Of a stretch of 51,045 nt of DNA, positions 1-51,045 are shown piece after piece. A program made the translations under genes and the position numbers. The notes under the pieces were generated by a model that saw only the letters and a list, made by a program, of their open reading frames with translations, was not told the DNA's origin and searched no databases. The stretch's first letter is position 1; the number at the start of each line of letters is the position of its first letter. Source of the stretch: Rubrivivax gelatinosus (GTDB lineage Bacteria; Pseudomonadota; Gammaproteobacteria; Burkholderiales; Burkholderiaceae_C); NCBI RefSeq assembly GCF_016583785.1, contig NZ_NRRU01000031.1, forward strand, positions 1-51,045, in the 5' to 3' direction.

Positions 1-63
1 TCCCCCGCCAAACCCCATCAACCCCACGCCGCGCCTCCCGCGGCGTCGCCTTTTCCATTGCCG

Positions 64-2553
64 ATGAACGCCCCCGACAAGCACCTGCTCGATGCCCTGG
101 AACCCCAGGAAATTGCCACCGTCGCCCTGCTGGAGAAGTACGCCAAGGGTGAGGAACAGAACATCGCCCAGGTGCAGGCGCGTGTCGCCCGGGCACTCGC
201 TTCGATCGAGGCCGAGGACGCCCGTTCGGCGCGCGAAGCCGAGTTCCTGTGGGCGATGCAGCGCGGCTTCGTGCCCGCCGGCCGCATCATGTCGGCCGCC
301 GGCACCGACATCCAGGCGACGCTGATCAACTGCTTCGTGCAGCCGGTCGGCGACTCCATCACTGGCTACGAAGGCGACAAGCCCGGCATCTACACCGCCG
401 TCACCGAAGCGGCGGAAACGATGCGCCGTGGCGGCGGCGTCGGCTACGACTTCAGCCGCATCCGCCCGCAGGGCGCGCTGGTGACGCAGACGCATTCGCG
501 CGCCTCGGGCCCGGTGTCCTTCATGCGCGTCTTCGACGCCTCGTGCGAGACGGTCGAGTCGGCCGGTGCGCGCCGCGGCGCGCAGATGGGCGTGCTGCGC
601 TGCGACCACCCCGACATCGAGGCCTTCATCCACGCCAAGGACAAGGGCGAGCTGCGCAACTTCAACATCAGCGTCGGTGTCACCGACGCGCTGGTGCAGG
701 CGGTGATCGCCGACGGCGAGTTCGAACTCGTGCACGCTGCGCGTCCGCACGACGAACTGGTGGCTGCCGGCGCGCGCCAGCGCGAGGACGGCAAGTGGAT
801 CTACCGCAGCGTCAAGGCGCGCGAGGTCTGGGACCAGATCATGCGGTCGACCTACGACCACGCCGAGCCGGGCGTGCTGTTCATCGACCAGATGAACCGC
901 GAGAACAACCTGCACTACTGCGAGACGATCGAGGCCACCAACCCCTGCGCCGAGGAGCCGCTGCCCGACTACGGCTGCTGCTGCCTGGGCTCGGTCGACC
1001 TCACGCGCCACGTCGTCGGCGCCTTCTCGGATGACGCGCACTTCGACTTCGAAGGTTTCGCCGCGGTCGTGCGCGTGGGCGTGCGCATGCTCGACAACGT
1101 GCTCGACGTCACCTATTGGCCGCTGCCGCAGCAGCACGCCGAAGCCGCCGCCAAGCGCCGCGTCGGCCTGGGTTTCCTGGGCCTGGGCAGCTCGCTGGTG
1201 ATGCTGGGCATCCGCTACGACAGCGACGAAGGCCGCGCGCTCGCCGCCAAGATCGCCGAGACGATGCGCGACGCCTCCTACCTGGCCTCGGTCGACCTGG
1301 CCGTCGAACGCGGCGCCTTCCCCAAGCTGGAGAAGGCCAAGTACCTGAAGAGCGGTTTTGCCCAGCGCCTGCCGGAGGCGATCCGCAAGGCGATCCGCAA
1401 ACACGGCATCCGCAACAGCCATCTGCTGGCGATCGCGCCCACCGGCACGATCTCGCTGGCTTTTGCCGACAACGCCAGCAACGGCATCGAACCGCCGTTC
1501 TCCTGGACCTACAACCGCAAGAAGCGCGAAGCCGACGGCGGCCACCGCATCTTCGAGGTCGCTGACCGCGCCTGGCGCCTGTTCCGCCACCTCGGCGGCG
1601 ACGTGATGCAGTTGCCGCCGCAGTTCGTCACCGCGCTCGAGATGTCGGCCAACGACCACATGCGCATGCTCGAGGCGGTCCAGCCCTTCCTCGACACCTC
1701 GATCAGCAAGACCGTCAACGTTCCCGCCGACTACCCGTACGAGGACTTCCAGAACCTGTACCTGGACGCCTGGAAGGCGGGCCTGAAGGGCCTGGCGACC
1801 TATCGCCCGAACTCGGTGCTGGGCTCGGTGCTTTCGGTCAGCACGCCGGCCGCCGCGCCGGCTGCCCCGGCCTCGCCGCGCGAGGACGACCCGCTGACCA
1901 AACACGTCGGCCGCCCGGTGGGCCGCATCGCCAGCCTGACCGAGAAGGTCGAGATGTGGACGCAGGCGGGCAAACGGTCGATGTACGTCACCGTCGGCTT
2001 CCTGCCGGTGGACGGCGTCGTCGACGGCCAGAAGGTGACGATCGAGCGCCCGGTCGAGTTCCTGCTGCAAGGCGAGCAGGACCAGTGGCTGGACGGCGCG
2101 ATGCGCCTGCTGTCGCTGGCCGCCCGTTCGGGCGCGTCGATCGAGAAGGCGCTGGAGAACCTGCGCGAGATCGCCTGGACCAACGGCGCGGTGCGCAGCG
2201 GCTTCCTGACGCGCGGCGACGGCACGACGATTCCGCGTTTCCACGACTCCGAGGTCGCGGCGCTGGCCTATGCGGTGCAGCAGCTGCTGTATGCGCGTGG
2301 CTTCCTCACCGCCTCGGGCGCCCAGGTGCCGGTGCGTGAACTGGGGCGCCGCCACGCTGCTGGTGCGGCCCCGGCGGCGGCACCGGCAGCGGCTCCGGCG
2401 GCGACGCCGGAAGTCGAGGCCAAACCCGCCACCGGCATGCAGTTCGCCGCCGGCACCGGCGCCAAGTGCCCGGAATGCGGCGCGCACGACATGCACCACA
2501 TCGACGGCTGCACCAAGTGCACCAACTGCGGCCACATCGGCGCCTGCGGCTGA
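64..2553 (+). CDS. nrdJ: Adenosylcobalamin-dependent (class II) ribonucleoside-diphosphate reductase
   Basis: Reduces ribonucleotides to deoxyribonucleotides using an adenosylcobalamin radical, with or without oxygen. The 829-residue product has the reductase barrel signatures [18 protein letters not shown] (about residue 295) and [17 protein letters not shown] (about 458). It ends in a Cys-rich tail (CPECG...CTKCTNCG), the zinc-ribbon/redox tail of the long NrdJ type. An in-frame TTG lies two codons upstream at 58, but ATG 64 is the conventional choice; no strong ribosome site helps to decide. A low-complexity Ala/Pro linker (about 765-785) joins the catalytic part to the tail. No cobalamin riboswitch fits in the 63 bases seen upstream. 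A clear terminator follows. Identification is firm. Confidence 0.95.
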
Positions 2554-2577
2554 CGCCGCCTGCGCGCTGAACACGGG

Positions 2578-2600
2578 GCCCGCCGCAAGGCGGGCTTTTT
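2578..2600 (+). terminator. Rho-independent terminator of nrdJ
   Basis: A perfect 7-bp stem GCCCGCC / GGCGGGC with a GCAA tetraloop is followed by TTTTT, 24 bases after the nrdJ stop. It lies between two convergent genes, but only the plus strand has the T tract. Confidence 0.85.
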
Positions 2601-2604
2601 CGTT

Positions 2605-4161
2605 TCAGGCGTGCTGCGGCAGACGGAAACGCGAGACCACGCCGACGAGCTGCTGCGCCTGGATGCGCAGGCTCTCGGCCGCCGCCGCGCTCTCTTCCAC
2701 CAGCGCGGCGTTCTGCTGCGTCACGGTGTCCATCTGGCCGACGGCGTCACCGACCTGCGACACGCCGTCGCTCTGCTCGGCGCTGGCGGCGCTGATCGCC
2801 TCGACGACGCTGCTGACGCGGCCGATGGCCTGCACCAGTTCGTGCATCGTCTGGCCGACACGCTCGGCCTGCACCGCGCCCTGCTCGACGCGTTCGACGC
2901 TCTGGCCGATCAGCGTGCGGATCTGGCGCGCCGACTCGGCGCTGCGCTGCGCCAGCGTGCGCACCTCGGCGGCGACGACTGCGAAACCGCGGCCGGCCTC
3001 GCCGGCACGCGCCGACTCGACCGCAGCGTTGAGCGCCAGGATGTTGGTCTGGAACGCGATCGCGTCGATGACGCCGACGATCTCGGCCACCTGACGCGAC
3101 GCGGTGCTGATGCTCTTCATCGACGCCAGCATCTCGTCGACGGCGCTGCCGCCCTGGCTCGCGACCTTGGCTGCGCCATGCGCCAGCGTGTTCGCCTCGC
3201 GGGCGTTCTCGGCGTTCTGGCGCACGGTCGCACCGAGCTGCTCCATCGTCGCCGCGGTCTGCTGCAGCGCACCGGCCTGTTCCTCGGTGCGCTGGCTCAG
3301 GTCCTGGTTGCCGAGCGCGATCTGGGCGCTGGCCGTGGCCACGCTCTCGGCGTTGCCGCGCACGCCGCCGACGAGCTCGCGCAGGCTCTGCTGCATGCCG
3401 TCCAGCGCGCCCAGCAGCACGCCGAGCTCGTCGCGGCCACCGGCGGGCACCGCGCCCGCGAGGTCGCCGTCGGCCACACGTTCGGTCACTTGCAGCGCGG
3501 CGCGCAGCGGGCGCGTGACGCTCAGCGTGATCGCCCAGCCGAGTGCGCTGCCGCAGGCGATGGCCGCCAGCGCGACGATCATCATCACGATCTCGGCGCG
3601 CGAGATCGCGGCCGCGGTCGCCGCGGCACTGGCCTCCATGCGCTCGACCTCGTGTTCGACGAAGGCGTCCAGCGCCTTCAGGTAGGCCGCCTGCACCGGG
3701 CGCACGTCCTTCAGCAGCATGTCGCGCGCTTCGGCCGAGCGGTTGGCGACGGCCAGTTCCAGCGCCGCCTGCAGCTTGGGCTGGTAGGTGACGCGGCTGG
3801 CCTGCACCGCTTCGAGACGTTTGGCACTCTCGGCGTCGTGGTCGGCGGCCTGGAGCTTGTCCAGCAGGCCGGCGACCTGGCTCTCGCAGCCGCGGATGCG
3901 CTCGATCTCGGCCTGGATCTGTTTCGGGTCGTCCAGCAGCACGACGTTGCGCACGCCGCGCGCGACGACGTTGAGCTGGTCCTTGACGTCGCGCGCCATG
4001 CCCACGCTGTGCTGGCGCTGCTCGACCAGTTCCTGTACCTGTCCGCCGACACCCTGGAGCGCGCTGCGGCCGAACAGGGCCACCGCCGCCGTCGCCAACA
4101 TCACGAGCGCGAAGCCGATGCCCAGCTTCATGCCGATGCGCAGATCGTTCCAGCTCTTCAT
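2605..4161 (-). CDS. Methyl-accepting chemotaxis protein with four-helix-bundle-type sensor
   Basis: A 518-residue inner-membrane chemoreceptor. It has an N-terminal membrane segment (about 11-30), a periplasmic helical sensor of about 155 residues resembling the 4HB_MCP fold, a second membrane segment (about 190-210), a HAMP region, and a signalling coiled coil. The hairpin tip [19 protein letters not shown] is the CheA/CheW contact. The start ATG at 4161 ([14 protein letters not shown]) is preferred to an upstream in-frame start at 4269, because the upstream 36 residues are Arg/Pro-rich and the membrane segment follows the internal Met directly. The ligand cannot be told. No CheB/CheR-binding pentapeptide is visible at the C-terminus. 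Converges on nrdJ. Confidence 0.93.
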
Positions 4162-4695
4162 CCCGAACCCCCGACACCGCGGCGACCCCGCACCACGACA
4201 GGCGATCGCGGGCGCTGCTGACGGGCTATCGACCCGCCGGGGCCGGTGTGAAGGGACAAGGCGCGACATGGCGCACGCTTGTCAGTCCCCGTGAGGACAC
4301 CCGTCGAACGGAGCTTGCGCCGGCGTGAAGCACTGCACGCACCGTGGGCGGCACCGCCCTCGCCCTGCGCCGGGCGACACGCCGGCATTCAGCGCGCGCG
4401 AGCGGCGCCGCCCCTCGTCGTGCCGGATCCGGCTTGCGCCAGCGCAAGGCCCGCGCTGGGCGCGCGCCGGCTTTCTGTCCCCCGCACCACTGGGTATCCC
4501 TGTGGACAACCCGGGGGCGCGGCTCGCAAGTGCTTGCCACCCGGGGGTTTTCACTAGCTTGCTGCAGAAACAGGCAGCCTCGCGCAGGCCGTAGGATCGG
4601 TCCCACCCGCGGCCGCGAAATCGGCTGGCATCCGGGCTGCGGGCTGCGCGGCATCCTGTGTTCATGGCGGATGTCCGCCGCGACGAAAGGAAGTC
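4162..4695. other. Intergenic region, 534 bases, no convincing gene
   Basis: Separates the chemoreceptor (minus) from csbD (plus). Open frames here are Arg/Pro/Ala-rich and have no ribosome site, so I call none. It holds a perfect 14-base palindrome GGCGGA-TG-TCCGCC at 4666-4679, just upstream of the csbD ribosome site, and a single DnaA-box-like word (TTGTCCACA on the minus strand, 4501-4509). Promoters for both flanking genes must lie here, but none is clear. Confidence 0.6.
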
Positions 4696-4881
4696 ATGAA
4701 CAAGGACCAGGTCAAGGGAGCCGCCAAGGACATGGCCGGCAAGATCCAACGCAAGACGGGCGAAGCCATCGGCAGCGACGAGCAGCAGGCCAAGGGCCTG
4801 GCCAAGCAGGCCGAAGGCAAGACGCAGAAGAAGGCCGGCGACGTGCGCGAAGCCGTGCATGATCTGACGCGCAAGCCGTGA
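4696..4881 (+). CDS. CsbD-family small stress protein
   Basis: A 61-residue, Lys/Gln/Ala-rich hydrophilic protein (MNKDQVKGAAKDMAGKIQ...) with the CsbD pattern of two similar halves (GxAKxxxGKxQxKxGE and GLAKQAEGKTQKKAGD). CsbD-like proteins are abundant under stress in many bacteria; their molecular role is unknown. An AAGGAAG ribosome site stands just upstream. Its stop overlaps the GTG start of the following hydrolase, which suggests translational coupling. A perfect 14-base palindrome precedes the ribosome site. Confidence 0.9.
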   Translation: MNKDQVKGAAKDMAGKIQRKTGEAIGSDEQQAKGLAKQAEGKTQKKAGDVREAVHDLTRKP

Positions 4882-5759
4882 CGCCGGCGCCACCCGCCTG
4901 CCACGTCCAACCCGCAGCCACCCCGGCGGCTGCGATCTCGGTCCTGGAGGTCGGTGGCGTCACCGTTCACATCGAAGGCCAGGGCGAACAAACCCTGGTC
5001 TTCGTCCATGGCTGGCCCGACAGCCATCAGGTCTGGGATTCGCAGGTCGCGGCGCTGTCGGCGTCGTGGCGGTGTTTGCGTTTCACGCTGCCCGGCTTCG
5101 CCCCCGGCGACGACGGCCGGGCGCGTTCACTCGACGAGATCGTCGCCACGCTGCTGGCGGTCGTGGATGCGGCCAGCCCCGGGCAACCGGTGGTGCTGGT
5201 GCTGCACGACTGGGGCTGCTTCTTCGGTTACCGCTTCGCCGAACGCCATGGCGACCGTGTGCGGGCGATCGTCGCGATCGACATCGGCGGCGACGCCGGT
5301 TCACGCGCCAACCGTGCCGAGATGGGCTGGCGTGGCCAGGCGGGCGCGCTCGCCTACCAGCTGACGCTGGCGCTGGCCTGGCGCCTCGGCGGGCGCGCCG
5401 GCGACGCGGTCGCACGTGCGCTTGCCGGTGCGTTCCGGGCGCCGGCAGCCGGCGAGACCCGGGCCGCGATGGGCTGGCCGTACGCGGTGCAGTGGTTCGG
5501 CGCGGCCGGCGGCTTCGGCCGGCCGCGAGTGTTCCTGCCGCAGTGCCCGATGCTGTACGTCTACGGCACGCGCAAACCATTCATGTTCCATTCCCGGCGC
5601 TGGCTGGAGCGGCTGCAGGCCAGCCCGGGCTGCGGCGTGCTCGCGCTGGACGCGGGCCACTGGGTGATGATCCAGCAAGGCCCGGCCTTGAACGCCGCGA
5701 TCGCCGGCTGGCTAGACGCCCAGCGCCCTCAGCCGGCCGCCATGGCGGCGCGCGCATAA
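4878..5759 (+). CDS. Alpha/beta hydrolase, epoxide hydrolase/haloalkane dehalogenase-like
   Basis: A 293-residue alpha/beta-fold hydrolase. It shows the oxyanion motif HGWPDSHQVWD (about residue 45), the nucleophile elbow HDWG with Asp111, and the C-terminal catalytic His in DAGHWV (His261). An Asp nucleophile in an HDWG elbow is typical of epoxide hydrolases and haloalkane dehalogenases rather than serine esterases. The substrate cannot be assigned. The GTG start at 4878 overlaps the csbD stop (GTGA) and no independent ribosome site is visible, so coupling is likely. The first 25 residues are Ala/Pro-rich and may be poorly conserved. Converges with flgH, 18 bases apart. Confidence 0.85.
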   Translation: MTPAPPACHVQPAATPAAAISVLEVGGVTVHIEGQGEQTLVFVHGWPDSHQVWDSQVAALSASWRCLRFTLPGFAPGDDGRARSLDEIVATLLAVVDAASPGQPVVLVLHDWGCFFGYRFAERHGDRVRAIVAIDIGGDAGSRANRAEMGWRGQAGALAYQLTLALAWRLGGRAGDAVARALAGAFRAPAAGETRAAMGWPYAVQWFGAAGGFGRPRVFLPQCPMLYVYGTRKPFMFHSRRWLERLQASPGCGVLALDAGHWVMIQQGPALNAAIAGWLDAQRPQPAAMAARA

Positions 5760-5777
5760 GCCGCCGCCGCGCCGCGC

Positions 5778-6473
5778 TCACCAGATCGCCAGGCCCTTGC
5801 TCAGCACGCGCTGCACCCAACTGCGCGACGCGGTGTCGGCGACACCGCCACGGCCCACTGCCTCCAGGCGTGCGTCGACGATGTCGGCCGAGGCGACGAC
5901 GTTGCCGGCCTTGATGTCTTCCGGGTTCACGACACCCGAGAAACGCAGCGTCGTCACGCCTTCGTTGTAGGCGATGCTGCGCTCGCCGGCGACGACCAGG
6001 TGGCCGTTGGGCAGCACGTTGATGACCGAGGCGGCGATGCGGCCGGTGAAGCGGTTGCTGTTCTCGGTGGTGCCCTTGCCGACAAAGGAGTCGCTGCCGC
6101 TGGCTTCGGCGTCCAGGTTCAGGATGCTCTTGAGCGCGCCGCGCACGTTGTTCGAATCGGTGCCCGGGCCCTTGGTCGCGATCTTGTTCTCGCGGCTGGT
6201 GTCGGTGGCAACCTTCTGGTTGGCCGACAGCTTCTCGTCGATCTGCACCTTCAGCGTGTCGCCGATCGCACGCGGGCGCTTCTCGCCCGAGAACATCGTC
6301 GCGATCGGCGCGTTGGGCTGGAACAGCGAGCCGGTCGGCGCGCGTTCGACGTAGGAAGGCGGCGCGACCGCGGTGACCGCGGTGGGAACCCGCAGCGTCG
6401 TCGTCGGCGTCTCGGCGCAGCCGGCCAGGAGTGCGGCGCAGCCGGCCAGCGGCCACAGGGTCTGGATGTTCAT
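5778..6473 (-). CDS. flgH: FlgH-like flagellar L-ring lipoprotein, outside a flagellar operon
   Basis: A 231-residue protein with a lipoprotein signal (LLAGCAE, lipidated Cys about residue 17) and the FlgH family pattern. It has SLFQPNAPIATMFSGEKRPR, a region on low-complexity repeats and Gly/Ser, NGHLVVAGERSIAYNEG, and the closing block LRFSGVVNPEDIKAGNVV with ADIVDARLEAVGRGG. FlgH forms the L ring in the outer membrane. Here it does not sit with flgG/flgI/flgJ. It is third in a minus-strand trio after a repeat-rich small protein and a lipoprotein. Start ATG 6473 places the lipobox properly. It may be the cell's flagellar FlgH or a paralogue serving another envelope structure; the window cannot decide. 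Confidence 0.8.
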   Translation of the reverse strand: MNIQTLWPLAGCAALLAGCAETPTTTLRVPTAVTAVAPPSYVERAPTGSLFQPNAPIATMFSGEKRPRAIGDTLKVQIDEKLSANQKVATDTSRENKIATKGPGTDSNNVRGALKSILNLDAEASGSDSFVGKGTTENSNRFTGRIAASVINVLPNGHLVVAGERSIAYNEGVTTLRFSGVVNPEDIKAGNVVASADIVDARLEAVGRGGVADTASRSWVQRVLSKGLAIW

Positions 6474-6514
6474 GACGGACCTCTTCGGATTTCGCGTTGG
6501 GGTTTGGGTTGGCG

Positions 6515-7057
6515 TCACTCGCCGGTCAGCAGCGCGGTGACCACCGGGGCGAGCTTGTCGCGTGTCGACGACCATTTGCCGGCTTCCAGCAGGCCTTCGA
6601 GGCGGTACTGGCTGGACGCCAGCGTGCGGCCCGACGAGGTCTGCAGCGTGAGTGCCGCCTGGCGCAGGTAGGGCTGGTATTCGTTGCCGAACAAAGTGGT
6701 ATCCCAGGCGATCGCCGCGCTGTATTTCAGCCAGGCGCCGCAGGTTTCCAGCGGCGTGCCCGCCTCGTACACCCGGCTGTCGACGTCGTGTTTTTTCAGT
6801 TCGGCCTGCAGTGCCGGCACGAAATCGACGATATGGCCGTCCGGGCGATATTCGATGCACAATTTCGACAGCGTCATCGGTTCGTGGAAGACGGTATTGC
6901 TGGCCTGGCTCGGGCCGTACATCACGGCGTGGTGCGCAGCGCCCCCGGCGGCCTTGATCAGTTCGATCGCGGGCACCGGCGAGATGATCGAACAGCCCGG
7001 CAGCAGCGCCGCCGCCGCCAGCAACGCCAGCCCGCGGCGGCAGTCAGGCGACGTCAT
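6515..7057 (-). CDS. Putative outer-membrane lipoprotein (possibly Sbal_3080-like)
   Basis: A 180-residue protein with a lipoprotein signal (ALLPGCSI, Cys about residue 22). The mature part has LSKLCIEYRPDGHIVDFVPA, a stretch predicted as alternating strands (ALTLQTSSGRTLASSQYRL), and a C-terminal helix. It recalls the small family of Sbal_3080 lipoproteins, which have a similar 'lipobox, KLCIE, then SW.. DLALF' layout, but this is from memory and weak. Its start overlaps the preceding gene by 14 bases, so the two are translated together, and flgH follows 41 bases later. Function unknown; cell-envelope location is likely. Confidence 0.75.
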   Translation of the reverse strand: MTSPDCRRGLALLAAAALLPGCSIISPVPAIELIKAAGGAAHHAVMYGPSQASNTVFHEPMTLSKLCIEYRPDGHIVDFVPALQAELKKHDVDSRVYEAGTPLETCGAWLKYSAAIAWDTTLFGNEYQPYLRQAALTLQTSSGRTLASSQYRLEGLLEAGKWSSTRDKLAPVVTALLTGE

Positions 7058-7565
7058 GGATGGCCTGCCCGATCGACAGCGCGCCCATCGCGGCGTAGCC
7101 GGCCACGGTGTTGAAGGCATCGCCGACGGTGTCGATGACATCGCCACCGGCGTCGGCGACCGCGCTGGCGGTGTCGGAGACGAAGTCGGTGACGCCGTCG
7201 ACGGCGTCGACGACGGTTTCGCTGACGCTTTGGGCGGCACCTTCGACGGTGTCGACGACACTGCCCAGGGCCTGCTTGATGTCGCTGTAGGTGTCGCCGA
7301 CACCGTCTTCGACCGCCTGTGCAGCACCGGCCAGCGTCTGGCCGACCGAGGAGACCGCGTCGACACCCTGGTCGACCCAGTCGTCGAGCGCGCTGAGCGC
7401 GCCGGAGCTGAACGAGCAGGTGCTATCGCAGACGCCACCGGCGGCATTCGCGGCACCGATCGCGGTGGCGACCACCGGGCCGAATGCCTTGGCGTTGCGT
7501 TCATAGGCACCGACCTCGGTGCGCGGGTTGATGTAAGCCGTAGCCAGGGATCCGATGCTGCTCAT
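7044..7565 (-). CDS. Repeat-rich small protein of unknown function
   Basis: A 173-residue protein with a strong ribosome site (GGAAGGAG) before ATG 7565 (MSSIGSLATAYINPRTEV). It has an N-terminal part with two Cys (CDSTC, about residue 47). Then come about 110 residues of irregular Val/Asp/Ala repeats such as VVDTVEG, VVDAVDGV and DVIDTVGDA, which would form long amphipathic helices. No signal peptide is evident. It resembles no enzyme family I know; such repeats occur in LEA-like and phasin-like proteins. First gene of a three-gene unit with a lipoprotein and FlgH-like protein. Divergent from a PAS/receiver protein across a region rich in inverted repeats. Confidence 0.75.
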   Translation of the reverse strand: MSSIGSLATAYINPRTEVGAYERNAKAFGPVVATAIGAANAAGGVCDSTCSFSSGALSALDDWVDQGVDAVSSVGQTLAGAAQAVEDGVGDTYSDIKQALGSVVDTVEGAAQSVSETVVDAVDGVTDFVSDTASAVADAGGDVIDTVGDAFNTVAGYAAMGALSIGQAIHDVA

Positions 7566-7736
7566 GGTCACTCCTTCCAAGTGCCGCCAGCTTAGGAATA
7601 GACGCCCCCGGGGAATTCCTCGAATAACACCCGCAAACCCTGCCATACCTTTTCTCGCGGGGTTTTCATGACGCTGCCGCCACGAGTTTCTACGGCGTAT
7701 GTCGGAATATCACGCCGGGGTCTTTCCGGGTCTTTT

Positions 7737-7765
7737 TACGTCATCTTCCGGTGACGTATCGTCAC
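7737..7765. promoter_or_regulatory. Nested inverted repeats, candidate operator in divergent region
   Basis: Two overlapping perfect dyads. One is TACGTCA-N8-TGACGTA (7737-7758); the other is GTGACG-TAT-CGTCAC (7751-7765). The three half-sites share the core CGTCA. They lie about 170 bases before the minus-strand trio and about 70 before the PAS/receiver gene. The regulator is not known. Confidence 0.5.
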
Positions 7766-7836
7766 GACAGTGCGCGCCCGCGGCGGGCACGGCCGGCGCA
7801 TACTGCCGCATCACCCAGCAGGAGACGGCGCATCCG

Positions 7837-9303
7837 ATGAGCGGAACACCGCCAGCCGCCGACGACCGCCCCGCCGCCCCGTCGACGCGGGCGCCCGGCG
7901 CGGACTCGCCGCGCTGGCCACCGCCGCCGGACGTGCCGTCCGCCCGTGCAGCCCCCCACAGCAGCCTCTTCGAAGACGCTCCGGTGGGCCTGCTGACGCT
8001 GCAGGCCGATGGCAGCGTCGACCGGGTCAACCGGCGCGCACTGCGCTTGCTGGGCCCAGGCGCCGGCTTCGGCCGCGACATCGTCTCGTTCGCGGCGCCG
8101 GCCGGCCGCTCCCGGCTGCGGGCGGCGCTGGAAGCGGCGGCGACGGCCGAAGCCAGCACCCTGGACCTCGAGTTCCACACCCCCTGCGGCACCGGCAGCC
8201 GGCAGCTGATGCTGGCGCTGCGGCGCGACCCGGCCGACGCCGGCCGGCTGCTGGCCGCGCTGGTCGACGTCGACGAGCGTCACCGGGCCGAGCGGGAACT
8301 GCGGCAGCTGCACGACCGGCTGCAGTGCTGCCAGCGCGCCGCCGGCGCCGGCGCCTGGAGCTGCGACGGCCCCGCCAGCGCGCTCTGGCTGTCCGACGGC
8401 GCCCGCGATCTGCTCGGCGACCTGGCCGACGCGGCCACGCTCGTGCAGCTGTGCGCCGGCTTCAGCGAGCGCGACGAGCGCGAGAACGCGCGGCGTTCGC
8501 TCGAGGCGGCACGGAACGCGGGCGCCGGTTTCGTGTTCGACGCCCGCGTGCGCGGCAGCGACGGCGCCCGCCGCTGGCTGCGTTTCATCGCCGCGCCGCA
8601 GCCGGGCGGCGCCGGGCTGCTGGGCTGCGTGCAGGACGTCGAGGCCCAGGTGCAGGCCGAGCAGCTGCGGCTGGCGCAGGCGCGCGCGGAAGTCGCCGAA
8701 CGCGAAGGTGCGACGCTGCATGCCCGCTGCCGCGACGTGCGCACCGCCCTGCAGGCGATGCTCGGTTACGCCCACCTGCTGGCGCGCGACCCGGCGCTGA
8801 GCGCTTCGGCTACGGCCGCCGCACGCGTCGCCCGGGTCGAGGCTGCGGCGCGTGAACTGCTGGAGATCGTCAAGGAGAGCGCTGCCCCGGCACCGGCGGC
8901 GGGCGGCGCCGGTGTGCCGCGGCACATCCTTTACATCGAGGACAACGCGGTCAACGCCGAGCTGATGATCGGGCTGCTGGAAGCGCGGGCGCCGCTGCAC
9001 GTCGAGGTGGCGGCCTCCGGTCGGCGCGGCCTGGACCGGGCGCTGGAGTTGCTGCCGGACCTGGTGCTGGTGGACCTGCAGCTGCCCGACCTGCCGGGCC
9101 TGGAGCTGCTGCGGCGCCTGAAGACCGACCCGCGCACCGCCGGCCTCACCTGCCTGGCGGTGTCGGCGGAAGCCGGCAGCGCGGAGGCGGCGGCGGCGCG
9201 GGCCGCGGGGGCCAGCGCCTTCCTCGCCAAGCCGCTCGACGTCGACGCGCTGCTGGCGGCGGTCGACCGCTTCGTGCCCGGGCTGGAGGTCGTCGCCGGC
9301 TAG
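7837..9303 (+). CDS. PAS-domain/receiver protein with degenerate phosphoacceptor helix
   Basis: A 488-residue cytoplasmic signalling protein. After a Pro/Ala-rich start comes a PAS-like domain (SLFEDAPVGLLTLQADGSVD, about residue 44), a second PAS/PAC-like region (about 165-275), and a helix pair aligned with HisKA (about 290-345). A complete receiver domain follows (HILYIEDN; Asp in LVLVDLQLPDLPG; KPLD). The HisKA-like stretch reads RDVRTALQAMLGYAHLL, where histidine kinases have HELRTPLNAILGY, so the phosphoacceptor His is replaced by Arg. There is no ATPase domain. Start ATG 7837 is chosen over 7699 because AGGAGA stands 10 bases before it. Probably a receiver-output or decoy protein rather than a kinase. 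Confidence 0.8.
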   Translation: MSGTPPAADDRPAAPSTRAPGADSPRWPPPPDVPSARAAPHSSLFEDAPVGLLTLQADGSVDRVNRRALRLLGPGAGFGRDIVSFAAPAGRSRLRAALEAAATAEASTLDLEFHTPCGTGSRQLMLALRRDPADAGRLLAALVDVDERHRAERELRQLHDRLQCCQRAAGAGAWSCDGPASALWLSDGARDLLGDLADAATLVQLCAGFSERDERENARRSLEAARNAGAGFVFDARVRGSDGARRWLRFIAAPQPGGAGLLGCVQDVEAQVQAEQLRLAQARAEVAEREGATLHARCRDVRTALQAMLGYAHLLARDPALSASATAAARVARVEAAARELLEIVKESAAPAPAAGGAGVPRHILYIEDNAVNAELMIGLLEARAPLHVEVAASGRRGLDRALELLPDLVLVDLQLPDLPGLELLRRLKTDPRTAGLTCLAVSAEAGSAEAAAARAAGASAFLAKPLDVDALLAAVDRFVPGLEVVAG

Positions 9304-9455
9304 TTGCGCGCGCCGACACGCAGCATCAGCCGCAGGTATTCGAGTTCGGCGTGCATCTTCTGCAGTTCGTCGCGCAGTTCGACCAGCGCGGCGAGCGCCG
9401 TGCGGGCCGAGGCGGGGACCTGCGACGCGGTGGTACCGGGTTGGGGCGTGTCCAT
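9300..9455 (-). CDS. Small coiled-coil-like hypothetical protein
   Basis: A 51-residue frame (starts MDTPQPGTTASQ) whose second half is a strong amphipathic helix (LAALVELRDELQKMHAELEY). Its TAG stop overlaps the stop of the convergent PAS/receiver gene by 4 bases. No clear ribosome site. The heptad character and the tidy tail-to-tail fit with its neighbour favour a real gene, but it is short and unconfirmed. Confidence 0.45.
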   Translation of the reverse strand: MDTPQPGTTASQVPASARTALAALVELRDELQKMHAELEYLRLMLRVGARN

Positions 9456-9525
9456 GGGGCCATGTTCGGGCCGCCCGGCGGCGCCGCAAACCCCGTGCCC
9501 TGGGGGCCGCGCCCCCGCATTCAGG

Positions 9526-9606
9526 TCAGGCGCCGGCGGTCTGCCGCGCCAGCCCGTTGGCGATCACCAGCCCGATCCAGACGCGGTCGATACGGTTCCA
9601 GCTCAC
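9526..9606 (-). CDS. Possible tiny ORF overlapping the stop of the preceding tiny ORF
   Basis: A 26-codon frame with a GTG start whose first bases overlap the stop of the frame at 9603-9680 (GTGA). It reads MSWNRIDRVWIGLVIANGLA and ends after a few more residues. Part is hydrophobic. It may instead be the frameshifted second half of one small gene. Weakly supported. Confidence 0.25.
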   Translation of the reverse strand: MSWNRIDRVWIGLVIANGLARQTAGA

Positions 9607-9680
9607 CTCACCACGCAGAGCAAAACGAACAGCACGATCCACAGGAAATCGACGAATGAACCTGCCCTGCCCTGTACCAC
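9603..9680 (-). CDS. Possible tiny membrane peptide downstream of metallophosphoesterase
   Basis: A 25-codon frame with a GTG start preceded at 5 bases by GAGG, which overlaps the end of the metallophosphoesterase gene. It contains one hydrophobic segment, FVDFLWIVLFVLLCVV. The position immediately after the membrane phosphoesterase suggests a small membrane partner. It is short enough to be chance. Confidence 0.28.
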   Translation of the reverse strand: MVQGRAGSFVDFLWIVLFVLLCVVR

Positions 9681-9686
9681 TACGCC

Positions 9687-10799
<1,113 letters not shown>

Positions 10800-10827
10800 C
10801 AGGCGCCGGTGCCGCGGGCGGCGGGAC

Positions 10828-11469
10828 TCAGAACAGGCCGGCCGCAGCCGCGGCGTCGACGAGGCGGCGCGCGAGCGCGTCGAGCTGCGCGCCGGCGTCG
10901 CCGGAATCGCCGCCACCGGCACGTGCGGTCCACTGCAGCCGGCCGCTGGCGACGTCGCTGATGCGCGCCTCGGCGCCGTAGAGCACCGCGGCACCGCCGC
11001 CGAGAGAGCCCACAGGCAGCGACACGCCGACACCGACGCCGCTGCCGCCACCCCCGATGCGAAAACCGCCGAGCCCGATCGACATCCCGCTCGACGAAGG
11101 TTCGGCCGGTGCCGCCGAGACGCTGCCGATCCAGACCGCCTGCGCGCCTTCGCGGCGCGCGAGTTCCACGTAGCGTGCGTCGTCGCGCGGCCCTGCGGCC
11201 GGCGGCGGCGGCGCCTCGGGCGCGGACACGACGCGGGCCCCGAGCGCCGTCAGCTCGGCGGCAAAACGTTCGACGCACAGCCGCACGAGCACGGTTTCGG
11301 CGGCTTCGCAAGCGACGAGCACGCGCGCGCCGGCGAGCGGCCGGGCGGTCTCGGGTGCGCGCCACTGGGCGTCGACACCACGCGGTGTCGAGCTGCAGCC
11401 CGCAAGCAAGGCCACGGCCAGCGCCGTGGGCCCGGCAGACCGTGACAGGAAGGACTTGGACATCGGCAT
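10828..11469 (-). CDS. Hypothetical outer-membrane lipoprotein
   Basis: A 213-residue protein (211 if the second Met at 11463 is used) with a lipobox (VALLAGCSS, Cys about residue 25). The mature part has a Rossmann-like first half (ARVLVACEAAETVLVRLCVE), a Gly-rich central loop (IGLGGFRIGGGGSGVGVGV) and a helical tail. It resembles lipoproteins with a CsgG/DUF799-like or 'curli-associated' layout only in outline; no firm family. It begins 24 bases after galK on the same strand, so it may be a passenger of the gal transcript. Confidence 0.7.
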   Translation of the reverse strand: MPMSKSFLSRSAGPTALAVALLAGCSSTPRGVDAQWRAPETARPLAGARVLVACEAAETVLVRLCVERFAAELTALGARVVSAPEAPPPPAAGPRDDARYVELARREGAQAVWIGSVSAAPAEPSSSGMSIGLGGFRIGGGGSGVGVGVSLPVGSLGGGAAVLYGAEARISDVASGRLQWTARAGGGDSGDAGAQLDALARRLVDAAAAAGLF

Positions 11470-11493
11470 CGGGCTCGTGGACAGGCCTGCAGC

Positions 11494-12590
11494 CTAGCCG
11501 CTGGCGGCCGGCGCGTCGAACGCGGGCACGAGTGCCCTTGCCCCGCGTCCGGCGTCGGCGGCGACACGCGCCTCGCAGCCGGTGCGCACCAGTGCGACGC
11601 AGGCACCGCCGAAACCGCCGCCGGTCAGGCGCGCGCCGAAGACGTCCGGGTGCGCCTGCAGCCGCGCGACCAGCGCGTCGACCTCGGGTGTCGAGACTTC
11701 GTAGTCGTCGCGCTGGCTGGCATGCGAGGCGTTCATCAGCCGGCCGAAGACACGCGGATCGTGTGTCGCCGCGGCCTGGATGACGCGCGCGTTCTCGCTG
11801 ACGACGTGGCGCACCCGCCGCGGCAGCGGCGGCGGCAGCGCGGCGGCGCGCGTGGCGTCGTCCAGGTCGCGCAGCGAGGCCAGGCCGAGCGCATGCGCCG
11901 CCGCCTCGCATTCGGCGCGGCGGATGTTGTAGCCGCTGGCGGCGAGCGTGCGCACGACGCCCGAGTCCAGCACCAGCAGCGCGCTGCCCGGCGGCAGCCC
12001 GACCAGGTGGCGCTCGCCGCTGCGCACGTCCAGCAGCAGCGCCCGGTCTTCGCCGGCCAGGCTGGAGGCCATCTGGTCGAGGATGCCGCAGTTGACGCCG
12101 GCGTATTCGATCTCGGCGCGCTGGCCCAGGCGCGCGATCTCGACGTCGTCGAGCGCGGCGCCGGTGAGCGTGCGCAGCGCACGCAGCGTCGCCACCTCCA
12201 GGGCCGCGCTCGAGGACAGGCCGATGCCGATCGGCACCTCGGAATGCACCAGGATGGCCAGCGCCGCCGGCAGCACGACGCCGGCGCCCTGCGCCTGCAT
12301 CAGGCAGCCATAGACGTAGCGCGCGAAGTCCTCGTCGGGTGCACGCCCGAGAACGAAGCGCACGGTGCGGCCGTGGGCGTCGCTGTGCAGCGCGAAATCG
12401 CGTTCGACCGAGGGCCGCAGCGCGACCGCGGTGCGCTGCGGGATCGCCACCGGCAGCACGAAACCTTCGTTGTAGTCGGTGTGTTCGCCCAGCAGGTTGA
12501 CGCGTCCGGGCGCCGACGCGACGGCTTCGGCCGGCACACCGAACTCGGCGAGGAAACGATCGTGCGTGAAGGCCTCGAGCTCGGCGGCGT

Positions 12591-12594
<4 letters not shown>
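11494..12594 (-). CDS. galK: Galactokinase
   Basis: Phosphorylates D-galactose at C1 with ATP, the first committed step of the Leloir pathway. The 366-residue product carries the GHMP-kinase signatures: the galactokinase motif [19 protein letters not shown] (about 30-48), the ATP loop [13 protein letters not shown] (about 125), and the C-terminal [12 protein letters not shown]. Its ATG overlaps the galT stop by 4 bases (ATGA), showing translational coupling. A longer frame reaches back to 12948 but lies inside galT. Third gene of GH2 glycosidase-galT-galK. Confidence 0.96.
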
Positions 12595-13676
<1,082 letters not shown>

Positions 13677-15449
13677 TCAGACCCCGCCGACGATGTGGGT
13701 GCGCGACTCGCGTGTCGCACGCGCGATGTCTTCGAGCGGGATCTTGGGCTCGCGTGCCGCCGTCAGCAGGCCGTTGGCTTCCTGGAAGGTGTCGGCGAAC
13801 TGCGTGTAGCAGAAGCCCGAGAACAGCGCGGTGTGGATCACCGTGTGCAGCAGGTCGCTGTATAGCGTGGTGAACTGGGCCTCGTCGCGCGCCGCCGAGT
13901 AGCCCCAGGTGGCGCCGCCCTCGGGCTGCTTGACGAAGGCGATGCCGCCGAACTCGGTGAGCATGATCGGCTGGCCACGGTGCGGGTAGCCGTCCAGCGT
14001 CAGGATGCGCCCGCCCGGGCGGCGCCGGTCGAACAGCTGCTCGGGCTTGATCTCGGCGCCGTAGCGCTGGCGCAGGTGCTCGCAGCTGGCGTCGTAGTCG
14101 TGGATGCCGATGATGTCGGTGGCGCTGCTTTCCCAGCCGTCGTTGCCGATCACCGGGCGCGTGGCGTCCAGCGTGCGTGTCAGGTGGTACAGCGCCTCGA
14201 CCGCATGGCGCTGGGTGCGCACGGCGGTCAGCTCGGGCACGCCCCAGCTCTCGTTGAACGGCACCCAGACGATGACGCAGGGGTGGCTGTAGTCGCGCTC
14301 GATGGCATCGGTCCACTCGCGCACCGTGCGCCGGATCGCGCCGCGCGTGAAGCGGTAGGCCGAGGGCATCTCCTCCCAGACCAGCAGGCCCAGGCGGTCG
14401 GCCCAGTAGAGGTAGCGCGGGTCCTCGATCTTCTGGTGCTTGCGCACGCCGTTGAAACCCATGGCCTTGGCGAGTTCGACGTCGCGGCGTAGCGCGTCGT
14501 CGTCGGGCGAGGTCATCAGCGTCTCGGGCCAGTAGCCCTGGTCCAGCACCATGCGCAGCGTGTAGGGGCGGCCGTTGAGCATGAAGCGGTCGCGCAGGAT
14601 GGTCACCGAGCGCAGCGCGGTGTACGAGCCGACCTCCTCCTGCAGCACGTCGCCGCGCAGCAGCCGCACCCGGGCCTCGATCAGCGTCGGCCGCTCGGGG
14701 CACCACAGCAGCTCGTTGCGGAAGTCGTCGATGCCGGGGTCGGACAGCACGATGAAACGGTCGGCCTCGCCGTCGACGATCAGGTAGCGGTCGCGCGCGA
14801 GCACGCGGCCGGCAGCGCTCAGTTCGACCTCGGCCCAGACCTCGCCGCTGCGATCGCCGCCGACGCGGATTTCCAGCCCGATCGCGAAGTTCTCGACCTG
14901 CGGCGTCCAGCGGATGCGGTCGACGAAGGTGGCGGGCAGGCGCTCGAACCACACCGTCTGCCAGATGCCGCTGGTGCGCGGATACCAGATCGCGTGCGGC
15001 GCCAGCTGCCAGTCCTGCTTGCCGCGCGGCTTGGCGAGGTCCGAGGGGTCGTCGTCGACCCGCACGACGACGACCTGGTGGCCGGACTCGTCGAGCAGCC
15101 CGCTGATGTCGGCCCAGAACGGCGTGTGGCCGCCTTCGTGCGTCACCGCCAGCCGGCCGTTGACCCAGACGCGCGCGGCGTAGTCGACGGCGCCGAAACG
15201 CAACACCACACGCTCCGGGCCGGGCCTGCATTCGAACTCGCGCCGGTACCAGCACACCGGGTGGAAGCCGGTGTCGCCGATGCCGCTGGCGCGCGCTTCG
15301 GGCGCGAACGGCACCTCGATCTGGAGCGGCCAGTCTTCGACGTCCTCGGGGCAGTGCCAGCGGCCCTCGTCGTCGAAGCAGAACTGCCAGCGGCCGTCGA
15401 GCGAGGTCCAGTCGTCGCGCACCAGCTGCGGACGCGGGTAGGCATGCAT
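13677..15449 (-). CDS. Glycoside hydrolase family 2 protein, probable beta-galactosidase
   Basis: A 590-residue glycosidase with the GH2 layout: N-terminal jelly-roll sugar-binding domain (about 1-190), immunoglobulin-like domain (about 190-285), and a TIM barrel. The acid/base Glu is in FNESWG (Glu400) and the nucleophile Glu in LTEFGG (Glu499). It is shorter than E. coli LacZ and lacks the C-terminal domains, as do many bacterial GH2 enzymes annotated as beta-galactosidase, glucuronidase or mannosidase. Coupling to galT and galK makes a galactoside the likely substrate. No signal peptide is seen, so it should act in the cytoplasm, which needs an unseen transporter. Start ATG 15449 follows a GGGGGACC site. 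Confidence 0.85.
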   Translation of the reverse strand: MHAYPRPQLVRDDWTSLDGRWQFCFDDEGRWHCPEDVEDWPLQIEVPFAPEARASGIGDTGFHPVCWYRREFECRPGPERVVLRFGAVDYAARVWVNGRLAVTHEGGHTPFWADISGLLDESGHQVVVVRVDDDPSDLAKPRGKQDWQLAPHAIWYPRTSGIWQTVWFERLPATFVDRIRWTPQVENFAIGLEIRVGGDRSGEVWAEVELSAAGRVLARDRYLIVDGEADRFIVLSDPGIDDFRNELLWCPERPTLIEARVRLLRGDVLQEEVGSYTALRSVTILRDRFMLNGRPYTLRMVLDQGYWPETLMTSPDDDALRRDVELAKAMGFNGVRKHQKIEDPRYLYWADRLGLLVWEEMPSAYRFTRGAIRRTVREWTDAIERDYSHPCVIVWVPFNESWGVPELTAVRTQRHAVEALYHLTRTLDATRPVIGNDGWESSATDIIGIHDYDASCEHLRQRYGAEIKPEQLFDRRRPGGRILTLDGYPHRGQPIMLTEFGGIAFVKQPEGGATWGYSAARDEAQFTTLYSDLLHTVIHTALFSGFCYTQFADTFQEANGLLTAAREPKIPLEDIARATRESRTHIVGGV

Positions 15450-15530
15450 GCAGGTCCCCCGGCCGGCGGGTGCGCCGGCCATCACCGCTGCGGGCAACAC
15501 GCGTGCCCTGCCCCGCGCCGGGCCGCACCA

Positions 15531-20129
<4,599 letters not shown>

Positions 20130-20318
20130 GGCAACTCCGGCAAGGCTGCGCACCCGGCGGTGGAATCGATCGACTGCAGCCCGAGCATCGGCACGCGGTT
20201 CACTGGCAATCGCCGTTCCGCGGCACAGCTCCGTGAGCGTCGGGCCGGCCCCAGGCCGCAGAAGCAGGCATCAGCGCCGGGCGCCCCGACGGCGACCAGA
20301 CCGGCTGAAGTGCGGCAC

Positions 20319-20344
20319 GCAACAGTTGCACCCTCGGGCGCAAC
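20319..20344. promoter_or_regulatory. Three GCAAC/GTTGC half-sites, candidate operator
   Basis: GCAAC-A-GTTGC (20319-20329) overlaps a larger dyad GTTGC-N10-GCAAC (20325-20344) whose inner bases CCC/GGG also pair. It lies between the hybrid kinase (minus) and the four-gene exported cassette (plus), about 70 bases before the cassette's start. Looks like a repressor or activator site; regulator unknown. Confidence 0.45.
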
Positions 20345-20415
20345 CATCTGAATCAGGGATGACGAGAAACAAAGCCCCCATGGCAGTATGGATTCGAGCC
20401 ACGGAGGAAACACTT

Positions 20416-21777
20416 TTGCATGGGCCTCACGCCGCGACACGCTTTATTGCTCGACTGATCGCCATCGCTGCTGTCGCGTCGACCCTCGCCGTCGGGGCGC
20501 GGGCGCAAGGCTTCGAAGCCCGGCTGCAGGCGCTGGGCAATGCAGTGGACGACTACCTCGTGGCCACCGGAGCCGAGCCGGTGCCGACGGCCACGCGCAA
20601 GCTGCTGTGGCTGTGGCTCGACGGCGACAAGCTGCCGGACGCCCTGGTCGTGCTGCGTACCCGGCGTGACGAGTGCGCCGTCGTCGCCACCGGGCCGCGG
20701 CCCTGCCGTGCGCTGGTGCTCGCGGCGGAGCCAGGCGGCGGCTACCGGGTGGCCGCCGAGTTCACGCTGCGCACCCAGCCCGTGGCGCTGCGCCGCGAAG
20801 GCGCTGCCGTGCGCGGGCTCTACTACAGCCGCGACACCGGCGCCCATGCGCTCTACGGCCAATACCGTTACGACGGCCGCAACTTCGGGCGTGTGGACGG
20901 TGAGCTCGACGAGGCTGGCGTGAACGCGCTGCCGGTGCTGCTTGCCGACGACCGCAGCATGTCGGCCTGGGACGACCAGTCGTATGCCGCGCGCCAGTTC
21001 CCCAACGACCGGGCGCGGCTGGCGCCGTTCCGGCTGCATTACGACGAGCAGGCCTTCGCCGCGTTCCGCCGCGACGACGAGGTCGAAGACGCGCGCTACG
21101 GCGAGCGCGTGCGCGCCCTGACCGACGCGCTCGTGCCCGATGCCCAGACGCTTGCCGAGGCCCTGCCCTGGCCGCACACGCTGGAGATGCGCCTGTGGGC
21201 CTGCGGCGACTGGATGGTGCCGCGGCGCTTTTGGGAGGTCGAGGACCGGCGGCTGGGACGGCTCGGCACCTGCGTCGACGGCGCCATCTTCGCCGTGCGG
21301 CAGCGCCTGGTCGCCAGCGGCACGCCGCTGGTCGACCTCGTGCGCCTGCCGCTGCTGCAGCAGGCCGGCATCGCCTGGCGGCTGCGCGTCGCGGCCGACT
21401 CGCCGCAGAACCGCGCGCAGCTGCGCGCCGCCGACGCCGCCACGCTGCTGTTCCAGGGCTCGGTGGCGGCCACGCTGCTCGGGCACCAGCTCCGGCTGCT
21501 GCCGCTGGAGCGGGCCGCCGGCGCGATCACCACCCTGCGCCAGGGCGCCGAGCGCTGGTTCGAGGTGGTGGAGTCGGGGCGCGAGCACTTCGTCAGCCCC
21601 ACGCCCGAGCTCAGAGCGTACAGCCAGGACCTCGACGTGCTCGCGGCGGCGCATCAGTGCGCCCGGCGCACGCTCGGCCAGCCACCGGCCAGGGGCCTGG
21701 GGCCGGCCTGTGACGGTGCCCGGCTGGAAACCGCGCGCCGCGTCGCGTCGCTGCTGCAGGAGGACATGTCCCGATGA
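20416..21777 (+). CDS. Exported protein of unknown function, first gene of a four-gene cassette
   Basis: A 453-residue protein starting at TTG 20416, chosen because GGAGG stands 8 bases before it and the product then opens with a normal signal peptide (ARLIAIAAVASTLAVGARAQ, cut after ARA). Upstream in-frame ATGs at 20359 and 20380 have no ribosome site. The mature protein has an N-terminal part of about 130 residues with LLWLWLDGDKLPDALVVL and beta-rich stretches. A longer helical part contains several Cys (WACGDW, GTCVDG, CARR, ACDG). I recognise no family. Its stop overlaps the next start (ATGA). The product should be periplasmic. Confidence 0.75.
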   Translation: MHGPHAATRFIARLIAIAAVASTLAVGARAQGFEARLQALGNAVDDYLVATGAEPVPTATRKLLWLWLDGDKLPDALVVLRTRRDECAVVATGPRPCRALVLAAEPGGGYRVAAEFTLRTQPVALRREGAAVRGLYYSRDTGAHALYGQYRYDGRNFGRVDGELDEAGVNALPVLLADDRSMSAWDDQSYAARQFPNDRARLAPFRLHYDEQAFAAFRRDDEVEDARYGERVRALTDALVPDAQTLAEALPWPHTLEMRLWACGDWMVPRRFWEVEDRRLGRLGTCVDGAIFAVRQRLVASGTPLVDLVRLPLLQQAGIAWRLRVAADSPQNRAQLRAADAATLLFQGSVAATLLGHQLRLLPLERAAGAITTLRQGAERWFEVVESGREHFVSPTPELRAYSQDLDVLAAAHQCARRTLGQPPARGLGPACDGARLETARRVASLLQEDMSR

Positions 21778-22919
21778 TGATGACCCGCCACGCCGCCGCC
21801 CTGGCGCTGTCCGCCGCCTGGCTGCACGCCGGCGCGGTCGAACTCACCGGCACGCCTTACACGGTGCTCTACCGGGGCCTCGTCGCCGCACCCGCGGCGG
21901 CGGCGCCCGGGCGGCAGATCCCCGCATGGCCCTACAACCGCGCCCAGCCGCCGGCACCCGCAGCCGCCACTGGCGCGCCGCTGCGGCTGGTGGATGTGCA
22001 GACCCGGCGCGACATCGCGCGCGCCAGTTACGACGCCCGACTCGGCGGCTACCTGTTCCAGTTGCCGCTGGTCGGCGTGGATGCAGCCGCGCCACCCTGC
22101 CTGGCCATCGTCGACATGCGCCAGCAGGCCCTGAGCGTGCGTGCGGCCGAACCCGGCGACGCCGGGTTCGCCTTCCGCAACCCGGCCTGGGAGCGGGAGA
22201 TCGGCAGAGCCGGCGAACAGATCTCGCTGCGCGGCGAGCGCGAGCGCGTCGAAGCCCAGATCCGGGACGCCGACAACGAACTCGGCCAGCACGAGAAGGA
22301 CTTCGGCGCGGCCGTCATGGCCGGACAGGCGGCCTGCCCGGTTCCGCCTGCGCGGCCAGGCCCGCCGCGCCCGGCGGCCGCGCTCGAGCCGGCAGAGCTG
22401 CCGGCCGTCGCCGGCGCGCTCTGCGCGCTGCACTGGGAGCGCGAGGTCGCAGCCCGCGTGGACCTGGGCCCGCTGTTCACCGACGCCGGCGCCGCCGCCG
22501 ACTGGCGCGGCCGCGGCGAGGCGCGGCCGCTGGCCGAGTCCATGCCGGGCCTGCGCCTGGCCATCGTTGCTGCCGATGCCGCCCTGGTACGGGAGGCCGC
22601 GGCCAAAGGGCGCACCTTCCTCGAACACGCCGACGGCCTGCGCGTCTTCGGCCGCGTCCAGGCCGCCTGCCGCAACGAGGTCGGGCGTCAGGCCCAGGAA
22701 GCACGCAGCCGCTGGCTCGCCGAGGTCGATGCCGCAGCGCGCCATCCGCAGCGCGAACAGCAGCGCTGCGAGGACGCACGCGCCCGCGTCACGCAGTTGC
22801 GCGCCGCCCGCATCCAGGGGCCGCAGTACCTGGCCGCCCTGGACCGGCGCCTGGCAGCGCTGGCCAACCCGCCGGCGGCCGGCGACCCCATCCCGCTCGA
22901 CCGGGAAACCTGCCGCTGA
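21774..22919 (+). CDS. Exported coiled-coil-containing protein of unknown function
   Basis: A 381-residue protein opening with three consecutive ATG codons and a signal peptide (ALALSAAWLHAGAVE). An AGGAGG site lies inside the end of the preceding gene. The first half is Ala/Pro-rich with short strands and ends near FAFRNPAWEREI. A helical stretch with coiled-coil character follows (LRGERERVEAQIRDADNELG), then a second helical region at the C-terminus (QREQQRCEDARARVTQLRAA). Several Cys suggest disulphides in the periplasm. No recognised domain. Translationally coupled to the preceding gene; the next start is 20 bases on. Confidence 0.72.
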   Translation: MMMTRHAAALALSAAWLHAGAVELTGTPYTVLYRGLVAAPAAAAPGRQIPAWPYNRAQPPAPAAATGAPLRLVDVQTRRDIARASYDARLGGYLFQLPLVGVDAAAPPCLAIVDMRQQALSVRAAEPGDAGFAFRNPAWEREIGRAGEQISLRGERERVEAQIRDADNELGQHEKDFGAAVMAGQAACPVPPARPGPPRPAAALEPAELPAVAGALCALHWEREVAARVDLGPLFTDAGAAADWRGRGEARPLAESMPGLRLAIVAADAALVREAAAKGRTFLEHADGLRVFGRVQAACRNEVGRQAQEARSRWLAEVDAAARHPQREQQRCEDARARVTQLRAARIQGPQYLAALDRRLAALANPPAAGDPIPLDRETCR

Positions 22920-22939
22920 TTCTCCAACCGAGGACTTCC

Positions 22940-23650
22940 ATGCTCCCGCGACACCTCCGCCAAACCCGTGCCCGATGCTTGTGCTCCCTGGCCGCCGCTG
23001 CCTTGGTGGTGAGCGGTTGCAATGCGACGATGCCAGGCAGTTCCAGCTCGCCCGCCTCGGACTACGCGACGAGCTGCCTGACCGGCGCCGTCCTGGGAGC
23101 CATCGTGATCGCCGCCATCGACCGCGCGAGCGGCAAGTCCTCCAGCGAGCAGAAGCAGCGCCTGGCCAAGGCGGCGGCGGGCGGATGCGTCGTGGGTCTG
23201 GCGGCCACCGCCATCGGCCGCGTGATGGACGAGCGCCAGCGCGCGCGCCACGAGGAGGAAATGACCAAGGAGGCACGGCGCCGGGCGCTCGAGCAGCAGC
23301 AGTACACCGCCACCACCCAGCGCCTGCAGGCCATGCCGGCGAGCACGAACACGCAGCGCGCCAAGCGCGACGCCGAGCTCGAACGCGCCCGCGCCGCCTA
23401 CGAGACCAGCATCGCCAAGCCGGTGAAGGTGGATCTGGGCGGCGGCGGCACCTCGACGATCCAGGTGCAGGCGCCGGCGGCACCGGCGGCCACCGGCGCC
23501 GCGGGCACTGAGGGCGCCGCCGGCTCCTGCACCGACTATTCGGTGCTGGTGCAGACGCCTACCGGACGCGCGCGCCAGTTCGAGACCTGGTGCCCGAACT
23601 CCTCGGGCCAGATGGTGCGCACCGACGCGCGCGAGGCACCGGCGGCCTGA
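22940..23650 (+). CDS. Putative lipoprotein with glycine-zipper-like segment and charged helix
   Basis: A 236-residue protein with a lipobox (ALVVSGCNA, Cys about residue 27) and a ribosome site GAGG before ATG 22940. After the Cys comes a hydrophobic Gly/Ala segment (LTGAVLGAIVIAAIDRASG, then GGCVVGLAATAIG) like a glycine zipper. Next is a strongly charged helix (DERQRARHEEEMTKEARRR), a Pro/Ala linker and a small C-terminal domain with two Cys (CTDYSVLVQTPTGR, TWCPNSSGQMV). The outer-membrane glycine zipper recalls SlyB/YMGG-type lipoproteins, but the whole is not a known family. Third gene of the exported cassette. Confidence 0.72.
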   Translation: MLPRHLRQTRARCLCSLAAAALVVSGCNATMPGSSSSPASDYATSCLTGAVLGAIVIAAIDRASGKSSSEQKQRLAKAAAGGCVVGLAATAIGRVMDERQRARHEEEMTKEARRRALEQQQYTATTQRLQAMPASTNTQRAKRDAELERARAAYETSIAKPVKVDLGGGGTSTIQVQAPAAPAATGAAGTEGAAGSCTDYSVLVQTPTGRARQFETWCPNSSGQMVRTDAREAPAA

Positions 23651-23652
23651 CG

Positions 23653-24747
23653 ATGAAACGCCTGGCTGCCGCCGTGTTCGCCCTGCTGGCCGCGCTGCCG
23701 GCCTGCGCGGGCGAATGGAAGTGTCTCGACGTCGGCGGTGGCGCACGCGTGCTGGCCTTCGCCGGCGCCATCAAGGAAGGCGAGTACGACCGCTTCTCCG
23801 AAGCCTTCGGCGGGTGTTATCCGTCGAACTGGCCCGGGTTGCGAACCGTGGACCTGCACTCCGGCGGCGGCGCCGTCACGGAGGCGCTCGCGATCGCGCG
23901 GGCGCTGGTGGCCGCCGGCTCCGGATCGCGGCCGGTGGCCACCCAGGTGCGCCGCGGCAAGGTCTGCATCAGCGCCTGCACCTTCCTCTTCGTCGGCGGC
24001 CGGCTGCGCGACGTCGCCGCTGGCGGCTCGTTCGAGCCGCACGGCTTCTCCTCCTTCTCCGGCGCCCGCATAGACGTCGCGATCGCCAGCGCGATCGACG
24101 GCGGCCGACTCGATCCGGAGAAGCTGGATCTGAAGATCCCGCGGCTGATGCTGATCGGCCGCTGGCTGCAGGCGCTGGCCGAAGGCGACGCACGTTTCGC
24201 GTGGGCGGCCGACTGGTCGGCCGCTTTCGCCACGCCGCGCCTGCTCAACGGCGCCGCGGTGCTGCGCGCGGCGCTGGACTTCGTCGCCCTGCCCGCGGCG
24301 CAGCGCGGCTTCATCACCAACCTCGACGCGATCCTGGCCACCGCGATGCCCGAGCTGGAGCGCGTGGCCGCCCGCCGCGCCTTCGCACGCCTGCTCGCGC
24401 CCGACGCCCAAACACCAGCCCTGGACGAGCAGCACTACTTCGCCTGGGTGACACGCGAGTTCGCTGCCGCCGCAACGGTCTACCTTCGGGCGCAGAAGGA
24501 CAAGAAAGCGCCGCACCTGGACGAGGGCTTCGGCGCCGCGGTGCTGGCAGCTCAGCGCGAACGCGCGGAGTCCGCCGCCGAGACAGTGGAGCAGCGCCTG
24601 GGGCCGTACCTGCTGTCGCGCGCCGACCAGATCGACGTGCCGGGGCTGGTGCGGCTGATGTTCAGCACCTCGATCCTGTACACCCGGCCGCTGACGCGCG
24701 AAGAGCTCTGCGACCTCAACGTCGTCAACCGCGACTGCGCCTCCTAG
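23653..24747 (+). CDS. Periplasmic ClpP/crotonase-fold serine protease-like protein (COG3904-like)
   Basis: A 364-residue protein with a signal peptide (FALLAALPACAGE). It has a ClpP-like domain (about 30-150): TVDLHSGGGAVTEALAIARA is the nucleotide-turn and oxyanion region. CISACTFLFVGG carries the likely catalytic Ser between two Cys. GSFEPHGF carries the likely catalytic His. This matches the predicted periplasmic ClpP-like proteins of COG3904. The remaining 200 residues are helical and of unknown role. The start follows the preceding stop by 2 bases. A protease as last member suggests that the cassette processes or assembles an exported product. It ends 18 bases from the convergent cowN. 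Confidence 0.78.
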   Translation: MKRLAAAVFALLAALPACAGEWKCLDVGGGARVLAFAGAIKEGEYDRFSEAFGGCYPSNWPGLRTVDLHSGGGAVTEALAIARALVAAGSGSRPVATQVRRGKVCISACTFLFVGGRLRDVAAGGSFEPHGFSSFSGARIDVAIASAIDGGRLDPEKLDLKIPRLMLIGRWLQALAEGDARFAWAADWSAAFATPRLLNGAAVLRAALDFVALPAAQRGFITNLDAILATAMPELERVAARRAFARLLAPDAQTPALDEQHYFAWVTREFAAAATVYLRAQKDKKAPHLDEGFGAAVLAAQRERAESAAETVEQRLGPYLLSRADQIDVPGLVRLMFSTSILYTRPLTREELCDLNVVNRDCAS

Positions 24748-24765
24748 CGGCCGCCGCGCGCGCCT

Positions 24766-25065
24766 TCAGCAGCACTCCTGCTCGACCTGGTCGAGCAGCT
24801 GCAGCGCGGCCGCGTCCTCCCAGGCCTCGAAGTACTCGCGGATCTGGTTCAGGTGCGAGTGCACCAGGAACAGGTCGTCGGGCCGCGGGCCCGAGCCGCC
24901 GGCGCGCTTGCGGTCGAAATACTCCCAGAAGCGGTCGCGCCGGCCGGGCACGGCCAGGTGGCCGTCTATGGTCTCGATGATGCGGCGCGCGTTGCCGGCG
25001 CAGTCGATGCCGCTGAAGCTGACGTAGCGGTCGGTCTTGCGGCAGTCGCAGGGTCCAGTGCTCAC
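24766..25065 (-). CDS. cowN: CowN, protects nitrogenase from carbon monoxide
   Basis: A 99-residue cytoplasmic protein matching CowN, which sustains N2-dependent growth when CO is present by relieving CO inhibition of nitrogenase. The family blocks are clear: DRYVSFSGIDCAGNARRII, FWEYFDRKRAGGSGP, PDDLFLVHSHLNQIREYFE, and the ending LLDQVEQECC. It starts with GTG at 25065, with GGAG upstream. A CooA-type palindrome lies 60 bases upstream of the start, and a CooA-like regulator gene precedes it on the same strand. The presence of cowN implies that this organism has nitrogenase. Confidence 0.93.
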   Translation of the reverse strand: MSTGPCDCRKTDRYVSFSGIDCAGNARRIIETIDGHLAVPGRRDRFWEYFDRKRAGGSGPRPDDLFLVHSHLNQIREYFEAWEDAAALQLLDQVEQECC

Positions 25066-25124
25066 GGGATCGGTGCTCCGTCGGTTGGTGTGCCGCGACC
25101 TTAGGGCCTGCTGTGGGCGGCGTC

Positions 25125-25140
25125 CGTCGGCCAGGCGACA
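25125..25140 (-). promoter_or_regulatory. CooA-type binding site upstream of cowN
   Basis: Read on the minus strand it is TGTCG-N6-CGACG, against the CooA-type pattern of TGTC and GACA half-sites (TGTCR-N6-YGACA); nine of ten fixed positions fit. It lies in the 76-base gap between the CooA-like gene and cowN, its centre 67 bases before the cowN start. This leaves room for a class II-activated promoter with a weak -10 (TAAGGT, about 25099-25104). Confidence 0.6.
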
Positions 25141-25141
25141 G

Positions 25142-25825
25142 TCAGCTCGCCGCGCGCCGGCCGGCCAGCGTCTGCAGCGCTGCCATCGCCTCGGCCGACG
25201 GGATCAGCAGGCAGCGCCGGCCGCGGCGCTGCAGCACGCCTTCGCGCTGCCACTGGCTGACCAGCGTCGATACCGTCTGGCGTGTGCTGCCCAGCAGGCT
25301 GGCGATGTCCTCCAGGCTCAGCTCCAGTGGCACCAGCCAGGCCTCGCCGATGCGCTCGCCGCGGCGCTGCGCCAGGCCGATGACGAAGCGTGCGAGCCGG
25401 CTCGGCACCTCGCGGAAGGCCAGGTCCTCGACCAGGCCGACGGCGCTGGTCAGCAGCCGGCCCAGCACCGCCATCACCGGCGGCAGCAGCGTCGGGTCGT
25501 CGGCCAGGCGGTGCATGAAGGCGCGGGTCTCGATCGTCCAGACGGTGGTCGCGGCCGCCGCGGTGACCCAGGCCGGCGAATGGGTCGAGTAGACGTCGCC
25601 GGGTTCGAGGAAGGCCAGCGTCAGCTCACGGCTGGTGCCCGACAGGTGCACACGCAGCCGGCCGCTGGCGACGACGAACACGAGGTTGCGGCCATCGCCC
25701 GGCATGCACAGGCGCTGGCCGCGCACCAGGCGCCGCGGCACGAAACCCGGCGGCGGCGCGCCGGCACCGGCGGCGTCGGCGGGCGGCGTCGTGAAAGCGA
25801 CAAAACGGCTGGCATGCGGGTGCAT
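25142..25825 (-). CDS. cooA: CooA-like heme CO-sensing transcription activator (CRP/FNR family)
   Basis: A 227-residue CRP-family regulator that follows CooA of Rhodospirillum rubrum along its length: VFVVASGRLRVHLSG, GDVYSTHS, AVLGRLLTSAVGLVEDLAF, and the recognition helix region LGSTRQTVSTLVSQWQREG. In CooA the heme is held by Cys75 (ferric state), His77 and the N-terminal Pro2. Here the aligned residues are Ser80 and His82, so the His is kept and the Cys is lost. Start ATG 25825 gives MHPHASRFVAF and a CooA-like length; a GTG 13 codons upstream (25864) would give MPPGG, which also offers an N-terminal Pro. The neighbouring cowN is the expected target. Confidence 0.82.
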   Translation of the reverse strand: MHPHASRFVAFTTPPADAAGAGAPPPGFVPRRLVRGQRLCMPGDGRNLVFVVASGRLRVHLSGTSRELTLAFLEPGDVYSTHSPAWVTAAAATTVWTIETRAFMHRLADDPTLLPPVMAVLGRLLTSAVGLVEDLAFREVPSRLARFVIGLAQRRGERIGEAWLVPLELSLEDIASLLGSTRQTVSTLVSQWQREGVLQRRGRRCLLIPSAEAMAALQTLAGRRAAS

Positions 25826-25888
25826 GCCAGCCCGGAAAGCAAGCCCGGGACCGCCGGGCGGCACGCACCGGCGCCAAGGCGGCGCCGG

Positions 25889-25902
25889 CTGATCTGGGTC
25901 AA
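25889..25902 (-). promoter_or_regulatory. FNR-like box upstream of the CooA-like gene
   Basis: Minus-strand TTGAC-CCAG-ATCAG resembles the anaerobic FNR box TTGAT-N4-ATCAA, with one mismatch in each half. It lies 64 bases upstream of ATG 25825. Oxygen control of a CO/nitrogenase regulator would make sense; the match is imperfect. Confidence 0.4.
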
Positions 25903-25927
25903 CCGGGCAGCACGCCCGGCGGCCGCG

Positions 25928-27490
25928 TCAGGCGCCGACGCGGAACACGCCGACGACCTCGGACAGCCGCGCCGCCTGCGCACGCAGGCTTTCGGCCGCC
26001 GCGGCGCTCTCTTCGACCAGGGCCGCGTTCTGCTGCGTCACGCGGTCGAGCTGGCCGACGGCGTCGCCGACCTGGCCGATGTCGCGCGACTGCGCCACGG
26101 TGGCACCCGAGATGTCGTTGATCAGCTGGCTGACGCGTTCGACCTTGGTGACGATCTCCTGCATCGCCTGGCCGGCGTCGTTGACCTGGCGCGTGCCGGC
26201 CTCGACACGTTCGACGCTGGCGGTGATCAAGGTCTTGATCTCGCGCGCCGCGCCGGCCGAGCGCTGGGCCAGCGAGCGCACCTCGCCAGCGACGACGGCG
26301 AAACCACGCCCCTGCTCGCCGGCGCGTGCCGCTTCGACCGCGGCGTTCAGCGCCAGGATGTTGGTCTGGAAGGCGATGCCGTCGATGACGGCGATGATCT
26401 CGGCGATCTTCTGCGAGGACGCGGCGATGTCGCGCATCGTCGTCACCGCCTGGCCGACGACCTGGCCGCCCTGGGCCGCGGCGCCGGCGGCGTCGCTGGC
26501 CAGGCTGTTGGCGCGCTGCGCCGAGTCGGCGTTGTGGCGCACCGAGTCGGTCAGCATCTCCATCGACGAGGCGGTCTGCTGCAGGTTGCTGGCCTGCTCC
26601 TCGGTGCGCTGGCTGAGGTCGGCGTTGCCGGTGGCGACCTCGCTGCTGGCGGTCTGGATCGAATCGGCCGACTGGCGCACCTGGCCGACGAGGCGACGCA
26701 GCGAGTCCTGCATCTGCTGCAGCGCGCGCAGCAGCGTCGCGGTCTCGTCCTGGCCTTCGACCTGCAGGTCCTCGCCCAGGTCGCCGCGCGCGATGCGTTC
26801 GGCCGCGGCCACCGCGTGCTGCAGCGGCTCGCACACCGAACGCAGCGTCAGCCACAGCGCCGGCAGCAGCAGCAGCACCGCCAGCACCGTCAGGCCCAGG
26901 CGCAGGTTGGCGGCCAGCGTCGCCGCGTCGGCGAGTTCGGCCCGGATCGTCGCCTGGCGCGACTGGCTGGCCTTCAGCATTGCGTCGGCACCGGTGCGCA
27001 GCGCCGTCACGTACTCCTCCGCCGCTTCGGCATAGGCGAGCGCGCCGGCGCTGTCCAGCACCGCCGACTGCAGCTTATCCAGCACCGGGGCCACGGCCTC
27101 GGTGTACTGGGCGAGCTGGCCCTGCTGCACCTTGACCAGCGCGACCAGTGTCGTGTTGTCGGCGTCGACCTTGGCGAGTTCGTTGCCGAGCGTCTTCACC
27201 CGTTCGGCCTCGGCCTTCCACAGGCCGACGATGCGTTCGACCTCGATCGCGTTCGAGCCCGAGGCGATCGCGTCGGCCTGCAGCCGGCGCAGGTTGCCCA
27301 GCGCCTCGCGCAGCCTCGCGACGGCGTCGGCACCCTGCTGCGCCTCGTCGAACAGGGCCGCGGTGCGCTGCGTGACGATGCCGTTTTCGACCACGCCCCA
27401 GGCACCGAGGCCGAGCAGGGCGGCGGTGAGGAAGGCCATCGAAGCCAGAAGACGGGTCCGGAGCGTGAAGCGGCGCAGAAATCTGAGCAT
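25928..27490 (-). CDS. Methyl-accepting chemotaxis protein
   Basis: A 520-residue chemoreceptor. It has a membrane segment (about 14-35), a periplasmic helical sensor (about 36-185), a second membrane segment (about 190-212), HAMP, and a signalling coiled coil with the tip [19 protein letters not shown]. The sensor differs from that of the receptor at 2.6-4.2 kb, so the two likely sense different ligands. A sigma-28-like promoter with good spacing stands about 60 bases upstream of ATG 27490, tying it to the flagellar regulon. No recognised ligand pocket. Confidence 0.93.
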
Positions 27491-27803
27491 GGGTCTGACG
27501 AGTCTTGGGTTCGGGCCGCCGGCAATTCGCCGGGACGCTTATGGACGCCTATCGTCCGATCGGGGGAAAAGTTGAATGCCAGCGGCCGTTGATTCGGCCT
27601 CGGGTGCTATAGCGCAAGAGCCGGGCCCGGCGCCCGCACCGCGAGGGCGCATCGGGAAAACCCGCAACACCCCCGGGTGGCCACAGCCGCGGGCGAACGC
27701 ACCAGATTGGGGCCGAAATTCACCAAATCCGCAGCCCGGCCGCAACGTCGCCGCGGCCGCCTCGGGCCTTCATAATCGGCGCGCCTGCAGTACCGGCCAC
27801 CCG
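27491..27803. other. Divergent intergenic region, 313 bases
   Basis: Lies between the chemoreceptor (minus) and the AGE-family gene (plus). It holds the sigma-28-like promoter described separately and, for the plus strand, a CATAAT -10-like hexamer near 27771-27776 about 28 bases before the epimerase start. No gene is supported here. Confidence 0.55.
27549..27575 (-). promoter_or_regulatory. Sigma-28 (FliA)-like promoter of the chemoreceptor gene
   Basis: Minus strand: -35 TCAACTTT, 11-base spacer, -10 GACGATAG. The FliA consensus is TAAAGTTT-N11-GCCGATAA, so each element matches 6 of 8 and the spacing is exact. Distance to the ATG at 27490 is about 60 bases. Confidence 0.6.
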
Positions 27804-29057
27804 ATGGACAACGAATCGACGACGGCGCCCGACGGCGCCCTGCCCGACTTCCGCGCACCCGGCTTCCTGCGCGCTCACATCCGCGCGACGATGGCCTTCT
27901 ATGCCGGCCGCGCCGCCGACCCGTCGGGCGGCTTCTTCCACTTCTTCCGCGACGACGGCAGCGTCTACGACCGGCGCACGCGCCACCTCGTCAGCAGCAC
28001 GCGCTTCGTCTTCAACCATGCGATGGCGGCGCGCCACTTCGGCAGCGAAGAAGACCGCGAGCTCGCGCGCCACGGGCTGCGTTTCCTGCACACCGCCCAC
28101 CGCCGCGCCGACGGCGGCTACGCCTGGGTGCTCGACTGGCACGAGGGCCGCGCGCAGGTGCTCGACGCTACGAACCACTGTTACGGCCTGGCCTTCGTGC
28201 TGCTGGCGCACGCGCACGCGCTGATGGCCGGCATCGCCGAGGCGCGCGCCGGGCTCGACGAGACCGTCGAGCTGATGGAGCGCCGCTTCTGGGAGCCCGA
28301 GAACGGGCTCTACGCCGACGAAGCCGACGCCGGCTGGACGCTCTCGCCCTACCGCGGCCAGAACGCCAACATGCACGCCTGCGAGGCGATGCTGGCGGCG
28401 CACGAGGCCACCGGCGAGGCCCGCCACCTGCAGCGCGCGCTGACGCTGGCCGGGAACGTGGCCCAGGGTCTGGCGGCGCGCGGCGGCGGCCTGGTCTGGG
28501 AACACTGGCGCGCCGCCGGGCCCGGGCCCTGGCAGATCGACTGGGACTACAACCGCGGCGACCGCACGAACATCTTCCGCCCCTGGGGCTACCAGACCGG
28601 CCATCTGACCGAATGGGCCAAGCTGCTGCTGCAGTTGCAGGCCCGGCTGGGGCCCGAAGCCGCGCCCGCCTGGCTGGCCGCGACCGCGTCGCGCTTCTTC
28701 GACAACGCGCTGGCGCACGGCTGGGACGCGCGCCACGGCGGCCTGGTCTACGGTCTCGGCCCCGACCGCAAGGTCTGCGACGCCGACAAGTACCACTGGG
28801 TCCAGGCCGAAAGCCTGGCGGCGGCGGCCTGGCTTGCGCTCGCCCTGGGCGACGAGCGCTACTGGGGCTGGTACGAGCGCATCTGGGGCTACGTCTGGCG
28901 GCACTTCGTCGACCACGAGCACGGCGCCTGGTACCGCATCCTGTCGCCCGACAACCGCAAGCTGAGCGACGAGAAGAGCCCCGCCGGCAAGACCGACTAC
29001 CACGACATGGGCGCCTGCTGGGACGTGCTGCGCGCGCTCGGCGAACTGCAGGCCTGA
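27804..29057 (+). CDS. AGE-family sugar epimerase/isomerase
   Basis: A 417-residue protein of the N-acylglucosamine 2-epimerase superfamily, an (alpha/alpha)6 barrel that isomerises free sugars. Family marks include RHLVSSTRFVFNHAMAARHF, GGYAWVLDWHEG, the catalytic-His region YHWVQAESLAAAAWLAL, and EHGAWYRILSPDN with TDYHDMGACWDVL. The D/mannose isomerase and cellobiose-epimerase branches both fit; the exact reaction is not determined. No signal peptide. Start ATG 27804 begins MDNESTTAPDG. The nearby gal operon is 14 kb away, so no direct pathway link is claimed. Confidence 0.87.
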   Translation: MDNESTTAPDGALPDFRAPGFLRAHIRATMAFYAGRAADPSGGFFHFFRDDGSVYDRRTRHLVSSTRFVFNHAMAARHFGSEEDRELARHGLRFLHTAHRRADGGYAWVLDWHEGRAQVLDATNHCYGLAFVLLAHAHALMAGIAEARAGLDETVELMERRFWEPENGLYADEADAGWTLSPYRGQNANMHACEAMLAAHEATGEARHLQRALTLAGNVAQGLAARGGGLVWEHWRAAGPGPWQIDWDYNRGDRTNIFRPWGYQTGHLTEWAKLLLQLQARLGPEAAPAWLAATASRFFDNALAHGWDARHGGLVYGLGPDRKVCDADKYHWVQAESLAAAAWLALALGDERYWGWYERIWGYVWRHFVDHEHGAWYRILSPDNRKLSDEKSPAGKTDYHDMGACWDVLRALGELQA

Positions 29058-29127
29058 ACCCGGCGCCCCGGTGCCGGCATCGGGCTTGCCCTGGTGGCGG
29101 CTCCGCCATCACGGCCAAGGGGTTGCC

Positions 29128-29649
29128 ATGGAAAGCAAGATCAAGGTGCTGGGTCATCCGCTGCACCAGATGCTCGTCGTCTTCCCGCTCGGCCTGCTGG
29201 GTACCTCGGTCGTCTTCGACCTGGTCTACCTGATCGGCGGCAACACCTTCGCCGCCAGCGTGTCCTACATGCTGATCGCGGCCGGGCTGATCGCCGGTGC
29301 GATCGCCGCACCCTGGGGCACGCTGGACTGGCTGGCGATCCCGCGCGGCACGCGCGCCAAGGCCATCGGCGCGCTGCACGGCGGCGGCAACCTGATCGTG
29401 CTGCTGCTGTTCGCCGCCAGCTGGTGGCTGCGCCAGGCCGACCCGGCGCATCTGCCGAGCGTGGTCGCCTGGGTGGTGTCGTTCTGCGGCGCCGCGGTGT
29501 CCATGGTGACGGCCTGGCTCGGCGGCGAACTCGTCGCCCGGCTCGGTGTCGGCGTCTCGCCGCACGCGCACCTGAATGCCCGCAGTTCGCTCGACGGCCC
29601 CGCCGAGCCGGCCACCGCGGCCGAAGCCGCCCGCGCGCGGCAGAACTGA
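29128..29649 (+). CDS. DUF2231-family membrane protein
   Basis: A 173-residue inner-membrane protein with four hydrophobic segments. It opens with the DUF2231 signature KVLGHPLHQMLVVFPLGLLG. The His residues near the first helix are typical of this family, which may bind heme or metal; function unknown. Start ATG 29128 puts the signature at the N-terminus. Its stop codon lies in the arm of a perfect hairpin shared with the convergent small gene. Confidence 0.85.
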   Translation: MESKIKVLGHPLHQMLVVFPLGLLGTSVVFDLVYLIGGNTFAASVSYMLIAAGLIAGAIAAPWGTLDWLAIPRGTRAKAIGALHGGGNLIVLLLFAASWWLRQADPAHLPSVVAWVVSFCGAAVSMVTAWLGGELVARLGVGVSPHAHLNARSSLDGPAEPATAAEAARARQN

Positions 29650-29663
29650 GCCCGGAGGCTCAG
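29646..29663. terminator. Perfect hairpin holding both convergent stop codons
   Basis: CTGAGCC-CGGA-GGCTCAG is a perfect 7-bp stem with a 4-base loop. The left arm includes the stop of the DUF2231 gene and the right arm the stop of the minus-strand small gene. No T tract on either side, so termination is only suggested. Confidence 0.4.
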
Positions 29664-29893
29664 CGCGGGCGCCGCATCGGCTGCCAGGAGCCGGGCCGCC
29701 CCCAGGCCGCCGGCTTGGCATCGTCTTCGGCTGGCGCCGGCGCTGCGACATCGCCTTCGACCGGCACCGGCGCCTGCGGCACGCCGGGCGGGCCCTGGCT
29801 GAGCCAACGTTCGAACAGCGCCTCGGCGTCGTCGCCGCCTTGCAACAGATCCACCATCCGGTCGGCGCGACGCTCGCGCCCGTGGGTCGTCAT
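29660..29893 (-). CDS. Small hypothetical protein
   Basis: A 77-residue protein. A helical N-terminus (RMVDLLQGGDDAEALFERWL) is followed by a Pro/Ala-rich tail (VPQAPVPVEGDVAAPAPAED). A GAGG ribosome site precedes ATG 29893. No recognised domain. Convergent with the DUF2231 gene and divergent from the binding-protein gene. Confidence 0.6.
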   Translation of the reverse strand: MTTHGRERRADRMVDLLQGGDDAEALFERWLSQGPPGVPQAPVPVEGDVAAPAPAEDDAKPAAWGRPGSWQPMRRPR

Positions 29894-30090
29894 GGCTACC
29901 TCGTACTGCTTGCTGCCCGATGCGAGCGGTTACAGGGGGCAAAGCAGGTACCCGCCGCACCACCCGGCGCGTTAGAAAGGCGACGCCGCGGCGTTCTTTT
30001 GCCGCCGCCACCCACCGGAGCCCGCCGCGCGACTTCAAAACGCGCGAACATGCGCGCCACAGGCGGCCACGAGCCCGCCGGGAGGGGACG

Positions 30091-31404
30091 ATGGCGGGGC
30101 TGATCGTGCGCATGCTGTGCGGCTGCGGCGTCCTGGCGGCGCCGGCGCTGGCCGCGACGGAAATCGTCGTCGCGACGGTGAACAACGAACACATGATCGA
30201 GATGCAGCGCCTGACGCCGCATTTCGAGCGCGCCAACCCCGACCTGCGCGTGCGCTGGGTCACGCTCGAGGAAGGGCTGCTGCGCCAGCGCGTGGCCACC
30301 GACATCGCGCGCGGCAGCTCGCGCTACGACGTGCTGACGATCGGCATGTACGAGACCCAGGTCTGGGGCCGCCAGGGCCGGCTGCGGCCGCTGGACCCGC
30401 CGCCGTCCTACGACGTCTACGACCTGCTGCCGGCGATCCGCTCCGGGCTGTCGATCTCGGGCCGGCTCTACGCCGCGCCGTTCTACGGCGAGAGTTCGAT
30501 GCTGATGTACCGCCGCGACCTGACCGAACGCGCCGGCATCACCCTGCCCGAGCGCCCCACCTGGCGCCAGGTGCGCGACGCCGCCGAACGCCTGCACGAC
30601 CCGAAGGCCGGCGTCTACGGCATCTGCCTGCGCGGCAAACCGGGCTGGGGCGACAACATGGCGCTGGTGTCGACCATGGTCAACGGCTTCGGCGGCCAGT
30701 GGTTCGGCATGGACTGGCGCCCGCAGCTGCAGAGCAAGCCCTGGCGCGACGCGGTCTCGCTCTACGTCGAGCTGCTGACCCGCTGGGGGCCGCCGGGTTC
30801 GGCGGCGAACAGCTACAACGAACTGCTGACGCTGTTTCGCGCCGGCCGCTGCGCGCTCTGGGTCGACGCGACGATCGCCGCCGGCTTCGTCAGCGACCCG
30901 GTCGGCAGCAGCGTCGCCGGGCGCGTGGCCTTCGCGCAGGCGCCCTACTCGGTGACGCCCCAGGGCGCCAGCTGGCTCTGGGCCTGGTCGCTGGCCGTGC
31001 CTGCCAGCAGCACCCACCCGGCCGAGGCCAGGCGCTTCGTCACCTGGGCGACCTCGCGCGAGTACACGGCACTGGTGGCGCGCGAGCGCGGCTGGGGCGC
31101 GGTGCCCACCGGCACCCGCCGCTCCACCTATGCCAACCCCGAGTTCCAGCGCGTTGCCGGCCACTTCGCCAGCGCCGAGAAGAAGGCGCTGGACGGCATC
31201 TCGCTGGTCGAAGGCGCCCTGCCCGACCGGCCCTACCAGGGCATTCAGTACGTCGCGATCCCCGAGTTCCAGAACATCGGCGTTGCCACCGGCCAGCAGA
31301 TCGCCGCCGCGCTGCTGGGGCGCGCCAGCGTCGAACAGGCGCTGCGCGCCGCCCAGGCCGCTGCCGACCGCGAGATGCGCGCCGCCGGCTATTACGGCCG
31401 ATGA
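30091..31404 (+). CDS. Extracellular solute-binding protein, sugar/polyol type (family 1)
   Basis: A 437-residue periplasmic binding protein with a signal peptide (GCGVLAAPALAATE) and a strong GGGAGGGG ribosome site. The mature start EIVVATVNNEHMIEMQRL and the block APFYGESSMLMYRRDL resemble the mannitol/sorbitol-binding proteins of polyol ABC importers. Other family marks are GFGGQWFGMDWRPQLQSK and WAWSLAVPASS. No ABC permease or ATPase gene is nearby. Instead its stop overlaps the start of a histidine kinase (ATGA), so it probably delivers ligand to that sensor rather than to a transporter. Confidence 0.88.
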   Translation: MAGLIVRMLCGCGVLAAPALAATEIVVATVNNEHMIEMQRLTPHFERANPDLRVRWVTLEEGLLRQRVATDIARGSSRYDVLTIGMYETQVWGRQGRLRPLDPPPSYDVYDLLPAIRSGLSISGRLYAAPFYGESSMLMYRRDLTERAGITLPERPTWRQVRDAAERLHDPKAGVYGICLRGKPGWGDNMALVSTMVNGFGGQWFGMDWRPQLQSKPWRDAVSLYVELLTRWGPPGSAANSYNELLTLFRAGRCALWVDATIAAGFVSDPVGSSVAGRVAFAQAPYSVTPQGASWLWAWSLAVPASSTHPAEARRFVTWATSREYTALVARERGWGAVPTGTRRSTYANPEFQRVAGHFASAEKKALDGISLVEGALPDRPYQGIQYVAIPEFQNIGVATGQQIAAALLGRASVEQALRAAQAAADREMRAAGYYGR

Positions 31405-33692
31405 GCGCCGTGCTGCCGGCCTGGCTGGACCCGCGCCGCAGCCTGCGCGCGCGCTTTGCGCTGATCCTGGGCGCCAGCGGCCTGGCGCTGGCGCTGCTGA
31501 CCGCCGCCGTCGTCGCCATCGTGCAGCGCAGCCAGCTCACCGAGCAGCAGGGCCAGGCGATGCGGCGCGAGGCGCTGCTGCTGGCCCGGGTGCTCGACGG
31601 CGCCTTGCGCCAGCGCCTGGACCAGCTGCAGGCCACGGCCGACCACCCGCTGCTGGCCAGCGGCCTGTTCGAGCCCGGCGACGCACGCCTGCTGCTCGAA
31701 GGCCTGCGTGCGCAGCAGCCGGCGTTCGCCTGGCTGGCGCTGGTGGCGCCCGACGGCCGCGTCGAGGTCGCGACCAACGCGCTGCTCGAAGGCCGCAACC
31801 TCGGTACCGAAGCCTGGTTCGGGCACGCGCGCCAGGGGCCGTGGATCGGCACCCGGCGCCCGGCCGATCCCGCGCTCGCCGCCAGCCTGGGCCTGGTCGA
31901 CGGCCAGCCGCCGCAGCTGGTCGACCTGGGCCTGCCGATGACCGACATGACCGGCCGGCCGACCGGCGTGCTCGCCGCGCGCCTGCGCTGGGACTGGCTG
32001 CAGGAGCTGCAGCGCTCGCTGCGCGGCGATGCCGGCGCCGGCATCGAGAGCATCGTGCTCGACCGCGACGGCCGGGTGCTGCTCGGCCCGGCGGGCTGGC
32101 TCGACCAGCCGCCAGCGCTGGCGCCGCGCCCCGGGGCGGCGCCAGCGCTGGCGCCGCGCCCCGGGGCGGCGCCGGGCCTGCTGCAATGGCCCGACGGCGA
32201 GTTCCTCAGCACCTGGGTGGCGGCGCCGCCGGCCGGCTCGGGCCTGACGGTGCTGCTGCGCCAGCCGGCGGCGCTGGCCTTCGAGCCGGCGGCCGAGATG
32301 TCGCGCCGGCTGCTGCTGCAGGGCATGGCCGGCACGCTGGCCTTCATGCTGCTCAGCGTCTGGCTCGCAGGGCGCATCGCGCGCCCGATCGGCGAACTCT
32401 CGGCGGCGGCGCTGCGCGTCGTGCACGACCAGCCGCCCGAGTTCGCGGCGATCCCGCCCGAACGCGAGGACGAGGTTGCCGAAGTCGCGCACGCGCTCAG
32501 GCGGCTGCACGACGAGCTCTCGCGCCGGCTCGCCGATCAGCAGCTGGCCACCGCGCGCTACGAGACCCTGTTCCGCGACGCACCGGTGGCGATCTACGTC
32601 GCCATCGACGACCGGCTGCGCATCGCCAACGACGCCTGCCTGCGGCTGTACGGCGCGGCTTCGCTGGCGCAGCTGGAAGGCCGCGGCACCACCGAGCTCT
32701 TCGACGCCGGCGACGCCGCGCTCGCTGCCGCACGCCTGCGCCAGCAGCAGGCGCTGCGCGCCGACGGTGCGCCGACGCCGACGCTCGAACACCGCATCCG
32801 GCGCCTGGACGGCAGCATCGCCGCGGTCGAGTCGACGGCGATGCTGCTCGCGCTCGCCGAAGGCCAGGGCGTGCAGGTGGTGCTGCACGACATCACCGAA
32901 CAACGCCAGGCGCAGGCGGCGCTGCGCGAGCTCAACGCCCAGCTCGAGGCCCGCGTGGCCGCACGCACCGCCGAGCTGCAGGCAGCCAACGCCGAACTCG
33001 ACGCCTTCGCCTACGCCGTCTCGCACGACCTGCGCGCGCCGCTGCGCGCGATGACGGGCTTCTCGCAGGCACTGGTCGAGGACTTCGGCCCGGCGCTGGA
33101 GCCGCCGGCGCGCAGCTACCTCGACCAGATCGTGCTCGCCGGCCAGCGCATGAGCGACCTGGTCGAAGGCCTGCTGACGCTGTCGCGCACGGTGCGCGGC
33201 GCGCTGTCGGTGGCGCCGGTGGACCTGTCGGCGCTGGCGCAGCTCGCGCTGGCAGACCTGCAACGCGCCGAGCCGCAGCGCAGGGTCGAGGTCGAGATCG
33301 AACCCGGGCTGGTCGCGCAAGGCGACCGCCGCATGCTCGCGGCGCTGCTGAACAACCTGCTGGGCAACGCCTGGAAGTACAGCGCCGGCCGCGGCGACGC
33401 GAAGATCCGGCTCTACGCCGTCATGCGTGACGGGATACGTTGGTTCTGCGTGGAGGACAATGGCGCCGGTTTCGAGATGGCGCACGCCGGACGCCTGTTC
33501 AAGGCCTTTGCACGCCTGCACCGCCAGGACGAGTTCCCCGGTCTGGGCATAGGCCTGGCGACGGTGCAGCGCATCGTCAACCGGCACGGCGGGCGCATCG
33601 AGGCCGAGGCCACCATCGGCCAGGGAGCCTGTTTCCGCTTCAGCCTGCCGGAGCGGCCGCAGACGCACAGCGATCAAGGAGCCAGGGCATGA
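31401..33692 (+). CDS. Membrane histidine kinase with periplasmic sensor, HAMP and PAS
   Basis: A 763-residue kinase. Order: membrane segment (about 17-42), periplasmic Cache-like domain of about 260 residues, membrane segment (about 303-325), HAMP, PAS (about 385-505), and HisKA with VSHDLRAPLRAMTGF (His541). The ATPase domain has LNNLLGNAWKYS and EDNGAGF, and GLGIGLATVQRIV. The HisKA type is that of bacteriophytochromes. The periplasmic part contains a perfect 10-residue duplication (PALAPRPGAA twice). Translational coupling to the binding protein upstream and the receiver protein downstream suggests one signalling unit: ligand-loaded binding protein, kinase, receiver. Confidence 0.93.
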   Translation: MSAVLPAWLDPRRSLRARFALILGASGLALALLTAAVVAIVQRSQLTEQQGQAMRREALLLARVLDGALRQRLDQLQATADHPLLASGLFEPGDARLLLEGLRAQQPAFAWLALVAPDGRVEVATNALLEGRNLGTEAWFGHARQGPWIGTRRPADPALAASLGLVDGQPPQLVDLGLPMTDMTGRPTGVLAARLRWDWLQELQRSLRGDAGAGIESIVLDRDGRVLLGPAGWLDQPPALAPRPGAAPALAPRPGAAPGLLQWPDGEFLSTWVAAPPAGSGLTVLLRQPAALAFEPAAEMSRRLLLQGMAGTLAFMLLSVWLAGRIARPIGELSAAALRVVHDQPPEFAAIPPEREDEVAEVAHALRRLHDELSRRLADQQLATARYETLFRDAPVAIYVAIDDRLRIANDACLRLYGAASLAQLEGRGTTELFDAGDAALAAARLRQQQALRADGAPTPTLEHRIRRLDGSIAAVESTAMLLALAEGQGVQVVLHDITEQRQAQAALRELNAQLEARVAARTAELQAANAELDAFAYAVSHDLRAPLRAMTGFSQALVEDFGPALEPPARSYLDQIVLAGQRMSDLVEGLLTLSRTVRGALSVAPVDLSALAQLALADLQRAEPQRRVEVEIEPGLVAQGDRRMLAALLNNLLGNAWKYSAGRGDAKIRLYAVMRDGIRWFCVEDNGAGFEMAHAGRLFKAFARLHRQDEFPGLGIGLATVQRIVNRHGGRIEAEATIGQGACFRFSLPERPQTHSDQGARA
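32111..32170. repeat. Perfect 30-bp tandem duplication in the kinase gene
   Basis: Two identical 30-base units, 32111-32140 and 32141-32170, each encoding PALAPRPGAA in the periplasmic domain. The frame is kept. Copy number could vary between strains by slippage. Confidence 0.95.
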
Positions 33693-34129
33693 GCGAACGC
33701 GTGATCCTGCTGGTCGAGGACAACCCGCAGGACGAGATGCTGACGCTGCGCGCGCTCAAGCGGGCACGCGTGGCCAACCACATCGACGTCGTGCGCGACG
33801 GCCAGCAGGCGCTGGACTACCTGTTCCGCGACGGCGAGTTCGCCGGCCGCGACGGCCCGGAGCTGCCGACGGTGGTGCTGCTGGACATCGGCCTGCCCCG
33901 GCTCACCGGGCTGGAGGTGCTGACGCGGCTGCGCGCCGACGCCCGCACGCGGCTGCTGCCGGTGGTGATGCTGACCTCCAGCGACGAGGACACCGACCGC
34001 ATCGCCAGCTACGAAGGCGGCGCCAACAGCTTCGTGCGCAAGCCGGTGGACTTCGGCGACTTCGCCGAGACCGTCGCCAGCCTGGGCGTTTACTGGCTCG
34101 CGACCAACGAGCCGCTGCGGCGGGACTGA
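33689..34129 (+). CDS. Single-domain response regulator, Rcp1-like
   Basis: A 146-residue lone receiver with the phytochrome-regulator (Rcp1) pattern: LLVEDNPQDEMLTLRALKR, the phosphorylated Asp in VVLLDIGLPRLTGLEVL, Thr/Ser switch VVMLTSSDEDTD, and Lys in FVRKPVDFGDF. No output domain. Start ATG 33689 overlaps the kinase stop (ATGA). It would take phosphate from the upstream kinase and pass it on, or act through protein contact. Confidence 0.92.
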   Translation: MSERVILLVEDNPQDEMLTLRALKRARVANHIDVVRDGQQALDYLFRDGEFAGRDGPELPTVVLLDIGLPRLTGLEVLTRLRADARTRLLPVVMLTSSDEDTDRIASYEGGANSFVRKPVDFGDFAETVASLGVYWLATNEPLRRD

Positions 34130-34130
34130 G

Positions 34131-36167
34131 ATGGCCGACGCCACCGTGCCGCCGGCCGCGGCCGACCGGGTGCTGATCATCGAGGATGTCGAGCCCGACT
34201 TCCGACTGCTGCAGCGCCAGCTGCAGCAGCACGGCATGGGCGCCGAATGCCGGCGCGCGGCCTCGCCCGAGTCGGTGCACGCGGCGCTGGCCGAAGGCGG
34301 CTGGCAGCTGGTGCTGGCCGACCATTCGCTGCCCGGGCTGGACTTCGAGACCACGCTGTCCTGGGTGAACGAAAGCCTGCCCGGCGTGCCGGTGATCCTG
34401 GTGACGGGCACGGTGGGCGAGGAACTCGCGGTCGACCTGCTGCGCCGCGGCGTCGCCGACTTCGTGCTCAAGGACCGCATGGCGCGGCTGATCCCGGCGG
34501 TGCAGCGCTGCCTCGAGGACGTGCGCCGGCGCGACGAGGCCGCGCACGCGGCGCGCGCGCTGGCCGAGAGCGAGGCCTTCAACCGCATGATCGTCGGCTC
34601 GATCGGCGACGGCCTGTTCATCGCCCAGGACCGGCGCTTCGTCTTCGTCAACCCGGCGCTGCCGACGCTGCTGGGCTTCACGCACGCCGAGTTCGAGGGC
34701 CGCGCCTTCGACGCCGCGGTCGCGCCCGAATCGCTCGCGCTCTGGGACGAACGTTACCGGCAGCGCCTGGCGCCGGCCAGCCTGGAGCCCGAAGGCCATT
34801 ACGAGGTCGCGCTGCTGCACCGTGGCGGGCAGCGCGTCTGGATGGAGCTGCGCGCGGCGCGCTTCGAACACGGCGGCCGGCCCGCGGTGCTGGGCCTGCT
34901 GCGCGACACGACCGAACGCCGCCGCATCGTCGCCGAGCTCGAACGCCACCGCCACCACCTCGAGGCCCTGGTCGAGGAGCGCACGCGCAAGGCCGAGGCC
35001 GCGAACCAGGCCAAGAGCGCCTTCCTCGCGAACATGAGCCACGAGATCCGCACGCCGCTGAACGCGATCACCGGCATGGTCCACCTGCTCGAGCGCCAGG
35101 CGAGCGCGCCGCAGCAGCGCTCGCTGGCGGTGATCGCGCGCGCCGTCGACCACCTGCTGTCCATCGTCAACGACGTGCTCGACCTGTCCAAGATCGAGTC
35201 GGGCAAGCTGACGCTGGAGAGCGTCGACTTCGGTGTCGACGAGCTCGTCGAGCGTGCGCGTGGGCTGATCGGCGAACTCGCCGCCGAGAAGGGCCTGAGG
35301 CTGCTCGTCGACAACCGCGCCGGCAGCACCCGCCTGTGCGGCGACCCGACCCGCATCGCCCAGCTGATGCTCAACCTGCTGGGCAACGCGGTGAAGTTCA
35401 CCGACCACGGCGAGGTGCGGCTGACCTGCACGCTCGAGCGCAGCGAGCCCGGCTCGCCGCGGCTGGTGCTGGAGGTGGCCGACACCGGCATCGGCATTGC
35501 CGCGGAGCGGCAGGCGCAGCTCTTCGACCCCTTCGAGCAAGCCGACAGCTCGACCACGCGCCGTTTCGGCGGCACCGGGCTCGGCCTGGCGATCTGTCGC
35601 CACCTCGTCGAGATGATGCACGGCCGCATCGCCGTGCACAGCGTGCCTGGCCAGGGCAGCACGTTCACGATCGAGGTCGTGCTGCAGCCGCCGCGCCAGC
35701 CCGAGCAGGCAGCCGAGCTGCAGGCCGGCGCCTCGGGCCAGGACCTGGAGACGCTGCTCTACCAGCGCCATGCCGGCACGCGTGTGCTCGTCGCCGAGGA
35801 CAACGAGATCAACCAGCTCGTCGCCGAGGAACTGCTGGAATGCGCCGGCCTGCTGGTCGACATCGCCGGCGACGGCCAGCAGGCGGTCGAGATGGCCGGC
35901 CGCGGCGCTTACGCGGCGATCCTGATGGACGTGCAGATGCCGGTGCTCGACGGCCTGCAGGCCACGCGCGCGATCCGCGCGCTGCCCGGCTGTCCGCAGG
36001 TGCCGGTGATCGCGATGACCGCCAACGCCTTCGGCGAGGATCGCGAGGCCTGCCTCGCGGCCGGCATGAACGACCATCTCGCCAAGCCGGTGGCGGCCGA
36101 GCGCCTGTATGCGCAGCTGCTGCGCTGGCTGCCGGTGGGCGCGGCGACGCTGCGGCCTGCGGGCTGA
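34131..36167 (+). CDS. Hybrid histidine kinase, receiver-PAS-kinase-receiver
   Basis: A 678-residue soluble protein. N-terminal receiver (about 14-130: LIIEDVEPDFRLL; Asp in LVLADHSLPGLDF; Lys in VLKDR), PAS (about 145-265), and HisKA with NMSHEIRTPLNAITG (His304). The ATPase domain has LLGNAVKF, DTGIGIA and GGTGLGLAI. C-terminal receiver (about 545-665: VLVAEDNEINQ; LMDVQMPVLDG; AKPV). No membrane segment. It begins one base after the lone receiver's stop, completing a four-gene binding protein-kinase-receiver-hybrid kinase operon. The N-terminal receiver is a plausible acceptor in this relay. Confidence 0.92.
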   Translation: MADATVPPAAADRVLIIEDVEPDFRLLQRQLQQHGMGAECRRAASPESVHAALAEGGWQLVLADHSLPGLDFETTLSWVNESLPGVPVILVTGTVGEELAVDLLRRGVADFVLKDRMARLIPAVQRCLEDVRRRDEAAHAARALAESEAFNRMIVGSIGDGLFIAQDRRFVFVNPALPTLLGFTHAEFEGRAFDAAVAPESLALWDERYRQRLAPASLEPEGHYEVALLHRGGQRVWMELRAARFEHGGRPAVLGLLRDTTERRRIVAELERHRHHLEALVEERTRKAEAANQAKSAFLANMSHEIRTPLNAITGMVHLLERQASAPQQRSLAVIARAVDHLLSIVNDVLDLSKIESGKLTLESVDFGVDELVERARGLIGELAAEKGLRLLVDNRAGSTRLCGDPTRIAQLMLNLLGNAVKFTDHGEVRLTCTLERSEPGSPRLVLEVADTGIGIAAERQAQLFDPFEQADSSTTRRFGGTGLGLAICRHLVEMMHGRIAVHSVPGQGSTFTIEVVLQPPRQPEQAAELQAGASGQDLETLLYQRHAGTRVLVAEDNEINQLVAEELLECAGLLVDIAGDGQQAVEMAGRGAYAAILMDVQMPVLDGLQATRAIRALPGCPQVPVIAMTANAFGEDREACLAAGMNDHLAKPVAAERLYAQLLRWLPVGAATLRPAG

Positions 36168-36175
36168 AGCCTGCG

Positions 36176-36193
36176 GCCCGCCCGGTGGCGGGC
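36176..36193 (+). terminator. Hairpin after the signalling operon
   Basis: GCCCGCC-CGGT-GGCGGGC, a perfect 7-bp stem with a tetraloop 8 bases after the hybrid kinase stop. It lacks a T tract, so it may be a weak terminator or an mRNA 3'-end stabiliser. Confidence 0.4.
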
Positions 36194-36237
36194 ACCGGGG
36201 TTGCCAGAAGTCCTGCATCGCAACCAGGAGAGCTGGC

Positions 36238-36408
36238 ATGGACGAAGGCATCATCCCGGCGCTGTTCGTGATCACCTTGTTGATCGCGCTGGCGTTCGGT
36301 CTCTATCAGTACCGCAAGGTGACCAAGGCCCGGCGCGAGGGCCGGCGCTCGGTGCAGGCGGAGGTGCGCGGCGAGCCGCCGGCGCGGCCACAGGCAGACA
36401 AACGCTGA
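36238..36408 (+). CDS. Small single-pass membrane protein
   Basis: A 56-residue protein with an AGGAGAG ribosome site. One membrane segment (IIPALFVITLLIALAFGLYQY, residues 5-25) is followed by a basic cytoplasmic tail. Unknown function. A strong terminator follows. Confidence 0.75.
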   Translation: MDEGIIPALFVITLLIALAFGLYQYRKVTKARREGRRSVQAEVRGEPPARPQADKR

Positions 36409-36414
36409 AGCGGG

Positions 36415-36439
36415 GGGCCGGCGCAAGCCGGCCCTCTTT
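36415..36439 (+). terminator. Rho-independent terminator
   Basis: Perfect 8-bp stem GGGCCGGC / GCCGGCCC with a GCAA loop, then TCTTT, 6 bases after the small membrane protein. It abuts the stop of the convergent basic protein. Confidence 0.75.
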
Positions 36440-36636
36440 CAGGCCGAGCTGCCGCCGTGATGCGAGCGTTTGCCGGGGTTCTTCTTGCTGCGGGTATGAG
36501 CCCCGCGTTCCTTGCTGCTGCGCTGGCCGGTCGCGCGGTTCTTGCGTATCGACGGGCCACCGTCGCGGCGCTTTTCGGCTTCGGGCGCGGTGTCGGGTGC
36601 CGCGTCGGCGCTGGAATCGGAAGAATGGGATGCCAT
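36439..36636 (-). CDS. Small basic, probably disordered protein
   Basis: A 65-residue protein beginning MASHSSDSSADAAPDTAPEA, then rich in Arg, Lys, Ser and Gly (RSSKERGAHTRSKKNPGKRS). GGAG stands 7 bases before ATG 36636. It lacks hydrophobic core residues and looks disordered and nucleic-acid-binding in charge. Similar short basic proteins are common in Burkholderiales but are not characterised. Confidence 0.6.
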   Translation of the reverse strand: MASHSSDSSADAAPDTAPEAEKRRDGGPSIRKNRATGQRSSKERGAHTRSKKNPGKRSHHGGSSA

Positions 36637-36764
36637 CTCGTGCTCCGGAAGATCGGAGCCTCGTGAAGGCAATCGGGGTGCCCCGTGAAGGCAAGGCCTT
36701 CGCGCGTGACATCGCGCTCGGCCACAGGCTGCGTGCACCGCGTTGCGGTGACGCGCGTGCGCGC

Positions 36765-36992
36765 TCAGTCGTCGAGTTCGGCGTATTCCGAGACGATCAA
36801 GCAGGCGTCGTAGCGCTCGACGCACAACTCGACGCGCGCGCCCGGGCTCAGATGGTCGAAGTCGGCCCCCGGCGTGCTTTTCGTGACGGTCCACTCGCGA
36901 TCGTCGTCGCCGTCGAGGTAGGCCAGCCCGGTACGGGGCAGGATCTCGCGGACGACGGCCTTGATGAACGCCGTTTGTTGTGCAATGGACAT
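36765..36992 (-). CDS. Small protein, possible OB/cold-shock-like beta barrel
   Basis: A 75-residue protein with an excellent ribosome site (AGGAGG, 5 bases before ATG 36992). The sequence pattern TGLAYLDGDDDREWTVTKS, FDHLSPGARVELCVE and ACLIVSEYAEL alternates like a five-stranded barrel of the cold-shock/OB type. It lacks the RNP1 aromatic motif, so RNA binding is only a guess. A longer frame to 37196 has no ribosome site. Confidence 0.7.
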   Translation of the reverse strand: MSIAQQTAFIKAVVREILPRTGLAYLDGDDDREWTVTKSTPGADFDHLSPGARVELCVERYDACLIVSEYAELDD

Positions 36993-37310
36993 GCAGACCT
37001 CCTGACGTGATGTCGCATGACCGCCGCTGGGGCAGTCGGCAACCATTAGGCGCCGAGCCGCGGCTGAGGTTTTGACCCAGGCCAAGGGCCGGCACCGGAA
37101 GTGGCGGGTGGCACCGGTCTGCGCCGCCCGACTTCCTGCTGCATCATCGCAGCACCCGGCGGCTCGTGGCAGACGGATCGTGGGCGCCGAAACCACAGGC
37201 CTGACACGACACTGTCATCTTCGTGTCGTGGCATGTCGCGGCGCTGACGTCGCGCGCCGCCGCCGCAAACCGAACGCCAGAGCGCCGAGGAGCGCCTGGC
37301 GCTGCGCCAC
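36993..37310. other. Divergent intergenic region with an interrupted 5' end of the next gene
   Basis: Promoter region for the 75-residue protein (minus) and the 2TM protein (plus). The right part (37233-37310) reads in frame with the 2TM gene: ATG at 37233, three sense codons, TGA at 37245, then codons for APPPQTERQSAEERLALRH leading straight into it. Nothing else is supported. Confidence 0.5.
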
Positions 37311-37544
37311 GTGCGCCGGCTGCGCGCCTACTACGGTCACCTCGCCCTGTATGTCGCGGTGCTGTCGATGCTGCTGGCGATCAACCTGCTGACGAGGCCG
37401 CAGCACCTGTGGGTGGTCTGGCCGGCGCTGGGCTGGGGCTTCGCCATCGTCATGCAGGCGCTGCAGGTCTGGGGGCCCGCCCGCTTCCTCGGCCCCGACT
37501 GGGAGCGCCGCCAGGTCGAAAAGCGCCTCGGCCGCCCGCTCTGA
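37311..37544 (+). CDS. 2TM-domain small membrane protein with uncertain start
   Basis: A 77-residue protein from GTG 37311. The 2TM pattern is clear: YYGHLALYVAVLSMLLAINL, then HLWVVWPALGWGFAIVMQAL, then the family ending FLGPDWERRQVEKRL. Family members normally have a helical lead-in before the first membrane segment. Here that lead-in (SAEERLALRH) is present in frame upstream of GTG but has no ATG, GTG or TTG of its own. GAGGAG at 37287-37292 stands 9 bases before a CTG at 37302, which may be the true start. An earlier ATG (37233) is cut off by an in-frame TGA. Confidence 0.7.
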   Translation: MRRLRAYYGHLALYVAVLSMLLAINLLTRPQHLWVVWPALGWGFAIVMQALQVWGPARFLGPDWERRQVEKRLGRPL

Positions 37545-37721
37545 ACTGAAGCCGGCTGGCCCGCCGAGCCCGCGACACAGGCCTGTCGCCGGTGTTTTCC
37601 GGCGGCTTCGGTGCGACGGCGCACAAACAAACTGCCCCTTCCCATGAGCCAATCGGCCTGCTTTTTTCGCACGCCGCATTGGGCGGCTTCATCCGGGCTC
37701 GCATTCGAGAGCGAAAGGTCT

Positions 37722-37940
37722 ATGAACTCCATCAGGGCAGTTGCACTTGTACTCATCGTCGGCGGAGCGCTCGCACTCCTGTACGGCGGCTTCAGCTATA
37801 CCCAGGACACGTCCGCCGCCAAGATCGGGCCGATCGAACTCACGGTCAAAGAAAAGAAGAACGTGAACATCCCCGTCTGGGCCGGCGTCGGCGCCCTCGT
37901 GCTCGGCGGCGTGCTGCTGGTCACCGCCGGCAAGCGCTGA
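37722..37940 (+). CDS. Small conserved two-segment membrane protein
   Basis: A 72-residue inner-membrane protein. First membrane segment AVALVLIVGGALALLYGGF, a middle part IGPIELTVKEKKNVNIP, and second segment WAGVGALVLGGVLLVTAG. Similar proteins are widespread as conserved hypotheticals in Proteobacteria. AAAGG precedes ATG 37722. No function known. Confidence 0.78.
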   Translation: MNSIRAVALVLIVGGALALLYGGFSYTQDTSAAKIGPIELTVKEKKNVNIPVWAGVGALVLGGVLLVTAGKR

Positions 37941-37971
37941 CCGGGGTTACTGCGCTCGCATGGGCGGCCGC

Positions 37972-38436
37972 TCAGGCCGGTTTGGCGACCATCAGCCAGA
38001 AGATCGCCAGCAGCGCGACGAAGGCCGGCACGCCCAGCGCCGCCCACCAGCGCAGATAGTGGAAGTACAGCGGCGGCAGCCCCTCGCCGGCGGCCGCCGC
38101 CGCTTCGGCCAGCCGCCGCATCCTCATCTGCAGCCAGACCACCGGCAGCCAGCAGCCGCCGGCCAGCAGGTACAGCGCGATGCTCCACAGCACCCAGGGC
38201 GTGGTCAGCGGCAGCTGCAGCACGTGCAGCAGGTACAGCCCGCTCGCCGGCTGCAGCACGATGCTGGTCGCGGTGAACAACCAGTCGGCCCAGACGACCT
38301 GGCGCACGACCACCGCCACCGCCTGCGGCTGGCGGTTCAGGCTCGCCAGCAGCATGTGGAAAGCCGAGCCGATGCCGGTGCCGAACAGAAGCGTCGACGA
38401 CAGGATGTGCAGCCACTTCGCGACCAGGTAGTCCAT
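37972..38436 (-). CDS. DUF2269-family integral membrane protein
   Basis: A 154-residue protein with four hydrophobic segments and the DUF2269 start (KWLHILSSTLLFGTGIGSAF), including the conserved His of the first helix. Function unknown; family members resemble heme-binding or cytochrome-like four-helix proteins. It begins 8 bases after the stop of the SDR/DoxX gene, with which it forms an operon. Confidence 0.85.
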   Translation of the reverse strand: MDYLVAKWLHILSSTLLFGTGIGSAFHMLLASLNRQPQAVAVVVRQVVWADWLFTATSIVLQPASGLYLLHVLQLPLTTPWVLWSIALYLLAGGCWLPVVWLQMRMRRLAEAAAAAGEGLPPLYFHYLRWWAALGVPAFVALLAIFWLMVAKPA

Positions 38437-38444
38437 CGTCGCGC

Positions 38445-39728
38445 TCAGCGTGGCGGTGGCCGGTCCTGCGCCCACAGCAGCGCCAGCAGCGCGAGCAGCG
38501 GCAGGTTCTTCGTCAGCGGCCCGTAGGGATGGGACCAGAACTCGGGCAGCGCGACGCTGATCACCAGCGTGTAGCCGGCGATCAGCGCCGCCTGCGCCAG
38601 CCACAGCCAGCGGCGCGCGCCGCCGCGCCAGGGGGCCAGCGTCAGCACCCCGAACACCGCGTCCAGCCCGGCCGCGCCCAGCAGCGCCGCAGCCTGCAGC
38701 GCCGCCGGCACACCCGCGCGTGCCAGCAGCGCCAGGCTGTCGTCGCGCGGATGCACGAACAGCGACACCCAGGCCGTCACCAGCCAGACCACGGCCAGCG
38801 ACAGGCGCAGCAGCGGCAGCGTCCACGCCAGTTCGGCGCGCGCCCGCAGCGCCGGCGCCAGCGGGCGCGGGATGAAGGCCTCGACCGGCCGCGGCGCCGC
38901 GCCCAGCAAGGCCATCGTGTCCGCGACAGCGGCCGTATTGCCCCGCTGCAGCATGCGCCAGGCGTCGCGGTCGAGCAGGCCGCCACCGAAGCGGCTGCCG
39001 AGACCCGCCGCCGCGGTGACGAGCGCGGCCGGCAGCGCCAGCGTCGCCGCCGGGCGCAGCTCCAGCCCCGCGCGCAGGCCCTGCAGATAAGCCGCCAGCG
39101 GCAGCGAGCGCGGGCCGACGAGCGCGACACGCCGGCCGCGCCAGCGGCCCGGCGGCGCCTGCACCAGCGCGACGATGGCCGCGACCGCGTCGTCGACATG
39201 CACCGGCTGCAGCGGCTGGTGGCCACCGGCCGGCAGCGGCAGCAGCGGCAGCGCCGCGAGCGCCAGGAACAGCGCCGCGCTCGGACCTTCGGCACCGAAG
39301 ACGAGCGAGGGCTGGACCACGGTCGCGTCCAGCGGCAGCGCCAGCAGCCGGCGGTCGGCTTCGGCCTTGCTGCGGTGGTAGGCGGTGCTCGCGCCGTCGT
39401 CGGCCCCGAGCGCGGAGAGCTGCACGACCCGGCGCACGCCGGCCGCGGCGCAGGCTTCGAACAAGGCCAGCGGCCCGGCAACGTGCAGCGCCGCGAAGCT
39501 GGCGCCGGGGCGCTCGCGGAAGATGCCGACGGCGTTGACGACGACCTCGACCCCGTCCAGCAGCGCCGCCCAGTGCGGCGGCGGCGCGGCGAAGTCGGCG
39601 GCGACGAAACGGCAGCCGCTGTCGTCGGGCCGGCGGCCGGCGCAGATGAGTTCGTGCCCGGCGGCACGCAGTGCGTCGCGCAGCCGGCTGCCGACGAAAC
39701 CGCTGCTGCCCGTCAGGAGAATCCGCAT
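38445..39728 (-). CDS. SDR-type NAD(P)-binding protein fused to a DoxX-like membrane domain
   Basis: A 427-residue fusion. Residues 1-290 are an atypical short-chain dehydrogenase: MRILLTGSSGFVGSRLRDAL with the nucleotide loop, VVVNAVGIFRE, and YHRSKAEADR in the place of the YxxxK motif. Residues about 310-420 form four membrane segments like DoxX/DoxD-like proteins (LSLAVVWLVTAWVSLFV, LDAVFGVLTLAPW, LIAGYTLVISVALPEFW). This architecture recurs in Proteobacteria next to DUF2269 proteins, as here. Substrate unknown; a quinone- or lipid-related redox role is possible. Confidence 0.87.
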   Translation of the reverse strand: MRILLTGSSGFVGSRLRDALRAAGHELICAGRRPDDSGCRFVAADFAAPPPHWAALLDGVEVVVNAVGIFRERPGASFAALHVAGPLALFEACAAAGVRRVVQLSALGADDGASTAYHRSKAEADRRLLALPLDATVVQPSLVFGAEGPSAALFLALAALPLLPLPAGGHQPLQPVHVDDAVAAIVALVQAPPGRWRGRRVALVGPRSLPLAAYLQGLRAGLELRPAATLALPAALVTAAAGLGSRFGGGLLDRDAWRMLQRGNTAAVADTMALLGAAPRPVEAFIPRPLAPALRARAELAWTLPLLRLSLAVVWLVTAWVSLFVHPRDDSLALLARAGVPAALQAAALLGAAGLDAVFGVLTLAPWRGGARRWLWLAQAALIAGYTLVISVALPEFWSHPYGPLTKNLPLLALLALLWAQDRPPPR

Positions 39729-39826
39729 CGTCGCCGCTGGTTCGCTGGGAACGGCGCTTGCCGCACGCCGGCGCCGACCGGGCAATCCGCATTCCGCCAG
39801 CGCCCCGGTCCGACGGAGTGGCCTCG

Positions 39827-40303
39827 ATGATGACGACGATTTCCCTGGCGCCGCGCAACATCGTGCGCGACACCGTGACCGACGGCCTGCTCGCCGGCGC
39901 GATCTCCGGCGTGGCGCTGGTCTGGCGCGGCCGGCGCGACTCGACACCGGCGGCGCCGCTGAACGCGGTCAGCCACTGGATCTGGCCGCGCCAGGGGCTG
40001 CAGCGCGAGGACCTGTCGTGGCGCCACACGGCCACCGGCACGCTGATCCATGTCGCCTCGTCGATGCTGTGGGCCGGCGTGTTCGACCTGCTGCGCTCGC
40101 GTCGCCGCCGGCCGACACCGCTGAACGCGCTCGCCGACGCCGCCGCCGTCACCGCGCTGGCCGCCACCGTCGACCTGAAGCTGGTGCCGCAGCGGCTGAC
40201 GCCGGGCTTCGAGCACAAGCTCTCGCGGCCCAGCCTGACGCTGGTCTACGGCGGCTTCGCGCTCGGCCTGGCGCTGGGTGGCCTGGTCGCGCTGCGGCGC
40301 TGA
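39827..40303 (+). CDS. Hypothetical membrane protein
   Basis: A 158-residue protein with GGAG 9 bases before ATG 39827. Hydrophobic segments are at about 19-32 (DGLLAGAISGVALVW), 68-85, 104-118 and 138-158. The central loop holds SHWIWPRQGLQREDLSWRHT. Resembles uncharacterised membrane proteins of Proteobacteria; no function. The next gene starts 3 bases after its stop. Confidence 0.72.
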   Translation: MMTTISLAPRNIVRDTVTDGLLAGAISGVALVWRGRRDSTPAAPLNAVSHWIWPRQGLQREDLSWRHTATGTLIHVASSMLWAGVFDLLRSRRRRPTPLNALADAAAVTALAATVDLKLVPQRLTPGFEHKLSRPSLTLVYGGFALGLALGGLVALRR

Positions 40304-40306
40304 AGC

Positions 40307-40867
40307 GTGGCCGACACGGCAGCGCTGCTGCAGGGCGCGCTGCTCGGCGTGCTCGCGCCGGTATGGATGCTCGCCGGCAGCGCCGACTGGCTCTGCCACC
40401 GCGTGCAGCGCATCGAAACCAGCACCGGCCTGCGCGAGTCGGCGCTGCACCTGCTGATGCTGGCCGAACTGGGCATCGCGGTGCTGGTGGCGCTGCTGCT
40501 GGAGACCACGGCCGCGGCGCTGGCGCTGATGCTCGCCGCCTGCGTAGCGCACGAGCTGACGACCTGGGCCGACCTGGCCTATGCCGACACCCGGCGCGAC
40601 ATCCCCTGGTACGAACAGCTGGTGCACGGGCTGCAGCAGGTGCTGCCCTGGGCGGCGTTCGCCGGCATCGCCGTGCTGAGCGGCGACCAGGCCTTGGCCG
40701 CGCTCGGGCTGGGCAGCGAGGCCGCCGACTGGTCGCTGCGCTGGAAGGCCGAGCCGCTGCCGGCCTGGTACCTGGCGAGCTTCTTCGGCGCTTCGCTGCT
40801 GCTGGTGCTGGGGCCGTTCGTGGCCGAGTTCTGGCTCTGCTGGCGCACGCGGCCGGTGGCGCGCTGA
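40307..40867 (+). CDS. Hypothetical membrane protein
   Basis: A 186-residue protein with a GTG start, 3 bases after the preceding gene. It has membrane segments near 8-25, 50-80, 110-125 and 155-178. Conserved-looking polar residues lie between them (DWLCHRVQRIE, CVAHELTTWADLAYAD, RDIPWYEQLVHGLQQV), where His and Glu may bind metal. Function unknown; likely works with its upstream partner. Confidence 0.72.
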   Translation: MADTAALLQGALLGVLAPVWMLAGSADWLCHRVQRIETSTGLRESALHLLMLAELGIAVLVALLLETTAAALALMLAACVAHELTTWADLAYADTRRDIPWYEQLVHGLQQVLPWAAFAGIAVLSGDQALAALGLGSEAADWSLRWKAEPLPAWYLASFFGASLLLVLGPFVAEFWLCWRTRPVAR

Positions 40868-40920
40868 CGCGGCGCATGGCTGGCGTCAAGGTCACGCGAG
40901 CTGCATTGAGCGCAGGCCAC

Positions 40921-40937
40921 CGTCACGGCCACGTCAC
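40921..40937 (+). promoter_or_regulatory. Pho-box-like direct repeat upstream of plcP
   Basis: CGTCAC-N5-CGTCAC, an 11-base-spaced direct repeat as bound by PhoB-type regulators, 25 bases before the plcP start. Nearly the same sequence precedes the neighbouring glycosyltransferase at the same distance. Confidence 0.5.
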
Positions 40938-40961
40938 GCCGGTCGACGACGATGACGGTCC

Positions 40962-41810
40962 ATGCAGAAGGCGCCCCCATCCCCGCCCGACGCCGGCGAC
41001 GGCGCGGACGGCACGCCGCTGCGCGTGCGCACGGCCTGGATCTCCGACATCCACCTGGGCACGCCCGGCTGCCAGGCGCCTGCGTTGCTCGACTTCCTGC
41101 GCGACCTGGAGTGCGACACGCTCTACCTCGTCGGCGACATCGTCGACGGCTGGCAGTTGAAACGCAGCTGGTACTGGCCGCAGGCGCACAACGACGTCGT
41201 GCAGAAGATCCTGCGCAAGGCGCGCAAGGGCACACGCGTGGTCTTCGTGCCCGGCAACCACGACGGCTTTGCGCGGCGCTACGTCGAACTGAGCTTCGGC
41301 GGCGTCGAGGTCGTCGAGGACTGCCTGCACCAGACTGCCGACGGCCGCATGCTCTGGGTCACGCACGGCGACCTGTTCGACGGCATCGTGCAGCACGCAC
41401 GCTGGCTGGCGCACGTCGGCGACGCCGCCTACACGCTGGCGCTGGAGCTCAACCGCTGGTTCAACCGCGCGCGCTCGCACTTCGGCCTGCCCTACTGGAG
41501 CCTGTCGGGCTACCTGAAGCACAAGGTCAAGCGCGCCGTCAGCTACATCGACGACTTCGAGACCGTGCTCGCGCACGAAGCACGCCGGCGCGGCGCGCAC
41601 GGCGTCGTCTGCGGCCACATCCACCACGCCGAGATCCGCACGATCGACGGCATCCTGTACTGCAACGACGGCGACTGGGTCGAGAGCCTGACGGCGCTGG
41701 TCGAACACGCCGACGGCCGGCTCGAGATCGTGCGCGGCGGGCGCCCCCAGCTGCCGCCCGCGACGGCTGCGGTGCCGGCGGCCGAGCCCGAGCCCGCCGC
41801 GACCGTCTGA
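40962..41810 (+). CDS. plcP: PlcP-type phospholipase C (metallophosphoesterase, COG2908)
   Basis: A 282-residue cytoplasmic dinuclear-metal phosphoesterase of the LpxH-related COG2908 family. Motifs: ISDIHLGTPGCQA, LVGDIVDGWQLKRSWYWP, NDVVQKILRKARKG, PGNHDGF, THGDLFD, LPYWSLSGYLKHKVK and GHIHHAE. This set, with SWYWPQ and PYWSLS, matches PlcP of Sinorhizobium meliloti, which splits phospholipids to diacylglycerol when phosphate is scarce, better than it matches LpxH proper. The convergent neighbour is a diacylglycerol-type glycosyltransferase, as expected for lipid remodelling. A Pho-box-like repeat lies just upstream. An annotation as UDP-2,3-diacylglucosamine diphosphatase would be the alternative. 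Confidence 0.82.
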   Translation: MQKAPPSPPDAGDGADGTPLRVRTAWISDIHLGTPGCQAPALLDFLRDLECDTLYLVGDIVDGWQLKRSWYWPQAHNDVVQKILRKARKGTRVVFVPGNHDGFARRYVELSFGGVEVVEDCLHQTADGRMLWVTHGDLFDGIVQHARWLAHVGDAAYTLALELNRWFNRARSHFGLPYWSLSGYLKHKVKRAVSYIDDFETVLAHEARRRGAHGVVCGHIHHAEIRTIDGILYCNDGDWVESLTALVEHADGRLEIVRGGRPQLPPATAAVPAAEPEPAATV

Positions 41811-41816
41811 AAAGGC

Positions 41817-42983
41817 TCAGGCCGCCAGTGCGGCCGCTTGTTCGCGCTGCCCCTGCGCCGCGGCACCGCGCGTGCGCAGCAGCTCGTCGAACACCTCCAG
41901 CACCTCGTAGACGGCGCGGTTGTCGACCCAGCGCACCCGCGCCTGGTACTGCGGCAGCCGCTGCAGCAGGCCGCGCATCGCCTCCGGCAGCTCGCGCACC
42001 GACGCCACCGCCAGCCCCAGGCCCAGCTCGCGCAGCCACTGCACGTTGTAGCGCTCCTGCGGCAGCGTCGAGGCGTTCTCGAAGCTCAGCACCGGCAGCC
42101 CCAGCTGCACCGCCTCGCTGATCGAACCCGGCCCGGGCTTGCCGACGAAGACGTCGGCCAGCTGCAGCACGCGCGGCACGTTCTGCGTGAAGCCGAGCGC
42201 GACGTGCGCTGCCGGGCGCTGCAGCGCCTTCAGCTCGGCCTGCAGCGCGGCGTTGTGGCCGCACAGCAGCAGCAGCTGGGTGTCGGGCAAGGCGCGCGCG
42301 ATCTTCAGCATCTGGCGCGAGCCGTGGCCGCCGAACATCACCGCCGCCACCGGGCGGTCCGGGTCCAGCCCGAGCGCGGCGCGGTCGGCGCGCCGGTCGC
42401 TGAGCACCTGGCGGTAGAAGGCCGGGCGCAGCACCATGCCCGAGACGTGGTGCAGGCGCGCGCCCGGCACGCCGGCCGCCAGCGCCTGCTCCGCCGCACG
42501 CGGCGTGCCGCAGACCAGGTGCTGCTCGACGCCGGGTTCGATCCAGAACCGCGGCGGGTGGTCGGCGAGGTCGGTCATCACGGTCGCGAAGGGCACGCCG
42601 GGACAGGCGGCCTGCAGCGACTGGGCGAGCACGCGGTTGAAGTTGGGCACGACCGAAACCACCAGATCGGGCCGCGCCTGCAGCCAGTGGCGGCGCAGCG
42701 CCGCCAGCATCGGCCGGTGCGCGAGGTGGATCATGCCCTGCAGCAGCTTGAGCTCCTGCGCCAGGCCGGCGGTCCAGCCGCGGCGCAGCCGCAGGTTGTA
42801 GTAGTCCTCGGGTTCGAAGCCGGTGAGGCGCTGGAAGCTCGCGTTCGGGTCGAGCACGCGCACCAGGTTCAGCGGGCGCAGCGTCCACGGCCGCCCCTGT
42901 TCCTTCGCCGCCTCCTGCAGGGCCTGGACCGCGGCCCGATGGCCGCCGCCAGCGTTGAAGTACACGAGGTCGATGGTCGTCAT
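41817..42983 (-). CDS. GT28/MGDG-synthase-like glycosyltransferase
   Basis: A 388-residue glycosyltransferase of the MurG/monogalactosyldiacylglycerol-synthase fold. It opens with DLVYFNAGGGHRAAVQALQ, the family's N-terminal loop. It has PDLVVSVVPNFNRVLAQSL, and the donor-binding block ADVFVGKPGPGSISEAVQLG with LPVLSFENASTLPQERYN. Such enzymes glycosylate diacylglycerol. With PlcP next to it, which makes diacylglycerol, it could replace phospholipids by glycolipids under phosphate starvation. It is 6 bases from the convergent plcP. A Pho-box-like repeat lies 23 bases upstream of ATG 42983. Sugar donor unknown. Confidence 0.85.
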   Translation of the reverse strand: MTTIDLVYFNAGGGHRAAVQALQEAAKEQGRPWTLRPLNLVRVLDPNASFQRLTGFEPEDYYNLRLRRGWTAGLAQELKLLQGMIHLAHRPMLAALRRHWLQARPDLVVSVVPNFNRVLAQSLQAACPGVPFATVMTDLADHPPRFWIEPGVEQHLVCGTPRAAEQALAAGVPGARLHHVSGMVLRPAFYRQVLSDRRADRAALGLDPDRPVAAVMFGGHGSRQMLKIARALPDTQLLLLCGHNAALQAELKALQRPAAHVALGFTQNVPRVLQLADVFVGKPGPGSISEAVQLGLPVLSFENASTLPQERYNVQWLRELGLGLAVASVRELPEAMRGLLQRLPQYQARVRWVDNRAVYEVLEVFDELLRTRGAAAQGQREQAAALAA

Positions 42984-43005
42984 GCGCCGATGCTCGCAAC
43001 CCGGC

Positions 43006-43022
43006 GTGACGCGGCGGTGACG
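43006..43022 (-). promoter_or_regulatory. Pho-box-like direct repeat upstream of the glycosyltransferase
   Basis: Minus strand CGTCAC-N5-CGTCAC followed by GCCGG, matching the element before plcP in 20 of 22 bases and at a similar distance from the start codon. It is shared with the divergent pyruvate-kinase-like gene, which starts at 43074. Confidence 0.5.
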
Positions 43023-43073
43023 GTCATGAAGCCGCCATCTGCACGCGGCACAGTCGAGGCGGGAGATACCGAC

Positions 43074-44951
43074 ATGGAACGCGCACGACACGAACGCCAG
43101 CCCGAAGCGGCCGGCCCCTGGGACCGCCTGGCCTGCGACGCGCTGATCGCCGAGTTGCAGGTGCTGCGCGAAGCCATGCTCGAACACGAGGCACGGCTGG
43201 CGCCGCGGCTGGCCGCAGTCGACCCCTCGTACCGCGACAGCGCGGTCAACCTCGCCCACTACCTGGCGCTGCGCCGCTACGACCTGCGCCACGTGCAGCA
43301 GCGGCTGGCGACGATGGGCCTGTCCTCGCTCGGCCGCGCCGAGACCCACGTGCTCGCCAACCTGGACAAGGTGCTGGGCATCCTGCACCGGCTCGCCGGG
43401 CGCGGCTGGCAGTCGCATTCGACCGAGGAGCCGGGCGGCCTGCACCACGGCGCGCAGCTGCTGGCGCGCCACGCCGAGGCGCTGCTGGGCGCGCCGCCGC
43501 CGCAACGCGACGCCCGCATCATGGTCACGCTGCCCAGCGAGGCAGCGCACGACGACGCGCTGGTCGCGGCGCTGGTGGCTGCCGGCATGGACATCGCCCG
43601 CATCAACTGCGCCCACGACGACGCCGCCGCCTGGACCGCGATGGCCGAGCGCGTGCGCCGCCACGCGCGCCACGGCGGCCGCCCGGTGCGCGTGCTGATG
43701 GACCTGGGCGGGCCCAAGCTGCGCACCGGCACCCTGCGCGCCGGCCCGGCACTGGCGCACCTGCGCCCCGAACGCGACGCGCTCGGCCGCGTCGTGCAGC
43801 CGGCGCGCCTGGGGCTGCGCGCGCCCGGAACCACGGCCGAGGTGGCGGGCGCGGCGCTGACACTGGAGGTCGACGCCGACTGGCTGGAGACCCTGGATGC
43901 CGGCGACCGCGTCGAGTGCGTGGACACGCGCGGCCGGCGCCGGCGCCTGCGCGTGGCCGAACGCCGCGCCGCCGGCGTGCTGCTCGAATGCCGGCGCAGC
44001 CTGTGGCTGGGCGAGGCGAGCGAACTCGTGCGCGCCGGCGAGCCCGACGGCGCGCGCCTGCACGGCCTGCCGCAGGAGCCCGGCGCGCTGCTGCTGCACC
44101 GCGGCTCGCGCCTGGTGCTGGTGCCCGAGCGCGAAGGCCATCCGGCCGACCCCGCGGCCAGCCCGCCCACGATCGGCTGCACGCTGCCGCAGGCGCTGGC
44201 CCAGGCGCGCAAGGGCGACCGCGTCTGGTTCGACGACGGCCATCTGGGCGGCGTCGTGCGCCGCAGCGGCGCGCGCAAGGTCGAGGTCGAGATCACCCAG
44301 GCGCGCGAAGGCGGCCAGAAGCTCGCGGCCGACAAGGGCATCAACCTGCCCGACACCGAGATCGAGCTGCCGGCGCTGACGCTGCAGGACCTGGCGGACC
44401 TGCCGGTGGTGGCGGCGCACGCCGACATCGTCGGCCTGTCGTTCACGCAGTCGGCCGCCGACGTCGACGCACTGCGCGCGGCGCTGGCCGCCCTGCCCGG
44501 CCCGACGCCGGCGCTGATGCTGAAGCTGGAGACGCGGCGCGGTTTCGAGGCCCTGCCCGAGATCCTGCTGGCCGCGATGTGCGTGCCCGCGGCCGGCGTG
44601 ATGATCGCTCGCGGCGACCTGGCGGTCGAATGCGGCTTCGAGCGCATGGCCGAGCTGCAGGAGGAGATCCTCTGGGCCTGCGAAGCCGCCCACCTGCCGG
44701 TGGTCTGGGCGACCCAGGTGCTCGAAGGCCTGGCCAAGACCGGCATGCCCAGCCGCGCCGAGATCACCGACGCGGCGATGGCCGGCCGCGCCGAGTGCGT
44801 GATGCTGAACAAGGGCCCGCACGTCGTCGACGCGATGCGCACGCTCGACGACATCCTGCGCCGCATGCAGGCGCACCAGGACAAGAAGCGGCCGCTGCTG
44901 CGCGCGCTGAAGTCCTGGGGTGCACCGGCGGTGGCGCCGCAGCCGCATTGA
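43074..44951 (+). CDS. Pyruvate-kinase-like protein with N-terminal extension and no C-terminal domain
   Basis: A 625-residue protein. Residues 1-145 are a helical extension not found in ordinary pyruvate kinase. The barrel begins at RIMVTLPSEAAHDDALV (about 149) and holds VLMDLGGPKLRTG (about 208), the catalytic-Lys region LMLKLETRRGFEALP (about 480), VMIARGDLAVECGFERM (about 510), ATQVLEGLAKTGMPSRAEI and VMLNKGPHV. A long insertion replaces the usual B domain, and only about 113 residues follow ARGDL, so the allosteric C-terminal domain is missing. GGGAGA precedes ATG 43074. Catalytic residues look intact, but the real substrate is uncertain. Confidence 0.82.
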   Translation: MERARHERQPEAAGPWDRLACDALIAELQVLREAMLEHEARLAPRLAAVDPSYRDSAVNLAHYLALRRYDLRHVQQRLATMGLSSLGRAETHVLANLDKVLGILHRLAGRGWQSHSTEEPGGLHHGAQLLARHAEALLGAPPPQRDARIMVTLPSEAAHDDALVAALVAAGMDIARINCAHDDAAAWTAMAERVRRHARHGGRPVRVLMDLGGPKLRTGTLRAGPALAHLRPERDALGRVVQPARLGLRAPGTTAEVAGAALTLEVDADWLETLDAGDRVECVDTRGRRRRLRVAERRAAGVLLECRRSLWLGEASELVRAGEPDGARLHGLPQEPGALLLHRGSRLVLVPEREGHPADPAASPPTIGCTLPQALAQARKGDRVWFDDGHLGGVVRRSGARKVEVEITQAREGGQKLAADKGINLPDTEIELPALTLQDLADLPVVAAHADIVGLSFTQSAADVDALRAALAALPGPTPALMLKLETRRGFEALPEILLAAMCVPAAGVMIARGDLAVECGFERMAELQEEILWACEAAHLPVVWATQVLEGLAKTGMPSRAEITDAAMAGRAECVMLNKGPHVVDAMRTLDDILRRMQAHQDKKRPLLRALKSWGAPAVAPQPH

Positions 44952-45055
44952 CGGCGCCCGGTACTGGCACGCATCAAACCGGGCGCCGGCCGCGAGCCGG
45001 ACAATGCCGGCCAAACAGAGCGGCTGCCGCATCCAGCGGCCGGCCGCCGTGCTTC

Positions 45056-45265
45056 ATGGGCTCCGTCAGCCAGCAGAACCAGAACCTGTACCGCGTCGTC
45101 GAGGTCGTGCGTGATGCCAACGGCCGCCTGACGAAGGTGTTCGCCGCCTACCACACCGACCTGGCCTACGTGCGCCGGCACGCCGCCTTCGTCGCCGGGT
45201 ATTCGGTGGCGGCCCGCATCTACATCTGCGACCACACGGGCAAGGTCATCCAGCGCTTCGTCTAG
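45056..45265 (+). CDS. Small hypothetical protein
   Basis: A 69-residue protein (MGSVSQQNQNLYRVVEVVRD...) with alternating strands and one helix: RVVEVVRDANGRLTKVFAAY, then AAFVAGYSVAARIYICDHTG. No clear ribosome site. The composition and pattern look protein-like, without repeats. Unknown family. Confidence 0.5.
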   Translation: MGSVSQQNQNLYRVVEVVRDANGRLTKVFAAYHTDLAYVRRHAAFVAGYSVAARIYICDHTGKVIQRFV

Positions 45266-45608
45266 CCGCCGTCCAGCGCCTGCAGCATCCGGGGTGTCTC
45301 GGGCCCGGAGGGTTGCAGCCGCGCCAGTTCGGCCAGCAGCGCGAACTCGGGGCGCCAGGCGCTGCTCCTGCTCCTGCTCCTGCACCGGCACCGGGTCGCC
45401 TCGCGTCACGCGGCACGCGCCGTACGACTCAGCGAGCACTCGCCAGGCGGCCTCGCCGTTGTGCAAGGCACGCAGATGTGGCGCGCGTCACAAGGCGGTG
45501 CGACCTCGCCCCCTATACTGGAAGTCAGTATTTTTGTGTGCTTGCAATAGAAGGCGCGCCCGATCCGGCAACCCAGTGCCGACAGCGCCCGATCACCGAG
45601 AAATCAAC
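45266..45608. other. Gap with a degenerate minus-strand gene and promoter of the borosin locus
   Basis: Left part (45265-45470) looks like a broken minus-strand gene. One frame gives LHNGEAAWRVLAESYGACRV, and another gives a natural-looking end (WRPEFALLAELARLQPSG...LQALDGG, stop), joined at a run of CAGGAG units. Right part (45500-45560) is AT-rich for this genome and carries a TATACT -10-like word and a perfect 6-5-6 inverted repeat. It is the likely promoter of the precursor gene. Confidence 0.45.
45515..45535 (+). promoter_or_regulatory. Inverted repeat followed by T run, upstream of the borosin precursor
   Basis: ATACTG-GAAGT-CAGTAT is a perfect 6-5-6 dyad that overlaps the -10-like TATACT at 45514-45519; TTTT follows. 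It may be an operator on the promoter of the precursor gene (start 45609) or a weak hairpin/attenuator. Confidence 0.45.
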
Positions 45609-45824
45609 ATGTCGAAGCTGCTGGACCTGATGCGAAAGCTCGGAAGCGATGCCGCGTTGAACAGCGATTACGAAACGGACCCCCAAGCGGTGATCCTCCG
45701 TTTCGGCCTGTCCGCGGAAGAAGGCGCCGCGCTGCTGGACAAGGACTACGAGGCGATCAAGCGCCTCACCGGGCTGCAGGACGGGCAGTTCTCCACGCAG
45801 CACTCCATCCAGGCCTACGACTAG
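45609..45824 (+). CDS. Split-borosin-like RiPP precursor peptide
   Basis: A 71-residue protein with a helical LigA-like body: MSKLLDLMRKLGSDAALNSD, then DPQAVILRFGLSAEEGAALL, then DKDYEAIKRLTG. A flexible tail QFSTQHSIQAYD follows. The length and the order 'Leu-Gly-x-Asp-Ala helix, DPxAVxxxxGLSxEE, short tail' match the borosin-binding domain and core of split borosin precursors such as SonA of Shewanella oneidensis. In that system a separate SAM methyltransferase N-methylates backbone amides in the C-terminal core. The gene for such a methyltransferase starts 28 bases downstream. The core is expected in the last 12-15 residues. No protease or export gene is adjacent. Confidence 0.78.
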   Translation: MSKLLDLMRKLGSDAALNSDYETDPQAVILRFGLSAEEGAALLDKDYEAIKRLTGLQDGQFSTQHSIQAYD

Positions 45825-45852
45825 CGGGAGGTCTCGGGCCCCGTACGCCGGC

Positions 45853-48387
45853 ATGCGCCGATACAGCTCCATCGCTGCACTGCTGCTGGCGCTCGCCGCC
45901 GGACCGGTCTTTGCTGATCAGTCGCTGGAATCGCAGGTGGCTGAGATCGAGCGGCTCGGCATCTCCGCGAACTGGCGCGACGTCAACGCGAAGATCCAGA
46001 CGCTGTCCCCGCAACTCGGGTCACTGAGCAGGGAACAGCGACAGCGCGTGGAGTACGTGCGCCTGCGCATGCTGGCGCTGTCGGGCGACATGGCCGGCGC
46101 GGCGTCCGGCCTCGGCGCGTTGTTGCAAGAGCCGCTCGCCGCGGACCTGCGCATGCGCGTTTACGGCACGGCCATCAATGTCGCCGCGAACGCAGAGCAA
46201 TGGTCGCAGGCATTCACCTGGCTCGGCGAGGCTCTTGCCTACCTGGGCGAAGAGCCGCAACAGTCGGTGCGTCTGCTGGGCATCGCCAGCTACCTGCACA
46301 ACCTGGTCGGGGAAACCGGGAAGGCGCGTGAACTTGCGCTGCGCGAGCTTGCCCTGGCCGACAAGGGCACCGATGAACGCGCCAAATGCCTCGCCCTGAG
46401 CCACCTGGCGACGGCGGACGCGAGTTCCGGCCGGATCAACGAGTCCGAGCGTTGGCGCTGGCGCCAGATCGATGCCTGCGTTCGTGCCGGCGACCTGATC
46501 TTTGCCGCCGACGGAAAGTGGGGTGTCACGAAGATGCTGGCCGCGCAGGGTCGCTACGACCAGGCCCTGCACTGGGCGGATCAGGCGCTGGCGGGCTACG
46601 AAGAGGCCGGGTATGCCCCAGGCACCTGGGGGGTGCGGCTGGCGCTCGCCGGCATTCTGATCGATTCGGGTCGCGACCTTGATCGCGCCGGCCACCTGCT
46701 GGCCGACGCCTTGCGCTACTACCGCGATCAGAAAACGCCAGACATGATCGCGGAGACCGAACAACTCCTGGCGCGCCTTGCCGAGAAGCGCGGCGACCCT
46801 GCCGAAGCGTTGGCGCACTACAAGCGGGCGACCGTGGCAACGGCGTCAGCCGAGAACGATGCCCGCGAGCGTCGTTTGGCGTATCTGCAGGTGCAGTTCG
46901 ACATCCGGCTGAAGGAGCAGCAGATCGCGCTGCTGGAAGCGGAGAAGGAAGTGGCCGCGCTGCAGGTCACCGTGGAGCAGCGCCGGCAGTGGCTGCTGTG
47001 GGCAGGCGTGGGCGGGCTGGCGCTGGTCTCGATGCTGCTGACGATTCTGCTGCGGCGTGCGTTCATCGAGCGCCAGCGCTACCGCTGGCAGTCCGAGCAC
47101 GACGGCCTGACCCGGCTCTACAACTACCAGCAGGTGCGCAAGCTCGGCGAGGCGGCGTTCGCTGCGGCACGCCGGCGTGGGCAGCCGTTCACCGCGATCG
47201 TCGCCGACGTCGACCGCTTCAAGGGCGTCAACGACCACTTCGGGCACGCCGCCGGCGACGCGGCGCTTCGCAACCTGGGCGTGTGGATCGCCGAAGTGGT
47301 GGGCGAGCGCGGCATCGCCGGGCGCAGCGGCGGCGACGAGTTCACGATCCTGCTCCAGGAAGACGCGGCGCAGGCCGAGGCGCTGCTGCAGCGGCTGCGC
47401 GAGCGCATCGAGCCGATGGAGGTGTTCGGCAAGACCGTGCACTTCAGCATCAGCTCGGGGCTCTGCGTGGCCAACGACCAGGTGAGCACGCTGGAGCAGC
47501 TGGTTCACGAGGCCGACCAGGCGCTGTATCGCGCCAAGCACGGCGGGCGCAACCGCGTGGTGCGTGCCGGCAGCGAGGAGCCGGGCACCGGCAGGCGGGC
47601 AGGCCTGGTGGTCGTGGGCAGCGGGATCGATTTCGGCCGCCACGCCAGCGAGCGCAGCCTGTCCGAGATCCGCGAAGCCGAGGTGGTGTTCTGCCTGGTG
47701 AATCCGATCGCCCTGGCGATGATCAGCAGTTTGCGGCCGGATGCGATCAACCTCGGCTTGCACTACGCGCCCGGCAAGGACAGGCGCGAGACCTACCGCG
47801 AGATCGACGCCCGGATCATGGCCGAGGTGCGTGCCGGCAAGCGCGTGTGCGCCGTGTTCTATGGCCACCCGGGCGTGTTTGCCGACGTGCCGCATGTGGT
47901 GGTGCGCAAGGCTCGTGCCGAAGGCATTCCGGCGCGCATGGAGCCAGGCATCTCGGCCGAGGCCTGCCTGTACGCCGACCTCGGGCTGGACCCGGGCCGG
48001 CGTGGCGTGCAGTCGATGGAGGCCACCCAGTTTCTGGTCTACGACCGCCAGCTCGACCGTGCCGGCCTGGTGCTGCTATGGCAGGTGGCACTGGCCGGCG
48101 ACCTGAGCTGCACGCGTTTCCACGCCGAGCGCGAAGGGCTGCAGGCGCTGGTGGACAAGCTGCAGTGCTGGTATCCCCCGGAGCACGAAGTCATCCTGTA
48201 CGAGGCGGCGTGGCTGCCGATCGAGCAGCCGCGCGTCGAGCGCCTGGCCTTGCGCGACCTGCCCGAGGCACGTTATGCCGAGTACACGACGCTGGTGATT
48301 CCGCCTCTGGGCCGGCTCGAGCCGGCCGCGGCGGCTCGATCGCCGCAGCGGCAGCCCGAGGCGGACAGTCCCGCCGAGGCCTGCTGA
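45853..48387 (+). CDS. Sensor/GGDEF protein fused to a borosin-type peptide N-methyltransferase
   Basis: An 844-residue single open frame. Order: signal peptide (SIAALLLALAAGPVFAD), periplasmic TPR-like helices (about 25-340), coiled coil (about 340-378), membrane segment (about 379-400), and GGDEF domain (about 412-575). That domain has EHDGLTRLYN, an intact GGDEF at 493-497 and no RxxD inhibitory site, as the aligned Asp is Ala. A SAM methyltransferase of the tetrapyrrole-methylase fold follows (584-830). It begins GLVVVGSGIDFGRHASER and contains FYGHPGVFADVPHVV, PGISAEACLYADLGLDPGR and LLWQVALAGD. Tyr638, Arg644, Tyr648 and Tyr670 have the same spacing as the OphMA active-site residues Tyr66, Arg72, Tyr76 and Tyr98. 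It acts on the preceding precursor by inference. No ribosome site is close to ATG 45853. Confidence 0.88.
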   Translation: MRRYSSIAALLLALAAGPVFADQSLESQVAEIERLGISANWRDVNAKIQTLSPQLGSLSREQRQRVEYVRLRMLALSGDMAGAASGLGALLQEPLAADLRMRVYGTAINVAANAEQWSQAFTWLGEALAYLGEEPQQSVRLLGIASYLHNLVGETGKARELALRELALADKGTDERAKCLALSHLATADASSGRINESERWRWRQIDACVRAGDLIFAADGKWGVTKMLAAQGRYDQALHWADQALAGYEEAGYAPGTWGVRLALAGILIDSGRDLDRAGHLLADALRYYRDQKTPDMIAETEQLLARLAEKRGDPAEALAHYKRATVATASAENDARERRLAYLQVQFDIRLKEQQIALLEAEKEVAALQVTVEQRRQWLLWAGVGGLALVSMLLTILLRRAFIERQRYRWQSEHDGLTRLYNYQQVRKLGEAAFAAARRRGQPFTAIVADVDRFKGVNDHFGHAAGDAALRNLGVWIAEVVGERGIAGRSGGDEFTILLQEDAAQAEALLQRLRERIEPMEVFGKTVHFSISSGLCVANDQVSTLEQLVHEADQALYRAKHGGRNRVVRAGSEEPGTGRRAGLVVVGSGIDFGRHASERSLSEIREAEVVFCLVNPIALAMISSLRPDAINLGLHYAPGKDRRETYREIDARIMAEVRAGKRVCAVFYGHPGVFADVPHVVVRKARAEGIPARMEPGISAEACLYADLGLDPGRRGVQSMEATQFLVYDRQLDRAGLVLLWQVALAGDLSCTRFHAEREGLQALVDKLQCWYPPEHEVILYEAAWLPIEQPRVERLALRDLPEARYAEYTTLVIPPLGRLEPAAAARSPQRQPEADSPAEAC

Positions 48388-48430
48388 AGGCGCGCGGCCG
48401 GCGACCGCGGCCGTGCCGCCCCGCCCGCGT

Positions 48431-48512
48431 TCCTTGTCGCCGAGCTGCCTGAAGCGCCTGCCGACGAACAAGCTGAAGATCGACCCGCGCCTTCATCACC
48501 GACGTCGTGCAC
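48431..48512 (+). pseudogene. Remnant of an EAL (c-di-GMP phosphodiesterase) domain
   Basis: Bases 48431-48490 read SLSPSCLKRLPTNKLKIDPR. After a one-base frame change they continue as FITDVV. EAL domains carry SSLSYLKRLPVDxLKIDRSFVxD at this point. Nothing else of the domain is left and there is no start. It lies 44 bases after the GGDEF-methyltransferase gene on the same strand. Confidence 0.7.
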
Positions 48513-48546
48513 GGCGGCCTGAACGGCCGGCGGCAGCACCGAAGTG

Positions 48547-48574
48547 AAAACGCCCCGCCGCAAGCGGCGAGGCG
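48547..48574 (-). terminator. Rho-independent terminator for the minus-strand exported protein
   Basis: Minus strand: an 11-bp stem CGCCTCGCCGC / GCGGCGGGGCG with one U-G wobble and a 2-base loop, then TTTT. It lies about 110 bases after the stop at 48687. Confidence 0.6.
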
Positions 48575-48686
48575 TGAAGTTGGCATCGGCTATGCCGGGT
48601 TACGGGTTCCCGTGTGTCGCCCAGTGTTGCGGCCGGTTTCGCACGCCGATGCCGCCATCTTGCCGGCGCCGTGTGTCGGCGATGTG

Positions 48687-49052
48687 TCAGCGTGCGGGTA
48701 GCCAGCGGCCCTGCTCGCGCAGCAGCACGGTGTCGCCGCGCGTGACGACGAGTTCACCCGCCTCGAACACGCGGTAGACGGTGTCGCCGTTGTGGAACTC
48801 CCAGCCGAGGAAGCGGCAGGGCGTGACGCCATCGGCGCACTGGGTATGCAGCGCCCGGCCGTCGAGCCGGATGCTGCGCCCGCTGCGGCGGCTGCGGCCG
48901 ACGTATTCGACGTCGGCACAGGCCACCTCGCCTTCGACGCAGCGCGGCTCGACGCTCACGCGGTAGCCGGGCGTGAGCAGCGTCTGTGCGGGCACGCCGA
49001 CGACAGCGCCTGCGAGCGCGGCGGCGGCAAGGAGGTGGCAGAGCGCTTTCAT
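48687..49052 (-). CDS. Small exported hypothetical protein
   Basis: A 121-residue protein with a signal peptide (HLLAAAALAGAVVGVPAQT). The mature part has four Cys in pairs (RCVEGEVACADVEYVGRSRR, TQCADGVTPCRFLGW) and strand-rich stretches (GDTVYRVFEAGELVVTRGD), suggesting a disulphide-stabilised periplasmic domain. No known family. Start ATG 49052 follows AAGGAGG closely enough to be used. Confidence 0.75.
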   Translation of the reverse strand: MKALCHLLAAAALAGAVVGVPAQTLLTPGYRVSVEPRCVEGEVACADVEYVGRSRRSGRSIRLDGRALHTQCADGVTPCRFLGWEFHNGDTVYRVFEAGELVVTRGDTVLLREQGRWLPAR

Positions 49053-49089
49053 GGCCAGCCGCGCCACTGTAGCGCGGCCGGCCGGCACA

Positions 49090-50448
49090 TCAGCGCTGCG
49101 CCGGCCGCACCGTCGGAGGCACGGCCATGTGGGCTTCGACCGCGTCGAGCACGGCCTCGGGCTTCTGAGCTTCGACCACGGTCTCGCCGTCGAGCTGGCG
49201 CCGCATGCGCTCGCTGTCCAGGCCGCCGGTCCACTTGGCGACCACCAGCGTCGCGACGCCGTTGCCGATCAGATTGGTCAGCGCACGCGCTTCGGACATG
49301 AAGCGGTCTATTCCCAGGATCAGCGCCAGCCCCGCCACCGGCACGTGGCCCACGGCCGACAGCGTTGCCGCCAGCACGATGAACCCGCTGCCGGTGACGC
49401 CGGCGGCGCCCTTGGACGTCAGCAGCAGCACCAGCAGCAGCGTGAGCTGCTGCGTCAGCGTCATCGGCGTGTCGGTGGCCTGGGCGATGAAGACCGCGGC
49501 CATCGTCAGGTAGATCGAGGTGCCGTCGAGGTTGAACGAATAACCCGTCGGGATCACCAGGCCGACGACCGACTTGCGCGCGCCCAGGTTCTCCAGTTTG
49601 GCCATCATGCGCGGCAGCACCGACTCCGACGACGAGGTGCCGAGCACGATCAGCAGTTCTTCCTTGATGTAGCGGCAGAACTTCCAGACCGAGAAGCCGT
49701 GCGCACGCGCGATCGTGCCGAGCACGACGAAGATGAACAGCAGGCAGGTGGCGTAGAAGGTGGCCATCAGCGCACCCAGCGACAGCAGCGTGCCGACGCC
49801 GTACTTGCCGATCGTGAAGGCCATCGCGCCGAAGGCGCCGATCGGCGCCACCTTCATGATGATGCCGACGATGCCGAAGAGCACGTGGCTGGTCTTCTCG
49901 ATGAAGTCGAAGACCATCGAGCCGCGGCCACCGAAGCGGTGCAGCGCGAAGCCGAACAGCACCGAGAAGAACAGCACCTGCAGGATCTCGCCCTTGGCGA
50001 AGGCGTCGAAGACCGTCGTCGGGATCACGTGCAGCAGGAAGTCGACCGTGCCCTCCATCTTGCCCGGGCCGGTGTAGGCAGCGACGGCCGAGCCGTTGAG
50101 CGTCGCCGGGTCGACGTGCATGCCGGCGCCCGGCTGCACCAGGTTGATGATGACCAGCCCGATGACGAGCGCGATCGAGCTGACGACCTCGAAGTACAGC
50201 AGCGCCAGACCACCGGTCTTGCCGACCTGCTTCATGTCTTCCATGCCGGCGATGCCGACGACGACGGTGCAGAAGATGATCGGCGCAATGATCATCTTGA
50301 TCAGCTTGATGAAGCCGTCGCCCAACGGTTTCATCGCAGCGCCGGTTTCAGGCCAGAAATGGCCTAATGCGACGCCGAATGCAATTGCAATAAGTACTTG
50401 TACGTACAGCGAACGATAAAAAGGCCGGTGCCGGTTCGACGAGTCCAT
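49090..50448 (-). CDS. dctA: C4-dicarboxylate/proton symporter DctA
   Basis: Takes up succinate, fumarate and malate. The 452-residue protein opens [20 protein letters not shown] and has the DAACS family marks [20 protein letters not shown], the Ser-rich hairpin [33 protein letters not shown] (the substrate/cation motif) and [19 protein letters not shown]. About eight membrane helices. GGGGAG precedes ATG 50448. No DctB/DctD pair is nearby and I see no sigma-54 promoter; a 9-8-9 inverted repeat lies about 90 bases upstream. It would feed the citric acid cycle and, in a nitrogen fixer, support nitrogenase with reductant. Confidence 0.95.
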
Positions 50449-50536
50449 GTTCTCTCCCCGCGCGTGACCCCGCGCGGCAGACGAGAGTGTCGCACCAAGG
50501 GGAAACCCTGGGTCCTCATCGAGCGTAAAGCTGCTT

Positions 50537-50562
50537 CGCGATTGCAATAGGCGGCAATCGCG
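50537..50562. promoter_or_regulatory. Inverted repeat upstream of dctA
   Basis: CGCGATTGC-N8-GCAATCGCG, a perfect 9-8-9 dyad between the hypothetical gene and dctA, both on the minus strand. It could be a dctA operator or an intergenic RNA hairpin; there is no T tract. Confidence 0.45.
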
Positions 50563-50574
50563 CCAGGCAATGGC

Positions 50575-50889
50575 TCAGTCTTCGAGACGAATGCCGATGC
50601 GTTCGAACAGCGATTCGGCGACGTCGCGACTGGATTGCGCATGGTCGCCACGCAGCACGCCGTGTTCGTCGAAATGGCGCGCTTCGAGCAGCGGAATCAG
50701 CGCGGCGAGTTCGTCGACCCCGGCGCCGACCAGCAGCACCTCGGGCAGGCCGGCCAGCGCCTGGCGCAGGCGCCGGGCGACGACGCGGTAGGTCAGCGGC
50801 TCCAGTGGCAGGACACCGCACTCCATGTCGCCGATGCGGCGTGCGAGGTCCAGGACGTAGAGGCGACGGGATGCGAGGGCTGAGGACAT
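50575..50889 (-). CDS. Hypothetical protein
   Basis: A 104-residue protein (MSSALASRRLYVLDLARRIG) with an alternating fold: LTYRVVARRLRQALAGLPEV, LLVGAGVDELAALIPLLEAR and FDEHGVLRGD. It has a Rossmann-like or ferredoxin-like pattern but no known family. The region around its start (50872-50897) is repeated in inverted orientation at the window end. Upstream of dctA by 126 bases on the same strand. Confidence 0.55.
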   Translation of the reverse strand: MSSALASRRLYVLDLARRIGDMECGVLPLEPLTYRVVARRLRQALAGLPEVLLVGAGVDELAALIPLLEARHFDEHGVLRGDHAQSSRDVAESLFERIGIRLED

Positions 50890-50897
50890 CGGGCGGG
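50872..50897 (-). repeat. Left arm of 26-bp inverted repeat
   Basis: Reverse complement of 51020-51045, no mismatch. It covers the start codon and first six codons of the hypothetical gene at 50575-50889 and the 8 bases before it. Confidence 0.95.
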
Positions 50898-51019
50898 AGC
50901 CGTGGGCGAATCGTTGGCCGCAAGGATGGCGCGGGAGGCGCCGCCGCGATCGATACAAGAAAGGGCGACAAGACCTTCACTTCGCAGTCAAGTCGCGGCT
51001 CTTATGCTCGAACCCCTCC

Positions 51020-51045
51020 CCCGCCCGATGTCCTCAGCCCTCGCA
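51020..51045 (+). repeat. Right arm of 26-bp inverted repeat, cut by window end
   Basis: Identical on the plus strand to the minus-strand start of the neighbouring gene, including ATG at 51028 and codons for MSSALA. It runs into the last base of the window, so the full repeat may be longer. It could be the start of a divergent paralogue or an end artefact. Confidence 0.9.

Follow-up and report, generated by a model that had tools for sequence, protein, structure and literature searches.

The window, the whole stretch of 51,045 nucleotides from Rubrivivax gelatinosus that was analysed, carries a two-gene cassette on the forward (+) strand, where all features described below are located. A small ORF (45609-45824) encodes a borosin-type precursor protein and is followed, after 28 bases, by an ORF (45853-48387) for an 844-aa fusion of a TPR-type region, a membrane helix, a GGDEF domain and a borosin methyltransferase, as judged from the reading frame, Pfam and the alignment of homologues. 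The fusion ORF starts with ATG and has zero internal stops, and a second 844-aa copy exists in the same genome, which confirms the single unbroken frame of 844 codons proposed in the first-pass annotation; likewise, the domain order it had read into one polypeptide is recovered, namely a hydrophobic N-terminus, a TPR-like region, a membrane helix, an intact GGDEF domain and a SonM-like methyltransferase. Both Pfam domains (GGDEF and TP_methylase) are present in all 120 database homologues listed, the window's own row included. An assembly or frame artefact is ruled out by these 120 fused rows, together with the second copy and its own precursor. The architecture had also been taken for an undescribed one, which does not hold, since all 120 listed homologues are fused and GGDEF is named in a 2024 borosin figure legend (PMC11395268, known from this legend). 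The suggested search for further GGDEF-borosin fusions returned many, comprising, besides the listed rows, 44 of 80 loci (the best 80 of 168 confirmed).

At the N-terminus of the fusion, hydropathy indicates a hydrophobic segment (residues about 1-22, 45853-45918) that may be a signal peptide or the first membrane helix, followed by a predicted periplasmic TPR-type superhelix (residues about 25-340, 45925-46872) and a predicted membrane helix (residues about 377-405, 46981-47067). Hydropathy windows above 1.6 begin at residue 7, at residues 380-387 and at residues 609-611, the last being within the methyltransferase domain; the N-terminal segment and the one membrane helix would place the TPR-type region in the periplasm. 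In the AlphaFold model helix pairs follow one after another over residues about 25-340, and Pfam TPR models exceed their cut-off in six split TPR-GGDEF relatives, whereas every match in the window protein lies below it. The GGDEF domain (residues 415-568, 47095-47556; Pfam E 2.2e-35) has an intact signature at residues 493-497 (47329-47343), of which residues 493, 494, 496 and 497 are identical in 122 of 122 homologues, an alignment that takes in both copies from this genome, while residue 495 is D in 121 and E in one. The signature GG[DE]EF is also intact in 44 of 45 fused ORFs, the exception (L014) ending at a contig end, and in 71 of the 72 TPR-GGDEF ORFs of a 60-locus sample. An RxxD inhibitory I-site is common among diguanylate cyclases, although not universal. 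The window's domain lacks it, as do all fused ORFs (0/44), and it is found in 5 of 20 GGDEF ORFs in loci with the order BBD (borosin binding domain), GGDEF and methyltransferase, and in 16 of 17 in methyltransferase-first loci. For the fusion as a whole, the AlphaFold model reaches a mean pLDDT of 80.4 and a pTM of 0.48, with stretches below 50 between residues 699 and 756, and matches SonM in Foldseek with E 5.1e-19 (TM by target 0.45, rmsd 14); given this pTM and the low-pLDDT stretches, the arrangement of the domains is left uninterpreted.

The C-terminal part contains the SonM-like alpha-N-methyltransferase domain (residues 584-824, 47602-48324), within which Pfam finds TP_methylase at residues 585-789 (E 3.6e-19). 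Among PDB sequences the domain matches SonM with E 5.6e-69 and OphMA with about 1e-40, whereas corrin and siroheme methylases score 1.6e-4 or worse, so that its best relative is a borosin rather than a cobalamin or siroheme methylase, as had been proposed; in a diverse alignment it is 48% identical to SonM. Tyr638, Arg644, Tyr648 and Tyr670 (spanning 47764-47862) are found at the positions first given for them, are identical in 122 of 122 aligned homologues, and align with Y58, R67, Y71 and Y93 of SonM, whose roles are described in the accessible part of PMC8429565. This catalytic Tyr/Arg/Tyr/Tyr set is kept in 14 of 14 rows of the diverse alignment, SonM included, the interval Y58-R67 of SonM being three residues longer than Tyr638-Arg644. 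The first-pass annotation gives the spacing of the window's four residues as that of OphMA Tyr66, Arg72, Tyr76 and Tyr98. The SonM match, the catalytic set and the adjoining BBD precursor thus uphold the borosin identity of the methyltransferase. By sequence the enzyme classes as a borosin, but it is not filed as plain type IV, because the methyltransferase does not stand alone but makes up the C-terminal end of a TPR-GGDEF protein.

The precursor (71 aa, ATG start) consists of a BBD with five predicted helices (residues 1-55, 45609-45773; helices at residues 3-13, 15-23, 25-32, 36-43 and 47-54) and a tail with the predicted methylated core (residues 56-71, 45774-45821, LQDGQFSTQHSIQAYD), which is disordered from residue 58 in the structure model. 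SonA matches the precursor with E 1.1e-6 over residues 1-57, and the predicted fold superimposes on SonA with a TM by target of 0.89 and an rmsd of 1.2 over 53 columns (Foldseek E 0.027). Both the borosin-like precursor claimed to lie directly upstream and its split-borosin character, a five-helix BBD protein (by predicted structure) encoded apart from the enzyme, are therefore substantiated. A precursor ORF is found upstream of 42 of 44 fused ORFs, and over 43 aligned fused-type precursors the tail conserves Y70 (98%), N64 (88%) and A69 (88%). In SonA, the methylation sites are Leu63 and Ile65, according to the accessible part of PMC11285071.

The genome contains the cassette twice, the second copy consisting of an 844-aa fusion with its own precursor, and blastn similarity between the copies is confined to 45607-48400; to judge by this boundary, the cassette was duplicated as one unit. 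Between the copies dN/dS is 0.11 for the methyltransferase, 0.11 for the BBD, 0.26 for GGDEF and 0.41 for the TPR region, with values near 1 in small parts (membrane helix 1.09, linker 0.81, C-terminal tail 1.25). The BBD covaries with the methyltransferase beyond other parts (partial r 0.38, 0/300 shuffles) and more weakly with the TPR region (partial r 0.19, 6/300 shuffles), while the precursor tail and the TPR region have no excess covariation (partial r -0.02, with 182 of 300 shuffles as high). A set of 41 fused sequences forms one side of a single tree branch (the support for one fusion branch is given once as 90 and once as 75, unstarred). When the window's TPR region is searched in this genome, the two matches are the cassettes themselves, and in 10 other genomes 11 of 16 matches are at borosin loci; in G1018, the genome of locus L223, it finds no match, although a receptor is present.

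Beyond the fused loci, a receptor of the same family adjoins the enzyme as a separate gene. Of 80 loci, taken as the best of 168 confirmed ones, 78 include a gene for a GGDEF or TPR-kinase protein: it is fused in 44, GGDEF is encoded separately in two groups of 15 and 17, one has a TPR-histidine kinase and one is cut off. A TPR-type receptor is fused to the methyltransferase or encoded no more than 1.5 kb away on its strand in 77 of these 80 loci and in 57 of 60 sampled loci from 54 genera, using a TPR profile iterated on those 80 loci and L109-L117. The 60 loci were hand-picked from matches listed for 144 of 299 and 70 of 295 genomes, mostly as the best listed match per genus, with six loci being the second of a genus, while 6 of 40 and 2 of 22 genera that had a match were left out; since several of the 60 share genomes with the 80, the two sets are not independent. 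The present genome is counted in the match tallies of 4/100 and 10/369, the former of which also takes in a weak match (E 7e-7). As a chance level, this genome has 41 GGDEF matches per 5.35 Mb, about one per 130 kb.

Of the whole layout, the adjacency of precursor and receptor varies least. In the 60-locus sample, 55 of 60 BBD ORFs directly precede a receptor (100-396 bases from stop to TPR start) and four further ones reach it via another BBD; 8 of the 60 loci escaped the precursor model, and 55 of 76 receptor ORFs have a BBD directly before them. Two loci (L197, L199) combine a single methyltransferase with two or three BBD-receptor pairs. The output domain is a histidine kinase instead of GGDEF in L070, L109, L111, L226 and L228, first noticed by motif pattern or by a GGDEF-less ORF and then checked with Pfam, and L070 also has a BBD-receiver ORF. 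Among ten separate receptors sampled, GGDEF exceeds the Pfam cut-off in ten and the TPR model in one (L224), and the TPR cut-off is reached in 2 of 7 methyltransferase-first or similar receptors; the receptors of L188 and L230 have no Pfam TPR match at E 0.01. The L230 receptor is on the opposite strand, L054 and L218 are contig ends, and no receptor lies within range in L086 and L231. Seven loci were retrieved because of off-locus BBD matches, and only L277 among them fits the linkage; L273-L276 and L279 have a BBD and a methyltransferase without a TPR receptor and a GGDEF gene 1.4-1.6 kb upstream, of the 7TMR-DISM type in the two scanned, while L278 has neither. In six distant methyltransferases (L112-L117, 26-43% identical to SonM), the TPR and BBD models match in 0 of 6. 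By eye, BBD-like small ORFs are seen just 5' of the methyltransferase in L112 and L114, and divergent precursors may be missed. The fusion is one state of a general methyltransferase-receptor linkage, a point added here and not claimed as unpublished.

Neighbouring ORFs of the 80 loci (the best 80 of 168) were clustered and recounted without those overlapping the cassette, and no non-cassette gene family is common to more than 4 of 43 fused loci (ORFs of at least 110 aa, at most 6 kb on each side), which leaves the cassette without a linked peptidase or exporter dedicated to it. The window has no Rfam family at the gathering threshold, a scan of 45240-48700 gave no sigma-70 promoter and terminator-like sites at chance level, and the plasmid collection, searched in near-match mode, returned zero matches.

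Since precursor, receptor and enzyme genes co-occur in nearly all close relatives examined, the modified peptide is likely to serve cell signalling. We consider it rather probable that the two-gene borosin cassette forms a signalling module whose c-di-GMP output is determined jointly by peptide methylation and an input from the periplasm. By analogy to SonM-SonA, the BBD would dock on the methyltransferase domain at the inner membrane face, and the tail would be alpha-N-methylated, probably near residues 63-67. The periplasmic TPR-type region may alter the pairing of GGDEF domains via the long helix and the membrane helix, and the missing I-site would free GGDEF from product feedback. Because the precursor stays next to the receptor whether the methyltransferase is fused, downstream or upstream, gene order suggests that the precursor, loaded or methylated, regulates the receptor; it would act by docking on the cytoplasmic side and not as a ligand of the TPR region. 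The first-pass annotation had tied methylation to a membrane sensor and c-di-GMP, and this coupling gains strong genomic support from the same-family receptor genes that adjoin the enzyme in many genera, whereas the direction of control between signal, methylation and receptor is something we infer. Linkage by itself is no proof of function.

Alternatively, the precursor could give rise to an exported natural product, with TPR-GGDEF acting as a regulator or self-sensor and a signal or c-di-GMP timing methylation, as borosins are known as peptide natural products (PMC8429565, PMC11285071, accessible parts). A fusion of enzyme and sensor would permit direct control in this case as well. In Shewanella, a pepsin-like peptidase is reported by Lee (2024) to accept a borosin precursor as its substrate. 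The corresponding family (PF00026) has no match in this genome, but neither has it any in control genomes, so that this absence says nothing either way. Both the lack of a linked peptidase or exporter and the conservation of the tail over the 43 precursors speak against an exported product, which we regard as rather unlikely. It is improbable that the methylated tail passes through the membrane to act, in the manner of an autoinducer, as a ligand of the TPR superhelix in the adjoining receptor, given that the partial distance correlation between tail and TPR region is unsupportive (r -0.02).

Still less credible is a GGDEF domain that makes no messenger and gates methylation as a sensor of GTP or c-di-GMP: in its favour, the I-site is missing in all 44 fused ORFs with the motif and present in nearly all methyltransferase-first loci, but the intact signatures of fused and separate receptors would fit active cyclases, and dN/dS for GGDEF between the copies is 0.26. 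The chance that the locus holds no borosin at all but encodes a methylase of siroheme or corrin tetrapyrroles, or results from misassembly, is negligible; the Pfam match is to the general TP_methylase family, but the scores of SonM (~1e-69) and OphMA (~1e-40) far exceed those of tetrapyrrole methylases, and the adjoining BBD precursor and the second copy argue in the same direction. Indeed, a tetrapyrrole methylase identity is contradicted by the PDB sequence ranking and the SonA-like precursor.

Returning to the signalling module, a broader and more tentative proposal, which may or may not hold, is that SonM-type borosins belong to general bacterial signal transduction and not mainly to natural-product pathways, a backbone N-methylated BBD protein partnering a membrane receptor with an exchangeable output (diguanylate cyclase or histidine kinase), so that the window's fusion would be receptor and enzyme merged. 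Should the precursor indeed partner a receptor of the c-di-GMP or phosphorelay kind, N-methylation of the backbone would count among the regulatory modifications of proteins and would not serve solely to make drug-like peptides. Both the fusion and the occurrence of a receptor gene next to a SonM-SonA-like pair render this regulatory reading directly testable, the latter in a laboratory strain that is easy to work with.

The bacterial role of split borosins is unstated in the accessible passages of PMC8429565, PMC11285071 and PMC11395268, and the words physiological, phenotype and biological role are absent from the accessible part of the SonM-SonA paper (PMC8429565). A literature search for borosins with GGDEF or diguanylate cyclase found a co-mention in PMC11395268, where the published scheme of borosin types, known here from the legend of figure 1 alone, defines GGDEF as a domain. 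RcbB of Vibrio vulnificus is a TPR-GGDEF cyclase in which TPR represses GGDEF and a partner protein de-represses it (PMC12282931, accessible part). This system, likened here by its description, differs in that RcbB is predicted to be cytoplasmic and is partnered by RcbA, itself a TPR protein; the main text on RcbB, as available, does not contain the word "methyltransferase" (PMC12282931). The closest known system is SonM-SonA, the type IV split borosin of Shewanella oneidensis (PMC8429565, accessible part), which shares the methyltransferase, the catalytic residues, a separate 71-aa BBD precursor and the predicted fold of that precursor, whereas the window's methyltransferase forms one protein with a TPR-GGDEF receptor. 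In L223, presumably from Shewanella, such a receptor (GGDEF, 596 aa) is a separate gene right after the SonA-like precursor (71 aa), which itself follows a methyltransferase 92.7% identical to SonM. OphMA, representing the fused fungal borosins, has a homologous methyltransferase, but its core peptide belongs to the same chain as the enzyme, while in the window the core peptide is separate and the enzyme is fused to the receptor.

The interesting result of this analysis is the link of a clade of borosin methyltransferases to membrane receptors. Of the 80 named loci (the best 80 of 168), 78 encode a GGDEF or TPR-kinase protein: 44 are fused, in 15 a GGDEF gene precedes the methyltransferase, 17 show the order methyltransferase, precursor, GGDEF gene, one encodes a TPR-histidine kinase (L070) and one is cut by its contig (L084), the other two being L054, at a contig end, and L086. 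When linkage is defined by an iterated TPR profile, with the receptor fused to the methyltransferase or at most 1.5 kb away on the same strand, it is found in 77 of these best 80 loci (not in L014, which is cut, L054 and L086) and in 57 of 60 sampled loci from 54 genera and two orders (not in L218, at a contig end, L230, on the other strand, and L231). Chance does not account for this, since GGDEF matches occur only about once per 130 kb in this genome (41 in 5.35 Mb). By these models, six distant methyltransferases (L112-L117) have neither a TPR receptor nor a precursor. Pfam backed the GGDEF or kinase domains of the scanned receptors, but the TPR less so: one set of eight ORFs comprised six GGDEF proteins with TPR over the cut-off, one kinase-receiver with TPR below it and one receiver ORF, while ten receptors of the sample all contained GGDEF, with TPR over the cut-off in one. 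The label "TPR" of the more distant receptors thus rests on the family profile.

The precursor model matched in 52 of the 60 sampled loci, where the feature following a precursor ORF (n = 60) was a receptor in 55 cases, another precursor in four and nothing in one. The precursor stop lies 100-396 bases from the TPR start (55 pairs), and 55 of the sample's 76 receptor ORFs have a precursor directly before them. Of the 44 fused ORFs, 42 have a precursor upstream; the remaining two start at contig ends.

For the window itself, ORF reading, Pfam and PDB sequence matches confirm the open 844-codon frame (45853-48387, + strand) and the precursor just upstream on the same strand (45609-45824, 71 residues) that the first-pass annotation had described. 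Pfam places GGDEF at residues 415-568 (E 2.2e-35) and TP_methylase at 585-789 (E 3.6e-19), with all TPR matches below cut-off. The annotation was also right to read the methyltransferase as a borosin enzyme, since among PDB sequences this part matches SonM with an E of 5.6e-69 and OphMA with one near 1e-40, whereas corrin and siroheme enzymes reach 1.6e-4 or worse. The precursor matches SonA in sequence (E 1.1e-6), and its AlphaFold model (pLDDT 75.9) has five helices to residue 54 followed by a disordered tail. SonA structures head the list of its PDB matches (53 columns for the best one, rmsd 1.2, TM by target 0.89; Foldseek E 0.027); the chain is short, and no match has an E under 0.001.

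The claim that this architecture is undescribed does not hold: the methyltransferase part, used as a database query, retrieved 310 proteins, and both GGDEF and TP_methylase are carried by each of the 120 listed, the window's own included. GGDEF is also defined in a legend to a drawing of borosin types (PMC11395268). Those of the listed matches that have a name are almost always called diguanylate cyclase, and they come from Rubrivivax, Luteimonas, Pseudoxanthomonas and others. Distribution in the window's own group is patchy, with a match in four of 100 genomes searched, counting this genome and one weak match; in the order of genome G465, a wider model matched 144 of 299. The nearest tree rows to the window are two Rubrivivax species, then Luteimonas, and the cassette may have been transferred into the Rubrivivax line. 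In a tree of 132 methyltransferases, a single branch separates the 41 fused rows from 90 split rows (its support, not starred, is 75 to 90), which points to one fusion event. The receptor stop lies 13-60 bases ahead of the methyltransferase domain in the 11 separate-gene loci measured, a gap so short that fusion needs little change. The GGDEF signature is kept in 44 of 45 fused ORFs, the other (L014) being cut. An I-site occurs in none of 44 fused GGDEF domains, in five of 20 GGDEF ORFs of BBD-GGDEF-methyltransferase loci (BBD, borosin binding domain) and in 16 of 17 of methyltransferase-first loci.

A second cassette, again made up of a precursor and an 844-aa fusion, lies on contig C70 (L012) of this genome. 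The DNA match between the copies covers window positions 45607-48400, with nothing outside in the 13 kb compared; the methyltransferase and GGDEF are 88% identical, the N-terminal part 72%. Between copies, dN/dS is 0.11 for the methyltransferase and the BBD, 0.26 for GGDEF, 0.41 for the TPR and, from small numbers, 0.56 for the 16-residue tail. Searched in this genome, the TPR region matches the two fusion proteins only; ten other genomes gave 16 places in nine genomes, 11 of them at borosin loci. In Rubrivivax benzoatilyticus the fusion is immediately followed by a GGDEF-EAL gene (L013, ORF 2522-4774); in the window only a remnant of it was found, an 87-base stretch (48433-48519) with an 86% match to the gene's end (L013 4468-4553).

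Individual loci vary in receptor output and gene number. Histidine kinase domains end the TPR receptor in L070, L109, L111, L226 and L228, and L109 has a TPR-GGDEF gene besides. In L070 (1929-2467), a BBD is in frame with a response-regulator receiver and adjoins precursor, TPR-histidine kinase-receiver and methyltransferase. A single methyltransferase accompanies two or three precursor-receptor pairs in L197 and L199; in L199 (3906-15817), three precursors and five TPR-GGDEF genes stand in a row. The Luteibacter locus L086 (5561-7366) combines a methyltransferase with three BBD precursors, no receptor being found in the locus, and in L178 (G866:C3) the search reported a match to the borosin methyltransferase that contains one in-frame TAA. 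Seven loci (L273-L279) were fetched for BBD matches away from the main match, and L277 alone conforms to the linkage. In L273-L276 and L279 the TPR receptor is absent; a GGDEF gene stands 1.4-1.6 kb upstream instead, and both of those scanned (L273, L275) are of 7TMR-DISM type. In L272 (653-3058, - strand; inside L273) the gene immediately upstream of the precursor encodes a flavin amine oxidase; L272, L273 and L275 represent another borosin group, of 7TMR-DISM-GGDEF gene, flavin amine oxidase, BBD precursor and methyltransferase. L278 has neither a TPR receptor nor an upstream GGDEF gene; after its BBD gene, a 545-aa ORF (3829-5463, - strand) holds two tandem borosin methyltransferase domains.

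L223, taken for Shewanella in view of the 92.7% identity between its methyltransferase and SonM, shows the order methyltransferase, SonA-like 71-aa precursor, then a GGDEF protein of 596 aa whose TPR matches fall just short of the cut-off; the TPR region search of its genome gave no match. The four catalytic residues named in the annotation (Tyr638, Arg644, Tyr648 and Tyr670) are identical in all 122 aligned homologues and kept in 14 of 14 rows of a diverse alignment. They match the positions changed in SonM mutants for which PMC8429565 gives kcat reduced 15-, 43- and 84-fold (Y58F, R67K and Y71F, respectively) and 2-fold (Y93F).
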